Origin: Bifidobacterium mellis
GTDB lineage: Bacteria > Actinomycetota > Actinomycetes > Actinomycetales > Bifidobacteriaceae
DNA: 64,000 bases
Direction: 5' to 3'
Assembly (NCBI RefSeq): GCF_000967265.1
Contig: NZ_KQ033885.1
Coordinates: 1,221,538-1,285,537 of the forward strand
Shown: in pieces, positions 1-64,000 of the stretch
Layout of the letters: each line of letters opens with the position of its first letter
Numbering within the stretch: position 1 is the stretch's first letter
Program-made: the position numbers and the translations under genes
The notes under the pieces: generated by a model
What the model was told of the DNA's origin: nothing
What the model saw: the letters and a program-made list of their open reading frames with translations, nothing else
Databases searched by the model: none

Positions 1-133
1 CGTCAGTGATCATATAACCTTCATAGCCCTTGTCGGGCAGCCCCTGCAGGTGCCAGGAGTCGGACCCCGAGGTCAGCGAGGCCTCCTCTTGCAGGTCCAG
101 ATCCTTGGCTTTGGTATGCGTTTGTTCTGTCAT
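1..133 (-). CDS. Glycoside hydrolase family 3 beta-glucosidase-like protein (5' part only)
   Basis: Only the first 44 codons lie in the window; the gene runs off the left edge. The start is the ATG at 133, preceded by an AGGAAA-type ribosome binding site. The N-terminus has a hydrophilic lead followed by residues 23-44 (LTSGSDSWHLQGLP...GYEGYMITD), which resemble the opening of the GH3 catalytic domain, where a similar stretch leads into the DGPHG motif of beta-glucosidases. Such enzymes release glucose from beta-glucosides, usually in the cytoplasm of these bacteria. It lies 78 bp downstream of the sugar-symporter gene on the same strand, so import and hydrolysis are probably co-expressed. 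The catalytic residues are outside the window, so the substrate cannot be given. Confidence 0.75.
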   Translation of the reverse strand, partial: MTEQTHTKAKDLDLQEEASLTSGSDSWHLQGLPDKGYEGYMITD

Positions 134-211
134 GTCTTTTTCCTTTCGAGTTTTCGGGTTCGATTAGCCGGTCCGCGGCTCAGCACAGGTTCAGATTACA
201 GGTTTTCAGAC

Positions 212-1588
212 TCACTTGACCTTGCGGATCATCATGATGAAGACGGTTCCCACCAGCAGGCAGACGATGGCGACTGGGAAGATCATCCTGTAGCCGCCGA
301 AAACGCCAATGACCAGCGTGGTGCACCCGGGGGCGATCACCTGACCGATCGTATTGGCCAGGTTGAGGATGCCCAGATCCTTACCCGCCTCCTTGGCGTT
401 CGGCAACACGTCGACGTTCAGCGCCTGGTCGACTGACATGTAGCAGCCGTTGCCGATTCCAGCCAGGGCGGCATAGAAGTACATGCCCGTGGCGGTCGGC
501 ATCAGGAAGGGGAAGAGTATGCCGACGGCGAGGATCAGGCAGCTGGTGGCTACGATCACCTTCCGTCTGTGCAGGAAGTCCGAGAGCGGACCCGAGACCA
601 CGGAGGCCAGGATGGTTGTCACCACCGAGATCAGTGCCATGACCTTGAGTGTGGATGCGGCCTGGGCATCGCTCATGTGGCAGTACTTCTGCAGTATATA
701 AAGCTGGTAGCCCTGAATCATGAAGCAGCCGACGACGAAGGTGAACCTGCCCAGAAGCGCCAGGTAGAAGTCGCGGCAATTCTTGGTGGGCGGTATGAAG
801 GACCGGCCGACATCCGCCCAGGTCCGTTCCACGACCGTGTTGGCAGCCGACTTCTCCCGGGGCCAGATCAGCACGGTGAGAATGCCGGAAAAGAGGAAGA
901 TGATCATGGCGACTACAAGGCCGGTATGGATGTTGCCCATGAACGAGCTGCCGATGATGGTTCCCAACTGCTGGCCGATGACCTGGCTGGCACCATAGAG
1001 TGCCGAGTAGGTTCCCCTGGTCGACTCGGGAATCCTGTCTGAGAGGACTGCCACGGCCGGGGCTATCAAGCAGTTGATGCCCACCTGCACAATACACCAG
1101 CCGAAAATGATCATGGGGAGCGTATGGGACTCAATGACCAGCAGGAAGCCAAGGGCGCCGATGATGCCGCCCAGCACGATCCAGGGGGTGCGCTTGCCGA
1201 CTCGGAACCTGGACATGTCAGAGAGAGCGCCGAAAACAACGTTGGCCACCAAGGCGAACACGCAGCCTATCGAATTCATCGTCCCCAGAGCCGCTTCAGC
1301 GCTGACTCCATGCAGGGAATTGAAAATCTGAGGCAGGAGGACCCCGGACCCCATGGTAAATGGCGCGGCCCAGAGCAGGGATACCAGGACGAACCCAATG
1401 GCAAAGCGGACCTTCTCCGCGCTGTTGAGCCTTCTGCCCGTATCCGGAGCCAGGCTTGGATCCACGCCTTGATTCGCCACAGCACCTCCGGTCTCATCTA
1501 CAGAGGCCATGGCCTTGATGTTTTCCCCGATTCGGGCACCAGCCCCGTCGGCTGGGCCTCCCCTTCGATCCTTATTTTCGTCTACCAT
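212..1588 (-). CDS. MFS/GPH-type sugar:cation symporter
   Basis: This 458-residue membrane protein has a hydrophilic N-terminal tail of about 65 residues, then roughly twelve hydrophobic segments. The cytoplasmic loop motif GALSDMSRFRVGKRTPW and its repeat in the second half (SGPLSDFLHRRK) are typical of the glycoside-pentoside-hexuronide/sucrose symporter branch of the major facilitator superfamily. I chose the ATG at 1588 because a GGAG site sits 8 bases upstream; a GTG three codons earlier directly abuts that site and is less likely. The downstream GH3 gene suggests a beta-glucoside or oligosaccharide substrate, but this is inference. An inverted repeat lies just upstream. Confidence 0.88.
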   Translation of the reverse strand: MVDENKDRRGGPADGAGARIGENIKAMASVDETGGAVANQGVDPSLAPDTGRRLNSAEKVRFAIGFVLVSLLWAAPFTMGSGVLLPQIFNSLHGVSAEAALGTMNSIGCVFALVANVVFGALSDMSRFRVGKRTPWIVLGGIIGALGFLLVIESHTLPMIIFGWCIVQVGINCLIAPAVAVLSDRIPESTRGTYSALYGASQVIGQQLGTIIGSSFMGNIHTGLVVAMIIFLFSGILTVLIWPREKSAANTVVERTWADVGRSFIPPTKNCRDFYLALLGRFTFVVGCFMIQGYQLYILQKYCHMSDAQAASTLKVMALISVVTTILASVVSGPLSDFLHRRKVIVATSCLILAVGILFPFLMPTATGMYFYAALAGIGNGCYMSVDQALNVDVLPNAKEAGKDLGILNLANTIGQVIAPGCTTLVIGVFGGYRMIFPVAIVCLLVGTVFIMMIRKVK

Positions 1589-1624
1589 CGTTATCACTCC
1601 TTCGTGTGCAGCCTTGCAATCAGT

Positions 1625-1640
1625 GGCTCATCATTGAGCC
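1625..1640. promoter_or_regulatory. Perfect inverted repeat upstream of the symporter (possible operator)
   Basis: GGCTCA and TGAGCC arms of 6 bp are separated by TCAT, about 37-52 bases upstream of the symporter start. The position fits an operator for a local sugar regulator or a small leader hairpin. No regulator gene is visible in the window, and the match to a known operator family is not clear. Confidence 0.3.
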
Positions 1641-1704
1641 GTACCAATCTCCCCCTTCCATAACCGGCAATTGTTCCGAATATATTATCGGAGCGAACAG
1701 TGCA

Positions 1705-2901
1705 TTACGTGGGTTCTAAACAGGTTATTTTTCCGATAGCTGAGACGACTGAGTTCACATTTCGGCGGAATTCCGAGGATTCCGGCAGGAGCGACAGGGC
1801 CAGATATCCGTTGCCTGGCATGTCGAAAAAGTATCCGGGCTGGCCAGTCAACCCGTAGGACCCAATCAGACGAAGAATCAGCTCCTCCTCGTCGATGACC
1901 TGAGGAAAACGCAACAGAACGTTCCAGCCTCCCTCAGGCCTGAGCAGGGAGACGCAGGACTCCTTTTGGCTCAATGTCTGTCTGAGGATTTCGAGATTGC
2001 CCCTGATACGCTTGCCCACCCGGCTGGTCTGAACGGGAATATCCGAGAGCATGGCTTCCATATCCCTGGTGATCAGAAGACTCATGGGCAGGTAGTCATC
2101 GGCTATCAGGTCAAGATGACGCTTGGCGGCGGCTACTTGGTCTGCGGGCCCGGAAACCTGGATCCAGCCCAACTTGGCATGGGGGGCTGCCAGACTCTTC
2201 GAGAACCCATCCAGGGCGAAGGTCAGCACCCGATCCTCACCAGCCAGCCGGGCACGGCCCGGCAGGGGATCCAGAGGATAACCGAAGAAGACCTCGTCGG
2301 CGATGATGGCCACCCCCTGCCGCTGGCAGAGTTCCAGCAGCGACCGACGCTCTTCCGGATGAATGTAGGAACCGGTGGGGTTGTTGGGGTTGATAAGGAC
2401 CAGGGCACGGATACGGTCGCCTCCAGGCCCCTCCAGGGCCTGCCTTACCGTGGCCAAGTCAAGGACCCAGGACCCGTCATAGGTCAGGCGGTATGGTATT
2501 GTTCGGACGCATTCCAGACCGGCGATGGATTCAATCAGAGGATATCCCGGTCTGGGCTCCAGAATGGCGTCACCCGGGTCGCAGAGGAGCTTCATCAGCC
2601 AGGAATAAGCCTGGGATGTGGAAGAGAGCAGGTAGAGGTTATCAGGATCAACCGCAATACCACGATCCTTGCCGTACAAACTCTGATGCTTGGTCAGAAA
2701 CTCAGCCAGAGCCTGCCGAGCCTTACGAGGCCCCCTCGGTTCGGCCTCGTAGACCTGAGGCAGAAATGCCGGGGCCAGTCCGAAACGGGTGGGATTGGAA
2801 TCATTCAACCTGCCTAACTTGAGACCATGGGCTCGTGCTTCTGACTCGGCCAGAGCTATGCGATTGGGGCGGTCAGACCCGGTACGGTGAGAAAAATGCA
2901 T
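1705..2901 (-). CDS. Class I/II pyridoxal-phosphate aminotransferase
   Basis: The 398-residue protein has the fold-type I aminotransferase landmarks in order: NPNNPTG at 171-177, ADEVF near 201-205 (the cofactor-pyridine Asp and neighbours), and the Schiff-base lysine K235 in DGFSKSLAAPHAKLGW. This is the pattern of cytoplasmic enzymes that move amino groups between amino acids and 2-oxo acids. The substrate cannot be assigned from these motifs; alanine/valine-type or aspartate-type transaminases are both possible. It stands alone between the kinase gene upstream and the symporter downstream, with a gap of about 75 bp to ppgK, so co-transcription with ppgK is possible. Confidence 0.85.
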   Translation of the reverse strand: MHFSHRTGSDRPNRIALAESEARAHGLKLGRLNDSNPTRFGLAPAFLPQVYEAEPRGPRKARQALAEFLTKHQSLYGKDRGIAVDPDNLYLLSSTSQAYSWLMKLLCDPGDAILEPRPGYPLIESIAGLECVRTIPYRLTYDGSWVLDLATVRQALEGPGGDRIRALVLINPNNPTGSYIHPEERRSLLELCQRQGVAIIADEVFFGYPLDPLPGRARLAGEDRVLTFALDGFSKSLAAPHAKLGWIQVSGPADQVAAAKRHLDLIADDYLPMSLLITRDMEAMLSDIPVQTSRVGKRIRGNLEILRQTLSQKESCVSLLRPEGGWNVLLRFPQVIDEEELILRLIGSYGLTGQPGYFFDMPGNGYLALSLLPESSEFRRNVNSVVSAIGKITCLEPT

Positions 2902-2976
2902 GATTTTTCAGCTCCTCATCCGATCCAGCAACCGCCTAAACGCCTCATGTAGATTGGTCGCAGAAAACGCTCTGCT

Positions 2977-3747
2977 TCACCCCAGATGCTTTTGCCGGAG
3001 GTCAGCCAGATAAGCGGCACCCACGATACCGGCCTGGTTGCGCAGCTTGGCAGCCACAATGGGGGTCTTGATGTCGATGTGGGGCAGGAACTTCTCGCTC
3101 ATCCTGCTGACTCCGCCACCGACAACGAAGAAGTCAGGGTTGAAGTAGTGCTCAAGCAAGCGGTAGTACTTGGTCAGACGATTGGCCCACTTCTTATAGC
3201 TCAGCTTCTTGCGGTCACGCACCGATGATGCTGCGTACTTCTCTGCGTCCTTGCCGTCCAGCGTCAGATGGCCCAGCTCGCTGTTGGGAATCAGAACGCC
3301 GTTATATATCAGTGCCGTGCCGATGCCAGTGCCCAGTGTGGTGGCGATGACCAGACCCTTCTGGCCCTTGGCAGCCCCGTACTGCACCTCGGCAAGCCCG
3401 GCCGCATCCGCGTCGTTGACAACGCTGACGGGTCTACCGCAGGCCTTGGAAAGAACCTCTTGGACATTAGTACCGACCCAGGCCTGGTCCAGGTTGGCCA
3501 TGAAATCCAGCGGCTTGTCAGGCTTGACAGGGGCCGGGAAGGCGATGCCCACAGGCACATCCGACGGAACTTCAAAACGATCCAAGAGCTCCTTGACAAC
3601 AGCCCCCACAGCCTCTGGCGTGGAATGTTCCGGAGTCAGAATTTTTTTGCGAGGCTCTGCAAAATCGCCGATCGTCAAGTCAACAGGGGCAGCCTTAATG
3701 CCGGATCCACCAATATCCACTCCGAAAGCCTGCGCTGTTTCAATCAT
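2977..3747 (-). CDS. ppgK: Polyphosphate glucokinase (ROK family)
   Basis: The 256-residue protein matches the actinobacterial polyphosphate/ATP glucokinase closely. It has the N-terminal phosphate-binding loop FGVDIGGSGIKA (residues 8-19), NDADAAGLAE with the catalytic Asp, TLGTGIGTALIYNG, and IPNSELGHL. The family phosphorylates glucose to glucose-6-phosphate using inorganic polyphosphate or ATP in the cytoplasm. The ATG at 3747 has a good AAGGAG site. It is divergent from the nitroreductase gene, with about 170 bp between the two starts. With the nearby symporter and GH3 enzyme it would feed freed glucose into central metabolism. Confidence 0.93.
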   Translation of the reverse strand: MIETAQAFGVDIGGSGIKAAPVDLTIGDFAEPRKKILTPEHSTPEAVGAVVKELLDRFEVPSDVPVGIAFPAPVKPDKPLDFMANLDQAWVGTNVQEVLSKACGRPVSVVNDADAAGLAEVQYGAAKGQKGLVIATTLGTGIGTALIYNGVLIPNSELGHLTLDGKDAEKYAASSVRDRKKLSYKKWANRLTKYYRLLEHYFNPDFFVVGGGVSRMSEKFLPHIDIKTPIVAAKLRNQAGIVGAAYLADLRQKHLG

Positions 3748-3920
3748 TGCTGCTCCTTAGCTGATCAAAGATGAGGGTCCGAACCGGCACGGTAGCGATT
3801 GTACCCCAAGCCATGCCTCTGCAACTCGTAGGAGCGGCATGAGCCGGAAGAGGGTCAGGCTGTTTCGCTGGCACTGTGCTACAAACTGCAGGAAGAAGAA
3901 TTGAGTGGAATAATAAGGCT

Positions 3921-4700
3921 ATGACCGAACACACACAGCTCATTGATGCAGTTAACGTGCGCATCACTACCAGAGAATACGATCCTAAGCCTATCGATCC
4001 CGACCTCGCCAGACAGCTCGGCAGCACCTTGAACGCTCTGAATACGCTCAGCGGTCTGGACATGCAACTGGTCCTAGGCAAACCGGACGCCTTCGCGACC
4101 GACAACGCTTCCGGCCACCTGGCCAATGCGGCCAACTACCTTGCCCTGGTCGGACCCAAGGATGATCAGGAGAGCCTGGAAAAAGCCGGCTTTTATGGCG
4201 AGCGCATGGTTCTTGCCGCCACGCTGTATGGACTGGGGACAGGATGGGTGTCGGGCAGCTGGGACCGTCAGGCTGCCGAGCGCCACTGCCGGATCACCCC
4301 CAGCCAGTCGCTCTATCTGGTGGTCACCATCGGCTATCCGGCCGACCAGGTCGGCTACGGCAACCAGGACTTCGACAAGCTTTGCCAACGTCAGAGCGAG
4401 CATCGAACCTCCAAGAGTTATGAGGAGTTGACCTCAGCCATGAGCGCACAGGACCGCCAGGATGCACCGGAATGGTTCAAGGCCGGCGTGGCTGCCGCCG
4501 CCAAGGCTCCTTCGGCCATGAACGGACAGCCGGTGCTTTTCGCCTGGGACAAGGACACAGGCGATGCGATCGCCACCCTGGACCCCTCGGTTTCCTACAG
4601 GTCCGCAGTCGACCTGGGCATAGCCAAAATGAACTTCCAGATCGGGGCCGGGGGCGGCACATGGACCTGGGGCGATGGAGGCCGTTTCATCAGGTCCTGA
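3921..4700 (+). CDS. Nitroreductase-family FMN oxidoreductase
   Basis: From the ATG at 3921 the product is 259 residues. An upstream in-frame extension exists but lacks a convincing ribosome site; the chosen start has only a weak AAGG. The protein looks like the nitroreductase family in its two-lobed form. It has an N-terminal ITTREYDPKPID segment (the arginine-containing FMN contact of the family), LAATLYGLGTGWVSGSW in the middle, and a second segment AAKAPSAMNGQPVLFAWD. Members reduce nitro compounds, quinones or flavins with NAD(P)H. The physiological substrate is unknown here. The C-terminus ends right after TWTWGDGGRFIRS, slightly short of many relatives. Confidence 0.75.
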   Translation: MTEHTQLIDAVNVRITTREYDPKPIDPDLARQLGSTLNALNTLSGLDMQLVLGKPDAFATDNASGHLANAANYLALVGPKDDQESLEKAGFYGERMVLAATLYGLGTGWVSGSWDRQAAERHCRITPSQSLYLVVTIGYPADQVGYGNQDFDKLCQRQSEHRTSKSYEELTSAMSAQDRQDAPEWFKAGVAAAAKAPSAMNGQPVLFAWDKDTGDAIATLDPSVSYRSAVDLGIAKMNFQIGAGGGTWTWGDGGRFIRS

Positions 4701-4751
4701 CCGTAGCGGTATCCCAGTGACCCGGCAAGGGGCCGTGTAGGGTGATGAACT

Positions 4752-5525
4752 ATGAACAATGGAGCATCTTCATCACAATCCGTCGCCGAACCGAGCACTG
4801 AAGCGGGTTCGACAACCCTGTACCTGACCCGGCACGGCAGAACGACGGCCAACGTCATGCATCTGATGCAGGGCTGGTCCGATTTTCCCCTGACCAGGCA
4901 AGGTCGCGAGGATGTGCGTCAGTTCGGCCGGGGACTGCGACCCATTCGTTTCCGGGCAGCCTGGAGTAGCGATCTGAGCCGACAGTATGAAACGGCCCGC
5001 CTGGCCCTTGACATGTCCGGCAATGGTGACCTGCGGGTGGGGGTGGACCCCGATCTGCGCGAGGACAATTTCGGCAGTTTCGAGGGCCGGGACGAGCCCA
5101 CCACTCTGAACCAGGTCTGCGCCGCCATGGGTTTCAAGGACTTTGCCGCGGCCAAGGCAACCTACGGCAGGGACATCCCCGTCCATATGCAGGACACTTT
5201 CCACCGGCTGGATACCCAGGACGTCCTGTCCGCCGGACTGGAGAAAGAGGACCGGGCTGAGACCACGGCCCAGGTCCGCGGCAGAATGATCGGCGCGCTG
5301 ACGCGCATCGCCCGGTCTGCCATCGAAGAGGGAGGCGGACCTGTCCTGGTGGTCTCCTCGGGCATGTGCCTGCAACAGTTCCTGGTGGCCATCGACGACC
5401 ACTGCCCCATTCCCGACATGGACAACACCGCAGTCACCAAGGTGATTTATGGGGATGACGGCTTCCGCCTGGCGGGCCCGGTCAGCTCCATGGAATACTT
5501 CCAGGCAGGCAGCCAGGACAAGTAG
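4752..5525 (+). CDS. Histidine phosphatase (phosphoglycerate mutase-like) family protein
   Basis: This 257-residue protein has the phosphohistidine signature LTRHGRTTANVMHLMQGWSD near residues 27-46, with the family arrangement of His and two Arg residues, and a later acidic motif EDNFGSFEGRDEP. Branch members are cofactor-dependent phosphoglycerate mutases or, more often when unlinked to glycolysis genes, broad phosphatases of sugar phosphates. The start at 4752 is preceded by AGGGTGATG. It follows the nitroreductase by 51 bp and may share its transcript. The substrate is not predictable. Confidence 0.85.
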   Translation: MNNGASSSQSVAEPSTEAGSTTLYLTRHGRTTANVMHLMQGWSDFPLTRQGREDVRQFGRGLRPIRFRAAWSSDLSRQYETARLALDMSGNGDLRVGVDPDLREDNFGSFEGRDEPTTLNQVCAAMGFKDFAAAKATYGRDIPVHMQDTFHRLDTQDVLSAGLEKEDRAETTAQVRGRMIGALTRIARSAIEEGGGPVLVVSSGMCLQQFLVAIDDHCPIPDMDNTAVTKVIYGDDGFRLAGPVSSMEYFQAGSQDK

Positions 5526-5627
5526 CAGGCAGAACGTTCAAGCGCGCCGCACTTCTCCGGCTGTTGGATTTTAGCGGTTTTATTGCCTTCCTGCTTGTCT
5601 TGAAAATGCACCAGCAGCAAGAGGGAA

Positions 5628-5656
5628 TTGACCATTCCAAGGACCGCAGCTATATT
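5628..5656 (+). promoter_or_regulatory. Sigma-70-type promoter of the riboflavin-uptake operon
   Basis: TTGACC (5628-5633) and TATATT (5651-5656) are separated by exactly 17 bases. Transcription would begin near 5663, right at the first strand of the FMN riboswitch, which strongly supports the assignment. Confidence 0.8.
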
Positions 5657-5660
5657 GAAA

Positions 5661-5795
5661 TCGTCAGTTTCAGGGAAGGTGAAAGTCCTTACTGGCGGTA
5701 TCCGGCTGAATGCCGGGAGCCCGCGACCCGCGCAAGCGGTGGATATCGGTCAAAATCCGAAGCCAACGGTTACAGTCCGGATGGAAGAAACGAGG
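5661..5795 (+). promoter_or_regulatory. FMN riboswitch (RFN element)
   Basis: The conserved RFN blocks appear in order: AGGGAAGGTGAAAGTCC then ACTGGCGGT, GGAGCCCGCGACCCGCG, CAAAATCCGAAGCCAACGG, and TTACAGTCCGGATGGAAGA. The closing stem can form between GTTTC at 5667-5671 and GAAAC at 5787-5791. The GAGG ribosome binding site (5792-5795) follows directly on that stem, so FMN binding probably controls translation initiation of ribU. An ATG inside the aptamer (5781) should not be taken as a start. Confidence 0.96.
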
Positions 5796-5801
5796 CCCTC
5801 T

Positions 5802-6407
5802 ATGAGCATGCCCAATTCTCATTCGCACACCACTACAAACAAGGACACGCGCTTCAACGATGTCCACTCCACAGGTGCAGGTGGTTCAGGACGCTGGTCG
5901 ACCAAGCGGATTGCAGTCTACGCGCTCTTCGTAGCCCTGGCCATGGTTCTGAGCTTCTTCTCCTTCCCGATCTTTCCTGCCGCACCCTGGCTCAAATATG
6001 ACCCCTCGGGCATCGTCGTCCTGGTATGCGGCTTCGCCTTCGGCCCAGCGGCTGCCGCCATCATCTCCATCCTGGGATTCGTCCCGCACCTGTTCACCAA
6101 CCCCTTCGGTGCTCTGATCTCGATGATCGTGGCCCTGGCTCTGAGCGTGCCGGCGGCCTTGGTCTACCGGAGGATGCACAGCCGTAAAGGAGCGGTCATC
6201 GGGATCGTCTCCGGCGCTGTTCTGGGCGTGATCGCAGCCATACTGTGCAACGTGGTGATCACCCCCTTCTACGCGCACATGTCCATGGCCAAGGTGATTG
6301 CCATGATCGTGCCGATCCTTCTGCCCTTCAACCTGATGAAGTTCGCCATCCACGGCGTGGTCACTTTCCTGATCTACAAGCCCATCTCCACGCTGATCAA
6401 CAAGTAG
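5802..6407 (+). CDS. ribU: Riboflavin ECF transporter S component RibU
   Basis: This 201-residue membrane protein starts at the ATG at 5802, just behind the FMN riboswitch and its GAGG site. About 40 polar residues lead into roughly five or six hydrophobic segments: VYALFVALAMVLSFFSFPIF, ASGIVVLVCGFAFGPA-like, and FGALISMIVALALSVPAALV, among others. Glycine/alanine-rich turns of this kind are typical of energy-coupling-factor substrate-binding subunits. The riboswitch makes riboflavin the expected substrate, and RibU imports it with the EcfA/EcfT module. The next gene, 21 bp downstream, encodes exactly that module, so this is a self-contained group I-like arrangement. Confidence 0.93.
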   Translation: MSMPNSHSHTTTNKDTRFNDVHSTGAGGSGRWSTKRIAVYALFVALAMVLSFFSFPIFPAAPWLKYDPSGIVVLVCGFAFGPAAAAIISILGFVPHLFTNPFGALISMIVALALSVPAALVYRRMHSRKGAVIGIVSGAVLGVIAAILCNVVITPFYAHMSMAKVIAMIVPILLPFNLMKFAIHGVVTFLIYKPISTLINK

Positions 6408-6428
6408 GCCACGGCGGTTCGGAACGTC

Positions 6429-8873
6429 ATGGCAGCATCCATGACCCAATCCACAGGCTCCGATTCAGCGGATTCGAAGGCAACCGTCGCCCGACTCAAC
6501 CAGGTCTCTTTCTCCTATGACGAAGGCCAGACCTGGGCCCTGGACCATCTTTCCATGGAGGTGCATGCAGGCGAGCATCTATGCATCCTGGGAGCAAATG
6601 GTTCCGGCAAATCCACGCTGGGAAGCATCCTCTCGGGTGCGACGGCACCTGACCACGGCCAGGTCGAGCTTATGGGCCGAGCGGTCTGCTCCGACACCCC
6701 GGATCAGGGCCGACAGATCGACACTGAGGCCTACCGACAGGCACGGCGGAGCATCGGCATGGTCTTTCAGAGCCCTGAGGACCAGATCGTGACCACCGTC
6801 GTCCAGGACGACGTGGCTTTCGGACCCGAGAATCTGGGCATACCCCGCCAGAAGATGCTCTCCTGTGTGCCAGCGGCCCTGAAACAGGTCGACTTGCAGA
6901 CGCGGATGAATGATGATCCCACCCGCATGTCGGGCGGACAGCAACAACGACTGGCCCTGGCCGGCGGCCTGGCCATGAATCCAGGCATGATGGTGCTGGA
7001 CGAACCTGGTGCCATGCTCGACGCGGCCGGTCGACAGGAGATTCAATCAATCCTCTGCCGGCTGACGACCCAGGGCACGGCTGTCGTGCACATCACCCAC
7101 CTGCTCGAACAGGCCAGACAGGCCGATCGGGTCCTGGTACTTGACCATGGGCGCATCGTGGCCTCCGGAAGTCCGAACCAGATCCTGAACAGGCAGGATC
7201 TGCCAGCCCTTGTCGGCGAACCTGACCCAAATCCGCTGACCCAAAGCAAGGTATCAGACACGGATGCGAAGACCCCGGTCGATGACCACGCTCTCCCCAT
7301 GGTCAAGTTGTCTGATGTCTCTTACAGTTTTCCGGATTCCGGGAGCAAAGCCCTCAGCCAAGTGAATCTGGAGCTGGCGGCAGGACAGACCCTAGCCATC
7401 ATCGGGCGCAATGGATCCGGCAAGTCCACCCTGGCCAGGCTCATCTGCGCCCTGGCCACCCCAGACAGCGGATCCATCCAGGTGGCCGGCCTGCCCCTGG
7501 CCGGGCCCGACCGGCCCAAGGCCAAGCATCTGCGACGACGGAATCTGAAGCTTCTGCGCCAAAGGGTCGGCTATGTCATGCAATACCCCGAACATCAGCT
7601 TTTTGCGGACACCGTTGCCCAGGACATCGCCTATGGTCCGCACAACCTGGGCTATGGGCCCGAACAGGTGCAGCAGCGGGTGGATGAGGCCATGAAGCTT
7701 CTGGGCATCAGTGACCTGGCCGACCGCTCCCCCTTCGACCTCTCGGGGGGTCAGCGGCGCCTGGTGGCCATCGCCGGCGTCGTGGCCTGCAGCCCGCAAC
7801 TGCTGGTTTTGGACGAAGCCACCGCCAGTCTCGACCCCCAGGCCTGCGTACGAATTATGGCATTGCTTCGGGTGCTCCATCAGCGCGGCGTCACCATCGT
7901 CATGAGCACCCACGCCGATCGCGAGGCCCTGGACCTGGCCGACCAGACCCTGCTCCTGGAGCATGGAGAAACGCTAGCCTATGGGCCTACTGCCAAAGTC
8001 GTGGAGCGCTACCATCAGCTGCTCGCCACAGACGCAGCGGAGAAGGAGGCCGCTGGCAAAGAAACTTCAGGCAGGAAAGCGGATCGCACCCAAGCCGACC
8101 AGAAACCCTTATCCTTGCTGGCAAGGCTGGACCCGCGAGCCAAGCTGGTGACCTTCCTCCTAGCCATGTTCACCGCTTTCGCCATTTCCACGCCTGCGCA
8201 GCTTGTTCTGGCGCTGGTGGTTACTATCGGCCTCTTTGCCGCCGCCCGAGCCCCACTTCGTTCCATTATGAAATCAGTCAAGGGCTTTCTGATCCTCATG
8301 CTTCTACTGGCCGTATTCAATCTTCTGGTCACCCAGACCGGCCGTAGACTGGCTGCCTGGGGTCCATTCGTGCTGACCACCGGTGGCATCTGGGTGGCTG
8401 TGCTCTATGCCTGCCGCTTCATGCTGATCATCTTTCTGGGCGCGCTCCTAGTGGAGACCACCACCCCAACGCAGATGACCGATGCCTGTGAATCGCTGCT
8501 GAGTCCACTGTCCAGGCTGGGCATCCACACCAATGAGATAGCCCTGGTCCTCTCACTGGCTCTGCGCTTCATCCCCACACTGGGACGTGAGGTTCAGGCC
8601 ATCGTGGAAGCCCAGTCAGCCCGTGGCGGATCCATCGAGTCCGGCTCGCTCTCGCAACGCCTGCATGCGGCCATAGCCATCACGGTTCCCGTCTTCGCCG
8701 GAGCTCTGCGCCACGCTGACAATCTGAGCCGGGCCTTGGATGCCCGATGCTATGAGGGCAGCCGTCAACAGCGCACCCACTACCGATTGCTGCAACTGGG
8801 CAGGATGGACATCCTGTTCATTGCTCTCATGGCCCTTTATCTGTTGGCCCTGCTGCTGCATCCCCTGTTCTGA
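6429..8873 (+). CDS. Fused ECF transporter energising module (EcfA-EcfA'-EcfT)
   Basis: One 814-residue polypeptide carries two ABC ATPases and a transmembrane coupling protein. ATPase 1 has Walker A GANGSGKST (55-63), signature MSGGQ (177-181) and Walker B MMVLDEP. ATPase 2 has Walker A GRNGSGKST (326-334), signature LSGGQ (438-442) and LLVLDEAT. A charged linker (about 540-566) leads to an EcfT domain (567-814) with several membrane spans and the coupling-helix motifs SARGG and LDARCYEG. ATPase 1 reads DEPGAMLD where a Thr or Ser is usual after DEP. The module powers vitamin uptake by RibU and perhaps other S components. The usual arrangement is three separate subunits. Confidence 0.93.
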   Translation: MAASMTQSTGSDSADSKATVARLNQVSFSYDEGQTWALDHLSMEVHAGEHLCILGANGSGKSTLGSILSGATAPDHGQVELMGRAVCSDTPDQGRQIDTEAYRQARRSIGMVFQSPEDQIVTTVVQDDVAFGPENLGIPRQKMLSCVPAALKQVDLQTRMNDDPTRMSGGQQQRLALAGGLAMNPGMMVLDEPGAMLDAAGRQEIQSILCRLTTQGTAVVHITHLLEQARQADRVLVLDHGRIVASGSPNQILNRQDLPALVGEPDPNPLTQSKVSDTDAKTPVDDHALPMVKLSDVSYSFPDSGSKALSQVNLELAAGQTLAIIGRNGSGKSTLARLICALATPDSGSIQVAGLPLAGPDRPKAKHLRRRNLKLLRQRVGYVMQYPEHQLFADTVAQDIAYGPHNLGYGPEQVQQRVDEAMKLLGISDLADRSPFDLSGGQRRLVAIAGVVACSPQLLVLDEATASLDPQACVRIMALLRVLHQRGVTIVMSTHADREALDLADQTLLLEHGETLAYGPTAKVVERYHQLLATDAAEKEAAGKETSGRKADRTQADQKPLSLLARLDPRAKLVTFLLAMFTAFAISTPAQLVLALVVTIGLFAAARAPLRSIMKSVKGFLILMLLLAVFNLLVTQTGRRLAAWGPFVLTTGGIWVAVLYACRFMLIIFLGALLVETTTPTQMTDACESLLSPLSRLGIHTNEIALVLSLALRFIPTLGREVQAIVEAQSARGGSIESGSLSQRLHAAIAITVPVFAGALRHADNLSRALDARCYEGSRQQRTHYRLLQLGRMDILFIALMALYLLALLLHPLF

Positions 8874-8902
8874 GGGGTCCGGCTACGTCAAGCATTTAGG
8901 TT

Positions 8903-8935
8903 CCTTGTTCCTTCAAGGTCAACAAGGCCTTCTTC
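8903..8935 (+). terminator. Possible terminator of the ribU-ecf operon
   Basis: CCTTGTT (8903-8909) pairs with AACAAGG (8921-8927) across an 11-base loop and is followed by a pyrimidine-rich CCTTCTTCC. It lies 30 bases past the ecf stop codon. The stem is short and the tail is not a clean T run. Confidence 0.4.
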
Positions 8936-9219
8936 CACGCCTGGCCTGAGTTCTTCACCACGCAACTGCCTGAGTCGCCGGCCGTTTGGGGTAAACGAAC
9001 CGTTATGCATGGAATGCTGACCTGGCAAACACTGATGTCAATTACCTGCCAATTCCATCGCTGCCTTAAGCCTGATATGAGAGAATGATCGAACCATTCG
9101 ATGGACTCGCAAGCAAAAGCAAATGCCGAGCTCACACTGCCAATAGAAGCCATGGATTCCAAGTGACGTTTCAGAAACTGCATTACAGAGATCGACGCAA
9201 ATCCCCGGCAGCACAGAAT
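8936..9219. other. Intergenic stretch without a recognisable gene
   Basis: Together with the preceding terminator, 346 bp lie between the ecf gene and the clpC terminator. A 95-codon open frame on the minus strand has no clear ribosome site and no family-like motif. I see no RNA gene or mobile element. Confidence 0.6.
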
Positions 9220-9259
9220 AAGAGGGGTTGGAGCACTGTAATGTGCCCCAACCCCTCTT
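9220..9259 (-). terminator. Hairpin terminator downstream of clpC
   Basis: A 12-bp perfect stem (AAGAGGGGTTGG at 9220-9231 with its complement at 9248-9259) is extended inward by GCAC/GTGC. It lies 31 bases after the clpC stop and is the only strong hairpin in the gap, so it probably ends clpC transcription. The T tract is weak. Confidence 0.75.
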
Positions 9260-9290
9260 CAGTCAGCTGCGTCGGGCCTCAACCCTTATC

Positions 9291-11939
<2,649 letters not shown>

Positions 11940-12011
11940 ACTTGTCCTTCCCTTTGATCCGTAATTCACTCTACAGATTTACGGTGACGTTTATTCTCGG
12001 CCCGCCGGTGA

Positions 12012-12028
12012 TTGCGCTCTGAACGCAA
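12012..12028. promoter_or_regulatory. Candidate ClgR operator upstream of clpC
   Basis: On the clpC strand the palindrome reads TTGCGTTCAGAGCGCAA: 5-bp arms with a 7-base centre. The core fits most of the actinobacterial ClgR pattern CGCYNANRGCG, with one mismatch. It lies about 73-89 bases upstream of the clpC start, inside the short gap behind the DUF3027 gene. ClgR is a known activator of clp genes in actinobacteria; its gene is not in the window. Confidence 0.45.
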
Positions 12029-12040
12029 CGAGGCCTGGAA

Positions 12041-13045
12041 TCAGTCCTCTGAGCCGTCTTCCGACTGCATCTGCTCCATGAGTTCCACCTCAGGACGCTC
12101 CTCCCGTGGCTTCTGCCTGACCACATCGATATGAAGATCGTCATAGGCCGGCTGGGACTGTACCCAGAGATGGGACTCCTCCTGGGGCTCGATCTCGGAA
12201 TGCTCGCCGCAGCCGTGATCCAGGGAGACCACGCGCCCGTCGTCCGGGCTCCAACGGTTGGCACAGACGCCGAACATGGTACCCAGATCGCCTGCCAGGG
12301 GAATCATGAAGCCGCAGGTCTCGCAGACCTTGCCCTTGGCCGTCCGGGTCGACAGGGACTTGGGACCGTGCTGCCCCTCGTACCAGCGCTTGGCAGTGGC
12401 GGATCTGGCCTCAGGGGTCATCAGGTGCCGACGGGTCAGAGCGAAGCGATCGACGGCCTCGTCCAGGTCGTCGGAGGAGGTCTGTGCGCCGAAGGAAACC
12501 TGATCATCCGCTTCCTGCTCATGAACGTCTTTTTCGTCACCCGAGCGGTCCACCAGGCGGAAGACCGCACCGTCGGTCTGCTGATCAGAGCCGTCAGTCT
12601 CCGCCGAGGTTAATGCTTTCTGGCCTTCTTCATTGTCCCCTGGGGTCTGCTGTACTTCAGAATTCTGAGGCTTAGCCTGCACAGGCTTGTATCCGCCCGT
12701 CAGCCTGGGGTCGTCGGGGTCGGTTCCCATGGCATCGGTCACGCTCAGATCCGAGGGCAGCAGACGATCCTTCCAAGGAACCCATGCCGGGGGCTGCAGG
12801 GCCGCATCGGTGGGCACCAGAGAGGATTCATCCACAGTCCAGGTATCGGCATCCTCATCACGGTAAAGAGTGACCGACCACTGCCAGCCCTCATAGCCCT
12901 TGATGGCCGAGGCGAACCGGTAGTCCCAGACTCCATCCCCGATCAGGGTACGGCCGACCAGCGCACCGACCTCATCGCTGTCGGCAGCCACGCTCAGAGC
13001 CACCCGCCTGGCCAGTTCCTCAGGATCCAGGTCCTCTTGAACCAT
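12041..13045 (-). CDS. DUF3027 family protein
   Basis: The 334-residue protein belongs to an actinobacterial family of unknown function. An N-terminal domain (about 1-120) contains GVWDYRFASAIKGYEGWQWSV and LLPSDLSVTDAMGTDPDDPRL. A disordered acidic linker (about 125-190) follows. The C-terminal domain has RWYEGQHGPKS, then two cysteine clusters CETCGF and FGVCAN, ending in DHGCGEHSE. The Cys/His spacing suggests a zinc-binding unit. It starts at an ATG behind AAGGTG. In many actinobacteria this family sits beside a cold-shock-domain protein, and it does so here. No enzyme activity can be assigned. Confidence 0.88.
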   Translation of the reverse strand: MVQEDLDPEELARRVALSVAADSDEVGALVGRTLIGDGVWDYRFASAIKGYEGWQWSVTLYRDEDADTWTVDESSLVPTDAALQPPAWVPWKDRLLPSDLSVTDAMGTDPDDPRLTGGYKPVQAKPQNSEVQQTPGDNEEGQKALTSAETDGSDQQTDGAVFRLVDRSGDEKDVHEQEADDQVSFGAQTSSDDLDEAVDRFALTRRHLMTPEARSATAKRWYEGQHGPKSLSTRTAKGKVCETCGFMIPLAGDLGTMFGVCANRWSPDDGRVVSLDHGCGEHSEIEPQEESHLWVQSQPAYDDLHIDVVRQKPREERPEVELMEQMQSEDGSED

Positions 13046-13113
13046 CTATCACACCTTCATCATCAGTGGGATCGGACAAGACCGATCCACGTCGGATTCT
13101 TCTCGCCGTCCAC

Positions 13114-13503
13114 TCAGTCCGGCACGTCAAAGTCATCTGCCACAGCCCTCAGGAGGGTGGCCAGCTTGGCGGATTCGGCCCGACCCGGATAGTGGTGCCG
13201 ACGCAGGCCATTGCCAGCCGAGTCCAGCAGCTTGATCAAATCCTCCACGATGGCGGCCATATCGTCCGGATCGGGTCGCTTGGCGCGCAGAATGGAGGGG
13301 GTCGGCCCCACCAGCTTCAGATCCAGGGCCTGGGGGCCCTTGCGGCCCTCAGCCACCGAGAACTCCACCCGGGATCCCTTGCGTATGGTGGATACACCAG
13401 CGGGCAGGGCTGATGAGGGCAGGAAGACATCCCCACCTTGTTCATCCGTGATGAACCCGAACCCCCGCTTGGCGTCGTACCACCGTACTCTCCCGCTGGG
13501 CAT
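13114..13503 (-). CDS. Cold-shock-domain protein with C-terminal extension
   Basis: Residues 1-65 form a cold-shock OB fold with RNP1-like KRGFGFI and RNP2-like DVFLPSS; most CSD proteins have VFVH at the second motif. The 129-residue protein then carries about 60 extra residues predicted mostly helical (DDMAAIVEDLIKLLDSAGN). This long form, next to a DUF3027 gene, is a recurrent actinobacterial pair. Binding of single-stranded nucleic acid is expected, but the role of the extension is unknown. The start has a GGAAG site. Confidence 0.88.
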   Translation of the reverse strand: MPSGRVRWYDAKRGFGFITDEQGGDVFLPSSALPAGVSTIRKGSRVEFSVAEGRKGPQALDLKLVGPTPSILRAKRPDPDDMAAIVEDLIKLLDSAGNGLRRHHYPGRAESAKLATLLRAVADDFDVPD

Positions 13504-13625
13504 GCTCTGCCACTTCCTTACGTTGCTTCTTGAACAGGTATATCCGAAATCAGTTTACCTGAACAGGACGGGCAGGACGACCCATCTTGTCATAGGCGTA
13601 CGGGGCGGTTGGTGGCAGGATTGGC

Positions 13626-15545
13626 CTAACCCTCAGCTCCCCCCTGATCCCGCCTGACGCCCTGGGGTATGACGATGGTGAAGGTCAAACCGCCTCCCGG
13701 GGTCGGAGAGGCGCAGATGAACCCCTGATGAGCCTTGACAATGGACTGGACGATAGCTAGGCCCAGCCCCGTGCCGCCCTTCTCCCGAGCCCTGGACGGA
13801 TCGGCTGTGTAGAAGCGCTCGAAGAGCCTGGACCTGGATTCCTCCGGGACACCTGGCCCGTGGTCGACCACCCGGATGATGGCGTAGTCAGTGCCCACAT
13901 GGCTGTTCTCCGCCACCTGGATCGCCTCGGTCAGGTGTCCCAGAGAGGATTCGGTGGCCTCCAGCCTGGTCAGATCCGCTGGAGCAATGGTCGCCTTGAC
14001 CAGGCCCAATCCCACTTGAACCGGCGAATCAGACGGAGTGTAGCGGTGGATATTGCCCACGATATTGGTGATCACCTGACGCAGGCGGCTGGGGTCGCCA
14101 GTCACCTGTACCGGGGGCAGGGGGCCCTCCTGAATGTCCAGGCTGACGGATGGACCCAGGTGCCCGCCCACCGTGATTTTCTCCTTGCTGCGTGCCTTGA
14201 GGCCCGGCAGACCCTTGTTGGCTGCGACCGGGACCTCCTGGGGGGCTGGCTGATCCTCGGTGTGCAGGCAAACCTTTCCCGTAGCCACTTCTCTTCCCAG
14301 ATCCAGGGCATGCAGGTCGTCCACCCCGTCTCGAACCAGTCCAGTCAGATCGACTGACAGGGTCGGGTCAATCCCCCTGCCCTCATCCAGGCGTGCAAGC
14401 GAGAGCAGATCCGTGACCAGGACCGTCATCCTGGTGGAAGAGTCCTCGATGTGCTGGATGGACTTGTCGGCACGCTCAAGAGCCCCTGGATAGTCGCGCT
14501 GCATCCTGTAAAGCTCTGCATAGCCGTGGATGGCTGCCAGTGGGGTACGCAGCTCATGGCTGGCATCCGAAACGAACTGTTTCATCTTTTCAGTGGTCTG
14601 GCGCTGCTCCTCGAAGGAATGCTCGATTCGCGCCAGCATGGCATTGAGGGATGCCGCCAGGGAGCCCACCTCGGTATTCTCCGGGAAGCTGGGAATGCGT
14701 TGGGAAAGGTCGCCGGCCGCTATCTTTGCAGCGGTCTTCTCGATGCGTTTGAGGGGAACCAGGGTGGACTGGATCAGCAGGACCGAGATGACTCCGCCCA
14801 AAAGAACCACCACGACGGAAATGATCATGCAGAAAGCCGTCAGATCATGCACAGCCTCGTCCTGGTCGCTCATGGACAGGCCGATGAAGAGCACGCCGCT
14901 GATTTCGGAATCGTCCAGTTCGTTGCGCAGCTTCCACTGCATGGCCACAACACGCCAGGAGGCCCGGGCCCGCTTCATGGTGTCCCGGTCGGGCGAGGCC
15001 TGCTTGGAGATGCGCACGTAGGCCGGTACCGTGGTCGGCTGGCCCAGGGGTATCGAGCCCAGGCTGCCGTCGGTTGGAAGGCGCGGGCGGGAGATGACCC
15101 CGTTGACCTGCATGGGGTTCAGATCGTCCGAAATGATGTGCAGGTCGTTGTCGCGGATCTGCAGGAAGTAGTCGGTTGGGCCCAGGCCGTTCTTGCTCAG
15201 ATCCTCCTGGCGAAGAAGGGTGGCGTTGCGAATTCCCAGGTTGGCCTGGCGGATCAATTGCGTGTCCGTACGCTTCATCAGATAGTCGTCGGCCATCTGG
15301 CAGATGGCTACGGAGACGCCCACCGTGCCCACGATGAGCAGGATGAGCATGCTGGCCACAAGTTTGGTACTTAGGGGAATGGCAGCCAGAGGCGACCTGG
15401 GCAAAGAGCGACCCCTCGGCTTGCCGGAGCCGGCTGCCTTGCCGGAGTCCGAACCCATGAAGGATCCGGACCTTTCAGCCGCCCTCGGGTCGGGAGCGGC
15501 CGACGGTTCTGTCTTGGGGGCCGGATCCTGGCGACTAGTCGCCAT
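13626..15545 (-). CDS. Two-component sensor histidine kinase
   Basis: The 639-residue inner-membrane kinase has a disordered N-terminal cytoplasmic segment, TM1 at about 58-82, an extracytoplasmic sensor region (about 83-236), TM2 (about 237-262) and a HAMP linker. The dimerisation/phosphoacceptor helix SDASHELRTPLAAIHG has H330. The ATP-binding domain shows N, G1 (VVDHGPGVP), F (FERFYTAD) and G2 (GGTGLGLAIV) boxes. A roughly 60-residue insertion lies between the phosphoacceptor and ATPase domains. Its start overlaps the response-regulator stop by 11 bp, so the two are co-translated partners. The closest known types by layout are actinobacterial PhoR/TrcS/MprB kinases. The stimulus is unknown. 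Confidence 0.93.
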   Translation of the reverse strand: MATSRQDPAPKTEPSAAPDPRAAERSGSFMGSDSGKAAGSGKPRGRSLPRSPLAAIPLSTKLVASMLILLIVGTVGVSVAICQMADDYLMKRTDTQLIRQANLGIRNATLLRQEDLSKNGLGPTDYFLQIRDNDLHIISDDLNPMQVNGVISRPRLPTDGSLGSIPLGQPTTVPAYVRISKQASPDRDTMKRARASWRVVAMQWKLRNELDDSEISGVLFIGLSMSDQDEAVHDLTAFCMIISVVVVLLGGVISVLLIQSTLVPLKRIEKTAAKIAAGDLSQRIPSFPENTEVGSLAASLNAMLARIEHSFEEQRQTTEKMKQFVSDASHELRTPLAAIHGYAELYRMQRDYPGALERADKSIQHIEDSSTRMTVLVTDLLSLARLDEGRGIDPTLSVDLTGLVRDGVDDLHALDLGREVATGKVCLHTEDQPAPQEVPVAANKGLPGLKARSKEKITVGGHLGPSVSLDIQEGPLPPVQVTGDPSRLRQVITNIVGNIHRYTPSDSPVQVGLGLVKATIAPADLTRLEATESSLGHLTEAIQVAENSHVGTDYAIIRVVDHGPGVPEESRSRLFERFYTADPSRAREKGGTGLGLAIVQSIVKAHQGFICASPTPGGGLTFTIVIPQGVRRDQGGAEG

Positions 15546-16293
15546 CGCCGCCGTCCGATGCGTTCTGCCTGGGTGCCCGGATCATGTAGCCGATGCCCCG
15601 CTTGGTCTCGATCAGCGGTGTGACCTTGTGCTCCCCGCCGTGTCCGTCGCTGACGGTGATGCCATCCACTTTCTTGCGCAGGTAGGAGATGTAGGATTCC
15701 ACAATGGCTGCATCGCCGCCCCAGTCGTATTGCCAGACGTGGTCCAGGATCTGGGCCTTGCTGAGCACACGACCCTCGTTGTCCATCAGGTAGCGCAGCA
15801 GCTTGTATTCGGTCGGGCTCAGGTCGATGGGTCGGCCGGCCCTGGTGACGTCGTGGGAATCCTCGTTGATCTCCAGATCGCCCACGCGGATGATCGGGTC
15901 GTCCTCCTGGTGCTCGCGGGTCCTGCGCAGTATGGCCTTGATCCTGGCCACGACCTCCTCCAGGCTGAAAGGCTTGGTCACATAATCGTCGCCGCCTACG
16001 GTCAACCCCATGACCTTGTCCTGGGTGTCGTCCCTGGCGGTCAGGAAGAGCACCGGCGCATCGATTCCCTCCTGACGGATGCGGGAGGTGACCGTGAACC
16101 CATCGATGTCAGGCAGCATGACATCCAAGACAATCAGATCAGGCTGGACGCGCTCGATAACCTGAATGGCCTCGGAGCCGGATGCCGCGGTCTCGACAGC
16201 AAAGCCTGCGAAGTGCAGGGAGGCCACCAGCAGATCCCTGATGGACGGTTCGTCGTCGACCACGACCAGTTGTGCTTGCGTCGGTTTGCTCAT
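15535..16293 (-). CDS. OmpR/PhoB-family response regulator
   Basis: This 252-residue DNA-binding regulator starts at the ATG at 16293. The receiver domain (about 8-122) has acidic residues VVDDEPS, phosphoacceptor D57 in LIVLDVMLPD, T in FLTARD, and K in YVTKPFS. The winged-helix domain (about 145-245) has LSPTEYKLLRYLMDNEGRVLSK and the recognition-helix region ESYISYLRKKVDG. It is followed with an 11-bp overlap by the kinase and preceded after only 4 bp by the TPM-domain gene. It probably acts on phosphorylation by that kinase; the regulon cannot be read from the window. Confidence 0.94.
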   Translation of the reverse strand: MSKPTQAQLVVVDDEPSIRDLLVASLHFAGFAVETAASGSEAIQVIERVQPDLIVLDVMLPDIDGFTVTSRIRQEGIDAPVLFLTARDDTQDKVMGLTVGGDDYVTKPFSLEEVVARIKAILRRTREHQEDDPIIRVGDLEINEDSHDVTRAGRPIDLSPTEYKLLRYLMDNEGRVLSKAQILDHVWQYDWGGDAAIVESYISYLRKKVDGITVSDGHGGEHKVTPLIETKRGIGYMIRAPRQNASDGGDGD

Positions 16294-16297
16294 GACT

Positions 16298-17098
16298 TCA
16301 GCTTGCCGCCTCTTTCTGGGTATTGTCTGAAAGTTCGCTGATCGTCTCTGTCGGACGTGATTTCTTCTTCGCAAGGCTGGACTTGCGATGATGAGCCCCG
16401 GCTCGGCTGCTGCGACGCCACCAGATCACAACGACCACGGCCAGAATGACCAGGACCACAGCCGTCGCCGAAAGAGCGATGATCATGATTCGGTGATGTC
16501 GTTGGTTTTGGTTCAGGGTCTCCACCTGGGTCATCATGGCCTTGGCCGAGCCCACCCAGTCAGGGTTCCGACCCTTGGTGACCGGCTCCAGAGCAGCCTG
16601 TGAGAGCTGGTCCACGCTGGTTTGATCCTTGAGCCAGGCCTGCGAGTTGCTGGAGACCGCCACGACCAATTTGCCGTCCTGGGAGGCCACGGCCAGCATG
16701 ACTGTGTCGTGGGCGGGCTTCATCGATTCGAGCACCCGGGATGCCCAGGTCTCCGGCTTGACGCCCTCATAGAAATGCGGCAGGTAGAGCAGTCGGACCG
16801 ATACTCCGGTTTGCTCTGCAGTCTCCTTGATTGCATCCTTGACGGAGCCCACATCAGAACCCAGCAGATTCTGCGGATCGGTGATTGTATCGGTCATGGT
16901 TCCGGCCCCGGTCTGAGGTTCATCGGCAAAAGCACTGGTCGGTCCAAGAGCGCCGACCGCCAAAACCATCAAAAGCAGAAGAGACAGAACCCGCCTCACT
17001 GTCGAAAGACGGAACAGACCCGTCTTGTGGAGGGGAACTCGTTCGACCACATGGGTCCGTGGACGGGGCAACTGCGTGAACACTGTCATAGTGTCCAC
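16298..17098 (-). CDS. Membrane-anchored TPM-domain protein
   Basis: The 266-residue precursor has a long basic N-terminus, then a signal-peptide-like segment LSLLLLMVLAVGALGPTSAFA (cleavage plausible near residue 58). A TPM domain follows (about 70-190; TDPQNLLG...VSVRLLYLPHF...VAVSSNSQAWL). One membrane span lies near 205-227, with a short basic cytoplasmic tail. TPM domains occur in envelope proteins, and a few have phosphatase activity. The start is uncertain: a GTG at 17098 and an ATG at 17089 are both possible. Its 4-bp spacing to the response regulator suggests that it is the first gene of a three-gene envelope-stress operon. Confidence 0.8.
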   Translation of the reverse strand: MDTMTVFTQLPRPRTHVVERVPLHKTGLFRLSTVRRVLSLLLLMVLAVGALGPTSAFADEPQTGAGTMTDTITDPQNLLGSDVGSVKDAIKETAEQTGVSVRLLYLPHFYEGVKPETWASRVLESMKPAHDTVMLAVASQDGKLVVAVSSNSQAWLKDQTSVDQLSQAALEPVTKGRNPDWVGSAKAMMTQVETLNQNQRHHRIMIIALSATAVVLVILAVVVVIWWRRSSRAGAHHRKSSLAKKKSRPTETISELSDNTQKEAAS

Positions 17099-17158
17099 AG
17101 TAGCGGTTGACGGCCTTGGACTCCCCCACCATCACCGCCATTCACGGAAAGGACAACC

Positions 17159-17452
17159 ATGACACGGTTCCAAGTTGATTCGGATCAGATACAGACTGCC
17201 TCCGGCGCGGTCAGCGGCTCGATAGGGGCCATCAGAGATGCCGTGGCGGGAATGTACACCAATCTGGACAATCTGCAAAGCGTCTGGCAGGGTTCGGCAG
17301 CCAGCCAATTCGCCACAGTGGCCCAGCAGTGGCGTGCCTCGCAGGCCCAGATGGAGCAGGCGCTTGAAGGCATCCAGGCGGCCCTGACACAGGCCTCGGC
17401 TCTCTATGCAGACACCGAGGCCCAGGCCACCCGCCTCTTCGCCGGAGCCTGA
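17159..17452 (+). CDS. WXG100 (ESAT-6-like) family protein
   Basis: The 97-residue protein has the WXG100 helical-hairpin pattern: two helices flanking WQG (residues 42-44 in LQSVWQGSAASQF), total length near 100, no signal peptide. The C-terminus has YADTEAQATRLF, resembling the YxxxD/E secretion signal of type VII secretion substrates. The start has a good AAAGGA site. No EccC, EccB or other secretion gene is adjacent, so it is an orphan in this window. It may be secreted by a system encoded elsewhere. Confidence 0.9.
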   Translation: MTRFQVDSDQIQTASGAVSGSIGAIRDAVAGMYTNLDNLQSVWQGSAASQFATVAQQWRASQAQMEQALEGIQAALTQASALYADTEAQATRLFAGA

Positions 17453-17553
17453 ACGCCTGGATGATGAGGCAGCTCAAAGCCATACAACCACAGGGTATTC
17501 ATGACGTATCGGATCCAGACCTGACAGGCACATGGAAAGGCAGAACATAACAG

Positions 17554-17598
17554 AGACAGGGGCCTGCGCACCATTGTCCGGTGCGCAGGCCCCTGTCT
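17554..17598. terminator. Bidirectional terminator between the WXG100 gene and groEL
   Basis: A perfect 19-bp stem (17554-17572 with 17580-17598) has a 7-base loop and is followed by TTT on the plus strand. It is placed between convergent genes and can end both transcripts. Confidence 0.9.
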
Positions 17599-17645
17599 TT
17601 GGCAATCACCCGGTTCAGCCGAAATTCCGGCCGAACCTCAAGGGA

Positions 17646-19331
<1,686 letters not shown>

Positions 19332-19343
19332 TCAGCTGTCGCG

Positions 19344-19370
19344 TTATCACTCCCGCACCTCGAGTGCTAA
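19344..19370. promoter_or_regulatory. CIRCE operator, proximal copy
   Basis: TTATCACTC, 9 bases, GAGTGCTAA: one mismatch from the HrcA-binding consensus TTAGCACTC-N9-GAGTGCTAA. It lies between the -10 element and the groEL ribosome site, i.e. in the early leader. Confidence 0.8.
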
Positions 19371-19376
19371 TTCAGC

Positions 19377-19406
19377 AGATTAGCACTCGATGAGGCCGAG
19401 TGCCAA
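19377..19406 (-). promoter_or_regulatory. groEL promoter
   Basis: On the minus strand, TTGGCA (19406-19401) and TAATCT (19382-19377) are separated by 18 bases. Both elements fall within the distal CIRCE copy, so HrcA bound there would block RNA polymerase directly. Confidence 0.7.
19380..19406. promoter_or_regulatory. CIRCE operator, distal copy overlapping the promoter
   Basis: TTAGCACTC, 9 bases, GAGTGCCAA: one mismatch from the CIRCE consensus. It is separated from the proximal copy by exactly 9 bases, so four half-sites follow at an 18-bp period. Confidence 0.9.
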
Positions 19407-19533
19407 CCCGAAGTGAAAATACGCTGCAGGCTGTATGTCATATTTGCCCAGAAATATCGGTCGCACCGACAAACAATCCGCACCCTGTGCAGTCCTGGCT
19501 CAGATCTGGCTATAGGCAACGTGCCATAAAAAA

Positions 19534-19556
19534 GGACCCCGGAATGACCGGGGTCC
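19534..19556 (-). terminator. Rho-independent terminator of cspA
   Basis: GGACCCCGG pairs with CCGGGGTCC (9-bp stem, 5-base loop). Read on the minus strand it is followed by six T residues. It begins 26 bases past the cspA stop. Confidence 0.93.
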
Positions 19557-19581
19557 CCATGACGAATACAGAAGACGACAA

Positions 19582-19785
19582 TCAGAGCTTGGTGACCTTG
19601 GTTGCCTGCAGACCCTTGGGGCCCTGCTCCACCTGATATTCGACCTTATCTCCCTCATCAAGGGTCTTGAAGCCATCGGACTGAATGGCCGAGTAGTGCA
19701 CGAACACGTCCTCGCCGCCATCGTCGGGATTGATGAATCCGTAACCCTTGCCAGCGCTGAAGAATTTCACAGTGCCTTGTGCCAT
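19582..19785 (-). CDS. cspA: Cold-shock protein CspA-type
   Basis: The 67-residue protein is a single cold-shock domain: [18 protein letters not shown] with RNP1 [15 protein letters not shown] as RNP2, and the ending [10 protein letters not shown]. Such proteins bind RNA and single-stranded DNA and act as RNA chaperones. The ATG at 19785 has an AAGGAAG site; an upstream in-frame start is unnecessary. A promoter-like pair lies about 75 bases upstream and a strong terminator follows, so it is monocistronic. Confidence 0.95.
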
Positions 19786-19859
19786 AACTAACTTCCTTAA
19801 CATAGGTGCCGCGTCACAACAGATACGAGACTGACCGCATCTGCCTGGTCGGCAAGGTC

Positions 19860-19889
19860 AGTTTAGGCCTATTTATGGGGCAATTGCAA
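19860..19889 (-). promoter_or_regulatory. Candidate cspA promoter
   Basis: TTGCAA (19889-19884) and TAAACT (19865-19860) have an 18-base spacer on the minus strand, which predicts a leader of about 68 bases. An inverted repeat ACTGACC/GGTCAGT (19830-19862) overlaps the -10 element and could be an operator or a leader hairpin. Confidence 0.45.
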
Positions 19890-19954
19890 AACGCCGAGCC
19901 GAAATTCCGAATGTTTTGCCGTGGTATTTCTTCCACTCTCCGGTTGGCCGAACT

Positions 19955-20599
19955 TCACTGCATGAGGATGGCTTCAACCGGAGTCGTGGTCACGGAGGAC
20001 TGCTCCACCTGGGCAATACCCAACACGTTGGCCACCTCTTGGGCTGTGGCCTTGTCGGCCTCGTCACGGTAGCGGACCATGCTTACGCCAGGCAGGGCAC
20101 CTTGCGGGTTGGATGCCGTGACCGCAGTGTACCCGGCATTGACCAGAACCTGGCGCTTCTTGCCGGCATACCCGGTGACCCTGGTTCCATTGATGACGGT
20201 TACCCGCGTGCCCCGGTTGACCACAGGAGCCGGGCTGCTGCTGGAAGCGCTCGCTGAAGGCGACTGGGAGGAGGGCTCAGAAGTTTGTTCCTGGGAGGCT
20301 TGATCGGTAGCGGTCGCGCTGCTTGAAGCCGAAGAGGAGGCTGAACGCTTCGGCAGATGGCTGCTGATGACCCTGGAGGCTTCAGTGTGCGTCTGTTGCC
20401 AGGGCAGGGAGCCGCTGACCGCAGCCCATACGCCCAGACCGCACAGCACCGCCAAGACAACCACCAGCAGGTAGGGCAGGACCCTGACCGACAGGGAACG
20501 GGGCCCGCGATGCACGCCGACCGGCCCCTTGGGAGGGTTGTCGAACGCATCATGAACCTGAGGGCGCGCCTGCGTCCCATTGTCGCGCGTGCTAGCCAT
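19955..20599 (-). CDS. Membrane protein with C-terminal LytR_C domain
   Basis: The 214-residue protein starts at the ATG at 20599 behind GAGGAG. It has a cytoplasmic N-terminus, one membrane span (about residues 40-60, VLPYLLVVVLAVLCGLGVW), and a long Ser/Ala/Gln-rich extracytoplasmic linker. A C-terminal domain (about 128-210) reads VTVINGTRVTGYAGKKRQVLVNAGYTAV. That pattern is the LytR_C domain found at the end of, or separately from, LytR-CpsA-Psr cell-wall polymer ligases. The catalytic LCP domain is absent. A role at the cell wall, perhaps partnering an LCP enzyme, is inference. Confidence 0.85.
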   Translation of the reverse strand: MASTRDNGTQARPQVHDAFDNPPKGPVGVHRGPRSLSVRVLPYLLVVVLAVLCGLGVWAAVSGSLPWQQTHTEASRVISSHLPKRSASSSASSSATATDQASQEQTSEPSSQSPSASASSSSPAPVVNRGTRVTVINGTRVTGYAGKKRQVLVNAGYTAVTASNPQGALPGVSMVRYRDEADKATAQEVANVLGIAQVEQSSVTTTPVEAILMQ

Positions 20600-20749
20600 G
20601 AACTCTCCTCTGCTCCACCGGATCATGAACCATTATAAGTAATGCGTCGCCGGGTCAACATTCAACCGGCCATTCGACGTCCTCCGCCAACCCTGGAATG
20701 GCCGAGGCAGCCCTGACCGGCCCATAACGCCAAGCGATATAGTGACCTT

Positions 20750-21538
20750 ATGAACAGCAGCCAGCCAATTGCCGCAACCTCCCCTGATCCGACGAACCGA
20801 ACCGGTACCAATCCTCCGACCATAGCAGGAGGCCAGGGCCGAACCCAGCGCAAACCTTTGAGCGCCCTGGTGGACCCCGGCTGGGCCCGCGCTCTGGCAC
20901 CAGTCGAACCCAACATCCACCGGATGGGCGACTTCCTCAGGAGCGAGCTGGCCCAGGGCCATCGCTATCTGCCTGCCAGCAAAAACATTCTGCGCGCCTT
21001 TACCATCCCCTTCGACTCCATCAAGGTCCTGATCGTGGGTCAGGATCCCTATCCAACGCCCGGCCATCCGGTGGGCCTGAGCTTCTGCGTGGACCCCGCT
21101 GTCAACCCCATCCCCGGCTCCCTGCGGAACATCTACGCCGAGCTGAGCGCCGACCTGGGCCTTCCCACACCCTCCAACGGCGATCTGACGCCTTGGACCA
21201 GGCGAGGGGTCATGCTGCTCAACCGCTGCCTGACCGTGCGGGTGGGCAAGCCGGCCAGCCACCGGAACAAGGGCTGGGAGGAGATTACCGACGCCGCCAT
21301 CCGGGCTCTGAACGACAGACGCGACCAGGAGGGCAAAATCCGTCCCCTGGTGGCCATTCTTTGGGGACGACAGGCCCAGAGCTTGGAGCCCCTGCTGACC
21401 AACGCGGCCATCATCAAATCCCCGCATCCCAGCCCCTTGTCGGCCCGGTACGGCTTCTTCGGTTCCCGTCCGTTCTCCAAGGCCAACCAAGCGCTGGAGG
21501 CCATGGGCGCCGAGCCGGTGGACTGGTCGCTGACCTGA
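20750..21538 (+). CDS. ung: Uracil-DNA glycosylase, family 1
   Basis: The 262-residue enzyme removes uracil from DNA as the first step of base-excision repair. The water-activating motif reads [16 protein letters not shown]; the Pro after PY replaces the usual His, as in other actinobacterial members. [19 protein letters not shown] supplies the Asn that recognises uracil, and the DNA-intercalation loop is [19 protein letters not shown] proline-rich N-terminal extension of about 40 residues is present. The gene is divergent from the LytR_C gene and ends 36 bp before the MoxR operon. Confidence 0.95.
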
Positions 21539-21574
21539 GTCCTGCTGGCTGAGTCGTCAGGAAATGCCATTACC

Positions 21575-22639
21575 ATGTCTGCTATGGCATTATTCCCACC
21601 TCGACCCAGTCAGTCCCCATCTGTTCAGCCCAGTCAGGACCGGCAGGTTCCGCCGATCAGCCAGGACGACCTGCAACGTTGCCGTCAGTTGGCCGACCGC
21701 ATCCGGACCCGCTTTTCAAGGACCCTGGTAGGGCAGGAAAACCTGCGCGAGGCACTGATCCTGACGCTGGTGGCCTCCGGACACATCCTGATCGAATCCG
21801 TTCCCGGACTGGCCAAGACCACTGCCGCCCAGACCCTGGCCACTTCGGTCTCCGGCAGCTTCAAACGGATCCAGTGCACACCCGACCTGATGCCCTCGGA
21901 TCTGGTAGGCACCCAGGTCTACGACTTCTCCACCCAACGATTCTCCACACAGCTGGGCCCCATCCACGCCAACTTCGTCCTCCTGGACGAGATCAACCGC
22001 TCCAACGCCAAGACCCAGTCGGCCATGCTGGAAGCCATGGCCGAGGGCGCCACCACCATCGGCGGCGAGCGCATAGCCCTGCCCAGGCCCTTCATGGTGA
22101 TCGCCACCCAGAACCCCATCGAGGAGGAGGGCACGTACAACCTGCCCGAGGCCCAGATGGACCGGTTCATGCTCAAGGCCGTCATGACCTATCCTGATGC
22201 CGACCAGGAGACCCGGATGCTGCAGATGCTGACCAGCCGCGGCACCGATATGCCCGGCAAGGACGATCGGGATGCGCTGACCATCGCCGATGTGGACTTC
22301 CTGAGGCGGAAGGCCCGGCAGGTCCACGTGGCACAGCCCATCATGCGATATGCAGTCGATCTGGCAGCCACCAGCAGGGGGGCCGGATCGCGGCCCATCC
22401 AAGGGCTGGCCGAGCAGGTGAGGCTGGGAGCCAGTCCACGCGCCTCCATCGCCCTGGTGCGCATCGGCCAGGCCAGAGCCCTGCTGACAGGCAGGGATTA
22501 CGTCATTCCCGAGGATCTGAAGGACTGGGCCCATTCGGTGCTCCGCCACCGGATCCTGCTGACCTTCGAGGCCCAGGCCGACGGCATCAGCAGCGATGAT
22601 GTCATCAACCAGATCGTCGACACGGTGCCGGTGCCATGA
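21575..22639 (+). CDS. MoxR-family AAA+ ATPase
   Basis: The 354-residue AAA+ ATPase has a Walker A variant ESVPGLAKTTAAQ, Walker B NFVLLDEINRSNAKTQSAMLEAM, sensor-1 segment VIATQNPIEEEGTYNLPEAQMDRFM, and the C-terminal lid (AAA_lid). MoxR ATPases act as chaperones for metal insertion or complex assembly and occur with DUF58 and von Willebrand A proteins, exactly as here. Its stop overlaps the DUF58 start by 4 bp (ATGA), so it heads a translationally coupled operon. Confidence 0.94.
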   Translation: MSAMALFPPRPSQSPSVQPSQDRQVPPISQDDLQRCRQLADRIRTRFSRTLVGQENLREALILTLVASGHILIESVPGLAKTTAAQTLATSVSGSFKRIQCTPDLMPSDLVGTQVYDFSTQRFSTQLGPIHANFVLLDEINRSNAKTQSAMLEAMAEGATTIGGERIALPRPFMVIATQNPIEEEGTYNLPEAQMDRFMLKAVMTYPDADQETRMLQMLTSRGTDMPGKDDRDALTIADVDFLRRKARQVHVAQPIMRYAVDLAATSRGAGSRPIQGLAEQVRLGASPRASIALVRIGQARALLTGRDYVIPEDLKDWAHSVLRHRILLTFEAQADGISSDDVINQIVDTVPVP

Positions 22640-23568
22640 GCCGTCGACGCTCGGATCGCGACCCGGTCCGCAGGCGGATCGAGTCCTTGGATACCAGCCT
22701 GCGCCTTCCCACGGTGCGCCGGGCCCTGGGCCTGTTGGAGGGCGAGCATTCCTCCGGCCGTCGAGGCGGCGGAGACGAGCGTGCCGACCTGCGCGCCTAT
22801 GAGTTCGGAGACGAAACCCGCATGATCGACTGGCACGCCAGCGCGCGGGTGGGTCGGCCTATGGTTGTCGAGCGCGAGCGCCTGGTCACCAGCAGGGTCT
22901 GGCTGCTGCTGGACATCGGCCGTGAGATGTCAGGAACATGCCCTGATGGGGAGCAGGCCATCCAGGTGGCGGCCAACGCCCTGTGCATGTTCGCCTCCCT
23001 CTGCCTGCGCCGCAGTGATGAGGTGGACCTGGTCCTGGTCGATTCAACCGCCATCCGCCGCATACCCTGCCAGGGCGGCTTCGCCCGTTTCGAGCAGACC
23101 CTGGACCGGGCTCTGGAGTCACCGCCGGATCAGCCACGCAACCTTGAGGCCCTGCTGGGTTACGCCGCCGGCATCCAGGACCGACAGGCCATGCTGGTCA
23201 TCGCCACCGACCAGTCGGCCTTGAACCTTGACCTGATGCCGACCATCCGCCAGCTGGCCACCACCCACCCCGTGAATCTCATCGGTGTGGAGACCATGAA
23301 CCCCCTGCGCCAGCAGCCCGCTGTGGGCTCGGTAACGGATGCGCCCAGCGGACGGAAGATCCCGGCATTCCTGCGCACTGCGAACGGAACAAAGGCTGTG
23401 GACCTGCACAGGCGCTATCAAATTGAAGCCTTTGGCCGGGAACTGTCCAGAATCGGAGCCTCGCTGATCCGTGCCGACTCCAGCACAGCCATGTTCAACA
23501 GGTTCATCCACCTGCTTTCAGCCGGCCGACCGGGCATCCCCATGCGACGGACGGTGATGGCGGCATGA
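22636..23568 (+). CDS. DUF58 domain protein
   Basis: The 310-residue protein shows the DUF58 core: SGRRGGGDERADLRAYEFGDETRMIDWHASARVGRPMVVERE, with the RxYxxGDxxRxIDWxxxAR pattern, then a von Willebrand-like fold (VWLLLDIGREM). Unlike many family members it has no N-terminal membrane pair, so it is probably cytoplasmic. It is coupled by 4-bp overlaps to moxR before it and a membrane protein after it. It probably links the ATPase to the VWA proteins. Confidence 0.9.
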   Translation: MSRRRSDRDPVRRRIESLDTSLRLPTVRRALGLLEGEHSSGRRGGGDERADLRAYEFGDETRMIDWHASARVGRPMVVERERLVTSRVWLLLDIGREMSGTCPDGEQAIQVAANALCMFASLCLRRSDEVDLVLVDSTAIRRIPCQGGFARFEQTLDRALESPPDQPRNLEALLGYAAGIQDRQAMLVIATDQSALNLDLMPTIRQLATTHPVNLIGVETMNPLRQQPAVGSVTDAPSGRKIPAFLRTANGTKAVDLHRRYQIEAFGRELSRIGASLIRADSSTAMFNRFIHLLSAGRPGIPMRRTVMAA

Positions 23569-24098
23569 ACGCTGTCGCCCTTATTCGTCTTGCGTCAGGT
23601 CATGGCCGGATCAAGGTCATGCCCACCATGACCCAGCCCACCTGGTTGCTGACCCTGACGACGACCGCCATCATTCTGACCCTGGCTCTGGCCGCAGCGG
23701 CCGTTCTCCTGCCCAGGTTCCGCCGTCAGCAAGAGGAGGGTCCGGCCCAGGTGAGCTCCGACTCCCGCGATGCATGGCGGCAACGGATTGATCAGGTGGT
23801 GGCCCGGTACGACAACGGCGAGCTGGACCGCGACCAGGCCATGACGGCACTGGCCACCATCGCTCGTGGATTCGCCTCCCGCTCCTGGAACAGCGACATG
23901 AAATCCAAGACTCTGGCCGAAATCCAGGCCCAGCCCCGTACGCCGGGCACCCGGAAGGGCCTGGACCTGCTTCGGCAGACCATAGATGCCCTCTACCCGC
24001 CTGAATTCGCCCTTCCCCGAGACAGCGCAGGAACCGACGCCACGGTGAATCAGGCGGCCGACTGGGTACGGGACTTGATTGAACGGTGGCCGCGATGA
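23565..24098 (+). CDS. Single-pass membrane protein of the MoxR operon
   Basis: The 177-residue protein has one hydrophobic span (about residues 28-50, LLTLTTTAIILTLALAAAAVLL) and a cytoplasmic helical domain with YDNGELDRDQAMTALATIARGFASRSW. Its place between DUF58 and the VWA genes corresponds to the BatD/DUF4381-type membrane partner in other MoxR operons, but I do not recognise the family. It overlaps both neighbours by 4 bp. Confidence 0.75.
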   Translation: MNAVALIRLASGHGRIKVMPTMTQPTWLLTLTTTAIILTLALAAAAVLLPRFRRQQEEGPAQVSSDSRDAWRQRIDQVVARYDNGELDRDQAMTALATIARGFASRSWNSDMKSKTLAEIQAQPRTPGTRKGLDLLRQTIDALYPPEFALPRDSAGTDATVNQAADWVRDLIERWPR

Positions 24099-25171
24099 GC
24101 ATGGGCAATCTGTCCTGGAGATGGCCCTGGCTGCCTGTTCTGGCCCTGGTCCTGGCCCTGGCGTTCAGCCTGCTGGCCTACCGTAAGGCGCGTCGTGGCA
24201 GGTCTGATCAGGAACCGGGAGCCCGGGTCTGGACCTTGAACAGCGACCTGGACACCGAGGAGGGGCATGAAGCCCTGCGGCGCTGGCGGCGATTGAACCG
24301 TTGCGCCGCAGCCCTGCTCTCTCTGGCCTTGTTGATGGTTCTGAGCCTGGCTGCAAGGCCCGCCCGGGTCGATCGGACGTTGGAGCAGGGCCATAACCGC
24401 GATATTGTCCTATGCCTGGATGTGTCCGGCTCCACCCTGCCCTACGACCGGCAGGTGATCGCCTCCTACCTTGATCTGGTCCGCAACTTCCAGGGCGAAC
24501 GCATGGCTCTGAGCATATTCAACTCCACCTCGCGCACCGTCTTCCCCCTGACCGATGACTACGACATGATCACCGCCGAATTGAGCAAGGCGCGGCGGAT
24601 CCTGGACGGGGTGCAGTCCCAGGACCGCATCGATGCCATGAGCGGGCGACAGTACCAGGACATCAGCGACTGGCTGGAGGGCACACAGAACCGCCGGGAC
24701 ACCACCTCACTGATCGGCGACGGGCTGGTGGGCTGCGCTGCGCTCCTGCCGCAATTCGCCCCCAAGGACCAGAGCAAACCGGCAAAGGCCGGCCAACGAT
24801 CGAGCTCCCTGGTCCTGGCCACCGATAACGTGGTCTCCGGCAAACCCACTTACACCCTGGAGGAGGCGCTCAAGCTGACCTCGGCCGCAGGAATCGCCGT
24901 GGACGGCCTCTATTCGGGACCGGACCAGGGTACCGAGGATGAGAGCACCAAGCAGATGCAGCGGCTGATCGAGGCCCGTGGCGGCATCTTCCTTAGACGG
25001 CAGGACGGGAACTCCATCAACGCACTGGTCCGCCAAATTGAGCATCGGCACGGAGCCGACCCCCGCCAGCAGGAGCAGTCCAGCCTGGTGGATGCACCCG
25101 GCTGGTGGACCTTGGCCCTGGCCCTGGCACTGTCGGGTTATCTGCTCCTGGCCTGGAGGCTGAAGCGATGA
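24095..25171 (+). CDS. VWA-domain membrane protein (BatA-like), first copy
   Basis: I chose the ATG at 24095 because it overlaps the preceding stop as ATGA; a GTG three codons earlier is possible. The 358-residue product has an N-terminal span, a second span (about 72-92), then a von Willebrand A domain with MIDAS motif DVSGS (in IVLCLDVSGSTLPYD), and a C-terminal span (WWTLALALALSGYLLLAW). It would display a metal-dependent binding surface. Its layout matches BatA/BatB of aerotolerance-type operons. Confidence 0.88.
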   Translation: MSMGNLSWRWPWLPVLALVLALAFSLLAYRKARRGRSDQEPGARVWTLNSDLDTEEGHEALRRWRRLNRCAAALLSLALLMVLSLAARPARVDRTLEQGHNRDIVLCLDVSGSTLPYDRQVIASYLDLVRNFQGERMALSIFNSTSRTVFPLTDDYDMITAELSKARRILDGVQSQDRIDAMSGRQYQDISDWLEGTQNRRDTTSLIGDGLVGCAALLPQFAPKDQSKPAKAGQRSSSLVLATDNVVSGKPTYTLEEALKLTSAAGIAVDGLYSGPDQGTEDESTKQMQRLIEARGGIFLRRQDGNSINALVRQIEHRHGADPRQQEQSSLVDAPGWWTLALALALSGYLLLAWRLKR

Positions 25172-26196
25172 ACATACTCAAATCCCTGACCTTTGAGCCT
25201 GCCCTGGGCTGGGTGGCCGGCGGCCTTCTGGCGGGTCTGCTGCTGCTCCTGGCCCTTGCGCTGGTCATCCATGGACTGCACAAGGGCCGGGATACCGATG
25301 CCGATCGCTGGGCCCTGACCCGACGCACCGCCATGGTCCTGATTCTGGCCCTCATGGTCCTGACCCCAAGCACGGTCAGCAAAACCACCAATAAAGCCGT
25401 CAACGCCACTGATGTCTTCATTGCAGTTGACGTGACCGGTTCCATGGCTGTCAAGGATGCCGGATATGGCGACCAGGAAGGAATCAGCCGACTGGAGGCG
25501 GCCCGGGCGGCCGCCCACGACCTGACACGCATCTACCCGGATGCCTCCTTCTCAGCCCTGAGCTTCGGCGCCTCAGCCAGCGTCGATCTGCCTTTGACTC
25601 CCGACGTGCGGGCTGTGGACAATTGGGCCAGGGGGCTGGCTACGGAGCCCACATCCAGGTCCGCCGGCTCCAGCCTGGATGCTCCGCTGGATCGCCTGAG
25701 TCTGGTCATGAAGCAGACCAGGGATCGGCATCCCGACGACCGAATCCTGCTCTACCTGATCAGCGACGGCGAACAGACCGGACCGGATGAACGACGATCC
25801 TTCAGCGTGCTCAGGGAGGGATTGGACGATGCCTTCGTGCTGGGAACCGGCTCGGCCAAGGGCGGCATGGTGCCCATGAGCTCGGATGTCGCTGGCAGTG
25901 ATGCCGACGGCTGGGTGACGGACCCCAAGACCGGCCAGCCTGGCATCTCCTCCATGGACCCGAAAACCCTCAAGGCCATGGCCGACGAGATGAGCGGCCA
26001 CTACCAGGCCCTGGCCAAGGGGGCCACCGTACGCGAGGGAGCTACGGCGACGGCTTCCAAGCGCTACCGGGTTACCAGGGTCGACCAGGTCCGCCAGCAT
26101 GTCACTCCGCTGGTCTGGCCGCTGGCACTGGTGGAACTGGCCCTGATCCTGATTGAGGCGGGGCTGTGGGTCCATACTTCAAGGAGACTGCTATGA
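25168..26196 (+). CDS. VWA-domain membrane protein (BatB-like), second copy
   Basis: The start at 25168 overlaps the previous stop (ATGA). The 342-residue protein has two N-terminal spans, a von Willebrand A domain with DVTGSMA (Thr at the second MIDAS position, a tolerated change), LLYLISDGEQTGPDE, and a C-terminal span before HTSRRLL. It is homologous in plan to the preceding gene, which points to an old tandem duplication and a VWA heteropair. Its stop overlaps the next start. Confidence 0.88.
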   Translation: MNILKSLTFEPALGWVAGGLLAGLLLLLALALVIHGLHKGRDTDADRWALTRRTAMVLILALMVLTPSTVSKTTNKAVNATDVFIAVDVTGSMAVKDAGYGDQEGISRLEAARAAAHDLTRIYPDASFSALSFGASASVDLPLTPDVRAVDNWARGLATEPTSRSAGSSLDAPLDRLSLVMKQTRDRHPDDRILLYLISDGEQTGPDERRSFSVLREGLDDAFVLGTGSAKGGMVPMSSDVAGSDADGWVTDPKTGQPGISSMDPKTLKAMADEMSGHYQALAKGATVREGATATASKRYRVTRVDQVRQHVTPLVWPLALVELALILIEAGLWVHTSRRLL

Positions 26197-26744
26197 GTAG
26201 GAAGTCCCAGCAGAGAGCAAGGAGCGGGGGCCGCCTGCGAGTGCGCCTGATTTTGGCTGGCTTGGCCTTGGTCGCAGCCCTGGCCGGGGCCTGGGGCCTG
26301 ATCAACGTCAAAGCCATCGCCACCTATAACGAAGGCACGCACACGCTGAGCACCAACGTTCGACAGGCCCAAAACCCCCAGGCCGATCCAGCATCCATCA
26401 AGGCCCTGCAGGACCAGGCCGAGCGCCTCTTCGCCCAGGTCGAACGGCCGGGACCCCTGATTCTGCCACAGACCAGACAGGCTGCCCAGGCCAACCGCGC
26501 TGCCAACGCTGCGCTGACCAGCCGCACGGAGCATCTGCTCAAGAAGCAGAAGGCCGATAAGGCCCAGGACGGAAATAACGGATCCGGCAAGGGCTCCTCC
26601 TCAGGGCTGACCAAGCAGCAGGAGGCCGAGGTGGAGGATCTGCTCAAGCGCAATCAGCAACAGAGTGAACCGTCTACCTCCCCCACGCCGACAGGCAAGG
26701 CGGGCGACAACAAGGGTCAAGGGAAGAACGTCAAGCCTTGGTGA
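26193..26744 (+). CDS. Membrane-anchored protein with charged helical tail, last gene of the MoxR operon
   Basis: The 183-residue protein starts at the ATG at 26193 (AAGGAG site, 4-bp overlap). A basic N-terminus and one span (about 22-42) are followed by a long Ala/Gln/Lys-rich helical region, probably coiled coil, and a polar C-terminal tail (SGKGSSSGLTKQQEAEVEDLL...). It takes the place of the BatC/TPR-type gene in other operons, but I see no TPR motif and do not recognise the family. Confidence 0.75.
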   Translation: MSRKSQQRARSGGRLRVRLILAGLALVAALAGAWGLINVKAIATYNEGTHTLSTNVRQAQNPQADPASIKALQDQAERLFAQVERPGPLILPQTRQAAQANRAANAALTSRTEHLLKKQKADKAQDGNNGSGKGSSSGLTKQQEAEVEDLLKRNQQQSEPSTSPTPTGKAGDNKGQGKNVKPW

Positions 26745-26945
26745 CCGGCCCACACAACCTTTCGCGTGAGTCACTCCACCACCCTCTTCCCCAACAAATC
26801 GATCCCCATGCAGACGAACGTCCCATGACTATCAGACCGACAGAATTAGCGGTAAATCCGTCCACAGCCAGATGAATCGGACCTCATTCGACCACATGGC
26901 CCTACGGGGATCATTTCAGGATGATTGCAATGTTGTAGTGGAGAC

Positions 26946-27272
26946 ATGCATAGGTCATCCTCGTCACTACCCACCCTGGGTCCCTTCCTTGAGCAGCAAT
27001 CCTTCCTGGCTGATCCGGAAGCGGCCCAAACCTGCCCCTGTCATGCTAGAGCGGCCCGCTGCCGGGCCATGCTGTCCGATATGGCACGGCAGTCGCGAAC
27101 CACTCTGGTCCATCTGAGTGAATTAGCCGACCAAGCTCTGAGGGTCGACTGGGAAGGCCGGGCTGCTGAGGCCTATAGGGCCCAGGTGCGGGCCATGGAT
27201 GCCGTCTGCCAGGATCAGCGCATCCAGGCAAGTCGCACCCTGAGCCTGATCGATCAAGAGATCCGGCCATGA
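26946..27272 (+). CDS. Small WXG-like helical protein paired with a hydrolase
   Basis: From the ATG at 26946 the product is 108 residues. GTG and TTG starts slightly upstream are possible, and the GGAG at 26940 is unusually close. The C-terminal half is helical with VDWEGRAAEAYRAQV, which has the W-x-G-x-A-A-x-x-Y core of WXG100/ESX-type helical hairpins. Four cysteines lie in the N-terminal third. The stop overlaps the next start by 4 bp (ATGA), so the two products are made together. A type VII secretion partner/targeting role is inference. Confidence 0.65.
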   Translation: MHRSSSSLPTLGPFLEQQSFLADPEAAQTCPCHARAARCRAMLSDMARQSRTTLVHLSELADQALRVDWEGRAAEAYRAQVRAMDAVCQDQRIQASRTLSLIDQEIRP

Positions 27273-28696
27273 AGCGGACAATCACCGCCGCCCCCGACGC
27301 CAACGGCTATACGCGCACCGAGCTGGACCACCTGACCGGCATGGCGGACCGGCTCAACCAAGCAGGTGGTGCCCTGGCCACCATGCAGTCCCAATGGGTT
27401 CTGACCAATCAGGCCATCTGCAGAACCATGCCGGGACTGCCTGCCCTCCCCTGCACCCAGGCTGCCGTACCGCCGCCGGGCCATGCCCGTCTGCCCATGG
27501 ATCGGATGGTGTCCTTCTGCAGTGACCAGGCCCGGGCCTGCGAAGATCTGCGCACCCGGCTCCAGTCTGTGGCCGATCGATTGACCAAGGCCTACGGGCT
27601 GTACTCGCAAGCTGAATCGTTCATGGACCGGCTGATGGGCTCCCTGACCTCCAAGGCCCTGACCGTCTTTCAGCCTATTGCCCCGTTCATGCTGGGATCC
27701 ATCAGTTTGGGCCTGGGGATGGCCAAACTAACCGGTCACCTGGACACATCGCAATTCCAGGAATTTATGGAAACCACAGCCAGCATCCAACAGCCCCTGC
27801 TGACCGCTGTCGCATCCGGCCTGTCTTCGGACCATCATGATCCCATCGGCGGATTGGTCACCGGCCCCGGCCTGCTGATGCCCCTGATACTCGCTCATTT
27901 CCAGGGTGACCGAATCACGATGGATCCCGTTCAGCCACAGGGCAAAGGATTGGGCGAGGCCCATGACATCGCCGGCGCCCTGCACAACCTGGAGACCCTG
28001 GGATCCTGCCGCGACGGCATTCCCTACGCCACAGTCGCCGTACAGCGCTACCGAAAGGCCGACGGCAAGGACCACTGGCTGGTCTACATACCCGGCACCA
28101 GCTCCCATCTGGACTCCCCCATCGGCTGGGCCCAGAACATCCAGCTCATGAGCGACAAGGCTTCAGTTCGTGACAGGGCAGCCTCCCTACGTCTAGTGGA
28201 CCGGGCCATGCGGGATGCGGGGGTGCGTCCGGATGATCCGGTCAGCCTGGTGGGCCATTCCCAGGGTGGCATTGTGGCCGCCACCATGGCCTCGGATCTT
28301 TCAGACCGCTACCGCTTTGATCACATCGTGACCGTCGGCTCGCCCATCGCCCATCGCAAAATACAGTCTGACACCTGGGTGACCAGTGTGGAGATGCGCG
28401 AAGAGCTGGTCTCCAGCCTTGATGGAGCCGACAACCCCTCTCGACCCAATCGACTGACAGTCAGGGGAAGAGCGGGCGGACCTCCCCCTCCAGGCGGCGA
28501 CCAGACTGGCCGGACAGTGATCACCGTTGGACCCGGCAAGGAATCCACCCACGGCATGGCCTACCAACAGGCAGCCTGGGCCGATGCCCGGGATCAGAAC
28601 TCACCCGCAGTACGACGCCAGGACGACCACTTCGCCCATGCCATCGAGGGCGATTTGCAGGAGACCCGCTACTACCGTGGCAGACTACGACGATGA
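27269..28696 (+). CDS. Alpha/beta hydrolase with helical ESX-like N-terminus
   Basis: The 475-residue protein has no signal peptide. Residues 1-120 are helical and amphipathic (TELDHLTGMADRLNQAGGALATMQSQW; DLRTRLQSVADRLTKAYGLY), like the N-terminal modules of type VII-secreted effectors. Residues about 120-165 are hydrophobic/glycine-rich. The C-terminal part is an alpha/beta hydrolase with an oxyanion-type VYIPGTSSH and nucleophile S331 in LVGHSQGGIVAA; candidate acid/base partners follow in STHGMAYQQ and DDHFAHA. It could be a lipase or esterase acting outside the cell. The coupled upstream WXG-like gene supports co-secretion. No substrate is evident. Confidence 0.75.
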   Translation: MKRTITAAPDANGYTRTELDHLTGMADRLNQAGGALATMQSQWVLTNQAICRTMPGLPALPCTQAAVPPPGHARLPMDRMVSFCSDQARACEDLRTRLQSVADRLTKAYGLYSQAESFMDRLMGSLTSKALTVFQPIAPFMLGSISLGLGMAKLTGHLDTSQFQEFMETTASIQQPLLTAVASGLSSDHHDPIGGLVTGPGLLMPLILAHFQGDRITMDPVQPQGKGLGEAHDIAGALHNLETLGSCRDGIPYATVAVQRYRKADGKDHWLVYIPGTSSHLDSPIGWAQNIQLMSDKASVRDRAASLRLVDRAMRDAGVRPDDPVSLVGHSQGGIVAATMASDLSDRYRFDHIVTVGSPIAHRKIQSDTWVTSVEMREELVSSLDGADNPSRPNRLTVRGRAGGPPPPGGDQTGRTVITVGPGKESTHGMAYQQAAWADARDQNSPAVRRQDDHFAHAIEGDLQETRYYRGRLRR

Positions 28697-28767
28697 GCGA
28701 GACACGCTGGCCCCCAGGGCGCCCATGCCGGTTCCCGCTGGTTGACCCGGTCGTCTAGGCTGGAGGC

Positions 28768-30213
28768 ATGAACCTGAGCCGAATCACCCCAGTCATCCCC
28801 CTTAATCCCCTGGACGGACGTTATCGCAGACAGACCGCCGATCTGGTGGACTTTCTGAGCGAACCTGCCTTGAACCGCGAGCGCATGCGGGTCGAAGTCG
28901 AATGGATGATCATGCTGGCCAACGGCTACCAGGGCAACGGCCAGCACCCGGTCCTACCGGGCGTAGAGCCTCTGACCGAGGCTGAAATGGCCTACCTGCG
29001 AGCCATACCCGAGGATTTCGATGCCGACGGCATCACCGAACTGGCTGGCATCGAAGCCCAGACCCACCACGATGTCAAAGCTGTGGAATACTACATCGAC
29101 CGCCGTCTGGAGACTGCAGCAACAGCCCTTGGCCCCGAGTCCCAACTTCCGAGGCTGACACCCCTGGTCCATTTCGCCTGCACCAGCGAGGACATCAACA
29201 ACCTGGCCTATGCCCGCTGCATCCGAGGCGGAGTCGAGCAGGTCTGGCTCCCGAAGGCCACCCGGATCGAGGAGCATCTGGCCACCATGGCTGAGCAATA
29301 CCGGGATCTGCCCATGCTCGCCCTGACCCACGGCCAGCCGGCCACACCCACCACCCTGGGCAAGGAGATGGCGGTCTACGTCCACCGGCTGCACCGGCAG
29401 CTGGACCGGATTCGTAATCAGGACTACATGGGCAAGATGAATGGCGCTACTGGAACCTTTGGCGCCCATCTGGCCGCCCTGCCGCAGGTGGATTGGATCG
29501 ATCTGACCCGGACCTTCATCGTGGAGCGGATGGGTCTGGTCTGGAATCCTCTGACCACCCAGATCGAGTCGCACGACTGGCAGGCCGAGCTCTTCAGCAA
29601 CATCGCCCACCTGGGGCGGATCCTGCACAACCTGGCCGTGGATGTCTGGATGTACATCTCCCGCGGCGTCTTCGCCCAGGAACCCGTTAAAGGCGCGACA
29701 GGGTCCAGCACCATGCCCCACAAGGTCAACCCCATACGCTTCGAGAACGCCGAAGCCAATCTGGAGATCTCAGGAGCCCTGCTGGACACCCTGGCCGCCA
29801 CCCTGACCGAAACCCGCTGGCAGCGGGACCTGACCGACTCCACCACCCAGCGCAACATCGGTTCGGCCCTGGGCTACAGCCTGCTGGCTCTGGACAACCT
29901 GGACGGCGGCCTGCAGACCATCCACCCGGACAAGGCCCTGATGGCCCGCGAGCTGAACAGCAACTGGGAGGTCCTGGGCGAGCCCATACAGACGGCCATG
30001 CGGGCTGCAGGTCTGGCTGGACGCTCAGGCATGGATCATCCCTATGAGCAGGTCAAGGAGCTGATGCGCGGCAAGAGGATCGGACGTGAGGATGTCGAGC
30101 ACTTCATCGATGGCCTGGACCTGGACCAGGACACGGCCAGTCGGCTCAAGGCCTTGACACCGGCAACCTACACCGGTGCAGCCGGAACCTTGGTGGACTT
30201 CGATCGCGACTGA
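28768..30213 (+). CDS. purB: Adenylosuccinate lyase
   Basis: The 481-residue enzyme of the fumarase/aspartase superfamily catalyses two steps of purine synthesis: release of fumarate from SAICAR and from adenylosuccinate. Signatures are VHFACTSEDINNLAY, LTHGQPATPTTLGKE with the catalytic His, and the flexible loop GSSTMPHKVNP near residues 311-321 with the catalytic Ser. The sequence is of the longer, E. coli-like type. It is followed after 2 bp by a large membrane protein on the same strand, probably one transcript. Confidence 0.97.
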   Translation: MNLSRITPVIPLNPLDGRYRRQTADLVDFLSEPALNRERMRVEVEWMIMLANGYQGNGQHPVLPGVEPLTEAEMAYLRAIPEDFDADGITELAGIEAQTHHDVKAVEYYIDRRLETAATALGPESQLPRLTPLVHFACTSEDINNLAYARCIRGGVEQVWLPKATRIEEHLATMAEQYRDLPMLALTHGQPATPTTLGKEMAVYVHRLHRQLDRIRNQDYMGKMNGATGTFGAHLAALPQVDWIDLTRTFIVERMGLVWNPLTTQIESHDWQAELFSNIAHLGRILHNLAVDVWMYISRGVFAQEPVKGATGSSTMPHKVNPIRFENAEANLEISGALLDTLAATLTETRWQRDLTDSTTQRNIGSALGYSLLALDNLDGGLQTIHPDKALMARELNSNWEVLGEPIQTAMRAAGLAGRSGMDHPYEQVKELMRGKRIGREDVEHFIDGLDLDQDTASRLKALTPATYTGAAGTLVDFDRD

Positions 30214-30215
30214 TC

Positions 30216-32687
30216 ATGACCCCGTCCCAGTCGACCATCACCCCCGAGGACACCGATTCTGTCGACACCGATCAGACAGATCAGGTCGTCATCCGGGATA
30301 CCCCTCCACAACGGGTCCACGACGCCGAAGACCTGTTGCGAGCCTTGGCTGCCCTGATCCTGGGAATCCTGATCACCCTGGCAGCTGTCTATCTGAAAGG
30401 CATAGCCGCCGGGGTCGAGTCGGACATGCGCCAGGCCGGCAATGCCATGGACTGGCTCATGGACGTACCCACATCCTTCCTCCAGCAGGCAGTGACCGTG
30501 ACCGTGGTCCTGGCCGTGATTGTCCACCTGCTGGTCAACAGGGAGTGGATCCAGGCCATCACTGCCCCCCTGGCCATGTTCCTGGGGTTCGGGCTGGTCA
30601 TGCTGACCTCCAACCTGATCCTGAAGGCGGGCAACCCGACCCTGATCGCCTCATTCAGCTCCCAGAACACCATAGGGTCGCCCGTCCTGCTGCCTGACTT
30701 CTATGCAGGTCTGGCTGCCTTCCTGAGCGCAGCAGGACCCCGTCGCCTGCGCAGCTCGGTCAAGTGGGGGTGGAACGCTCTCTATATTGTGGCCATCATC
30801 ATGGTCGCCATATCCTCCAATTCGGCCAGCGGGGTTCTGGTCTCGCTGATTCTGGGACGGATCATGGGCATGGTCGTCCGATACCTGGCGGGCACGCAGA
30901 ACAAGGGCGCCTGGGGGCAGGGAGTGGTACAGGCCATAGCCTCCATCGGTATCCACGCCGCCAGCCTGGAACGTCAGGATCCCAGTCTGGATACTGATGG
31001 CCAGCCCCTGCCCGCCCTCGACGACGACCTTATCGAGGCCTCCCGCATCTACAGAGCCCGGGACAGGGATGGCCATAACTATACGGTGTCGGTCATGGAC
31101 GGCCAGCTGCACACCATGGGCTATCTGATGCAGCTCTGGCAGTGGATCAAGCTGTCCGGAGTCTCCATGCGCCGGGACCGGTCAGTCAGAAACTCCATGC
31201 AACATCACATGGCCATGCTGGCTGAACTGCGGGACCTGGGGCTGACCGCCCTGCACCCCTATGGTCTGGCGGAGAGCGCGGAATCCTCAATTCTGGTCCT
31301 GGAGGATGACGTCCACCTTCGGCCCCTGGAACCGGGTAGCCTGGACACGGACAGGGCCAAGCAGCTGATGGACTACCTCCGCCGGGCCAACGAGCGCGGC
31401 TTCACGCACCGTCGCATCCGTCCGGAGACTCTGGCCATGGACCAGTCGGGCTCCATGGTCATCGCCGGCTGGGAGAACGGCGACAGCGCCAGCTCTCAGG
31501 CCAACATCGCCCTGGACCGAATCCAGCTTCTGACCTTGGTCGCCACGCTGATCGGCGTGGACCAAGCCATCCAGGCCGCCCGCGCATCCTGGGGGGTCAA
31601 GACCCTGGCGGGACTGTCGCCCTTCTGCCAGATGGTGGCCATTCCCTCACAGACCCAGGCCCTGCCCGGCTGGGATCGACAGATTCTGACTGACCTGCGA
31701 AAACAGCTGCGGGCCCTGGCTCCTCCTGAGTCGGTGGCGGAGACCGGCCAGGTGACCCTCTCCCGCTTCAGCCTGCGCAGCTTCGTGGCCCTGGCCCTCT
31801 TGGTAGTGGCTGTGGCGGTCATCGTCACCCAGTTCAACCTGCCCCAGGTCATCAGCGCCGTCCGCAACGCCAACCCTTGGATGGCCGGACTCTCCTTCCT
31901 GCTGGGGTCGCTGTCCTGGGTGGGCTGCGCCATCACCCTGGGAGTTTTCATCGACCCAGCCAAGCGCGACTTCAAGGGCATCTTCCTGTCCCAGGTGGCC
32001 TCCTCGTTCACCTCGGTCTCCATGCCCGCCGGGGTGGGCCCAGCCTTCGTCAACCTGCAGTTCCTGCGGCGGGACGGTTATGACAACACCATGGCCACGG
32101 CCATCATGAGCGCCGTGGTGGCCGTCCAGTTTGCGACCACCTTCTGCCTGCTGATCGTCATCGGGCTGTTCACCGGGCGCAACACCCTATCCGGGATGAT
32201 CCCCACCAACACCCTGGTCATCGTCATCGGGACGGTGGCCATTGTCGCAGCCCTGATTATGGCCATCCCTTACACACGGCGACTGGTCATGGAGCGGCTG
32301 ATGCCCATCGTGGCCTCCTACGCCCGCCACCTTGTGGAGATTCTGACCCAGCCCAGGCAACTGGTGGTGGCCGTGCTTGGGGCCGTACTGCAGTCAGCCG
32401 CCCTGGGCATGAGTTTCTGGGCCGCCCTGATGGCCTTCGGCTGTCGGACCAACGTGTTCGAGACCACCTTCGTCTTCCTCCTGGCCAACACGCTAGGCTC
32501 GGCCGTCCCCACCCCCGGCGGCCTGGGGGCCATTGAAGCGGTGCTCTTTTCCGCCTTCCGCCTGGCTGGTGTTCCCTCGGGCGTGGCCATATCGGCCACT
32601 CTGGTCTTCCGGGTGGCCACCTATTGGCTCCGCATTCCCCTGGGAGCCCTGGCCATGCGCTGGCTGGGCAGCCATAATCGCATCTGA
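30216..32687 (+). CDS. Large membrane protein: kinase-like middle domain plus LPG-synthase-type transmembrane domain
   Basis: The 823-residue protein starts 2 bp after purB. The N-terminal 230 residues hold about six or seven membrane spans. A soluble segment (about 245-510) resembles a protein/aminoglycoside kinase fold: LTALHPYGLAESAESSILVLEDD as the hinge region, then GFTHRRIRPETLAMDQSGSMVIAGWENGD, where HRD and DFG are replaced by HRR and AGW. The C-terminal 300 residues carry a lysylphosphatidylglycerol-synthase/UPF0104 flippase-like domain (SFTSVSMPAGVGPAFVNLQFL; GSAVPTPGGLGAIEAVL). The aminoacyl-transferase domain of MprF is absent. It may move or sense envelope lipids. Confidence 0.82.
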   Translation: MTPSQSTITPEDTDSVDTDQTDQVVIRDTPPQRVHDAEDLLRALAALILGILITLAAVYLKGIAAGVESDMRQAGNAMDWLMDVPTSFLQQAVTVTVVLAVIVHLLVNREWIQAITAPLAMFLGFGLVMLTSNLILKAGNPTLIASFSSQNTIGSPVLLPDFYAGLAAFLSAAGPRRLRSSVKWGWNALYIVAIIMVAISSNSASGVLVSLILGRIMGMVVRYLAGTQNKGAWGQGVVQAIASIGIHAASLERQDPSLDTDGQPLPALDDDLIEASRIYRARDRDGHNYTVSVMDGQLHTMGYLMQLWQWIKLSGVSMRRDRSVRNSMQHHMAMLAELRDLGLTALHPYGLAESAESSILVLEDDVHLRPLEPGSLDTDRAKQLMDYLRRANERGFTHRRIRPETLAMDQSGSMVIAGWENGDSASSQANIALDRIQLLTLVATLIGVDQAIQAARASWGVKTLAGLSPFCQMVAIPSQTQALPGWDRQILTDLRKQLRALAPPESVAETGQVTLSRFSLRSFVALALLVVAVAVIVTQFNLPQVISAVRNANPWMAGLSFLLGSLSWVGCAITLGVFIDPAKRDFKGIFLSQVASSFTSVSMPAGVGPAFVNLQFLRRDGYDNTMATAIMSAVVAVQFATTFCLLIVIGLFTGRNTLSGMIPTNTLVIVIGTVAIVAALIMAIPYTRRLVMERLMPIVASYARHLVEILTQPRQLVVAVLGAVLQSAALGMSFWAALMAFGCRTNVFETTFVFLLANTLGSAVPTPGGLGAIEAVLFSAFRLAGVPSGVAISATLVFRVATYWLRIPLGALAMRWLGSHNRI

Positions 32688-32856
32688 AGGGCCCTTCGGG
32701 CAGGCCCAATCCAGAGGACCTCAAAAATCGCTTGATGAAATGTCGGAAACCCCCGGAAAATGCGGTGTTTGGGCCTAATCTGCGGTAATATCAGTCATTG
32801 ACCGTTGGGCTTTCCCCAAATCAAGCAATGGGAGGCCCCCGAAAGAAGGATGTTCT

Positions 32857-33144
32857 ATGGCATACAACAAGTCTGATCTCGTTTCGAAGATTGCGCAGAA
32901 GTCCAACCTGACCAAGGCTCAGGCGGAAGCTGCTGTCAACGCCTTCCAGGATGTCTTCGTCGAGGCCATGAAGTCCGGTGAGGGTCTGAAGCTGACCGGT
33001 CTGTTCTCGGCCGAGCGTGTCAAGCGCGCCGCCCGCACCGGCCGCAACCCCCGTACCGGTGAGACCATCAAGATTCCGGCCAGCTATGGCGTGCGCATCT
33101 CTGCCGGCTCGCTGTTGAAGAAGGCCGTCACCAACAAGAAGTGA
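32857..33144 (+). CDS. hup: HU-family DNA-binding protein
   Basis: The 95-residue histone-like protein has the HU fold: MAYNKSDLVSKIAQKSNLTKAQA, the dimer core, then the DNA-embracing arm with RKAARTGRNPRTGETIKIPAS-like sequence (VKRAARTGRNPRTGE). It compacts and bends DNA in the nucleoid. The start has an AAGAAGGA site and a perfect terminator follows, so it is monocistronic. It lacks the long lysine-rich tail of mycobacterial HupB. Confidence 0.97.
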   Translation: MAYNKSDLVSKIAQKSNLTKAQAEAAVNAFQDVFVEAMKSGEGLKLTGLFSAERVKRAARTGRNPRTGETIKIPASYGVRISAGSLLKKAVTNKK

Positions 33145-33159
33145 AACCAGCCTTTCTGC

Positions 33160-33197
33160 AAGGGCCCTGGCATCCATCCACGGATGCCAGGGCCCTT
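33160..33197 (+). terminator. Terminator of hup
   Basis: A perfect 16-bp stem (33160-33175 with 33182-33197), 6-base loop and CTTGTC tail lies 16 bases past the hup stop. It also sits between the convergent hup and pafA genes and may stop readthrough from both. Confidence 0.92.
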
Positions 33198-33244
33198 CTT
33201 GTCAGAAGAAACCCAATTGAAGTCCCGCAATGCAAACCGGGCTT

Positions 33245-34672
33245 CTAGGCACCAGGCTCTGCGGCACTCTTTAGAAAGTCCATCAGGGAGTGGTATCGGG
33301 ACGGTCCCAGATGGTCGAAGGGGTCAGGCAAGTCCACCTCGACTCGGTGAGAACCGCCCAGAACCAGGTGGCTCCAGTCGCATGACCATGTGCGTGTTCC
33401 CCGGTCTGCGGCACGGACGAAGTCGCCACGCAAACGGGCCCGGGTATCCTGTGGAGGCTGAACCATGGCGCGCTGTACCTCGGAATCGTCGATCGGCGAG
33501 CGCATGAGTCCATGACTGATCAGGCCGGAGTAGGACCTTCCCGCGCTCAGATCGTGATAGTCCAGGTCCAGCGCCTCGTCCAGATCCCGTCCGGCGCCTC
33601 GTCGACTCAGCCTTCGGAGCAGCCGCAGCTTGGCAGCCCAATCCACCCAGTCAGCCAGATCCCGCCAACGTCCCGCATCCAGCGCATCCAGGGCCGCCCT
33701 CCAAAGTTGCAGGGCACGCAGAGCCTGGGACCGGTCGACGCCTATATCCTCCTGCTGGTCCACCAAGGCCTTGCAGGCCGACCAATAGGCCTCTTGCAGA
33801 CCCAGAGCGCTGATGCCGCTGGTCTTCGTGGAATCCTGCAGCTCCAGGGTGACCCGGCCGGTCCGATCCCGGCTGACGGCTCGGACTGCTGTACCGGGAT
33901 CAGCCAGGGCCCAGTCGGCCAGGTCTGGCCGTCGGCCCCGACGGCAGGCCTGCTCAATCAGGTTGAGGACCAGGTGGGTACTGGCCATCTTGAACCAAGT
34001 GGCCAACGGCGACCGGTTGGTATCCCCTACGATCACATGCAGACGCCGCCATCGTTCAGGATCGGCCAGAGGCTCATCACGGGTGTTGACCATGGGACGG
34101 GCACGGGTGGTGGCCGAGGAGACCGCCTCGTCCAGAAAGTCTGCCCGCTGGCTGAGCTGGAACCCATCCGAACTCAGACGACCCGCCCCCGTTATCAGCT
34201 GTCGGGTGACAAGAAAGGGAACCAGGCAGGCTCCGATCATGTCCAGGGGGACTCGCCGGTCCAACAGGTAGTTCTCATGGCAGCCGAAGGCATGGCCTTG
34301 GGCATCCACATTGTTGGCGAAGACGTGAACCTTCACGGGCCTGCCCAGGTCCTCCGCCAAGCGTTTCCCGGCGCGCTCCGCGAGGTCGGTCATGATCCGC
34401 TCCCCGGCCAGCACCTGGGTCAGTGCCGTCAGCGGATCGCGCGCCTCCGCCGTGGCATACTCCGGGTGGGAGCCCACATCCAGGTAGAGTCTGGCGCCAT
34501 TGGGCAGATAGATGTTGGTTGAACCGTGCTTAACAATGAGCGGGCGGAACATGGCCATGGCCACCCTGCCGGCGGCATATGGGGCACTGGCACCGGTCAG
34601 GCTCAGTCCATACTCGGTCTCGATGCCGAATATCCTGCGAAAGTCCGAGTCACTGCCCTGCCCGTCCGCCAT
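33245..34672 (-). CDS. pafA: Pup-protein ligase PafA
   Basis: The 475-residue carboxylate-amine ligase joins the C-terminal glutamate of Pup to lysines of target proteins using ATP. Landmarks are RRIFGIETEYGLSLTG (the ATP/Mg-binding glutamates), RLYLDVGSHPEYATAEARD with the catalytic Asp, and CHENYLLDR. The C-terminal domain has SWDxxHLVLGG-like segments (CDWSHLVLGGSHRVEVDLPDPFDH). It differs from Dop by lacking the extra loop near residue 45. It lies 3 bp after pup, where mycobacteria have prcBA in between. It ends the arc-dop-IMPase-pup-pafA operon. Confidence 0.96.
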   Translation of the reverse strand: MADGQGSDSDFRRIFGIETEYGLSLTGASAPYAAGRVAMAMFRPLIVKHGSTNIYLPNGARLYLDVGSHPEYATAEARDPLTALTQVLAGERIMTDLAERAGKRLAEDLGRPVKVHVFANNVDAQGHAFGCHENYLLDRRVPLDMIGACLVPFLVTRQLITGAGRLSSDGFQLSQRADFLDEAVSSATTRARPMVNTRDEPLADPERWRRLHVIVGDTNRSPLATWFKMASTHLVLNLIEQACRRGRRPDLADWALADPGTAVRAVSRDRTGRVTLELQDSTKTSGISALGLQEAYWSACKALVDQQEDIGVDRSQALRALQLWRAALDALDAGRWRDLADWVDWAAKLRLLRRLSRRGAGRDLDEALDLDYHDLSAGRSYSGLISHGLMRSPIDDSEVQRAMVQPPQDTRARLRGDFVRAADRGTRTWSCDWSHLVLGGSHRVEVDLPDPFDHLGPSRYHSLMDFLKSAAEPGA

Positions 34673-34675
34673 GGA

Positions 34676-34879
34676 TCACTGGCCGCCCTTCTGGACGAAG
34701 CCCTGCACATACTCCTTGGCATTGGTCTCCAGGGTGGTCTCGATGTCATCCAGGACGGCATCCAGGTCGGACCCAGCCGCCTGGTCCTGTTCATGTGCAC
34801 CGGTCTGCGGCAAATCCTCTTCCTGCTCCTGCTGCTGCCCGACTGCCATGCGCCGTCCCTGCTGGGATGCCTCAGCCAT
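34676..34879 (-). CDS. pup: Prokaryotic ubiquitin-like protein Pup
   Basis: The 67-residue, Gln/Glu/Asp-rich and largely disordered protein ends in KGGQ. The family C-terminus is GGE or GGQ; the Gln form must be deamidated by Dop before PafA can attach it. The helical binding region [25 protein letters not shown] is the part that contacts the ATPase coiled coil. The ATG at 34879 has GGAAAGGAG. It is spaced 24 bp from the IMPase-like gene and 3 bp from pafA. Confidence 0.97.
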
Positions 34880-34903
34880 GGTCGCTCTCCTTTCCGGAGC
34901 GGA

Positions 34904-35740
34904 TCAGCGCCCGCTCAGATACGTATTCAGATCCTCCGCGATGAGTCCGTTGGTGGCCACCACGTCGTTGCTGCCCTCCCAACGCACATGCCCGCCGTCC
35001 CAGCGCCAGAGGGTGCCCTTGGCCTCCCGGACCACGACAGCCGCTGCGGAGACGGCAGGGATGTCCCAGGAGTGCAAGGCCGGTTCGAAGTAGGCGTCGT
35101 AGCTGCCGTCCGCCACCCGGCACAGGTCCAGCGAGACCGGACCGACGCGCTTGATGTCGGCAGGCTTGCCGGCCATGCGCGAGACGATCTGCAGGACCTT
35201 TTCGGACTCGTTGGGAAAGTAGGACATGCCGAAGCTGATCACTGATCCGGTCAGGGTGGTCATCGTGGAGGGGATGATCTTCTCCCGCTTGTCGCCCACG
35301 ATGGTCCGTCGGATCCTGATGGCGCCCTGGCCCTTGGCGGCCAGATAGGTCAGGCCCAGGACCGGCGCATGCACGATGCCCAGGACCGGCGAAGCGTGGC
35401 CCTTCTCGTCCACGGCGAACAGGGAGATGGTCAGCGTCCATTCGGCCATGTTGCGCACATAGTTGACCGGGCCGTCGATGTGGCCCAGGCACCAGTAGCG
35501 GCCGCCAGGACGGCGGTTGCCAGCCTCCTCCTCCCAGAAGCCATCCATGGGGTCCAGGGCGGCGATCTTGGTTCGGCAATAGCGGATCAGACGCGTATCG
35601 ATGCCCGGCGAGAACTGGGTGCCCTGGCCGATGGCTGAGGTGGAGCGGGGATCGTGGGGGTTGATCTGGTCCTGGAGGGCATGACGGCCGGCCTCCACAG
35701 CGATGGTGGCGGCCTGCATGGCCAAATCGCGCAATTCCAT
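34904..35740 (-). CDS. Inositol-monophosphatase-family protein with altered metal site
   Basis: The ATG at 35740 gives 278 residues; a TTG six codons upstream is less likely. The fold-level features of the IMPase family are visible: FWEEEAG near the first metal-ligand glutamate, HIDGPVNYVRN, and the C-terminal SWDIPAVSAAAVVVREAKG with the metal-binding Asp. The canonical DPIDGT motif, however, reads GHIDGP, so the first Asp ligand and the catalytic Thr are replaced. Activity may be lost or changed. It sits inside the pupylation operon between dop and pup, which suggests a link to protein tagging or simple insertion. Confidence 0.85.
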   Translation of the reverse strand: MELRDLAMQAATIAVEAGRHALQDQINPHDPRSTSAIGQGTQFSPGIDTRLIRYCRTKIAALDPMDGFWEEEAGNRRPGGRYWCLGHIDGPVNYVRNMAEWTLTISLFAVDEKGHASPVLGIVHAPVLGLTYLAAKGQGAIRIRRTIVGDKREKIIPSTMTTLTGSVISFGMSYFPNESEKVLQIVSRMAGKPADIKRVGPVSLDLCRVADGSYDAYFEPALHSWDIPAVSAAAVVVREAKGTLWRWDGGHVRWEGSNDVVATNGLIAEDLNTYLSGR

Positions 35741-35830
35741 ACTTCTCTTCTCTTTCAAACGGGTGGTCGAGGCATTGCCGACCGTGGTCCACCGGTGGTC
35801 GTCCGGTCGGATATCGGACTGTTTTCTGCG

Positions 35831-37339
35831 CTATCTGCAGTATATGTCGCGGTCATCCCGGCAGGAAGACCGTGTGTGACCCAGCGGATCGGACAGGTCC
35901 ACAACCCTGGTCCCAGGCTCACCATCCGATCCCCGCTCCTCAAGGATGACACGACTCCAGGAGACGGCCCTGACCGCATCAGGGCAACGGTGAAGCAGCT
36001 GGGACCGGCACCAGGCCCGGGTCTGCTCAGGCCCCTGGTCCATGGCCCTGGTGATCTGGTCGGAATCGGCCAGTCGCAGAACGGATCCTCTGAGTCGCCA
36101 AGGCAGATCACGGCCGGGATCCACCCGTGCCCAGGCCAGGTCCAGGGCCGCCAGACGGGGATCCGACCAGTCCGATATGGACCGACGACGGCGCAGACGC
36201 TCCAAGAGCTGCCACTTGAGCAGCCATTCCAACCTGCCTGCCTGGTCATGCATGGCCAGACGGGCCTCGTCGTCGCCAGACCGAACCAGAGCCAGATCCT
36301 CAAGCGCCTGGTCCCAGAGTTTCAGAACGCGGTCGCCGGCAGGACCTGGTCTATCGGCATCCCGTCTGCCCTGGCGGGCCGCACCCAGAAGTGCCTTTTG
36401 GATGGCAAGCGCATCGGCGAACCCTCCGTTTGCCAAGGCCAGCGGTTTGGTCAAGGTGACATCATGGGAAACCGTGTGCAAGGCCGCCACCGGATCATCC
36501 AGCATCCAGCGATCCAACAGTTCATCAACCAGACTTGTCGAATCGCCCTCGGACTCCAGGAGCCCCAGCAGCAGATCGGTGGTCCCCAGCTTGAGGACCA
36601 GGGGCGCATCCAGACGGTTGGCATCGCCCACGATCACATGGAGACGGCGGCTGCCCGGCCCGGCGTGTGACTCGTCCCGGGTATTGATGATCGGCCGCCC
36701 GAAGGTGGTCTGCAGTCCAATACGGCTGGTCAGATAGTCGGCGCGCTGGCTGAGCTGGAAGCCGGCCCCCTCGCTCCTGGGTCCCAGACCCACCCTGCCC
36801 GAACCGGTATAGATCTGTCGGGTGACGAAATGAATGGTCATCAGGGCCGCCACCCTGGCGAAGGGCACCGCCCTATCCATCAGATAGTTCTCATGGGATC
36901 CCCAGGCGGCACCCTTGCCATCCACGTTGTTCTTGTAGAGGGCCAAATCTCCGGCCCTTTCTGCGGCCTGGGCCATCATCCGGTCACCCGCTCGGTCCTG
37001 GACCAGAGCATCGAAGGCATTCACCGTTTCCGCCGAGGCATACTCGGGATGGGCGTGATCCACATAAATCCGTGCCCCATTGGCAGCTGCCACATCGATC
37101 AGCCGGGCGCCGGGTGCATCAGTGAGCATGCTCGGTGCTGCAGCGGAACGCGGCAGCCGACCTCCCCTGGCGTCATTGACCGGATCCTCGCCACCATAGT
37201 CCCAGCGGATGTGAGCCAGGTCCGGCTGGGCAGCGGCCCTTACCAGACGCAGGGCCAGAGCACGTGGATCAGCGCCGGGATCCCCGGGGTCGGCAATGGC
37301 ATACTCCGTCTCGGTGCCTATGACCCGCCCGGCACTCAT
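35831..37339 (-). CDS. dop: Pup deamidase/depupylase Dop
   Basis: The 502-residue PafA paralogue converts the C-terminal Gln of Pup to Glu and removes Pup from substrates. It has RVIGTETEYAIAD, the Dop-specific loop (about residues 44-80, including WDYGGEDPVNDARGGRLPRS), RIYVDHAHPEYASAE with the catalytic Asp, and GSHENYLMDR. Its start overlaps the arc stop by 4 bp, so ATPase and deamidase are coupled. The Gln ending of Pup in this locus makes Dop necessary for tagging. Confidence 0.96.
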   Translation of the reverse strand: MSAGRVIGTETEYAIADPGDPGADPRALALRLVRAAAQPDLAHIRWDYGGEDPVNDARGGRLPRSAAAPSMLTDAPGARLIDVAAANGARIYVDHAHPEYASAETVNAFDALVQDRAGDRMMAQAAERAGDLALYKNNVDGKGAAWGSHENYLMDRAVPFARVAALMTIHFVTRQIYTGSGRVGLGPRSEGAGFQLSQRADYLTSRIGLQTTFGRPIINTRDESHAGPGSRRLHVIVGDANRLDAPLVLKLGTTDLLLGLLESEGDSTSLVDELLDRWMLDDPVAALHTVSHDVTLTKPLALANGGFADALAIQKALLGAARQGRRDADRPGPAGDRVLKLWDQALEDLALVRSGDDEARLAMHDQAGRLEWLLKWQLLERLRRRRSISDWSDPRLAALDLAWARVDPGRDLPWRLRGSVLRLADSDQITRAMDQGPEQTRAWCRSQLLHRCPDAVRAVSWSRVILEERGSDGEPGTRVVDLSDPLGHTRSSCRDDRDIYCR

Positions 37340-38898
37340 GACCGCTCCCCTGGCCCGTCGACCGGGCGAACCTCCTGGACCTGCCCTGGACGCAGTCCGG
37401 CCAGATCGGCCCAGCGGTCCGGATCCTGGCCACGGAGCTCCTCAAGAGTGTCCTCATACTGCCTGCGGACCGCCCTCTTGCAGAACCCACGGTCAAGACC
37501 CACCTGCCGACCCTGTTCGATGGAGGCCTTGACCGCCATGGTCTTGACCCGGTCAACCAGGTTGTGCAGCATGGCGCCGGAGACCACGGACTCCAGGTAG
37601 AGGGGCTGCCAGCGGCCCGTGGCATCCATGATCCTGCCCAGCAGGTGGTCATCATCCCGAGCGAAGAGTCCGTCGACCAGTGTTTGGATCAGCTCCTCGG
37701 GCCTGGCATCATCCTCCATGGGCATATCGGAGCTCAGATACTTACCCAGGATGGCGGCCGACCTGGTCCTGTCGGGCCGATCGATGCGGATTTTGACATC
37801 CAGCCGTCCTGGGCGCAGAACCGCCGGGTCGATCATGTCGATGCGGTTGGAGGCACCGATGACCATGACCTGGTCCAGTGACTCGACACCGTCAAGCTCA
37901 GTCAGAAACTGGGGGACGATGGTGGTCTCCACATCCGATGAGATGCCCGACCCACGGGTGCGCAGCAGGGCATCCATCTCGTCGATGAAGACCACCACGG
38001 GTCCACCCTGGCCTGCCAGGCTGCGGGCCCTGGCGAACAGGCGGCGGATCAGACGTTCGGACTCGCCCACGAACTTGTTGAGCACCTCGGGGCCCTTGAC
38101 CGATAGGAAGACCCCGTGGCCGTCGCTCTCCTGGGCCAGTGCACGGGCCAGGGCCTTGGCGATCATGGTCTTGCCATTGCCGGGCGGTCCGTAGAGCAGG
38201 ACACCCTTGGGGGCCTGGAGCCCGTAACGGCGCATCAGATCGGCATGCTGGAAGGGCAGCTGTACCGCATCACGAATCCGCTCGATCTGCCTGTCCAGGC
38301 CGCCGATATCCGAGAAGTCCACATCAGGAGTCTCCTCCAGCAGCATGTCGGACTGGTCCGACTCAGGCAGAACAGCCAGGGCCATCCTACAGCTTTCATC
38401 CATGAGCAAGGCGCTGCCCGCCTCGATGGGCTGGTCCTGCAGAGAGCCCGCACGTGCAGCGACGCGGGTCTGTCCGGAAGGGTCTTCCACCAGCAGGGCA
38501 CCGGATTCCAAGGTCTCCCGCAGCGTGCGGACCTGCCCGGTCACCGGTTGATCGCCCACACGCACCACCACCATATCGGCGTTGAGCAGAACCTCCTGGC
38601 CGGCCCTTATCCGTTCGGCACGGATATCAGGTGCCAGAGGAACCACCATCCGCCTGGAACCGTTCAGAATCAGCAGGCGGGCCTGCTGCACCCCCTGGCT
38701 GTCATATGCGACGGAATCCACACCCAAGGCCAGGGCGACCGTCAAGGGCGGCTGACCCAGCTGGGCCAACTGGCTCTTGGCCTTGGCCAGTTCCTTGGCA
38801 GCCCTGGTCAGCGCCGCAGCCAAGGCCCGGTTGCGCCGATCAGCGGCCTGGTCCCGGTCATTGGCAGGTTCAGCCTGCTCGACATCATCGGACTGCAT
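37336..38898 (-). CDS. arc: Proteasome-type AAA ATPase ARC/Mpa
   Basis: The 520-residue hexameric ATPase has an N-terminal coiled coil that recruits Pup (about 20-50, RALAAALTRAAKELAKAKSQLAQL), an interdomain OB region (about 60-200), and a AAA domain with Walker A GPPGNGKT, pore loop NKFVGESER and Walker B VVVFIDEMDAL. The C-terminus ends in DGPGERS. Mycobacterial Mpa ends in a GQYL-type tail that opens the 20S proteasome gate; that tail is missing here and no prcBA genes are present. It probably unfolds pupylated proteins without a proteasome. It is spaced 66 bp from fmt. Confidence 0.94.
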   Translation of the reverse strand: MQSDDVEQAEPANDRDQAADRRNRALAAALTRAAKELAKAKSQLAQLGQPPLTVALALGVDSVAYDSQGVQQARLLILNGSRRMVVPLAPDIRAERIRAGQEVLLNADMVVVRVGDQPVTGQVRTLRETLESGALLVEDPSGQTRVAARAGSLQDQPIEAGSALLMDESCRMALAVLPESDQSDMLLEETPDVDFSDIGGLDRQIERIRDAVQLPFQHADLMRRYGLQAPKGVLLYGPPGNGKTMIAKALARALAQESDGHGVFLSVKGPEVLNKFVGESERLIRRLFARARSLAGQGGPVVVFIDEMDALLRTRGSGISSDVETTIVPQFLTELDGVESLDQVMVIGASNRIDMIDPAVLRPGRLDVKIRIDRPDRTRSAAILGKYLSSDMPMEDDARPEELIQTLVDGLFARDDDHLLGRIMDATGRWQPLYLESVVSGAMLHNLVDRVKTMAVKASIEQGRQVGLDRGFCKRAVRRQYEDTLEELRGQDPDRWADLAGLRPGQVQEVRPVDGPGERS

Positions 38899-38964
38899 GG
38901 CTTCTCTCCTTCGTCCCTCCCTGGAATCCCCTCTCAGCTTGGACCGCCAGCCGAGCGGAAGAGC

Positions 38965-39939
38965 TCAGCTGCAGCGGGCCCCGTCTTCCAAGCGAGCGCC
39001 ACGGGCCCAGTCCATGGCCTTCATGGCACGCTTGCCGGCAGCCTTGACCATCTGCAGCTCCAGAGGCAGGGTCTTGGTGCCCACCCAGAGGTGGCGACGG
39101 TCCATGGCCAGCCGACCCGGCTCCAGATGCGAGGGAAGACCGGGCTCATTCCCCCGGGCTGGTGCCGCCCTGAGCACGGTTAGCCCTGTCTGCTTGTCCT
39201 GCGGGCCATTGCCTTGCTGATACAGGCACCAGGCTCCCGGTTCCGGGCTGCAGGCCCGAACCTGTCGATCCAGGGCAAAGACGGGCACATCGAAACGCAT
39301 GTGAGCATCCTGGTGGGTGATTTTAGCGGCCACCTGGTAGGCGCCCTGTGTCTGCTCCTTGGGTTGAATCCGACCTTCGGCAAGGGCCTCCAGACTGGCA
39401 GCCAGCAGATGGGACCCATCCTCAGCCAGCCGATCCAGCAGCTCGCCCGAGGTCTCGTGCGGCCCAATCTCGACGGTGGACTGAGCCAGGATGGGCCCCT
39501 CATCCATGCCGGCCGTCAGCTGAAAAACCGTGGCGCCGGTGATGGCATCCCCGGCCCAGATGGCCCGCTGCACCGGGGCCGCCCCCCGCCACTGCGGCAA
39601 CAGGGAAAAGTGCAGATTGTACCAGCCACCCTCAAAGGCGTCCAGAACCGGCTGACGCAGGATCCGCCCGTAGGCCACGACGGCCGCACAGCTGGCACCC
39701 GTATCCTGCAACCGCGCCGGAAAATCCGGATCGGATGGGTCGTCCTCAAGAACAGGGATCCCCAGCTTCAGTGCCTCAGCCTTGACCGGACTGGGATGCA
39801 GATGCCTTCCACGCCCCTGGGGGGCGTCGGGTCTGGTGAGCACGGCAGCAACCCGGAAATGCTCCTGATCGGCCGCCAGCAATCTCAGAGATGGCAAGGC
39901 GACCTGAGGTGTGCCCGCAAACAGCAATGTCATGACCAT
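38965..39939 (-). CDS. fmt: Methionyl-tRNA formyltransferase
   Basis: The 324-residue enzyme formylates initiator Met-tRNA with 10-formyl-tetrahydrofolate. It has FAGTPQVALPSLRLL at the N-terminus, the loop RPDAPQGRGRHLHPSPVK that contacts tRNA, and the catalytic NLHFSLLPQWRGAAPVQ with Asn and His. A C-terminal domain binds the acceptor arm. The start at 39939 has AAGGAG at a 9-base spacing. Its position after priA and the HAD gene is the standard actinobacterial order (metK-priA-fmt). Confidence 0.96.
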   Translation of the reverse strand: MVMTLLFAGTPQVALPSLRLLAADQEHFRVAAVLTRPDAPQGRGRHLHPSPVKAEALKLGIPVLEDDPSDPDFPARLQDTGASCAAVVAYGRILRQPVLDAFEGGWYNLHFSLLPQWRGAAPVQRAIWAGDAITGATVFQLTAGMDEGPILAQSTVEIGPHETSGELLDRLAEDGSHLLAASLEALAEGRIQPKEQTQGAYQVAAKITHQDAHMRFDVPVFALDRQVRACSPEPGAWCLYQQGNGPQDKQTGLTVLRAAPARGNEPGLPSHLEPGRLAMDRRHLWVGTKTLPLELQMVKAAGKRAMKAMDWARGARLEDGARCS

Positions 39940-39984
39940 ATCGGCAATCTCCTTTTCATCCGACGGCTGTGGACCTCCGCGCTT

Positions 39985-40689
39985 TCACTGCACCTGAGGA
40001 ATGTTCACCCCGGCCTCGATCAGGGCGGTGCGCAGTCCGTAGGGGTCGCTGAATCGCAGGCTGCGGATGCCGGCCTTGTTGGCGCCAACTACATTCATAC
40101 CCTTGTCATCCACGAAGAGGGTCCTGCCAGCCTGGATTCCGAACTGATCCAGGGCATAGCGGTAGATGGCCGGGTCAGGCTTGCGCATGTGGATGGGCCC
40201 GGAGACCACCACCCCGTCCAGCCTATGCAGGAAGGAGTCGCCGTCCCAGGCATGATGGAAGAGCTCGGCACCCCAGTTGGTCAACCCCCAAACGCCCAGA
40301 CCTGCCGCCTTCAGATCCTCCACCAGCATGCGGGCACCAGGCACCGGGCCGGTCAGCGAATCGACGAAGTGATCACAGTAGTAGGCGAACATGGCATCCC
40401 AGGGGGATCCGCATTCGGCGGCCACCCAGTCACAGGCCTGGGCGCAGGTGGCTCCGCCGTCCATCATGTTGTTGGCCCGGTAGAAGCCGGAACGGTTGTC
40501 GTCCAGCATGGCTTCGATGCTGCTGCGCCCGTATCGGGCCACCATGGCCATCTCAGGCTGCCAACGAATCAGGACATTGCCGAAGTCGAAGATGACCTGT
40601 TCAATGGGCTGACCCTGGGCCTGAGCCGCTTGCCACCCAGCCTGGATCACATCTGCCTCAACCTGGATCTCGCCCGGCCAGCCCTTCAT
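39985..40689 (-). CDS. HAD-superfamily hydrolase (YihX-like)
   Basis: The 234-residue protein has nucleophile motif VIFDFGNVLIRWQPE, motif II region GLTNWGAE, the conserved Lys in KPDPAIY, and acidic motif LFVDDKGMNVVGA. The DFGNV form, rather than DxDGT, is that of the YihX group of sugar-phosphate phosphatases. The physiological substrate is unknown. It sits between priA and fmt in the same direction with short gaps, so it is probably co-transcribed. Confidence 0.88.
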   Translation of the reverse strand: MKGWPGEIQVEADVIQAGWQAAQAQGQPIEQVIFDFGNVLIRWQPEMAMVARYGRSSIEAMLDDNRSGFYRANNMMDGGATCAQACDWVAAECGSPWDAMFAYYCDHFVDSLTGPVPGARMLVEDLKAAGLGVWGLTNWGAELFHHAWDGDSFLHRLDGVVVSGPIHMRKPDPAIYRYALDQFGIQAGRTLFVDDKGMNVVGANKAGIRSLRFSDPYGLRTALIEAGVNIPQVQ

Positions 40690-40790
40690 GACGCTCCGCC
40701 TTTCCTGAATTCGTTCATATACGCCTTTGCCTGCGTCCCCTCATGAAACCACGCCGCATAGACCCCCTGCGTATCCACCTGGATCGCCAA

Positions 40791-43094
40791 TCAGGTCAGA
40801 TCCTTGGGATCCATCCGGAAGCGCAGCTCTCCTCTCCCGCGACCGGCCACATACTTGGCCTGAGCCTGCTTGAGATCGTCAGCCAGCTTGTCCCGGCGGC
40901 TGGTGCGCACCCGAACCAGGGCCCGGACCCTGTCCTGGGTTCCCTCCAGATAGCCGGCTTTCAGCGTGGACGGTGCCGGTATGGGTACAGGCCCAAGCAA
41001 GGCAGGAACTGGCTCAGGGCCAGCATCCGTCACAGCCTCCTGACCCGGCGCAATCCCGACGGCGTCCAACATCCAGACAACGGCCTCTCTTTCGCCCCAG
41101 ATTGCAGCCATGCCGACAGCAGGGGGCATGGCAGTCAACCGGCGGTCCTCCAGATCGGCGGCAGCCAACACCGGCCCCTGCCAGGTCATCAGCGCCTGGG
41201 CCAGCTGGGGATCGCACTCCCCCAGCAGGAGCACCTGACCTCCTTGGGCCCGGGGGCGACAGAAGGAGGCCACGCGCATCCAGGCTCCCAGAGTGTCCAT
41301 ACGTGCATCGACGCCAGGGGCATACAGGCTGGTCCAGGCATCCAGAATTGCCACCGCACGGTATCCTCGCGACAGCCTGGGCAGATTCGGATCGCCAGTG
41401 TCTGTATTGTTGCCATCAACGCCCGAACCAACCACCCTGGGCTCGGCGCCCGGGGTGGCGATGACCAGACTGGGACGATCCTGTACACGCTCGACCACCC
41501 CGCGGGGCTGGCTGGGCGAAGAGATGACGATGGGCACATTTCTGAAGAGCATGCGCAGCTCCTGGGCCGTCCCAGCGGCGCCTACCCTGACCACCCGAAG
41601 CCGTGAACCCCCACAATCCGGGCAGGACCAGTCCGTAGCCGCAGCACCGCACCAGGCGCAGCGGGGCGCGCCAGACCGCCTGGCCCGCAGGGGTCCGGTG
41701 CAACGCGGGCAACGAGCCTGATGATGGCAGCGAGCGCAGCTCAGGCTCTCGAAGATGCCGTCCTGCGGGATGGACAGCAGAACCGGGCCACGCTCCAGGG
41801 CTTTGTTGATAACGGCGACGGCGGTATGAGGAACCCGGGCGCCAATGGTCGGGTCGGCCAGATGACTCAGTTCCTCCCGGTTCAGCCAGCGGATCCAGGG
41901 CAGCAGTGTCGTCACCGCAGACCGGTCAAGGGTCAAGGCGGTACCTGGACCGGTCACGCCAGAATCCGATTCGGTGGCCTCGGGCAGACCCTCCCAGTGG
42001 GAACGCACGCTTCTGGCTCGGGCCATGGCCAGGAAGACGCCGCCGTGGGCACGTGCCCGCAGCCTCAGCACTCCCCGGGCGTTGGCGTAGGGCATCATCC
42101 CGTCGGCGTACTGATAGCTGGCATCGTCCATCAGGGCGAAGAGGGCTGGACCCTCCACCGGGGCGTACATGGCAGCCCGCAGTCCTATGGCGCAACGGAC
42201 CTGACCGGAAGCCAGAGCAAGGTAGGCCCTGTACCGCTCGGCAGGAGCCATGCCGCTGTCCAGAATGGCGAAATCTCCGGACCAGCCGCGGGCCTCCTGT
42301 TGGCCAGGTCCTGCTGTGACAGAAGGGCCGAAGGGACGCAACCCAAGTTGCTGGAGGACTGCGGACAGGTGGACCACCTGACGGGTGCCCGGCAGCACCA
42401 TAACCGCCGATCTGCCGGCCAGCAGGGCGGCTATCAGCACCCTGGCAGCCAGTAGGGCGGCCTGGTCCATGCCAGGCAGAATGTCAGCCAAAAAGGAGGC
42501 GAAGGCATCGTCTTCCAGCGATTGGTCCAGATTCTCCAACCCCTGATAGCCCGGATCAAGCCTTTGTTTCAGGTCCTTGTGTCGCTGGGCCAGCCCGGCC
42601 ACCCAGGCGGGGTCGGAAGCCAATCGGGGCTGACCGGGAACTAGCTGCTGCTCCTTGTCAATGCGCGCCACTCGAGGGGGAAGGGCCAGCCGCAGAATAT
42701 TGGCCTCGGTGCCCCCATAGGCTCCGGCGATGGCAGTGATGTCCGCGCGCAGGGAAGGTGAAATCAGGCTGCGATCCAGCACCACCCGCTCCAGGAAACG
42801 CAGGGAGGCACGGGGAACCTGGCTGTCTGCCACACGTTCCCAGATGATGCCGTTGACCCTGCGCGCCCCGAACCGGACGCGAACCAGGCATCCCGGCTGT
42901 GCATGATCGTCCTGGTCGGCATCCACCAGATAATCGAAGGTCCCGCCCAGATGGGTGGCCTGCACGTCCAGCACCACCCGTGCCACAGGGAGTCCATCGG
43001 CCGGTCGGCGCGGAGGCTTCCTTCGACTGCTGTTCGAACGACGGCGTGGGGCAAGGCCATCCAGGGCGGGCTGACTGACGGCCTGCGAATCCAT
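40791..43094 (-). CDS. priA: Primosomal protein N' PriA, without helicase motifs
   Basis: The ATG at 43094 (AGGGGAG site) gives 767 residues. The N-terminal 3'-DNA-binding domain is present (VARVVLDVQATHLGGTFDYLVD; VRVRFGARRVNGIIW). The helicase core is degenerate: no GxTGSGKT Walker A (AGRSAVMVLPG instead) and no DEEH (MDDASYQ). Cysteine pairs CARC, CPRC, CAWC and CPDC form the zinc-binding strand-exchange module. Actinobacterial PriA proteins share this loss, so it probably restarts replication forks as a loader without unwinding. It lies downstream of metK, beyond a hairpin. Confidence 0.92.
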   Translation of the reverse strand: MDSQAVSQPALDGLAPRRRSNSSRRKPPRRPADGLPVARVVLDVQATHLGGTFDYLVDADQDDHAQPGCLVRVRFGARRVNGIIWERVADSQVPRASLRFLERVVLDRSLISPSLRADITAIAGAYGGTEANILRLALPPRVARIDKEQQLVPGQPRLASDPAWVAGLAQRHKDLKQRLDPGYQGLENLDQSLEDDAFASFLADILPGMDQAALLAARVLIAALLAGRSAVMVLPGTRQVVHLSAVLQQLGLRPFGPSVTAGPGQQEARGWSGDFAILDSGMAPAERYRAYLALASGQVRCAIGLRAAMYAPVEGPALFALMDDASYQYADGMMPYANARGVLRLRARAHGGVFLAMARARSVRSHWEGLPEATESDSGVTGPGTALTLDRSAVTTLLPWIRWLNREELSHLADPTIGARVPHTAVAVINKALERGPVLLSIPQDGIFESLSCARCHHQARCPRCTGPLRARRSGAPRCAWCGAAATDWSCPDCGGSRLRVVRVGAAGTAQELRMLFRNVPIVISSPSQPRGVVERVQDRPSLVIATPGAEPRVVGSGVDGNNTDTGDPNLPRLSRGYRAVAILDAWTSLYAPGVDARMDTLGAWMRVASFCRPRAQGGQVLLLGECDPQLAQALMTWQGPVLAAADLEDRRLTAMPPAVGMAAIWGEREAVVWMLDAVGIAPGQEAVTDAGPEPVPALLGPVPIPAPSTLKAGYLEGTQDRVRALVRVRTSRRDKLADDLKQAQAKYVAGRGRGELRFRMDPKDLT

Positions 43095-43120
43095 GGATGC
43101 TCCCCTCGCTTTCACAATTA

Positions 43121-43174
43121 AGAGAACCACGGCGGATTCCCCCAGTCGATGACCTGGAAACCCGCCGTGGCTCT
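43121..43174 (-). terminator. Long hairpin between metK and priA
   Basis: CCACGGCGG (43127-43135) pairs with CCGCCGTGG (43162-43170), extended by AGAG/CTCT, with a 26-base loop. On the minus strand it follows metK by about 15 bases and ends in TTAATT. It probably terminates or attenuates metK transcription before priA. Confidence 0.65.
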
Positions 43175-43187
43175 TGACGAACAGCTA

Positions 43188-44408
43188 CTACCTGGTCATG
43201 CCGATGGCGGCCTTGAGCTCGCCCACCTTGTCCACCTGCTCCCAGGTGAAATCCGGGTCCTCCCGGCCGAAGTGCCCATAGGCTGCAGTCTTGGCATAGA
43301 TGGGTCTCAACAGATCCAGCTCATCGATGATGGCAGCAGGCCGCAGGTCGAAGACCTCGCGCACGGCCTCCTGGATCTGCTCGCGGCTGACCCCCTGCTC
43401 GGTGCCATAGGTCTCCACGTTGACGCTGACCGGATCGGCCACGCCAATGGCATAGGCCACCTGGACCTCGACCTTGTGCGCCAGTCCAGCGGCCACGATG
43501 TTCTTGGCCACCCAACGCGCAGCGTAGGCAGCGGACCGGTCGACCTTGCTGGGATCCTTGCCGGAGAAGGCGCCGCCTCCATGATGGGCCGCACCGCCAT
43601 AGGTGTCCACGATGATCTTGCGTCCGGTCAATCCTGCGTCAGCCGCTGGTCCGCCCAGAACAAAGGAACCGGTCGGATTGACCAGCACCCGGTAGCCCTG
43701 GTGCTCGACGGCCTTGCCGCAGACGCGATCCAGAACGGGCGTGATGACATGCTCCATCAACTGCTCCTGCAGCCAGTCATGCCCCACCTCGGGATCATGC
43801 TGGGTGGAGATGAGGACCGTGTCCACACGGCGGGGGCGGTCATCCTGATCGTATTCGATGGTGACCTGGGTCTTGCCGTCGGGACGCAAATGAGGGATGA
43901 TCCCCTCCTTGCGCACCTGTGCCAGCCGGAAGGCCAGCTGGTGGGCCAGATAGATGGGCAGGGGCATAAGCGTATCGGTTTCATCGCAGGCGTAGCCGAA
44001 CATGACGCCCTGGTCGCCGGCCCCCTGGGACTGGTAGCGCTCCTCGCGGGTGGCGGCGCTCTCCTGGCTGGCCGACAGCCGTTCCACACCCTGGTTGATT
44101 TCCTTGCTCTGCTCGCTCAGAGCCACGGTCACGCCGCAGGAATCCGCGTCCAGTCCAATATCGGATGAGGTGTAGCCGATCCTGCGCAGCACCGACCGAA
44201 CCTGAGACTGAATATCCGTGTAGCCCTGTGATGAGACCTCTCCGAAGACGAAGAAGAGGCCAGTGGCCGCCGAGGTCTCCACAGCCACATGCGAATGCGG
44301 ATCCTGGGCGATAAGATCGTCCAGGATGGCATCGGAAATCTGGTCGCAGACCTTGTCTGGATGGCCCTCGGTCACTGATTCAGCCGAAATCAGCCGTCGC
44401 TCTGTCAT
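43188..44408 (-). CDS. metK: S-adenosylmethionine synthase
   Basis: The 406-residue enzyme makes S-adenosylmethionine from methionine and ATP. Signatures are [20 protein letters not shown] with the catalytic His, [16 protein letters not shown], and [22 protein letters not shown] with the phosphate-binding loop. I chose the ATG at 44408 over a GTG three codons upstream because AAGGTG has better spacing. It lies behind rpoZ in the usual actinobacterial order. Confidence 0.97.
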
Positions 44409-44469
44409 TTCATTCACCTTTGTCTAGAAACCGTCACCGCCCGAGAACCCTGCAATGAGAGTCGAAGGC

Positions 44470-44754
44470 TCAGTTGCCTTCGCTCAGATCGTCCTCGCCC
44501 AGGGTCTCCTCAAGCAGGCCCTCGTTGATCTCACGGAAGGCGATGGACAGGGGTTTCTCCTGGTTCTGGTACTCGACCAGGGGGCCGACGTTCTGCAGCA
44601 GGCCCTCATTGAGCTGAGTGAAATAGGAATTGATCTGACGGGCCCGCTTGGCCGCGAAGATAGAGAGTGCATACTTCGAATCGGCGTGCTTCATGAGGTC
44701 GTCGATGGGAGGATTCGCAAATCCCTGCGGATGGGGCTCGGTACCGAATGCCAT
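44470..44754 (-). CDS. rpoZ: RNA polymerase omega subunit
   Basis: The 94-residue protein (start 44754, GGAG site) has the omega core: [34 protein letters not shown], with the AKRARQIN motif that clasps the beta' subunit. The acidic end is [10 protein letters not shown]. It assists polymerase assembly. It normally follows gmk directly; here ilvD, on the opposite strand, separates the two. The start is divergent from ilvD by about 180 bp. Confidence 0.95.
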
Positions 44755-44932
44755 AAGATGTTTCTCCAATTCAACTGGATGAACCATTCATTCAATCTGA
44801 ATGATTTTACCGCCCGGGCTCGATTTTAGCCTCGGATGCTTCTCTGCCGGAAAAAGCTGGGCGAAAAGGCCGAAAATTCCAACATGTGGTCATGACCAAC
44901 CCGTCGATGCCCGCAATCACTTGAATAAAACT

Positions 44933-46792
44933 ATGCAGATGCGATCAGCCAAGTTGATGAAGGAACGAGAGTTCGCGGGCGCCCGTGCTCTCTATCGTGC
45001 CGCTGGCGTCAAGGGTGAGGACTTCGGCAAGCCCATCGTGGCCATCGCCAATTCCTTCTCCGAATTCGTGCCCGGCCACGTCCACCTGAACAAGGTGGGG
45101 CGTCTGGTCTCCAAGGCCGTCAAGGAAGCGGGAGGCATCCCCCGCGAGTTCAACACCATCGCCGTGGACGACGGCATCGCCATGGGTCATACCGGCATGC
45201 TCTACTCTTTGCCCAGCCGTGACCTGATAGCGGATGCCGTGGAGTACTCGGTCAACGCCCACTGCGCCGATGCCCTGATCTGCATTTCCAACTGTGACAA
45301 GATCACCCCCGGCATGCTCATGGCCGCTCTGCGTCTGAACATCCCCACGGTCTTCGTCTCCGGCGGCCCCATGGAGGCCGGACGTACCGTCATGCCCGAC
45401 GGGACGGTTCAAGAGAGCACCGATCTGATCGACGTCATGTACGCCTCGGCGGATGACAGCATCGATGATGCGGGTCTGCTGGCCCTGGAGAAGACGGTCT
45501 GCCCAACCTGTGGTTCCTGCGCTGGCATGTTCACCGCCAATTCCATGAACTGCCTTACCGAGGCCATGGGTCTGGCCCTGCCCGGAAACGGCACCACCCT
45601 GGCCTCGCACACAGCGCGGAAGATGCTCTTCGAGCGGGCCGGCAAGCTGGTCGTCGAAATCGCCAACCGGTACTACCAGGATGACGACGACTCGGTCCTG
45701 CCGCGTTCCATCGCCACCAAGAAGGCCTTCGAAAACGCCATGACCATGGATGTGGCCATGGGCGGATCAACCAACACCGTCCTGCACATCCTCGCCGCCG
45801 CACAGTCTGCGGATGTGGACTTCACCCTGGACGACATCGAGCGTATCTCCCACACGGTCCCCTGCATCTGCAAGGCCTCTCCCTCCGGAGACTGGGAGAT
45901 ATCCGACGTCCACCGGGCAGGTGGCATCTGCGGCATCCTGGGCGAGCTGGACCGTGGCGGGGTCCTTCACCAGGACACGCATTCCATCGACTACCCGGAC
46001 CTGGAGTCCAAGCTCAACGACTGGGACATCATGCGACCCACCTGCCTGGACGAGGCCAAGGAACTCTATCACGCAGCGCCCGGACACATCACCTCGCCCG
46101 AGCCCTTCAACCAGTCCAAGGAGTGGGAGGACCTGGACACCGACCGCGTCAACGGCGCCATTCACGACCTGGATCACCCGGCCGTCTCCGAAGGCGGCCT
46201 GGCCATACTGCGAGGCAATCTGGCCCCCGATGGCTGCGTGGTCAAGACCGCAGGCGTGCCCAAGGAAATCTGGAACTTCCGCGGACCGGCCCTGGTGGTC
46301 GAATCGCAGGAGCAGGCCGTGGAGGTCATACTCAACGGCACCCTGCACAAGGGTCAGGCCCTGGTCATCCGTTACGAGGGACCCAAGGGCGGACCAGGCA
46401 TGCAGGAGATGCTCTACCCCACCTCATTCGTCAAGGGCAAGGGCATCGGCAAGGATGTGGCCCTGCTGACCGACGGCCGCTACTCCGGCGGCTCATCAGG
46501 CCTGGCCATCGGCCATATCGCTCCTGAAGCAGCCAACAAGGGCCCAATCGCCCTGATCCGCAACGGCGACATGATCCGCATCGATATCCCCAACCGGCGT
46601 GTAGACGTCGAGCTGAGCGATGAGGAACTCGCCCAGCGCCGCGCAGAGCTGGAGGCCGGCGAGGGATACGTAGCCCACAGGGACCGCAAGGTCTCCCTGG
46701 CGCTGAAGGCCTACGCCGCCTTCGCCCGCTCGGCAGACAAGGGCGCCACCCGCGACCCGGATCTGATCAACCAACTGTCGGGTCTGGACTGA
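44933..46792 (+). CDS. ilvD: Dihydroxy-acid dehydratase
   Basis: The start at 44933 (MQMRSAKLM) gives 619 residues, the family length; the longer open frame upstream is not conserved in character. The enzyme dehydrates dihydroxy acids to 2-oxo acids in valine, leucine and isoleucine synthesis. Fe-S cysteines lie in [12 protein letters not shown] and [19 protein letters not shown]. The C-terminal domain has [20 protein letters not shown]. There is no clear Shine-Dalgarno site and the leader may be very short or absent. It stands alone between gmk and rpoZ, reading against both. Confidence 0.95.
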
Positions 46793-46800
46793 TAAACCAA

Positions 46801-46836
46801 AATCCCCCGATCGGGCTCCCACTCGATTGGGGGATT
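46801..46836. terminator. Terminator between ilvD and gmk
   Basis: AATCCCCCGATCG (46801-46813) pairs with CGATTGGGGGATT (46824-46836) with one G-T pair and a 10-base loop; CTTTGACTCTT follows. It ends ilvD and may also stop gmk readthrough, the two being convergent. Confidence 0.85.
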
Positions 46837-46867
46837 CTTTGACTCTTCTGAAGTAAAGTCCAGGTGC

Positions 46868-47515
46868 TCAGAGACCGTATTCCTTGGAGATTACCTCCCA
46901 GAGCGCCTGGGCTGCCTTATCCACGCTGTCGTTGACTATGACCCGGTCGAACTGATTCTCTGAGGCCAGCTCCACCTTGGCGGTCTCCAGCCTGCGGGCC
47001 CGCTGTTCCTCATTTTCGGTCCCCCGCATGTTCAGCCTGGTAACCAGGTCCTGGAATGAGGGCGGTGCCAGGAAGACGTAGAACACTTCCAGGCCCAGCT
47101 CCCCCGCGCGTTGGCGGACACGATGCGCCCCCTGCAGATCAATTTCCAGAATTGTGGGCACCCCTGCCGCCAGATGATTCAGAACCGGCTGCAGCGGGGT
47201 GCCGTAGTGGGACATGCCATGGACCAGCGCTGTCTCCAGAAATTCTCCGGCGGCCTCCCTGCGGGCAAACTCCTGCTCATCCATGAACCAGTAGGTGATG
47301 CCGTCCTTTTCGCCCGGACGCGGCGCCCGGGTGGTGGCCGAGACGGAGACCCAGACTTCCGGGTGGGCATGGCGTAGGGCCGCCTCCACAGTGCCCTTGC
47401 CTACGGCCGTGGGCCCCGTCAGCACGATCAGCCGGCCGCCCGCCTTCCTTGGACCTCCGGTCTGTTCTCCCGAAGAATCCTGAATCGACATGTCGGCACC
47501 GTTGATCGCTGACAC
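46868..47515 (-). CDS. gmk: Guanylate kinase
   Basis: The enzyme converts GMP to GDP with ATP. It has the P-loop LTGPTAVGKGTVEAAL, the GMP-binding SATTRAPRPGEKDGITYWFM, and an LEIDLQGAHRV segment. I used the GTG at 47515 (AAGGAA site 6 bases upstream); a GTG two codons earlier and an ATG at 47491 are alternatives. The N-terminus is about 25 residues longer than the E. coli enzyme and polar. It follows carB in the conserved carAB-gmk order with a 73-bp gap. Confidence 0.95.
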   Translation of the reverse strand: MSAINGADMSIQDSSGEQTGGPRKAGGRLIVLTGPTAVGKGTVEAALRHAHPEVWVSVSATTRAPRPGEKDGITYWFMDEQEFARREAAGEFLETALVHGMSHYGTPLQPVLNHLAAGVPTILEIDLQGAHRVRQRAGELGLEVFYVFLAPPSFQDLVTRLNMRGTENEEQRARRLETAKVELASENQFDRVIVNDSVDKAAQALWEVISKEYGL

Positions 47516-47588
47516 GGCCACTTCCTTTCCTAAGGGTCATCCTCCGGCATATATGGACCGGAACATGGGTCAATCATATAGCCAGTAC

Positions 47589-50955
<3,367 letters not shown>

Positions 50956-50963
<8 letters not shown>

Positions 50964-52185
50964 GTGCCTTCCCTTCCCTGGCGTCCTGCATCAAAGTGAC
51001 GAACCTGTCAAACAGATAGGAGGCATCGTGCGGACCAGCCGCCGCCTCCGGATGGTACTGAACGGAAAAGGCCGGAATGTCCAGACACTCCAGACCCTCG
51101 ACCACGCCGTCGTTGAGATCGACGTGAGACACCCGGACACGGCCATATCGGCCTTCACCGTAGGGTGAGGGGACTGGGTCTCCCTTGGGTGCCTTGACTG
51201 CAAATCCGTGATTATGGGCGGTGATCTCAACCTTGCCAGTGCTGAGATCCATGACCGGCTGATTGATGCCGCGATGACCGAATTTCAGCTTATAGGTCTC
51301 GAAGCCCAGGGCACGGCCTAGAAGCTGGTTGCCCAGGCAGATGCCGAAGAATGGCAGTCCGGCATCCAAAACCTGCCTGAGGAGCGACACCTCCTCGTCC
51401 GCGGTCGATGGGTCGCCTGGACCGTTGGAGAAGAAAACCCCGTCAGGCCGCAGGGCCTTTATCTGCTCGATGGTGGTGTCGACGGGGAGTACGTGGACCC
51501 TGCACCTGCGCTCAGCCAGCCTGTGAGGGGTCATGGACTTGATTCCCAAATCCACCGCTGCCACCGTGCAGACAGGCTCTTTCGTCTGACGGTCTCCGAC
51601 TGGTTCGACGATATAGGACCTGTCTGTGCTGACCTCGCCGGTCAGATGGGACCCGGTCATCTTGGGGGCCGAACGGACCTGATTGAGGAGTTCCTGCATG
51701 GTTCTGGGCCTACCGCCGTCGTTGAGCATTGGGTCCGGGCCTGAAAAAATACCGGCCCGCATGACACCTGCAGAACGCAAGTGTCGCACGAGCCGGCGGG
51801 TGTCTATGTGACTGATACCGACGATGCCCTGATCGACCAGCTGGTCATGGAGACTGCCCCGGGCCCGCCAGTTGCTGACGTTGGGGCTGGGTTCCCGGAC
51901 TACATATCCTGCCACCCAGAACCTGTCTGACTCCCCGTCTTGGTCATTGACACCGGTATTACCGATGTGGGGGAAGGTCTGCACAACGATCTGCCGAGCA
52001 TAGCTGGGATCCGTCAGGGTTTCCTGATACCCCGTCATTCCGGTCGAGAAAACAATTTCACCTATGGTAGTGCCCACCGCTCCGAAGGCTCTCCCCACAT
52101 ACACTTCCCCATCCTCAAGGATGAGCAAGGCACGATTGGAGAAACGGCTATCGGAGGTGATGGTGTTGGTGTCTTTCAGGTTCAC
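50956..52185 (-). CDS. carA: Carbamoyl-phosphate synthase small subunit
   Basis: The glutamine amidotransferase subunit supplies ammonia to CarB. The N-terminal CPSase domain begins [19 protein letters not shown]; the class I amidotransferase domain has the nucleophile in [16 protein letters not shown] and the His-Glu pair in [13 protein letters not shown] prefer the GTG at 52185 (GGGGG site), giving 409 residues; an ATG at 52236 would add 17 residues. The leader back to the nusB terminator is about 130 bp and contains several short inverted repeats but no certain promoter. Confidence 0.95.
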
Positions 52186-52319
52186 CGAACCCCCTTGTTT
52201 ACCGCGGATATTCGCACCCATATTAATGACCCCCATGGATTATGCCGGCAGACCCAGCCAAAAAATGGTTGGTCAAATCTTGCAGGATAGACCGCTGGTC
52301 AACCAGTCCGAATAGGGCA

Positions 52320-52367
52320 AAAGGCCGACCTGATGCCCTGATAGTTAGCGGGCATCGGTCGGCCTTT
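52320..52367 (-). terminator. Rho-independent terminator of nusB
   Basis: AAAGGCCGACC and GATGCCC (52320-52338, one bulged T) pair with 52350-52367. On the minus strand the stem is followed by TTTTG. It separates the efp-nusB unit from carAB, so carAB must have its own promoter. Confidence 0.88.
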
Positions 52368-52381
52368 ATCCGAATCATTGC

Positions 52382-53086
52382 TCAGTTGCCTGAAGGACGA
52401 TCCACATCGGAGGTCAGTTCCTCCGGCAAGGTCAGTTTCAGCTGGTCCAAGCTGGGGGCCGACTGATCAACAGTATGGTCAGGAACCTGACCGGATTCCC
52501 CTCCTTCGGATCCACTCGCTGCCGATTCCGACTCGCTGTCAGCATGGGCGTCCTCGGAGGAAACGGGCTCGGAGGTTACGACCTCTGCTTTTGCTTTATC
52601 GGATTCATCATCCGAAACATCTGCATCGGCCTCGGCATCAGCCAGGGCAGCAATTCGATCGGCTTGCTCACGACGAGCCTGATGCTCATCCTTCTCCTGC
52701 TCCAGGGCGCTGAGAACGCCGTGAATGAAGGAGGGAGCATCGGCATCCGAAAGTGTCTTGGCCAAGGACAGGGCCTCATCGATGGCCACCTTGTCAGGAA
52801 CCTCGGGGTTGTAGAGCATCTCCCAGGCGGCGATACGCAGAATGTTGCGGTCAATGGCATGCATCCGGCTCAGCGGCCATCGGGTGGAATGGGTTTGCAA
52901 AGCCTCATCGATATCTCGACGATGCTCTGCCACACCCTCGACGATGGTCACCGCATAAGCAGGCAGAGGTGTCTGAGCCCCAGGCCGAACCTTGCGCTCT
53001 TCCAACAGGGAAAGGAAATCCTGGCTCTTCTCATCGGCCTCATACAGGGTATTCAAGGCCCGCTTGCGGGCTGTGGAACGTGCCAT
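52382..53086 (-). CDS. nusB: Transcription antitermination factor NusB with acidic tail
   Basis: Residues 1-140 form the NusB helical domain: MARSTARKRALNTLYEADEK, then WPLSRMHAIDRNILRIAAWEML, PDKVAIDEALSLAKTLSDADAPSFIHGVL. NusB binds boxA RNA with NusE/S10 for rRNA antitermination. The remaining 95 residues are highly acidic and disordered (EADADVSDDESDKAK...), not part of the family core. The gene lies 22 bp after efp on the same strand. Confidence 0.94.
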   Translation of the reverse strand: MARSTARKRALNTLYEADEKSQDFLSLLEERKVRPGAQTPLPAYAVTIVEGVAEHRRDIDEALQTHSTRWPLSRMHAIDRNILRIAAWEMLYNPEVPDKVAIDEALSLAKTLSDADAPSFIHGVLSALEQEKDEHQARREQADRIAALADAEADADVSDDESDKAKAEVVTSEPVSSEDAHADSESESAASGSEGGESGQVPDHTVDQSAPSLDQLKLTLPEELTSDVDRPSGN

Positions 53087-53108
53087 GGATGTGTGGTTTC
53101 TGCCTGAC

Positions 53109-53672
53109 TCAGTTCTCGCGGCCCAGGTAGGAGCCGTCGCGGGTGTCCACCTTGACCTTCTCGCCCTCGCCTACGAAGAGGGGCACCTGAATCTCGGCAC
53201 CGGTCTCCACAGTTGCAGGCTTGGTGCCGGCGTTGGAACGGTTGCCCTGCACGCCGGGCTCGGTTGCCGTCACGGTCAGCACCACGGACGCAGGCAGCTC
53301 CACGGACAGGGGGTTGCCGTCATGGAAGCTGATGATGCAGTCGGTGCCCTCAAGCAGGAAGCGCTCCTGATCGCCGACCAGGGCCTCGGGGATGTTGACC
53401 TGCTCATAGGTGTTCATGTCCATGAAGACGAAGGAGTCCCCGTCGCGGTAGGAGTACTGCATGGTCCGGTTGTCGACGGTCTCGAAATCCATCTTCATGC
53501 CCGCATTGAAGGTGCGGTCCACAATCTTACCTGTGAGGACGTCCTTGATGGTCGTGCGTACAAAGGCCGGTCCCTTGCCCGGCTTGACGTGCTGGAACTT
53601 GATGACGGTCCAAAGCTTGCCATCCAGGTTGATGACCGATCCGTTCTTGATGTCGTTGGAAGTCTGTGCCAC
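53109..53672 (-). CDS. efp: Translation elongation factor P
   Basis: The 187-residue protein has the three beta-barrel domains of EF-P: a KOW-like N-terminal domain with [14 protein letters not shown], the OB domain [19 protein letters not shown], and a C-terminal OB domain ending [12 protein letters not shown] relieves stalling at polyproline. The loop residue is Lys33, flanked by PG and GP, as in proteins that are modified or work unmodified in actinobacteria. It heads the efp-nusB unit. Confidence 0.96.
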
Positions 53673-53841
53673 CTTGATACCACCTCATTCTGATGAACGT
53701 TCCTTCGGAGGGCTCCTGGCCATCTGCCGAAAGCACCGGGCCACACAGGATCCGGCCCGCTCGCGATAAATCCTCGCCTATTATGCCACGGCGCATGAAC
53801 ACCGCGGCTGGTCCGGCGGCGAAGTCTGCCGGATATGGGCA

Positions 53842-53873
53842 GGGCCCGGAATCACAGGAAGGATTCCGGGCCC
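53842..53873 (-). terminator. Hairpin downstream of tuf
   Basis: A perfect 12-bp stem (53842-53853 with 53862-53873) has an 8-base loop, 35 bases past the tuf stop. It lacks a T run, so efficiency is uncertain, but no other candidate exists before efp. Confidence 0.7.
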
Positions 53874-53908
53874 CGTCATTGGATCGTGTCGATAAGCGAC
53901 AGGCAATC

Positions 53909-55108
53909 CTACTCGATGATCTTGGTGACTCGACCTGAGCCGACCGTGTGGCCGCCTTCACGAACAGCGAAGGTCAGGCCCTCCTCCATGGCGACGGGCT
54001 GAATCAGCTCGACGGAGAAGGTGGCGTGATCGCCGGGCTGAACCATCTCCACGCCCTCGGGCAGGGTGATGACGCCGGTGACGTCGGTGGTCCGGAAGTA
54101 GAACTGCGGACGGTAGTTGGAGAAGAACGGCGAGTGGCGTCCACCCTCGTCCTTGGTCAGCACGTAGACCTCGCCCTCGAACTTGTGGTGAGGGGTCACG
54201 GTGCCAGGAGCAGCCACAACCTGACCGCGCTCGACGTCCTCACGGCCGATGCCGCGCAGCAGCAGACCAGTGTTGTCGCCGGCCTCAGCCTCGTCCATCT
54301 GCTTGTGGAAGGTCTCGATGGAGGTGACGGTGGTGGACTGGGTGTCACGCAGGCCGACGATCTCCACGTTGGTGTTTACGGGCAGCTTGCCGCGCTCGAC
54401 ACGGCCGGTCACCACAGTGCCGCGGCCGGAGATGGTGAAGACATCCTCGATGGGCATCAGGAAGGGCTTGTCCAGGTCGTGGACCGGGGTGGGGATGTAG
54501 TCGTCGACGGCATTCATGAGATCCTTGATGGTCTGAACCCACTTGTCATGGTCGGGAGCATCGTCATGCAGGGCACCGTAGGCGGAGGTGCGGATGACGG
54601 GGCAATCACGGTCGAAGCCGTTCTCGTCCAGCAGATCGCGGACTTCCTCCTCGACCAGCTCGATCAGCTCTTCGTCGTCGACCATGTCGCACTTGTTCAG
54701 GGCGACCAGGATCTTCGGCACGCCGACCTGGCGGGCCAGCAACACGTGCTCACGAGTCTGGGCCATGGGGCCGTCGGTTGCGGCGACCACCAGGATGGCG
54801 CCATCCATCTGAGCAGCGCCGGTGATCATGTTCTTGACGAAGTCGGCGTGCCCGGGGCAGTCCACGTGGGCGTAATGGCGCTTGGCGGTCTGGTACTCGA
54901 TGTGCGCGATGTTGATGGTGATGCCGCGCTCCTTCTCCTCAGGAGCAGCGTCGATCTGGGCGAAATCGTACTCGGGGTTGACGTCCGGGTACTCCTCATG
55001 CAGCACCTTGGAGATGGCCGCGGTCAGGGTGGTCTTGCCGTGATCGACGTGGCCGATGGTGCCAATGTTAACGTGCGGCTTGGTCCGCTCGTACTTTTCC
55101 TTTGCCAT
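53909..55108 (-). CDS. tuf: Elongation factor Tu
   Basis: The 399-residue GTPase starts at the ATG at 55108 (AGGAGG). It has [17 protein letters not shown], the switch region [26 protein letters not shown], and [11 protein letters not shown]. It delivers aminoacyl-tRNA to the ribosome. It ends the str gene group. About 195 bp separate it from fusA, containing GC-rich hairpins and AT-rich stretches that may hold a separate tuf promoter; I could not fix its elements. Confidence 0.98.
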
Positions 55109-55303
55109 TGTGTTTTGTCCTCCTGGACGTCTCGTAGGTTGCCTGCGCGAACCACGCACAGAGCACTCGCTACATATTACTGGGTTATCGGGTTCTTTGC
55201 CACTTTTGCCCTCCGCCCAGTCAGCGCTACAAGAGTGTAACGCCGACTTGTGACAGAAGAGCCTTTTTGCGCGGGCCCGCCGTGGCGGCGGACCGGACCG
55301 GCA

Positions 55304-57430
55304 TTACTCGCCTCGCTGGGCCTTGATGATCTCGTCGCTTACGGTCTTGGGAACCTCAGCGTAGGAGTCCATCTGCATGGTGAACATTGCGCGGCCCTGG
55401 GTCTTGGACCTGAGGTCGCCGATGTAGCCGAACATCTCCGACAGGGGCACCTTGGCATCGATGACCTTGACGCCGGTGGCGTCGGTCATGGACTGGATGG
55501 AGCCACGACGGGAGTTGATGTCGCCCATGACGTCGCCCATGTACTCCTCGGGAGTACGGACCTCGACGGCCATGATGGGCTCGAGGATGACGGGCTTGGC
55601 CTTGGGAGCGGCCTCCTTGAAGCACATGGAGCCGGCGATCTTGAAGGCCATCTCCGAAGAGTCGACCTCGTGGATCTGGCCGTCGGTCAGGGTCGCCTTG
55701 ACACCCACGACCGGGAAGCCTGCCAGCACGCCGGACTCCATGGCCTCCTGCACGCCCGCGTCGACCGAGGGGATGAACTCCTTGGTGATGTGACCGCCGG
55801 TGACCTTGTTCTCGAAGATGTAGGATTCACCCTCGGAAGTATCCAGGGGCTCGAAGTTCATGAGCACCTTGGCGAACTGGCCGGACCCGCCGGTCTGCTT
55901 CTTGTGGGTGTATTCCTGGTTCATGACGGGCTTGCGGATGGTCTCGCGGTAAGCCACCTGGGGCTTGCCCACGTTGCACTCCACATGGAACTCGCGGCGC
56001 ATGCGGTCCACCAGGATGTCCAGCTGGAGCTCACCCATGCCGGAAATCAGGGTCTGGCCGGACTCCTCGTCCGTCTTGACCTGGAAGGTGGGATCCTCCT
56101 CGGAGAGCTTCTGCAGGGCGATGCCCATCTTCTCCTGGTCGGCCTTGGTCTTGGGCTCCACGGCGACCTCGATCACAGGATCGGGGAAGGTCATGGATTC
56201 CAGCACCAGCGGTGCCTTCTCGTCGCACAGGGTGTCACCGGTGGTGACGTTCTTGAGCCCGACGAAGGCGTAGATGTTGCCGGCGATGGCCTCGTCGACC
56301 GGATTCTCCTTGTTGGAGTGCATCTGGAAGAGCTTGCCGACGCGCTCCTTCTTGTCCTTGGTGGAGTCCAGGACCGTTTCGCCCTGGGCCACCTTGCCGG
56401 AGTAGACGCGCACGTAGATCAGCTTGCCGTAGAAGGGGTGGGTGGCCACCTTGAAGGCCAGGGCCGAGAAGGGCTCGTCCACGGTGGGCTTGCGGTCGAT
56501 CTCGACGGACTCGTCGCCGATCTTGTAGCCCTTGATGGCCGGCACGTCCTCGGGGCTGGGCAGGTAGTCCACGACCGCGTCCAGCATGGGCTGCACGCCC
56601 TTGTCCTTGAATGCGGATCCGCAGAAGACCGGGAAGGCCGACTGCTCGATGGTCATCTTGCGCACAGCGCTGCGGATCTCCTGCTGGGAGATCTCCTCAC
56701 CGCCCAGATACTTCTCCAGCAGATCCTCATCCGACTCGGCCACGGCCTCAAGCAGCTCGGTGTGGTACTGCTCGGCCTTGTCCTTGAGGTCGTCGGGGAT
56801 GTCGATGGTGTCGTACTTGGCGCCCAGATCGGCCTCGTCCTTCCAGTAGTAGGCCACCATGCGCACCAGGTCGACCACGCCGTGGAAGTCGCTCTCAGCG
56901 CCGATGGGCAGCTGCATGACCAGCGGCTTGACACCCAGCTTGTCCTTGATGGTGTCCACCGAGTAGTAGAAGTCGGCGCCCAGCTTGTCCATCTTGTTGA
57001 TGAAGCAGATGCGGGGCACGCCATACTTGTCGGCCTGACGCCAGACGGTCTCGGACTGGGGCTCCACACCCTCCTTGCCGTCGAACACCGCCACAGCGCC
57101 ATCGAGCACGCGCAGGGAGCGCTCCACCTCGGCGGTGAAGTCCACGTGGCCGGGGGTGTCGATGATGTTGATCTGGTAGCGGTCCTCAGGATCGTGGGAC
57201 TGGCGGTTCCAGAAGGCCGTGATGGCGGCGGAGGTGATCGTGATGCCACGTTCTTTCTCCTGGTCCATCCAGTCCATGGTGGAGGCGCCGTCGTGGGTCT
57301 CGCCGATCTTGTAGTTGACGCCGGTGTAGTAGAGAATACGCTCGGTCGTCGTTGTCTTGCCGGCATCGATGTGGGCCATGATGCCGATGTTGCGGACCTT
57401 GGTCAGGTCCGTGAGCACGTCTTGTGCCAT
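55304..57430 (-). CDS. fusA: Elongation factor G
   Basis: The ATG at 57430 (AAGGAA site) gives 708 residues, the family length; the open frame upstream is in the rpsG-fusA gap and runs into another frame. It has [30 protein letters not shown], and [10 protein letters not shown]. Domains III-V carry QMGELHLD-like [17 protein letters not shown] drives translocation and ribosome recycling. It follows rpsG by 25 bp. Confidence 0.98.
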
Positions 57431-57455
57431 AATTCCTTGTTCTCGCTCTCTTGGA

Positions 57456-57926
57456 TTACCAGCGATAGTGGGCGAACGCCTTGTTGGCCTCGGCCATCTT
57501 GTGGGTGTCCTCGCGGCGCTTGACCGCGGCACCCAGGCCGTTGGAGGCATCAAGGATCTCGTTGGCCAGCCGCTCCGACATGGTCTTCTCACGACGGGCG
57601 CGGCTGTAATCGGTCAGCCACCGCAACGAGAGCGTATTGGCGCGGTTCGGCTTGACCTCGACGGGGACCTGATAGGTGGCACCGCCGACACGACGGCTGC
57701 GGACCTCCAGGCTGGGACGAATGTTGTCCAAGGCGCGCTTGAGCACGGCCACAGGCTCCTGGTCGGTCTTCTCCTTGACCTGCTCCAGGGCGGTGTAGAC
57801 GATGTTCTCGGCGATGGACTTCTTGCCGTCCAGCAGGATCTTGTTGATCAGCTGGGCCACCACGGTGGAACCGTAGATGGGGTCGGGCAGGAGCTGGTGC
57901 TTTTTGGCTGGTCCTTTGCGTGACAT
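57456..57926 (-). CDS. rpsG: 30S ribosomal protein S7
   Basis: The 156-residue protein nucleates assembly of the 30S head. It has [24 protein letters not shown] (here [11 protein letters not shown]), [15 protein letters not shown], and the C-terminal helices [20 protein letters not shown]. It lies 3 bp after rpsL and 25 bp before fusA in the str operon. Confidence 0.98.
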
Positions 57927-57929
57927 GTG

Positions 57930-58301
57930 TTACTTGGCCTTCTTTGCTCCGTACAGGGAACGGCCCTGCTTGCGATCCTTGACTCCCTGGGTATCCAGCG
58001 CACCGCGCACGATGTGGTAGCGCACGCCGGGCAGATCCTTGACACGTCCGCCGCGCACCAGCACGATGGAGTGCTCCTGCAGATTGTGTCCCTCTCCGGG
58101 GATGTAGGCGGAAACCTCGATGCCGGAGCTCAGACGGACACGGGCAACCTTCCGCAGAGCCGAATTCGGCTTCTTGGGGGTGGTGGTGTAGACACGGGTG
58201 CACACGCCGCGACGCAGCGGGCTGCCCTTGAGTGCCAAAGTCTTCGACTTGCGAGGCTTGGCCTTGCGCCCTTTGCGGACGAGCTGTTCAATTGTTGGCA
58301 A
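57930..58301 (-). CDS. rpsL: 30S ribosomal protein S12, TTG start
   Basis: The family N-terminus (M)[11 protein letters not shown] is encoded from a TTG at 58301, with GGAG 8 bases upstream, giving 123 residues. The open frame continues 20 codons further to an ATG, but S12 never has such an extension. It has [18 protein letters not shown] (the decoding-site loop with the streptomycin-sensitivity lysines) and [13 protein letters not shown]12 monitors decoding and leads the str operon. Confidence 0.96.
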
Positions 58302-58782
58302 CTGACTCTCTCCGATTCCTTCGATGAACTTGTCTTCGTTTGCACTGCGAGACCGCCGCACCGCAGCCGCAGTCGCTCCCAGGAGGAGAGATCAGCCACT
58401 GTCCACCGGCCCGATGGCCCGTGATCCTCCTGCCGGGCATTGCTGCCTGCACTCTTCGGATTCAGGGATATCCCGACAAGCTCACCTGTGACATAAGGCG
58501 TGCTGCCGGCACACACGTTGAAAAGTATATCACCCGGGCGGACATGGCCACGTTTTGCACTCGGAAGTATGCTCTGGGCTTTGCTCACTGTGGTACCGCA
58601 CCGGAACCGTCAGTAGGAAAGGCTTGGAAGAGATCTGTAACAAATCCTTACGCATACCCGTATTCATGGAGTTGCATACTTGTATCCACAGATTAATAAT
58701 CGCTTATCCGCCTATAACAGCTCCCTAATATATAGGTGTCTATATAGGTGTCGGAAAATACATAACTCAATCAGTAAATATC
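58302..58782. other. rpsL leader and intergenic DNA
   Basis: The first 220 bases are the GC-rich rpsL leader, with several possible hairpins. Beyond about 58630 the composition becomes AT-rich, with a short direct repeat (TATATAGGTGTC twice near 58729-58752). No gene is convincing. Confidence 0.55.
58524..58529 (-). promoter_or_regulatory. Candidate str-operon promoter (extended -10)
   Basis: On the minus strand TGATATACT gives TATACT with an upstream TGN, an extended -10. The -35 region is weak. This would give a leader of about 215 bases before rpsL. Confidence 0.5.
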
Positions 58783-58868
58783 GATGCCGGAAACATAGCT
58801 GCCGGTGTCCGGGGACGTAAGTGCCGGCATCCGGTGACACAAATGTGATTGTCCGGTTGTGATCTGGA
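58783..58868. repeat. Degenerate tandem repeat with a 22-bp period
   Basis: CCGG recurs at 58787, 58809, 58831 and 58853, exactly 22 bases apart. The surrounding units share the pattern (G)NTGYCCGGNNAC-TAAGTGCCG. It could be a leftover IS21-type transposon end, which often carries such repeats, or a set of protein-binding iterons. No transposase or rep gene adjoins it. Confidence 0.7.
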
Positions 58869-58888
58869 ATTCGTGGATGGCCAGCCGT

Positions 58889-59260
58889 CTACCTGTCCTC
58901 CTTCTCAAGAGCCTGCCGAATGTAGTCGCGCAGGATCAGGGCATGGTTGACGGCTGGATCCTTGGCCGCATAGACCAGTGTCGTCCGATCGTGTTCGCGC
59001 ACAATGCTCAGCAGATCCTCCAAGGCAGGATTGTCATCCAGCTCAGTACGGTACCGGCGGGCGAAGTCCTCGAAGCGGTCAGGATCATGGTGCCACCAGC
59101 GTCGCAGGTCCGGACTGGGTGCGACATCCTTGAGCCAGCCGGACAGGGCTGCCCGCTCCTTGCTGACGCCACGTGGCCAAAGCCTGTCGACCAGGATGCG
59201 GACCCCGTCCTCATCGGCGGCCTGCTCGTATACGCGCTTGATATCCACCTGACCCATCAT
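58889..59260 (-). CDS. DUF488 family protein
   Basis: The 123-residue protein belongs to DUF488: VRILVDRLWPRGVSKE, then LKDVAPSPDLRRWWHHDPDRFEDFARRYRTEL, and TLVYAAKDPAVNHALIL. The family is cytoplasmic and of unknown function. A ribosome site AGGAGG precedes two adjacent ATGs; either may be used (59260 or 59257). It is transcribed away from the YwiC-like gene. Confidence 0.93.
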   Translation of the reverse strand: MMGQVDIKRVYEQAADEDGVRILVDRLWPRGVSKERAALSGWLKDVAPSPDLRRWWHHDPDRFEDFARRYRTELDDNPALEDLLSIVREHDRTTLVYAAKDPAVNHALILRDYIRQALEKEDR

Positions 59261-59369
59261 CTGCCTCCTGAAACCAGGAACCCGTGTGATTCATGACTCC
59301 TTGGACCATGATATTGACCGAATCGGCATTACGGAAGAGGCAGTGACAGCCATACCGGGGCGTAGGCTG

Positions 59370-60368
59370 ATGAGTATGCTTACAGACGCAGACAAGGGCA
59401 AGGCCGCCGGGTCGAACGGCAGCAGACCAAACCCTCAAGCCCGCAAATCGGCAGAATCGACCGGATCAGGATCCAAGGGACGACAGTGGCGGCGGCTATG
59501 GATACCCGACCAGATAGGCGGCTGGGCCATGGCCTTGATGCCGGGCCTAGCCGGTCTGCTGATCGGAGGCCCGACCTGGAGGGGTCTGCTGCTCATGGTC
59601 GCCTGGGTCTTCTGCTACTGCTTTGAGTTCACCGGCTCGCGATGGATGGTCTCGCACCGGGCTGCCAGATTCGCACCACCAGCTCTGGGTTACGCCCTGC
59701 TCACGGCCGTGACCGGACTGATCCTATTGGTCGGCACCCCTGGGCTTCTGCGATGGGCCCCGCTCTACCTGGTGCTGGGCGTGCTGAACTTTGCCGCCGC
59801 CTGGATGCGTGCAGAGCGCTCCTGGTGGAACGATACGGTAGTCGTGATTGCGGCCTGCACGCTCTGTCTGATCGCTGTCTCCCTGGGGTCACGATTCCAG
59901 AAGCCCGGACCAGGACTGGAAGGTGCCAACGCCGGCTACTTCGGGTGCCAGCCGAATCCTGCTGTGGACTGCTTCGCCAGCGGATTCCTGCCAAGCGCCG
60001 CCCTGCCATCGATCGGAGTCGTCAGTGCAGCTGTATTCGCTGTGACCCAGTTCGGTTCGGTCATCTTCGTCAAGACCATGATCCGCGAGCGCGGCAAGAC
60101 CTGGTGCTACCTGCTTTCGCTGGCTTGGAACCTGGCACTCTGCCTGATCGGGGTCGCCATGGTGCACACCGCAGGATGGTGGCCTCTGTTGACCGCCCTG
60201 GTTCTGCTGATACGTGCGGCCCTACTGCCAGCCATTTCCCGCCGGCGCCGCATCCCCATTCTGTATGTGGGCCTGGTTGAATGCGCAACCAGCCTCCTGG
60301 TCTTCATTCTGGTAATTGCACAGGCTGACGTGATGACCGCGTCTCTGACAAGCCTGCTTGGCGCATGA
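59370..60368 (+). CDS. YwiC-like membrane protein
   Basis: Starts at 59370 or 59376 are possible (the ribosome site is weak); from 59370 the product is 332 residues. About 45 hydrophilic residues precede WIPDQIGGWAMALMPGLAGLLIG, the start of the YwiC-like integral membrane domain with eight or more spans. Histidine and tryptophan residues around TGSRWMVSHRAARF are typical. The function is unknown; some bacteria carry it near nitrate-respiration genes, which are not seen here. Its stop overlaps the next start by 4 bp. Confidence 0.85.
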   Translation: MSMLTDADKGKAAGSNGSRPNPQARKSAESTGSGSKGRQWRRLWIPDQIGGWAMALMPGLAGLLIGGPTWRGLLLMVAWVFCYCFEFTGSRWMVSHRAARFAPPALGYALLTAVTGLILLVGTPGLLRWAPLYLVLGVLNFAAAWMRAERSWWNDTVVVIAACTLCLIAVSLGSRFQKPGPGLEGANAGYFGCQPNPAVDCFASGFLPSAALPSIGVVSAAVFAVTQFGSVIFVKTMIRERGKTWCYLLSLAWNLALCLIGVAMVHTAGWWPLLTALVLLIRAALLPAISRRRRIPILYVGLVECATSLLVFILVIAQADVMTASLTSLLGA

Positions 60369-60940
60369 CTGCAGGTTCCGTCACCCATGTCACCCACGGA
60401 TTCGGGCCTGTCTGGGATGACCGATCTCGTGTGCTGATCCTGGGTTCCATTCCCAGCCCGAGTTCGCGCGTGGCCGGCTTCTACTACATGTTTCCGCGCA
60501 ATCGCTTCTGGCCCGTACTGGCCGCACTCTTCGATCAGCCTGTTCCAGGGCCTGATCCGGCTGTCCGTGCTAGGTTTGCCCTCAATCATTGCATAGCACT
60601 CTGGGATGTCATCCAGGAATGCGACATCCACGGCGCCTCCGACGCTTCAATAACCAATGTCGTGCCGACCGACATCGCTGGCTTGCTGGACCGTGTGCCC
60701 ATCGGCACCATATTCACCACAGGACGCAAGGCCGGCCAGCTTTACCGTCGCTACTGCCTGCCGATCCTGCAGGAGAAAGGGTATCGACCGACGATGATCA
60801 ATCTGCCATCCACCAGCCCCGCCAATGCCGCTATGAGCCTGGCCGATCTGATCAAGGCCTACCAACCCATAAGAAAAGTGCTCGACGACAAAGAGCCTAA
60901 GCTTGATAGGCAAGACAACCACAACGACTATGACAAATAG
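60365..60940 (+). CDS. DNA-deoxyinosine/uracil-type glycosylase (Mug-like superfamily)
   Basis: The 191-residue protein matches the hypoxanthine-DNA glycosylase branch: VLILGSIPSPSSRVAGFYYMFPRNRFWPVL, then HCIALWDVIQECDIHGASDASI, and the LPSTSPANA loop. It probably excises deaminated purines or uracil. It is coupled by a 4-bp overlap to the YwiC-like gene. A polar C-terminal tail (DDKEPKLDRQDNHNDYDK) overlaps the next gene. It complements ung elsewhere in the window. Confidence 0.88.
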   Translation: MTAGSVTHVTHGFGPVWDDRSRVLILGSIPSPSSRVAGFYYMFPRNRFWPVLAALFDQPVPGPDPAVRARFALNHCIALWDVIQECDIHGASDASITNVVPTDIAGLLDRVPIGTIFTTGRKAGQLYRRYCLPILQEKGYRPTMINLPSTSPANAAMSLADLIKAYQPIRKVLDDKEPKLDRQDNHNDYDK

Positions 60941-61388
60941 GCAAATACCAACGGTCAAAGCCCAAGATGTTGCGAACCTTCCCAAGGATGAATTCGCTTT
61001 CCCTGGTCCAGAACGTGATTGCCTGGTGGAAGCGATCCTGGAGGGGCGCAAAACTACTACGACCAGCCTGATGGCAGAGTTCATTCATAATCATGAGCCA
61101 CTCCCCGCCGCCGGCCGACGAACGCTTCTGTTGAACTCAGATGACCAGCCAGTTGCCGTCCTCAGATATGCCTCGGTGAGCGTGACCCGACTCGGCCTGG
61201 TCACGCCGCAGCATGTTCTGAATGAAGGAGAAGACTATAAAAGCCTTCCTGAGTGGCGCCAGGCTCATAAGTCCTTCTGGACCTCAGAGAACATGCGACA
61301 GGTACTGGATGATCCGGACTTCACCGTCGACGACCAGACCCTGGTGGTGCTAGAGGCTTTTTATGTAGAGGCCATAGTCGTGAACTGA
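60930..61388 (+). CDS. ASCH-domain protein
   Basis: The ATG at 60930 gives 152 residues and overlaps the preceding stop by 11 bp. The family-defining EAILEGRKTTTTSLMAEF (G-x-K-x-x-T-x-S-like), then PVAVLRYASVSVTRLG and FWTSENMRQVLDDPDFTVDDQTLVVLEAFYVEAI, fit the ASCH fold, an RNA-binding or RNA-hydrolase-like beta-barrel. Some relatives are amidohydrolases. The substrate is unknown. Confidence 0.85.
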   Translation: MTNRQIPTVKAQDVANLPKDEFAFPGPERDCLVEAILEGRKTTTTSLMAEFIHNHEPLPAAGRRTLLLNSDDQPVAVLRYASVSVTRLGLVTPQHVLNEGEDYKSLPEWRQAHKSFWTSENMRQVLDDPDFTVDDQTLVVLEAFYVEAIVVN

Positions 61389-61459
61389 AGGCCCAATGAC
61401 AAACACGGCCTTTGCCACCCGGGTGACACTTCACCGGCGTGCCATGTCATACCATCGTG

Positions 61460-61465
61460 TATAGT
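61460..61465 (+). promoter_or_regulatory. Candidate -10 element of the tRNA-His gene
   Basis: TATAGT lies 43 bases upstream of the tRNA. No good -35 match is seen. A perfect 9-bp stem with one T-G pair (TTGATCCGC/GCGGGTCAA, 61479-61499) lies between it and the tRNA and would be in the precursor leader. Confidence 0.4.
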
Positions 61466-61508
61466 TTCATCTGTTGCATTGATCCGCTATGCGGGTCAAT
61501 TCACTATG

Positions 61509-61581
61509 GTGGCTATAGCTCAGTCGGTAGAGCACCTGATTGTGGTTCAGGAGGTCGCGCGTTCGAGCCGCGTTAGCCACC
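61509..61581 (+). tRNA. tRNA-His (anticodon GTG)
   Basis: The cloverleaf folds completely: acceptor GTGGCTA/TAGCCAC with G at position -1 (61508) opposite C73, as tRNA-His requires; anticodon stem CCTGA/TCAGG around TTGTGGT; and T arm GCGCG-TTCGAGC-CGCGT. The 3' CCA is not fully encoded. It marks the left edge of the AT-rich region. Confidence 0.97.
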
Positions 61582-62741
61582 CTGCTAGCCGCTTACTGCT
61601 GATTAGTAGTTAATTAAAAATAGTGTCTTAAATAAGTCAAACCTGATTCTAAACTGAACTTGCTAGTTATTCATTTACCCCAATTTCAGGAAGTTAAATT
61701 CGAACATATACCAGATTGCTCGCGTATACTGGAATTACACATTTCTCCTACCGCACTCTTTTTAAGAAAGATTGCAAGGCTACAAATCAGTATACAACCG
61801 GCCAAATCAGTGGAATATAAATTCCGATAAAATCAGTAAAATAAAACTACCCCTGGAACCGATAGCTTGTATATAAAGATTACTTCCAACGAGCGATATA
61901 GGAATAAGGTCATATTGCTTTTTCGCGCATACAGTCACTACAGTGTTAAAGGATAAGGAATGACTCTATCATTAACAGCAAATCCTTTGAATCATAGCCG
62001 ATATTATCAATTAAGCAAAGAATCAAGCATAATAAAGTAATTATCGGTAGCTTCCCGGATAGGTAAGGAGCTAAAGAGCAAACGACGATAAACCGTGTAT
62101 GCGCATATTGCAGGCAGCTTTTTAATTGACTCACCACTAAACTACAAAACAAGATATTAATACGCTAAGACAGCATGTAAGTTGCTATGCTTATCTATAC
62201 GTGATAAGTAAGAATAAATCGTAGTCACCGTTAAAAAGTTGTACGTTTATCAAATAGGCAAACACAACCTCAAAGGAGACTCTGTTCTTTAACTATATGG
62301 AGCCTAGACTGAATTGAAGAACATTGTACAAGCTCTTGACCAAAGTGAAGAATCAGACTTTTCTCAAATCAATTTCTTCTATAGATCAGAAACCCTAAAA
62401 GAAAATAAAAGATGTGAGCAATTTGAAAAAGTGAGATATAAAATAAGATTTAACTCTAACCCTGTGAATTCCAAACACACGAAGCTTTACAGACGGAAGA
62501 TAAGCCAACTTAGAAGGCAACAAGGTTTTAAGACCAAATAATGTTCGAATCTATTGAACAGGACTAATTCTTTAAGAAGCCTTTTCAAGTTGTCTATTAC
62601 AACTATAGGTCTTTAAGAAAAGCTACCTAGCAATAAGCAATCACAACAAATTTACTTGTTTCTTATTTTGTTGGCTATCACACATATGAAAGTCCCCAAT
62701 TGGATTGGTGGCACAGCTTGTAAGGAGTATCATGTTTTTTT
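61582..62741. other. AT-rich region with no convincing gene (1.16 kb)
   Basis: Composition falls sharply right after the tRNA. Open frames at 61946-62152 (minus) and elsewhere lack ribosome sites. AAATCAGT occurs three times (61784, 61804, 61830). The stretch resembles decayed foreign DNA or a non-coding flank of a mobile island. A weak small open frame is listed separately. Confidence 0.6.
62314..62541 (+). CDS. Possible small basic protein, unrecognised
   Basis: The 75-codon frame (TTG start) encodes a lysine/arginine-rich peptide ending RRKISQLRRQQGFKTK. A good AAAGGAG lies at 62273 but too far from the start, and no family is recognised. It may be a chance frame in AT-rich DNA. Confidence 0.25.
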   Translation: MKNIVQALDQSEESDFSQINFFYRSETLKENKRCEQFEKVRYKIRFNSNPVNSKHTKLYRRKISQLRRQQGFKTK

Positions 62742-63797
62742 ATGTTAGGAAAATCAAGAGTAGAAGCCATAGATCTCTTTTGCGGTACTGGTGGTTTATC
62801 TCTTGGGCTCAAGCAAGGGGGGATTAACATTATTGCAGGTATTGATAATGCCGATGCCTGTGAATATCCATATAAGTATAATTTGAAAGCAAAATTCATC
62901 AAAGCCAGTGTAGCCGACATAACGGGTGCTGATCTAAATCAACTGTGGAACCAGTCTGAGATACGCTTACTTGCTGGATGCGCACCGTGTCAACCTTTCT
63001 CCAGCCAGAGACGCGGAGCTGACACCCGTAATGAAAAAGCATGGCCACTACTTAAAGAGTTCGGGAGATTAGTTGATGAAACACACCCGGAATTCGTCAC
63101 AATGGAAAATGTCCCAAACATCAGCTCTTCAATTGTATTCAATAATTTTGTTAATACTCTCAAATCTTTAGGATATACAGTTAAATACACGGTGTTATAT
63201 GGGCCTGACTATGGCCTCCCCCAAAAACGTAAAAGACTCGTCTTACTTGCAGGACTTGGCTACGAGGTGCAACTCCCTAAGCCAAAATATGAAAAAAACA
63301 ATTACCATACAGTATATGACGCAATTCATGATCTTCCGTCCCTTGCTTCTGGGGAGAGAGATCCAAACGATCCCTTGCACGCAGCAAGAAACCTTACACC
63401 ATTAAATTTGAAAAGACTACGCGCTTCCAGGCCTGGTGGTACGTGGTTGGACTGGCCAGAGGAGTTAAGATTAAACTGCCAAAAAACAGAAAAAGGGAAA
63501 ACCTTTAAGTCATTTTATGGGCGCATGCGTTGGGATGAGCCTTCTCCGACCATTACGACTCAGTTTTACAACCCCGGAGCTGGTCGGTTCACTCACCCAG
63601 AACAGGACCGATCATTGACTTTACGCGAAGCTTCTCGTTTACAAGGTTTCCCAGATTCTTATATCTTTAACGATCCAAATAAACCTATTGTTGTATCAAC
63701 AATAGGAAAATTGATAGGCAATGCGGTGCCTCCCGTATTTGGAGATGCAATTGCTCACGAGATTATTAAAGCACTAAATTCAAAGGAGAACAATTGA
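62742..63797 (+). CDS. DNA (cytosine-5-)-methyltransferase
   Basis: The 351-residue enzyme has all the main C5-methylase motifs: I IDLFCGTGGLSLGL (SAM binding), IV GCAPCQPFS with the catalytic Cys, VI MENVP, VIII QKRKRL, and IX/X RLQGFPDSYIF and GNAVPP. The variable region (about 200-270) sets the target, which cannot be read. GC content is well below the rest of the window. AAGGAG at 62722 is 4 bases from an ATG at 62732 that is out of frame by one T of a T7 run; the in-frame ATG at 62742 is 14 bases from it. The stop overlaps the next start (TTGA). Confidence 0.95.
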   Translation: MLGKSRVEAIDLFCGTGGLSLGLKQGGINIIAGIDNADACEYPYKYNLKAKFIKASVADITGADLNQLWNQSEIRLLAGCAPCQPFSSQRRGADTRNEKAWPLLKEFGRLVDETHPEFVTMENVPNISSSIVFNNFVNTLKSLGYTVKYTVLYGPDYGLPQKRKRLVLLAGLGYEVQLPKPKYEKNNYHTVYDAIHDLPSLASGERDPNDPLHAARNLTPLNLKRLRASRPGGTWLDWPEELRLNCQKTEKGKTFKSFYGRMRWDEPSPTITTQFYNPGAGRFTHPEQDRSLTLREASRLQGFPDSYIFNDPNKPIVVSTIGKLIGNAVPPVFGDAIAHEIIKALNSKENN

Positions 63798-64000
63798 GTG
63801 ATTCCCTCTATACATTAACTGTGGATATTGCAACTATTGATGCGTTAGGCAGAAATCTGTATTCAAACGCTGCCGCTGTGCTTACTGAATTTGTTGCAAA
63901 TTCTTGGGATGCCGACGCTAATTCAGTAAATATCCAATACGACCGCGATAATGATTTCATAAAGATATGTGATGATGGTTCGGGTATGGATTTGGAAAAA
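63794..64000 (+). CDS. GHKL ATPase of MutL/MORC type, 5' part
   Basis: The gene starts at a TTG at 63794 with AAAGGAG 6 bases upstream and overlaps the methylase stop by 4 bp; it runs off the right edge. The 69 residues seen contain the GHKL ATP-binding motifs: LTEFVANSWDADANSV (motif I, with the catalytic Glu and Asn in E-x-x-x-N) and IKICDDGSGMD (motif II, DxGxG). MORC-like GHKL ATPases are known to occur in bacterial restriction-modification loci. The rest of the protein, including any nuclease domain, is outside the window. Confidence 0.85.
   Translation, partial: MSDSLYTLTVDIATIDALGRNLYSNAAAVLTEFVANSWDADANSVNIQYDRDNDFIKICDDGSGMDLEK

Follow-up and report, generated by a model that had tools for sequence, protein, structure and literature searches.

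A tRNA-His-linked C5-methylase and GHKL-nuclease gene pair in Bifidobacterium mellis, a predicted Type II restriction-modification system of the BbrUII/HgiDII family

The DNA methylases M.HgiDII and M.BbrUII have been reported to recognise GTCGAC (PMC5867850; PMC5005818), and NCBIfam keeps a curated equivalog profile, NF050001, for the "BbrUII/HgiDII family restriction enzyme". A broader family, paraMORC3, was named by Iyer, Abhiman and Aravind in 2008 in a computational description (PMC2292703). For VcSduA, a related GHKL-nuclease protein, phage defence was lost when either an ATPase or a nuclease residue was mutated (PMC12137116). Here, we compare with these systems a gene pair of Bifidobacterium mellis, M and R, which a preliminary description had taken for a cytosine methylase coupled to a MORC/MutL-like GHKL ATPase.

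Both genes lie at the right end of the 64,000-nucleotide stretch that was analysed (the window; G000:C2:1221538-1285537), and since the window is located inside a 1.96-Mb contig, the sequence of the whole R gene was accessible. M encodes a C5-cytosine DNA methyltransferase of 351 aa at positions 62742 to 63797 of the forward strand (ATG to TGA). R begins on the same strand with a TTG codon (63794-63796); its 5' part runs to position 64000, and the complete gene, read past the window end on the same contig, codes for 691 aa (window-equivalent 63794-65869, L002:3331-5406). The stop of M and the start of R share the 4 bp TTGA (63794-63797), confirming the overlap noted earlier, and a Shine-Dalgarno-like AAAGGAG (63782-63788) is placed 5 nt ahead of the R start. 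Among 80 named relatives of R, 54 have a C5-MTase gene within 3 kb (upstream and on the same strand in 46/80), and the identical 4-bp overlap recurs in 17. The overlap in the host is thus not due to chance, and these data support the translational coupling that had been proposed for the pair. At the start of the operon (62722-62744), the ATG of M at 62742 is preceded by another ATG in a different reading frame, at 62732, and a run of 7 T lies between the two. A Shine-Dalgarno AAGGAG stands 4 nt from the first of these ATGs and 14 nt from the second. This arrangement may reflect an unusual start site or a slippage tract; a run of 7 T is short.

The R protein scored 727 bits against NF050001, for which the equivalog cutoff is 550, with a match covering residues 6-679 of the protein and positions 1-657 of the 659 in the profile. 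It also scored 856 bits against the PADLOC profile REase_II PDLC03419, and NF050001 was matched by all 57 relatives used for modelling. Relatives were found by an alignment-based search; a single-sequence search of genome contigs returned none. Judged from its profile matches, the system is one that has already been described as a family, and the locus appears as a well-supported added member. With Pfam, HATPase_c_3 alone was above its cutoff. The GHKL ATP-binding motifs are intact (E32xxxN36, D60xGxG and the lid G98xKGxGK, the last just beyond the window end); they read E32FVAN36, D60DGSGM and G98QKGIGK, in agreement with the GHKL motifs first seen in this frame. Near the C terminus are the nuclease residues R546, D548, E562 and K564 (D-ExK). 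The ATP-site residues and the C-terminal R-x-D...E-x-K are invariant in the alignment of 57 relatives and are kept in practically all members of the family.

The C-terminal 220 residues gave sub-threshold matches to Pfam SduA_C (Shedu) in 31 of the 57 relatives (best E value, 8e-6); NucS_C and a number of PDDEXK families ranked behind. The C-terminal fragment of R itself had no Pfam match, SduA_C (PF14082) included. A PDB sequence search with the nuclease domain yielded no match, and in a PDB fold search with its model no hit was significant; the top one was the small subunit of the restriction enzyme BspD6I (E value, 8e-3). For a 40%-identical relative, the AlphaFold2 model had a mean pLDDT of 83; about 430-490 columns of its GHKL-S5 part could be aligned to Hsp90 and MORC2 structures, at TM-scores of only about 0.33-0.5. 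On sequence grounds, the architecture of R is GHKL and S5 followed by a C-terminal PD-(D/E)XK nuclease, as in paraMORC3. Since this endonuclease sits in the same polypeptide as the ATPase, the missing endonuclease is accounted for within R, and the seemingly lone "MORC-like ATPase" is resolved as a predicted complete, single-chain restriction enzyme.

The M protein matches PF00145 (E value, 1.4e-57), exceeds the cutoff of TIGR00675, contains the motifs PCQ (C83), ENV, QxRxR and GNAVPP, and is the sole C5-MTase found in the host genome. C5-MTases generally vary most in their recognition region. Across 59 MTases of this group, however, that region (residues 185-290) showed a mean identity of 55% to the window methylase, versus 46% for the catalytic core, and a shared target is therefore likely. 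The M/R pair probably acts at GTCGAC, as extrapolated from its relatives. GTCGAC was not depleted in the 495 kb of host sequence sampled (L168-L187, L002, L003 and the window), with an observed/expected (O/E) ratio of 0.94; this is neutral on the site because a genome need not avoid sites that are methylated or were met recently, and GTCGAC remains the predicted site.

Methylases about 45-50% identical to M also occur on Rhodococcus and Phaeobacter plasmids (L230 and L231) with a different restriction partner, a MAE_28990/MAE_18760 HEPN-like nuclease together with a DUF262 protein. A Vsr mismatch endonuclease gene is found near R in 23 of the 80 named relatives. In the host, a lone Vsr gene is present at G000:C2:740995-741198 (L228), and this sole genomic copy was rejected as a partner of the pair because it lies about 543 kb from M.

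The pair is located next to a tRNA-His (GTG) gene identified with ARAGORN at 61509-61582 of the forward strand, which represents an integration hotspot. A low-GC insert starts at the tRNA 3' end, in line with the island reported before; its left part occupies 61583-64000, and its right junction was placed by sister-genome alignment at about 66610 (window-equivalent). The insert has a GC content of 33-45%, compared with 49-57% in the flanks, and about 1.1 kb to the left of the pair and 0.76 kb to the right are AT rich and without clear genes. Of 12 sister genomes, 10 have left-flank homology that stops precisely with the final base of tRNA-His, and in an eleventh it reaches one base further. 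In three sister genomes, the 3' end of tRNA-His is repeated 2-11 kb downstream as a copy of 43-44 bp, which is a sign of tRNA-targeted integration. In the host insert itself, neither a right-hand att repeat nor an integrase was found. The same slot is nearly empty in one sister genome (G004). In another (G019; L164:1357-5005), it holds an unrelated restriction-modification (RM) system, consisting of REase_II PDLC03488 and an 819-aa fused C5/Eco57I-type methylase, which suggests that defence systems of the genus tend to settle in this slot. Furthermore, the R family scored above cutoff in 2 of 189 genomes of the host's taxonomic family, the other one (G078) belonging to a different genus and encoding a 56%-identical R in a pair that has a further C5-MTase and a transposase-like ORF next to it. 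Given the evidence from the tRNA-His slot and the rarity of the family nearby, horizontal acquisition at this hotspot is the most likely origin of the pair. Elsewhere, an R and C5-MTase pair is carried by Rhizobium, Burkholderia, Campylobacter and haloarchaeal plasmids, and phage PhiR44_1 has one annotated "ParaMORC3" and Dcm.

Several other explanations were weighed. The preliminary description favoured a MORC/MutL-like ATPase and looked to the right for further subunits. A genuine prokaryotic MORC operon, its helicase or nuclease subunits lying beyond R, would agree with the GHKL-S5 fold and with MORC2 chains ranking among the best matches when the modelled relative was compared with PDB folds. 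By strict criteria, MORC proteins carry the motif GhXhhpXXRhl in S5 and have an SFII helicase in the operon in about 70% of cases. This motif was absent in all 66 family sequences, there was no Pfam MORC S5 match, and no SFII helicase was found in the operon. To the right of R, no helicase, second nuclease, HNH, PLD or Vsr gene appeared in the first 12 kb listed of the 36 kb past the window, where the 0.76-kb gap is followed by LysR, glyoxalase and other ordinary chromosomal genes, and the nuclease sits in the same chain as the ATPase. The downstream genes and the absent motif refute a MORC operon in its strict form, and we regard any such operon as highly improbable; a multisubunit system extending rightward was likewise rejected for the 12 kb listed. 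A plain Hsp90, MutL or histidine-kinase gene, which had been named as an outcome that would overturn the initial view, did not materialise either: R scored 40 bits against the Hsp90 equivalog (cutoff, 455) and 30 bits against that of MutL (cutoff, 180). R could instead act like Shedu or VcSduA, sensing the structure or ends of phage DNA rather than a sequence, with the methylase as an accessory or a separate marker. The Shedu-like C-terminal domain of the family points in this direction, as do the description of related paraMORC3/VcSduA proteins as single-protein defence (PMC12137116) and the 26 of 80 relatives without a nearby C5-MTase, 12 of which form one clade in DISARM operons. We nevertheless find it unlikely, since 17 of 19 members of the supported clade of R are MTase partnered, no part of the partner MTase is more conserved than its recognition domain, and the two family namesakes are known as site-specific RM systems.

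Two further alternatives accept an RM pair and concern its state or its target. Low GC content, the AT-rich stretches devoid of clear genes on both sides, the lack of an integrase and of a right-hand att repeat, and the stretched 14-nt spacing between the Shine-Dalgarno sequence and the ATG of M, with a 7-T run in between, would all suit a decaying, nonfunctional RM remnant in a tRNA-linked island. Yet, both ORFs are full length with every catalytic residue, and another genus of the taxonomic family has such a pair, with an R of 56% identity; we therefore doubt that the locus is such a remnant. As for the target, specificity may have changed within the family to a palindrome other than GTCGAC, given that the identity of M to distant relatives is only about 40-50%. 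In the host sample, depletion among 6-bp palindromes is strongest for CTCGAG (O/E, 0.33; z, -5.9), while GTCGAC is undepleted. However, CTCGAG is also low in two sister genomes lacking the system (O/E, 0.54-0.58), it was picked post hoc among 64 palindromes, and the family shows unusual conservation of the recognition domain. A different site thus has a small, though real, chance of being the right one.

Taken together, M and R very probably constitute a two-gene Type II RM operon of the BbrUII/HgiDII family with GTCGAC as the predicted site. The notion of a nonclassical restriction or anti-phage system is retained as far as restriction by a methylase and a GHKL ATPase is concerned, but not as an undescribed system, because the pair falls into a named Type II family. 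In the mechanism that we propose, M would mark and protect the recognition sites present in the host DNA, which are predicted to be GTCGAC. R would be translated second, after the methylase, by termination-reinitiation at its TTG, and such coupling offers a plausible way of keeping modification ahead of restriction. R would function as a single-chain endonuclease, the N-terminal GHKL-S5 module of which probably dimerises. The ATP-bound GHKL heads of the dimer probably close as a DNA clamp, as in MutL and Hsp90, and this closure would license the C-terminal Shedu-related PD-(D/E)XK domain, whereby unmodified incoming DNA would be cut. We infer that cleavage by R depends on ATP, and the system might have an anti-phage effect. 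It would also be a barrier to transformation of the host strain.

Relatives of R were also encountered inside class 1 DISARM operons. There are 12 of them, which form one group in the tree and have no C5-MTase of their own (L066, L067, L068, L069, L071, L073, L077, L078, L083, L093, L094 and L097). The GHKL enzyme is positioned between drmMI and drmA in these operons, the gene order at L078:30-13724 being drmD, drmMI, GHKL enzyme, drmA and drmB. Some of the operons contain extra genes, namely, those for a PifA-like KAP NTPase in L066-L068 and for an AspBHI-type methyl-directed REase in L093. In the literature searched here, we found nothing linking DISARM with GHKL or MORC proteins, and the occurrence of the enzyme within class 1 DISARM operons may exceed the locus itself in interest.

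Sequence comparison ties together the BbrUII/HgiDII Type II enzymes, the computationally defined paraMORC3 family and the GHKL-Shedu defence proteins, the apparent identity of which is not spelled out in the literature that we found. With the three groups tied in this way, the use of ATP by a Type II endonuclease becomes directly testable. We tentatively suggest, as a possibility that we would not yet favour, that one ATP-gated enzyme, in which a GHKL clamp licenses a Shedu-type nuclease and the self-markers are interchangeable, accounts for classical restriction at GTCGAC, for Shedu/paraMORC3 proteins that defend on their own and for the paraMORC3 protein of class 1 DISARM operons.

Compared with the known systems, the pair resembles prokaryotic MORC operons in having a GHKL-S5 ATPase in an RM context, but R differs in lacking the MORC motif and an SFII helicase and in being fused to its own nuclease. 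It departs from Shedu (SduA) in that R does not reach the gathering score of SduA_C, and its relatives stay below the threshold. VcSduA and the GHKL-Shedu proteins likewise combine an N-terminal GHKL ATPase and a C-terminal Shedu-like PD-(D/E)XK domain in one chain; VcSduA is described as a single-gene defence system (PMC12137116), whereas R is coupled to a putative cognate methylase. With BbrUII, the bifidobacterial namesake of the family from B. breve UCC2003, and with HgiDII, the pair shares the full-length, above-cutoff match to NF050001 and the adjacent C5-MTase, its kinship to these namesakes being read from profile matches; GTCGAC is the reported site for them and the predicted one for the host pair. 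Finally, it has in common with paraMORC3 the GHKL and S5 domains, the C-terminal nuclease of the restriction endonuclease fold and the linkage to a DNA methylase in RM operons (PMC2292703), and between paraMORC3 and R we see no essential difference.
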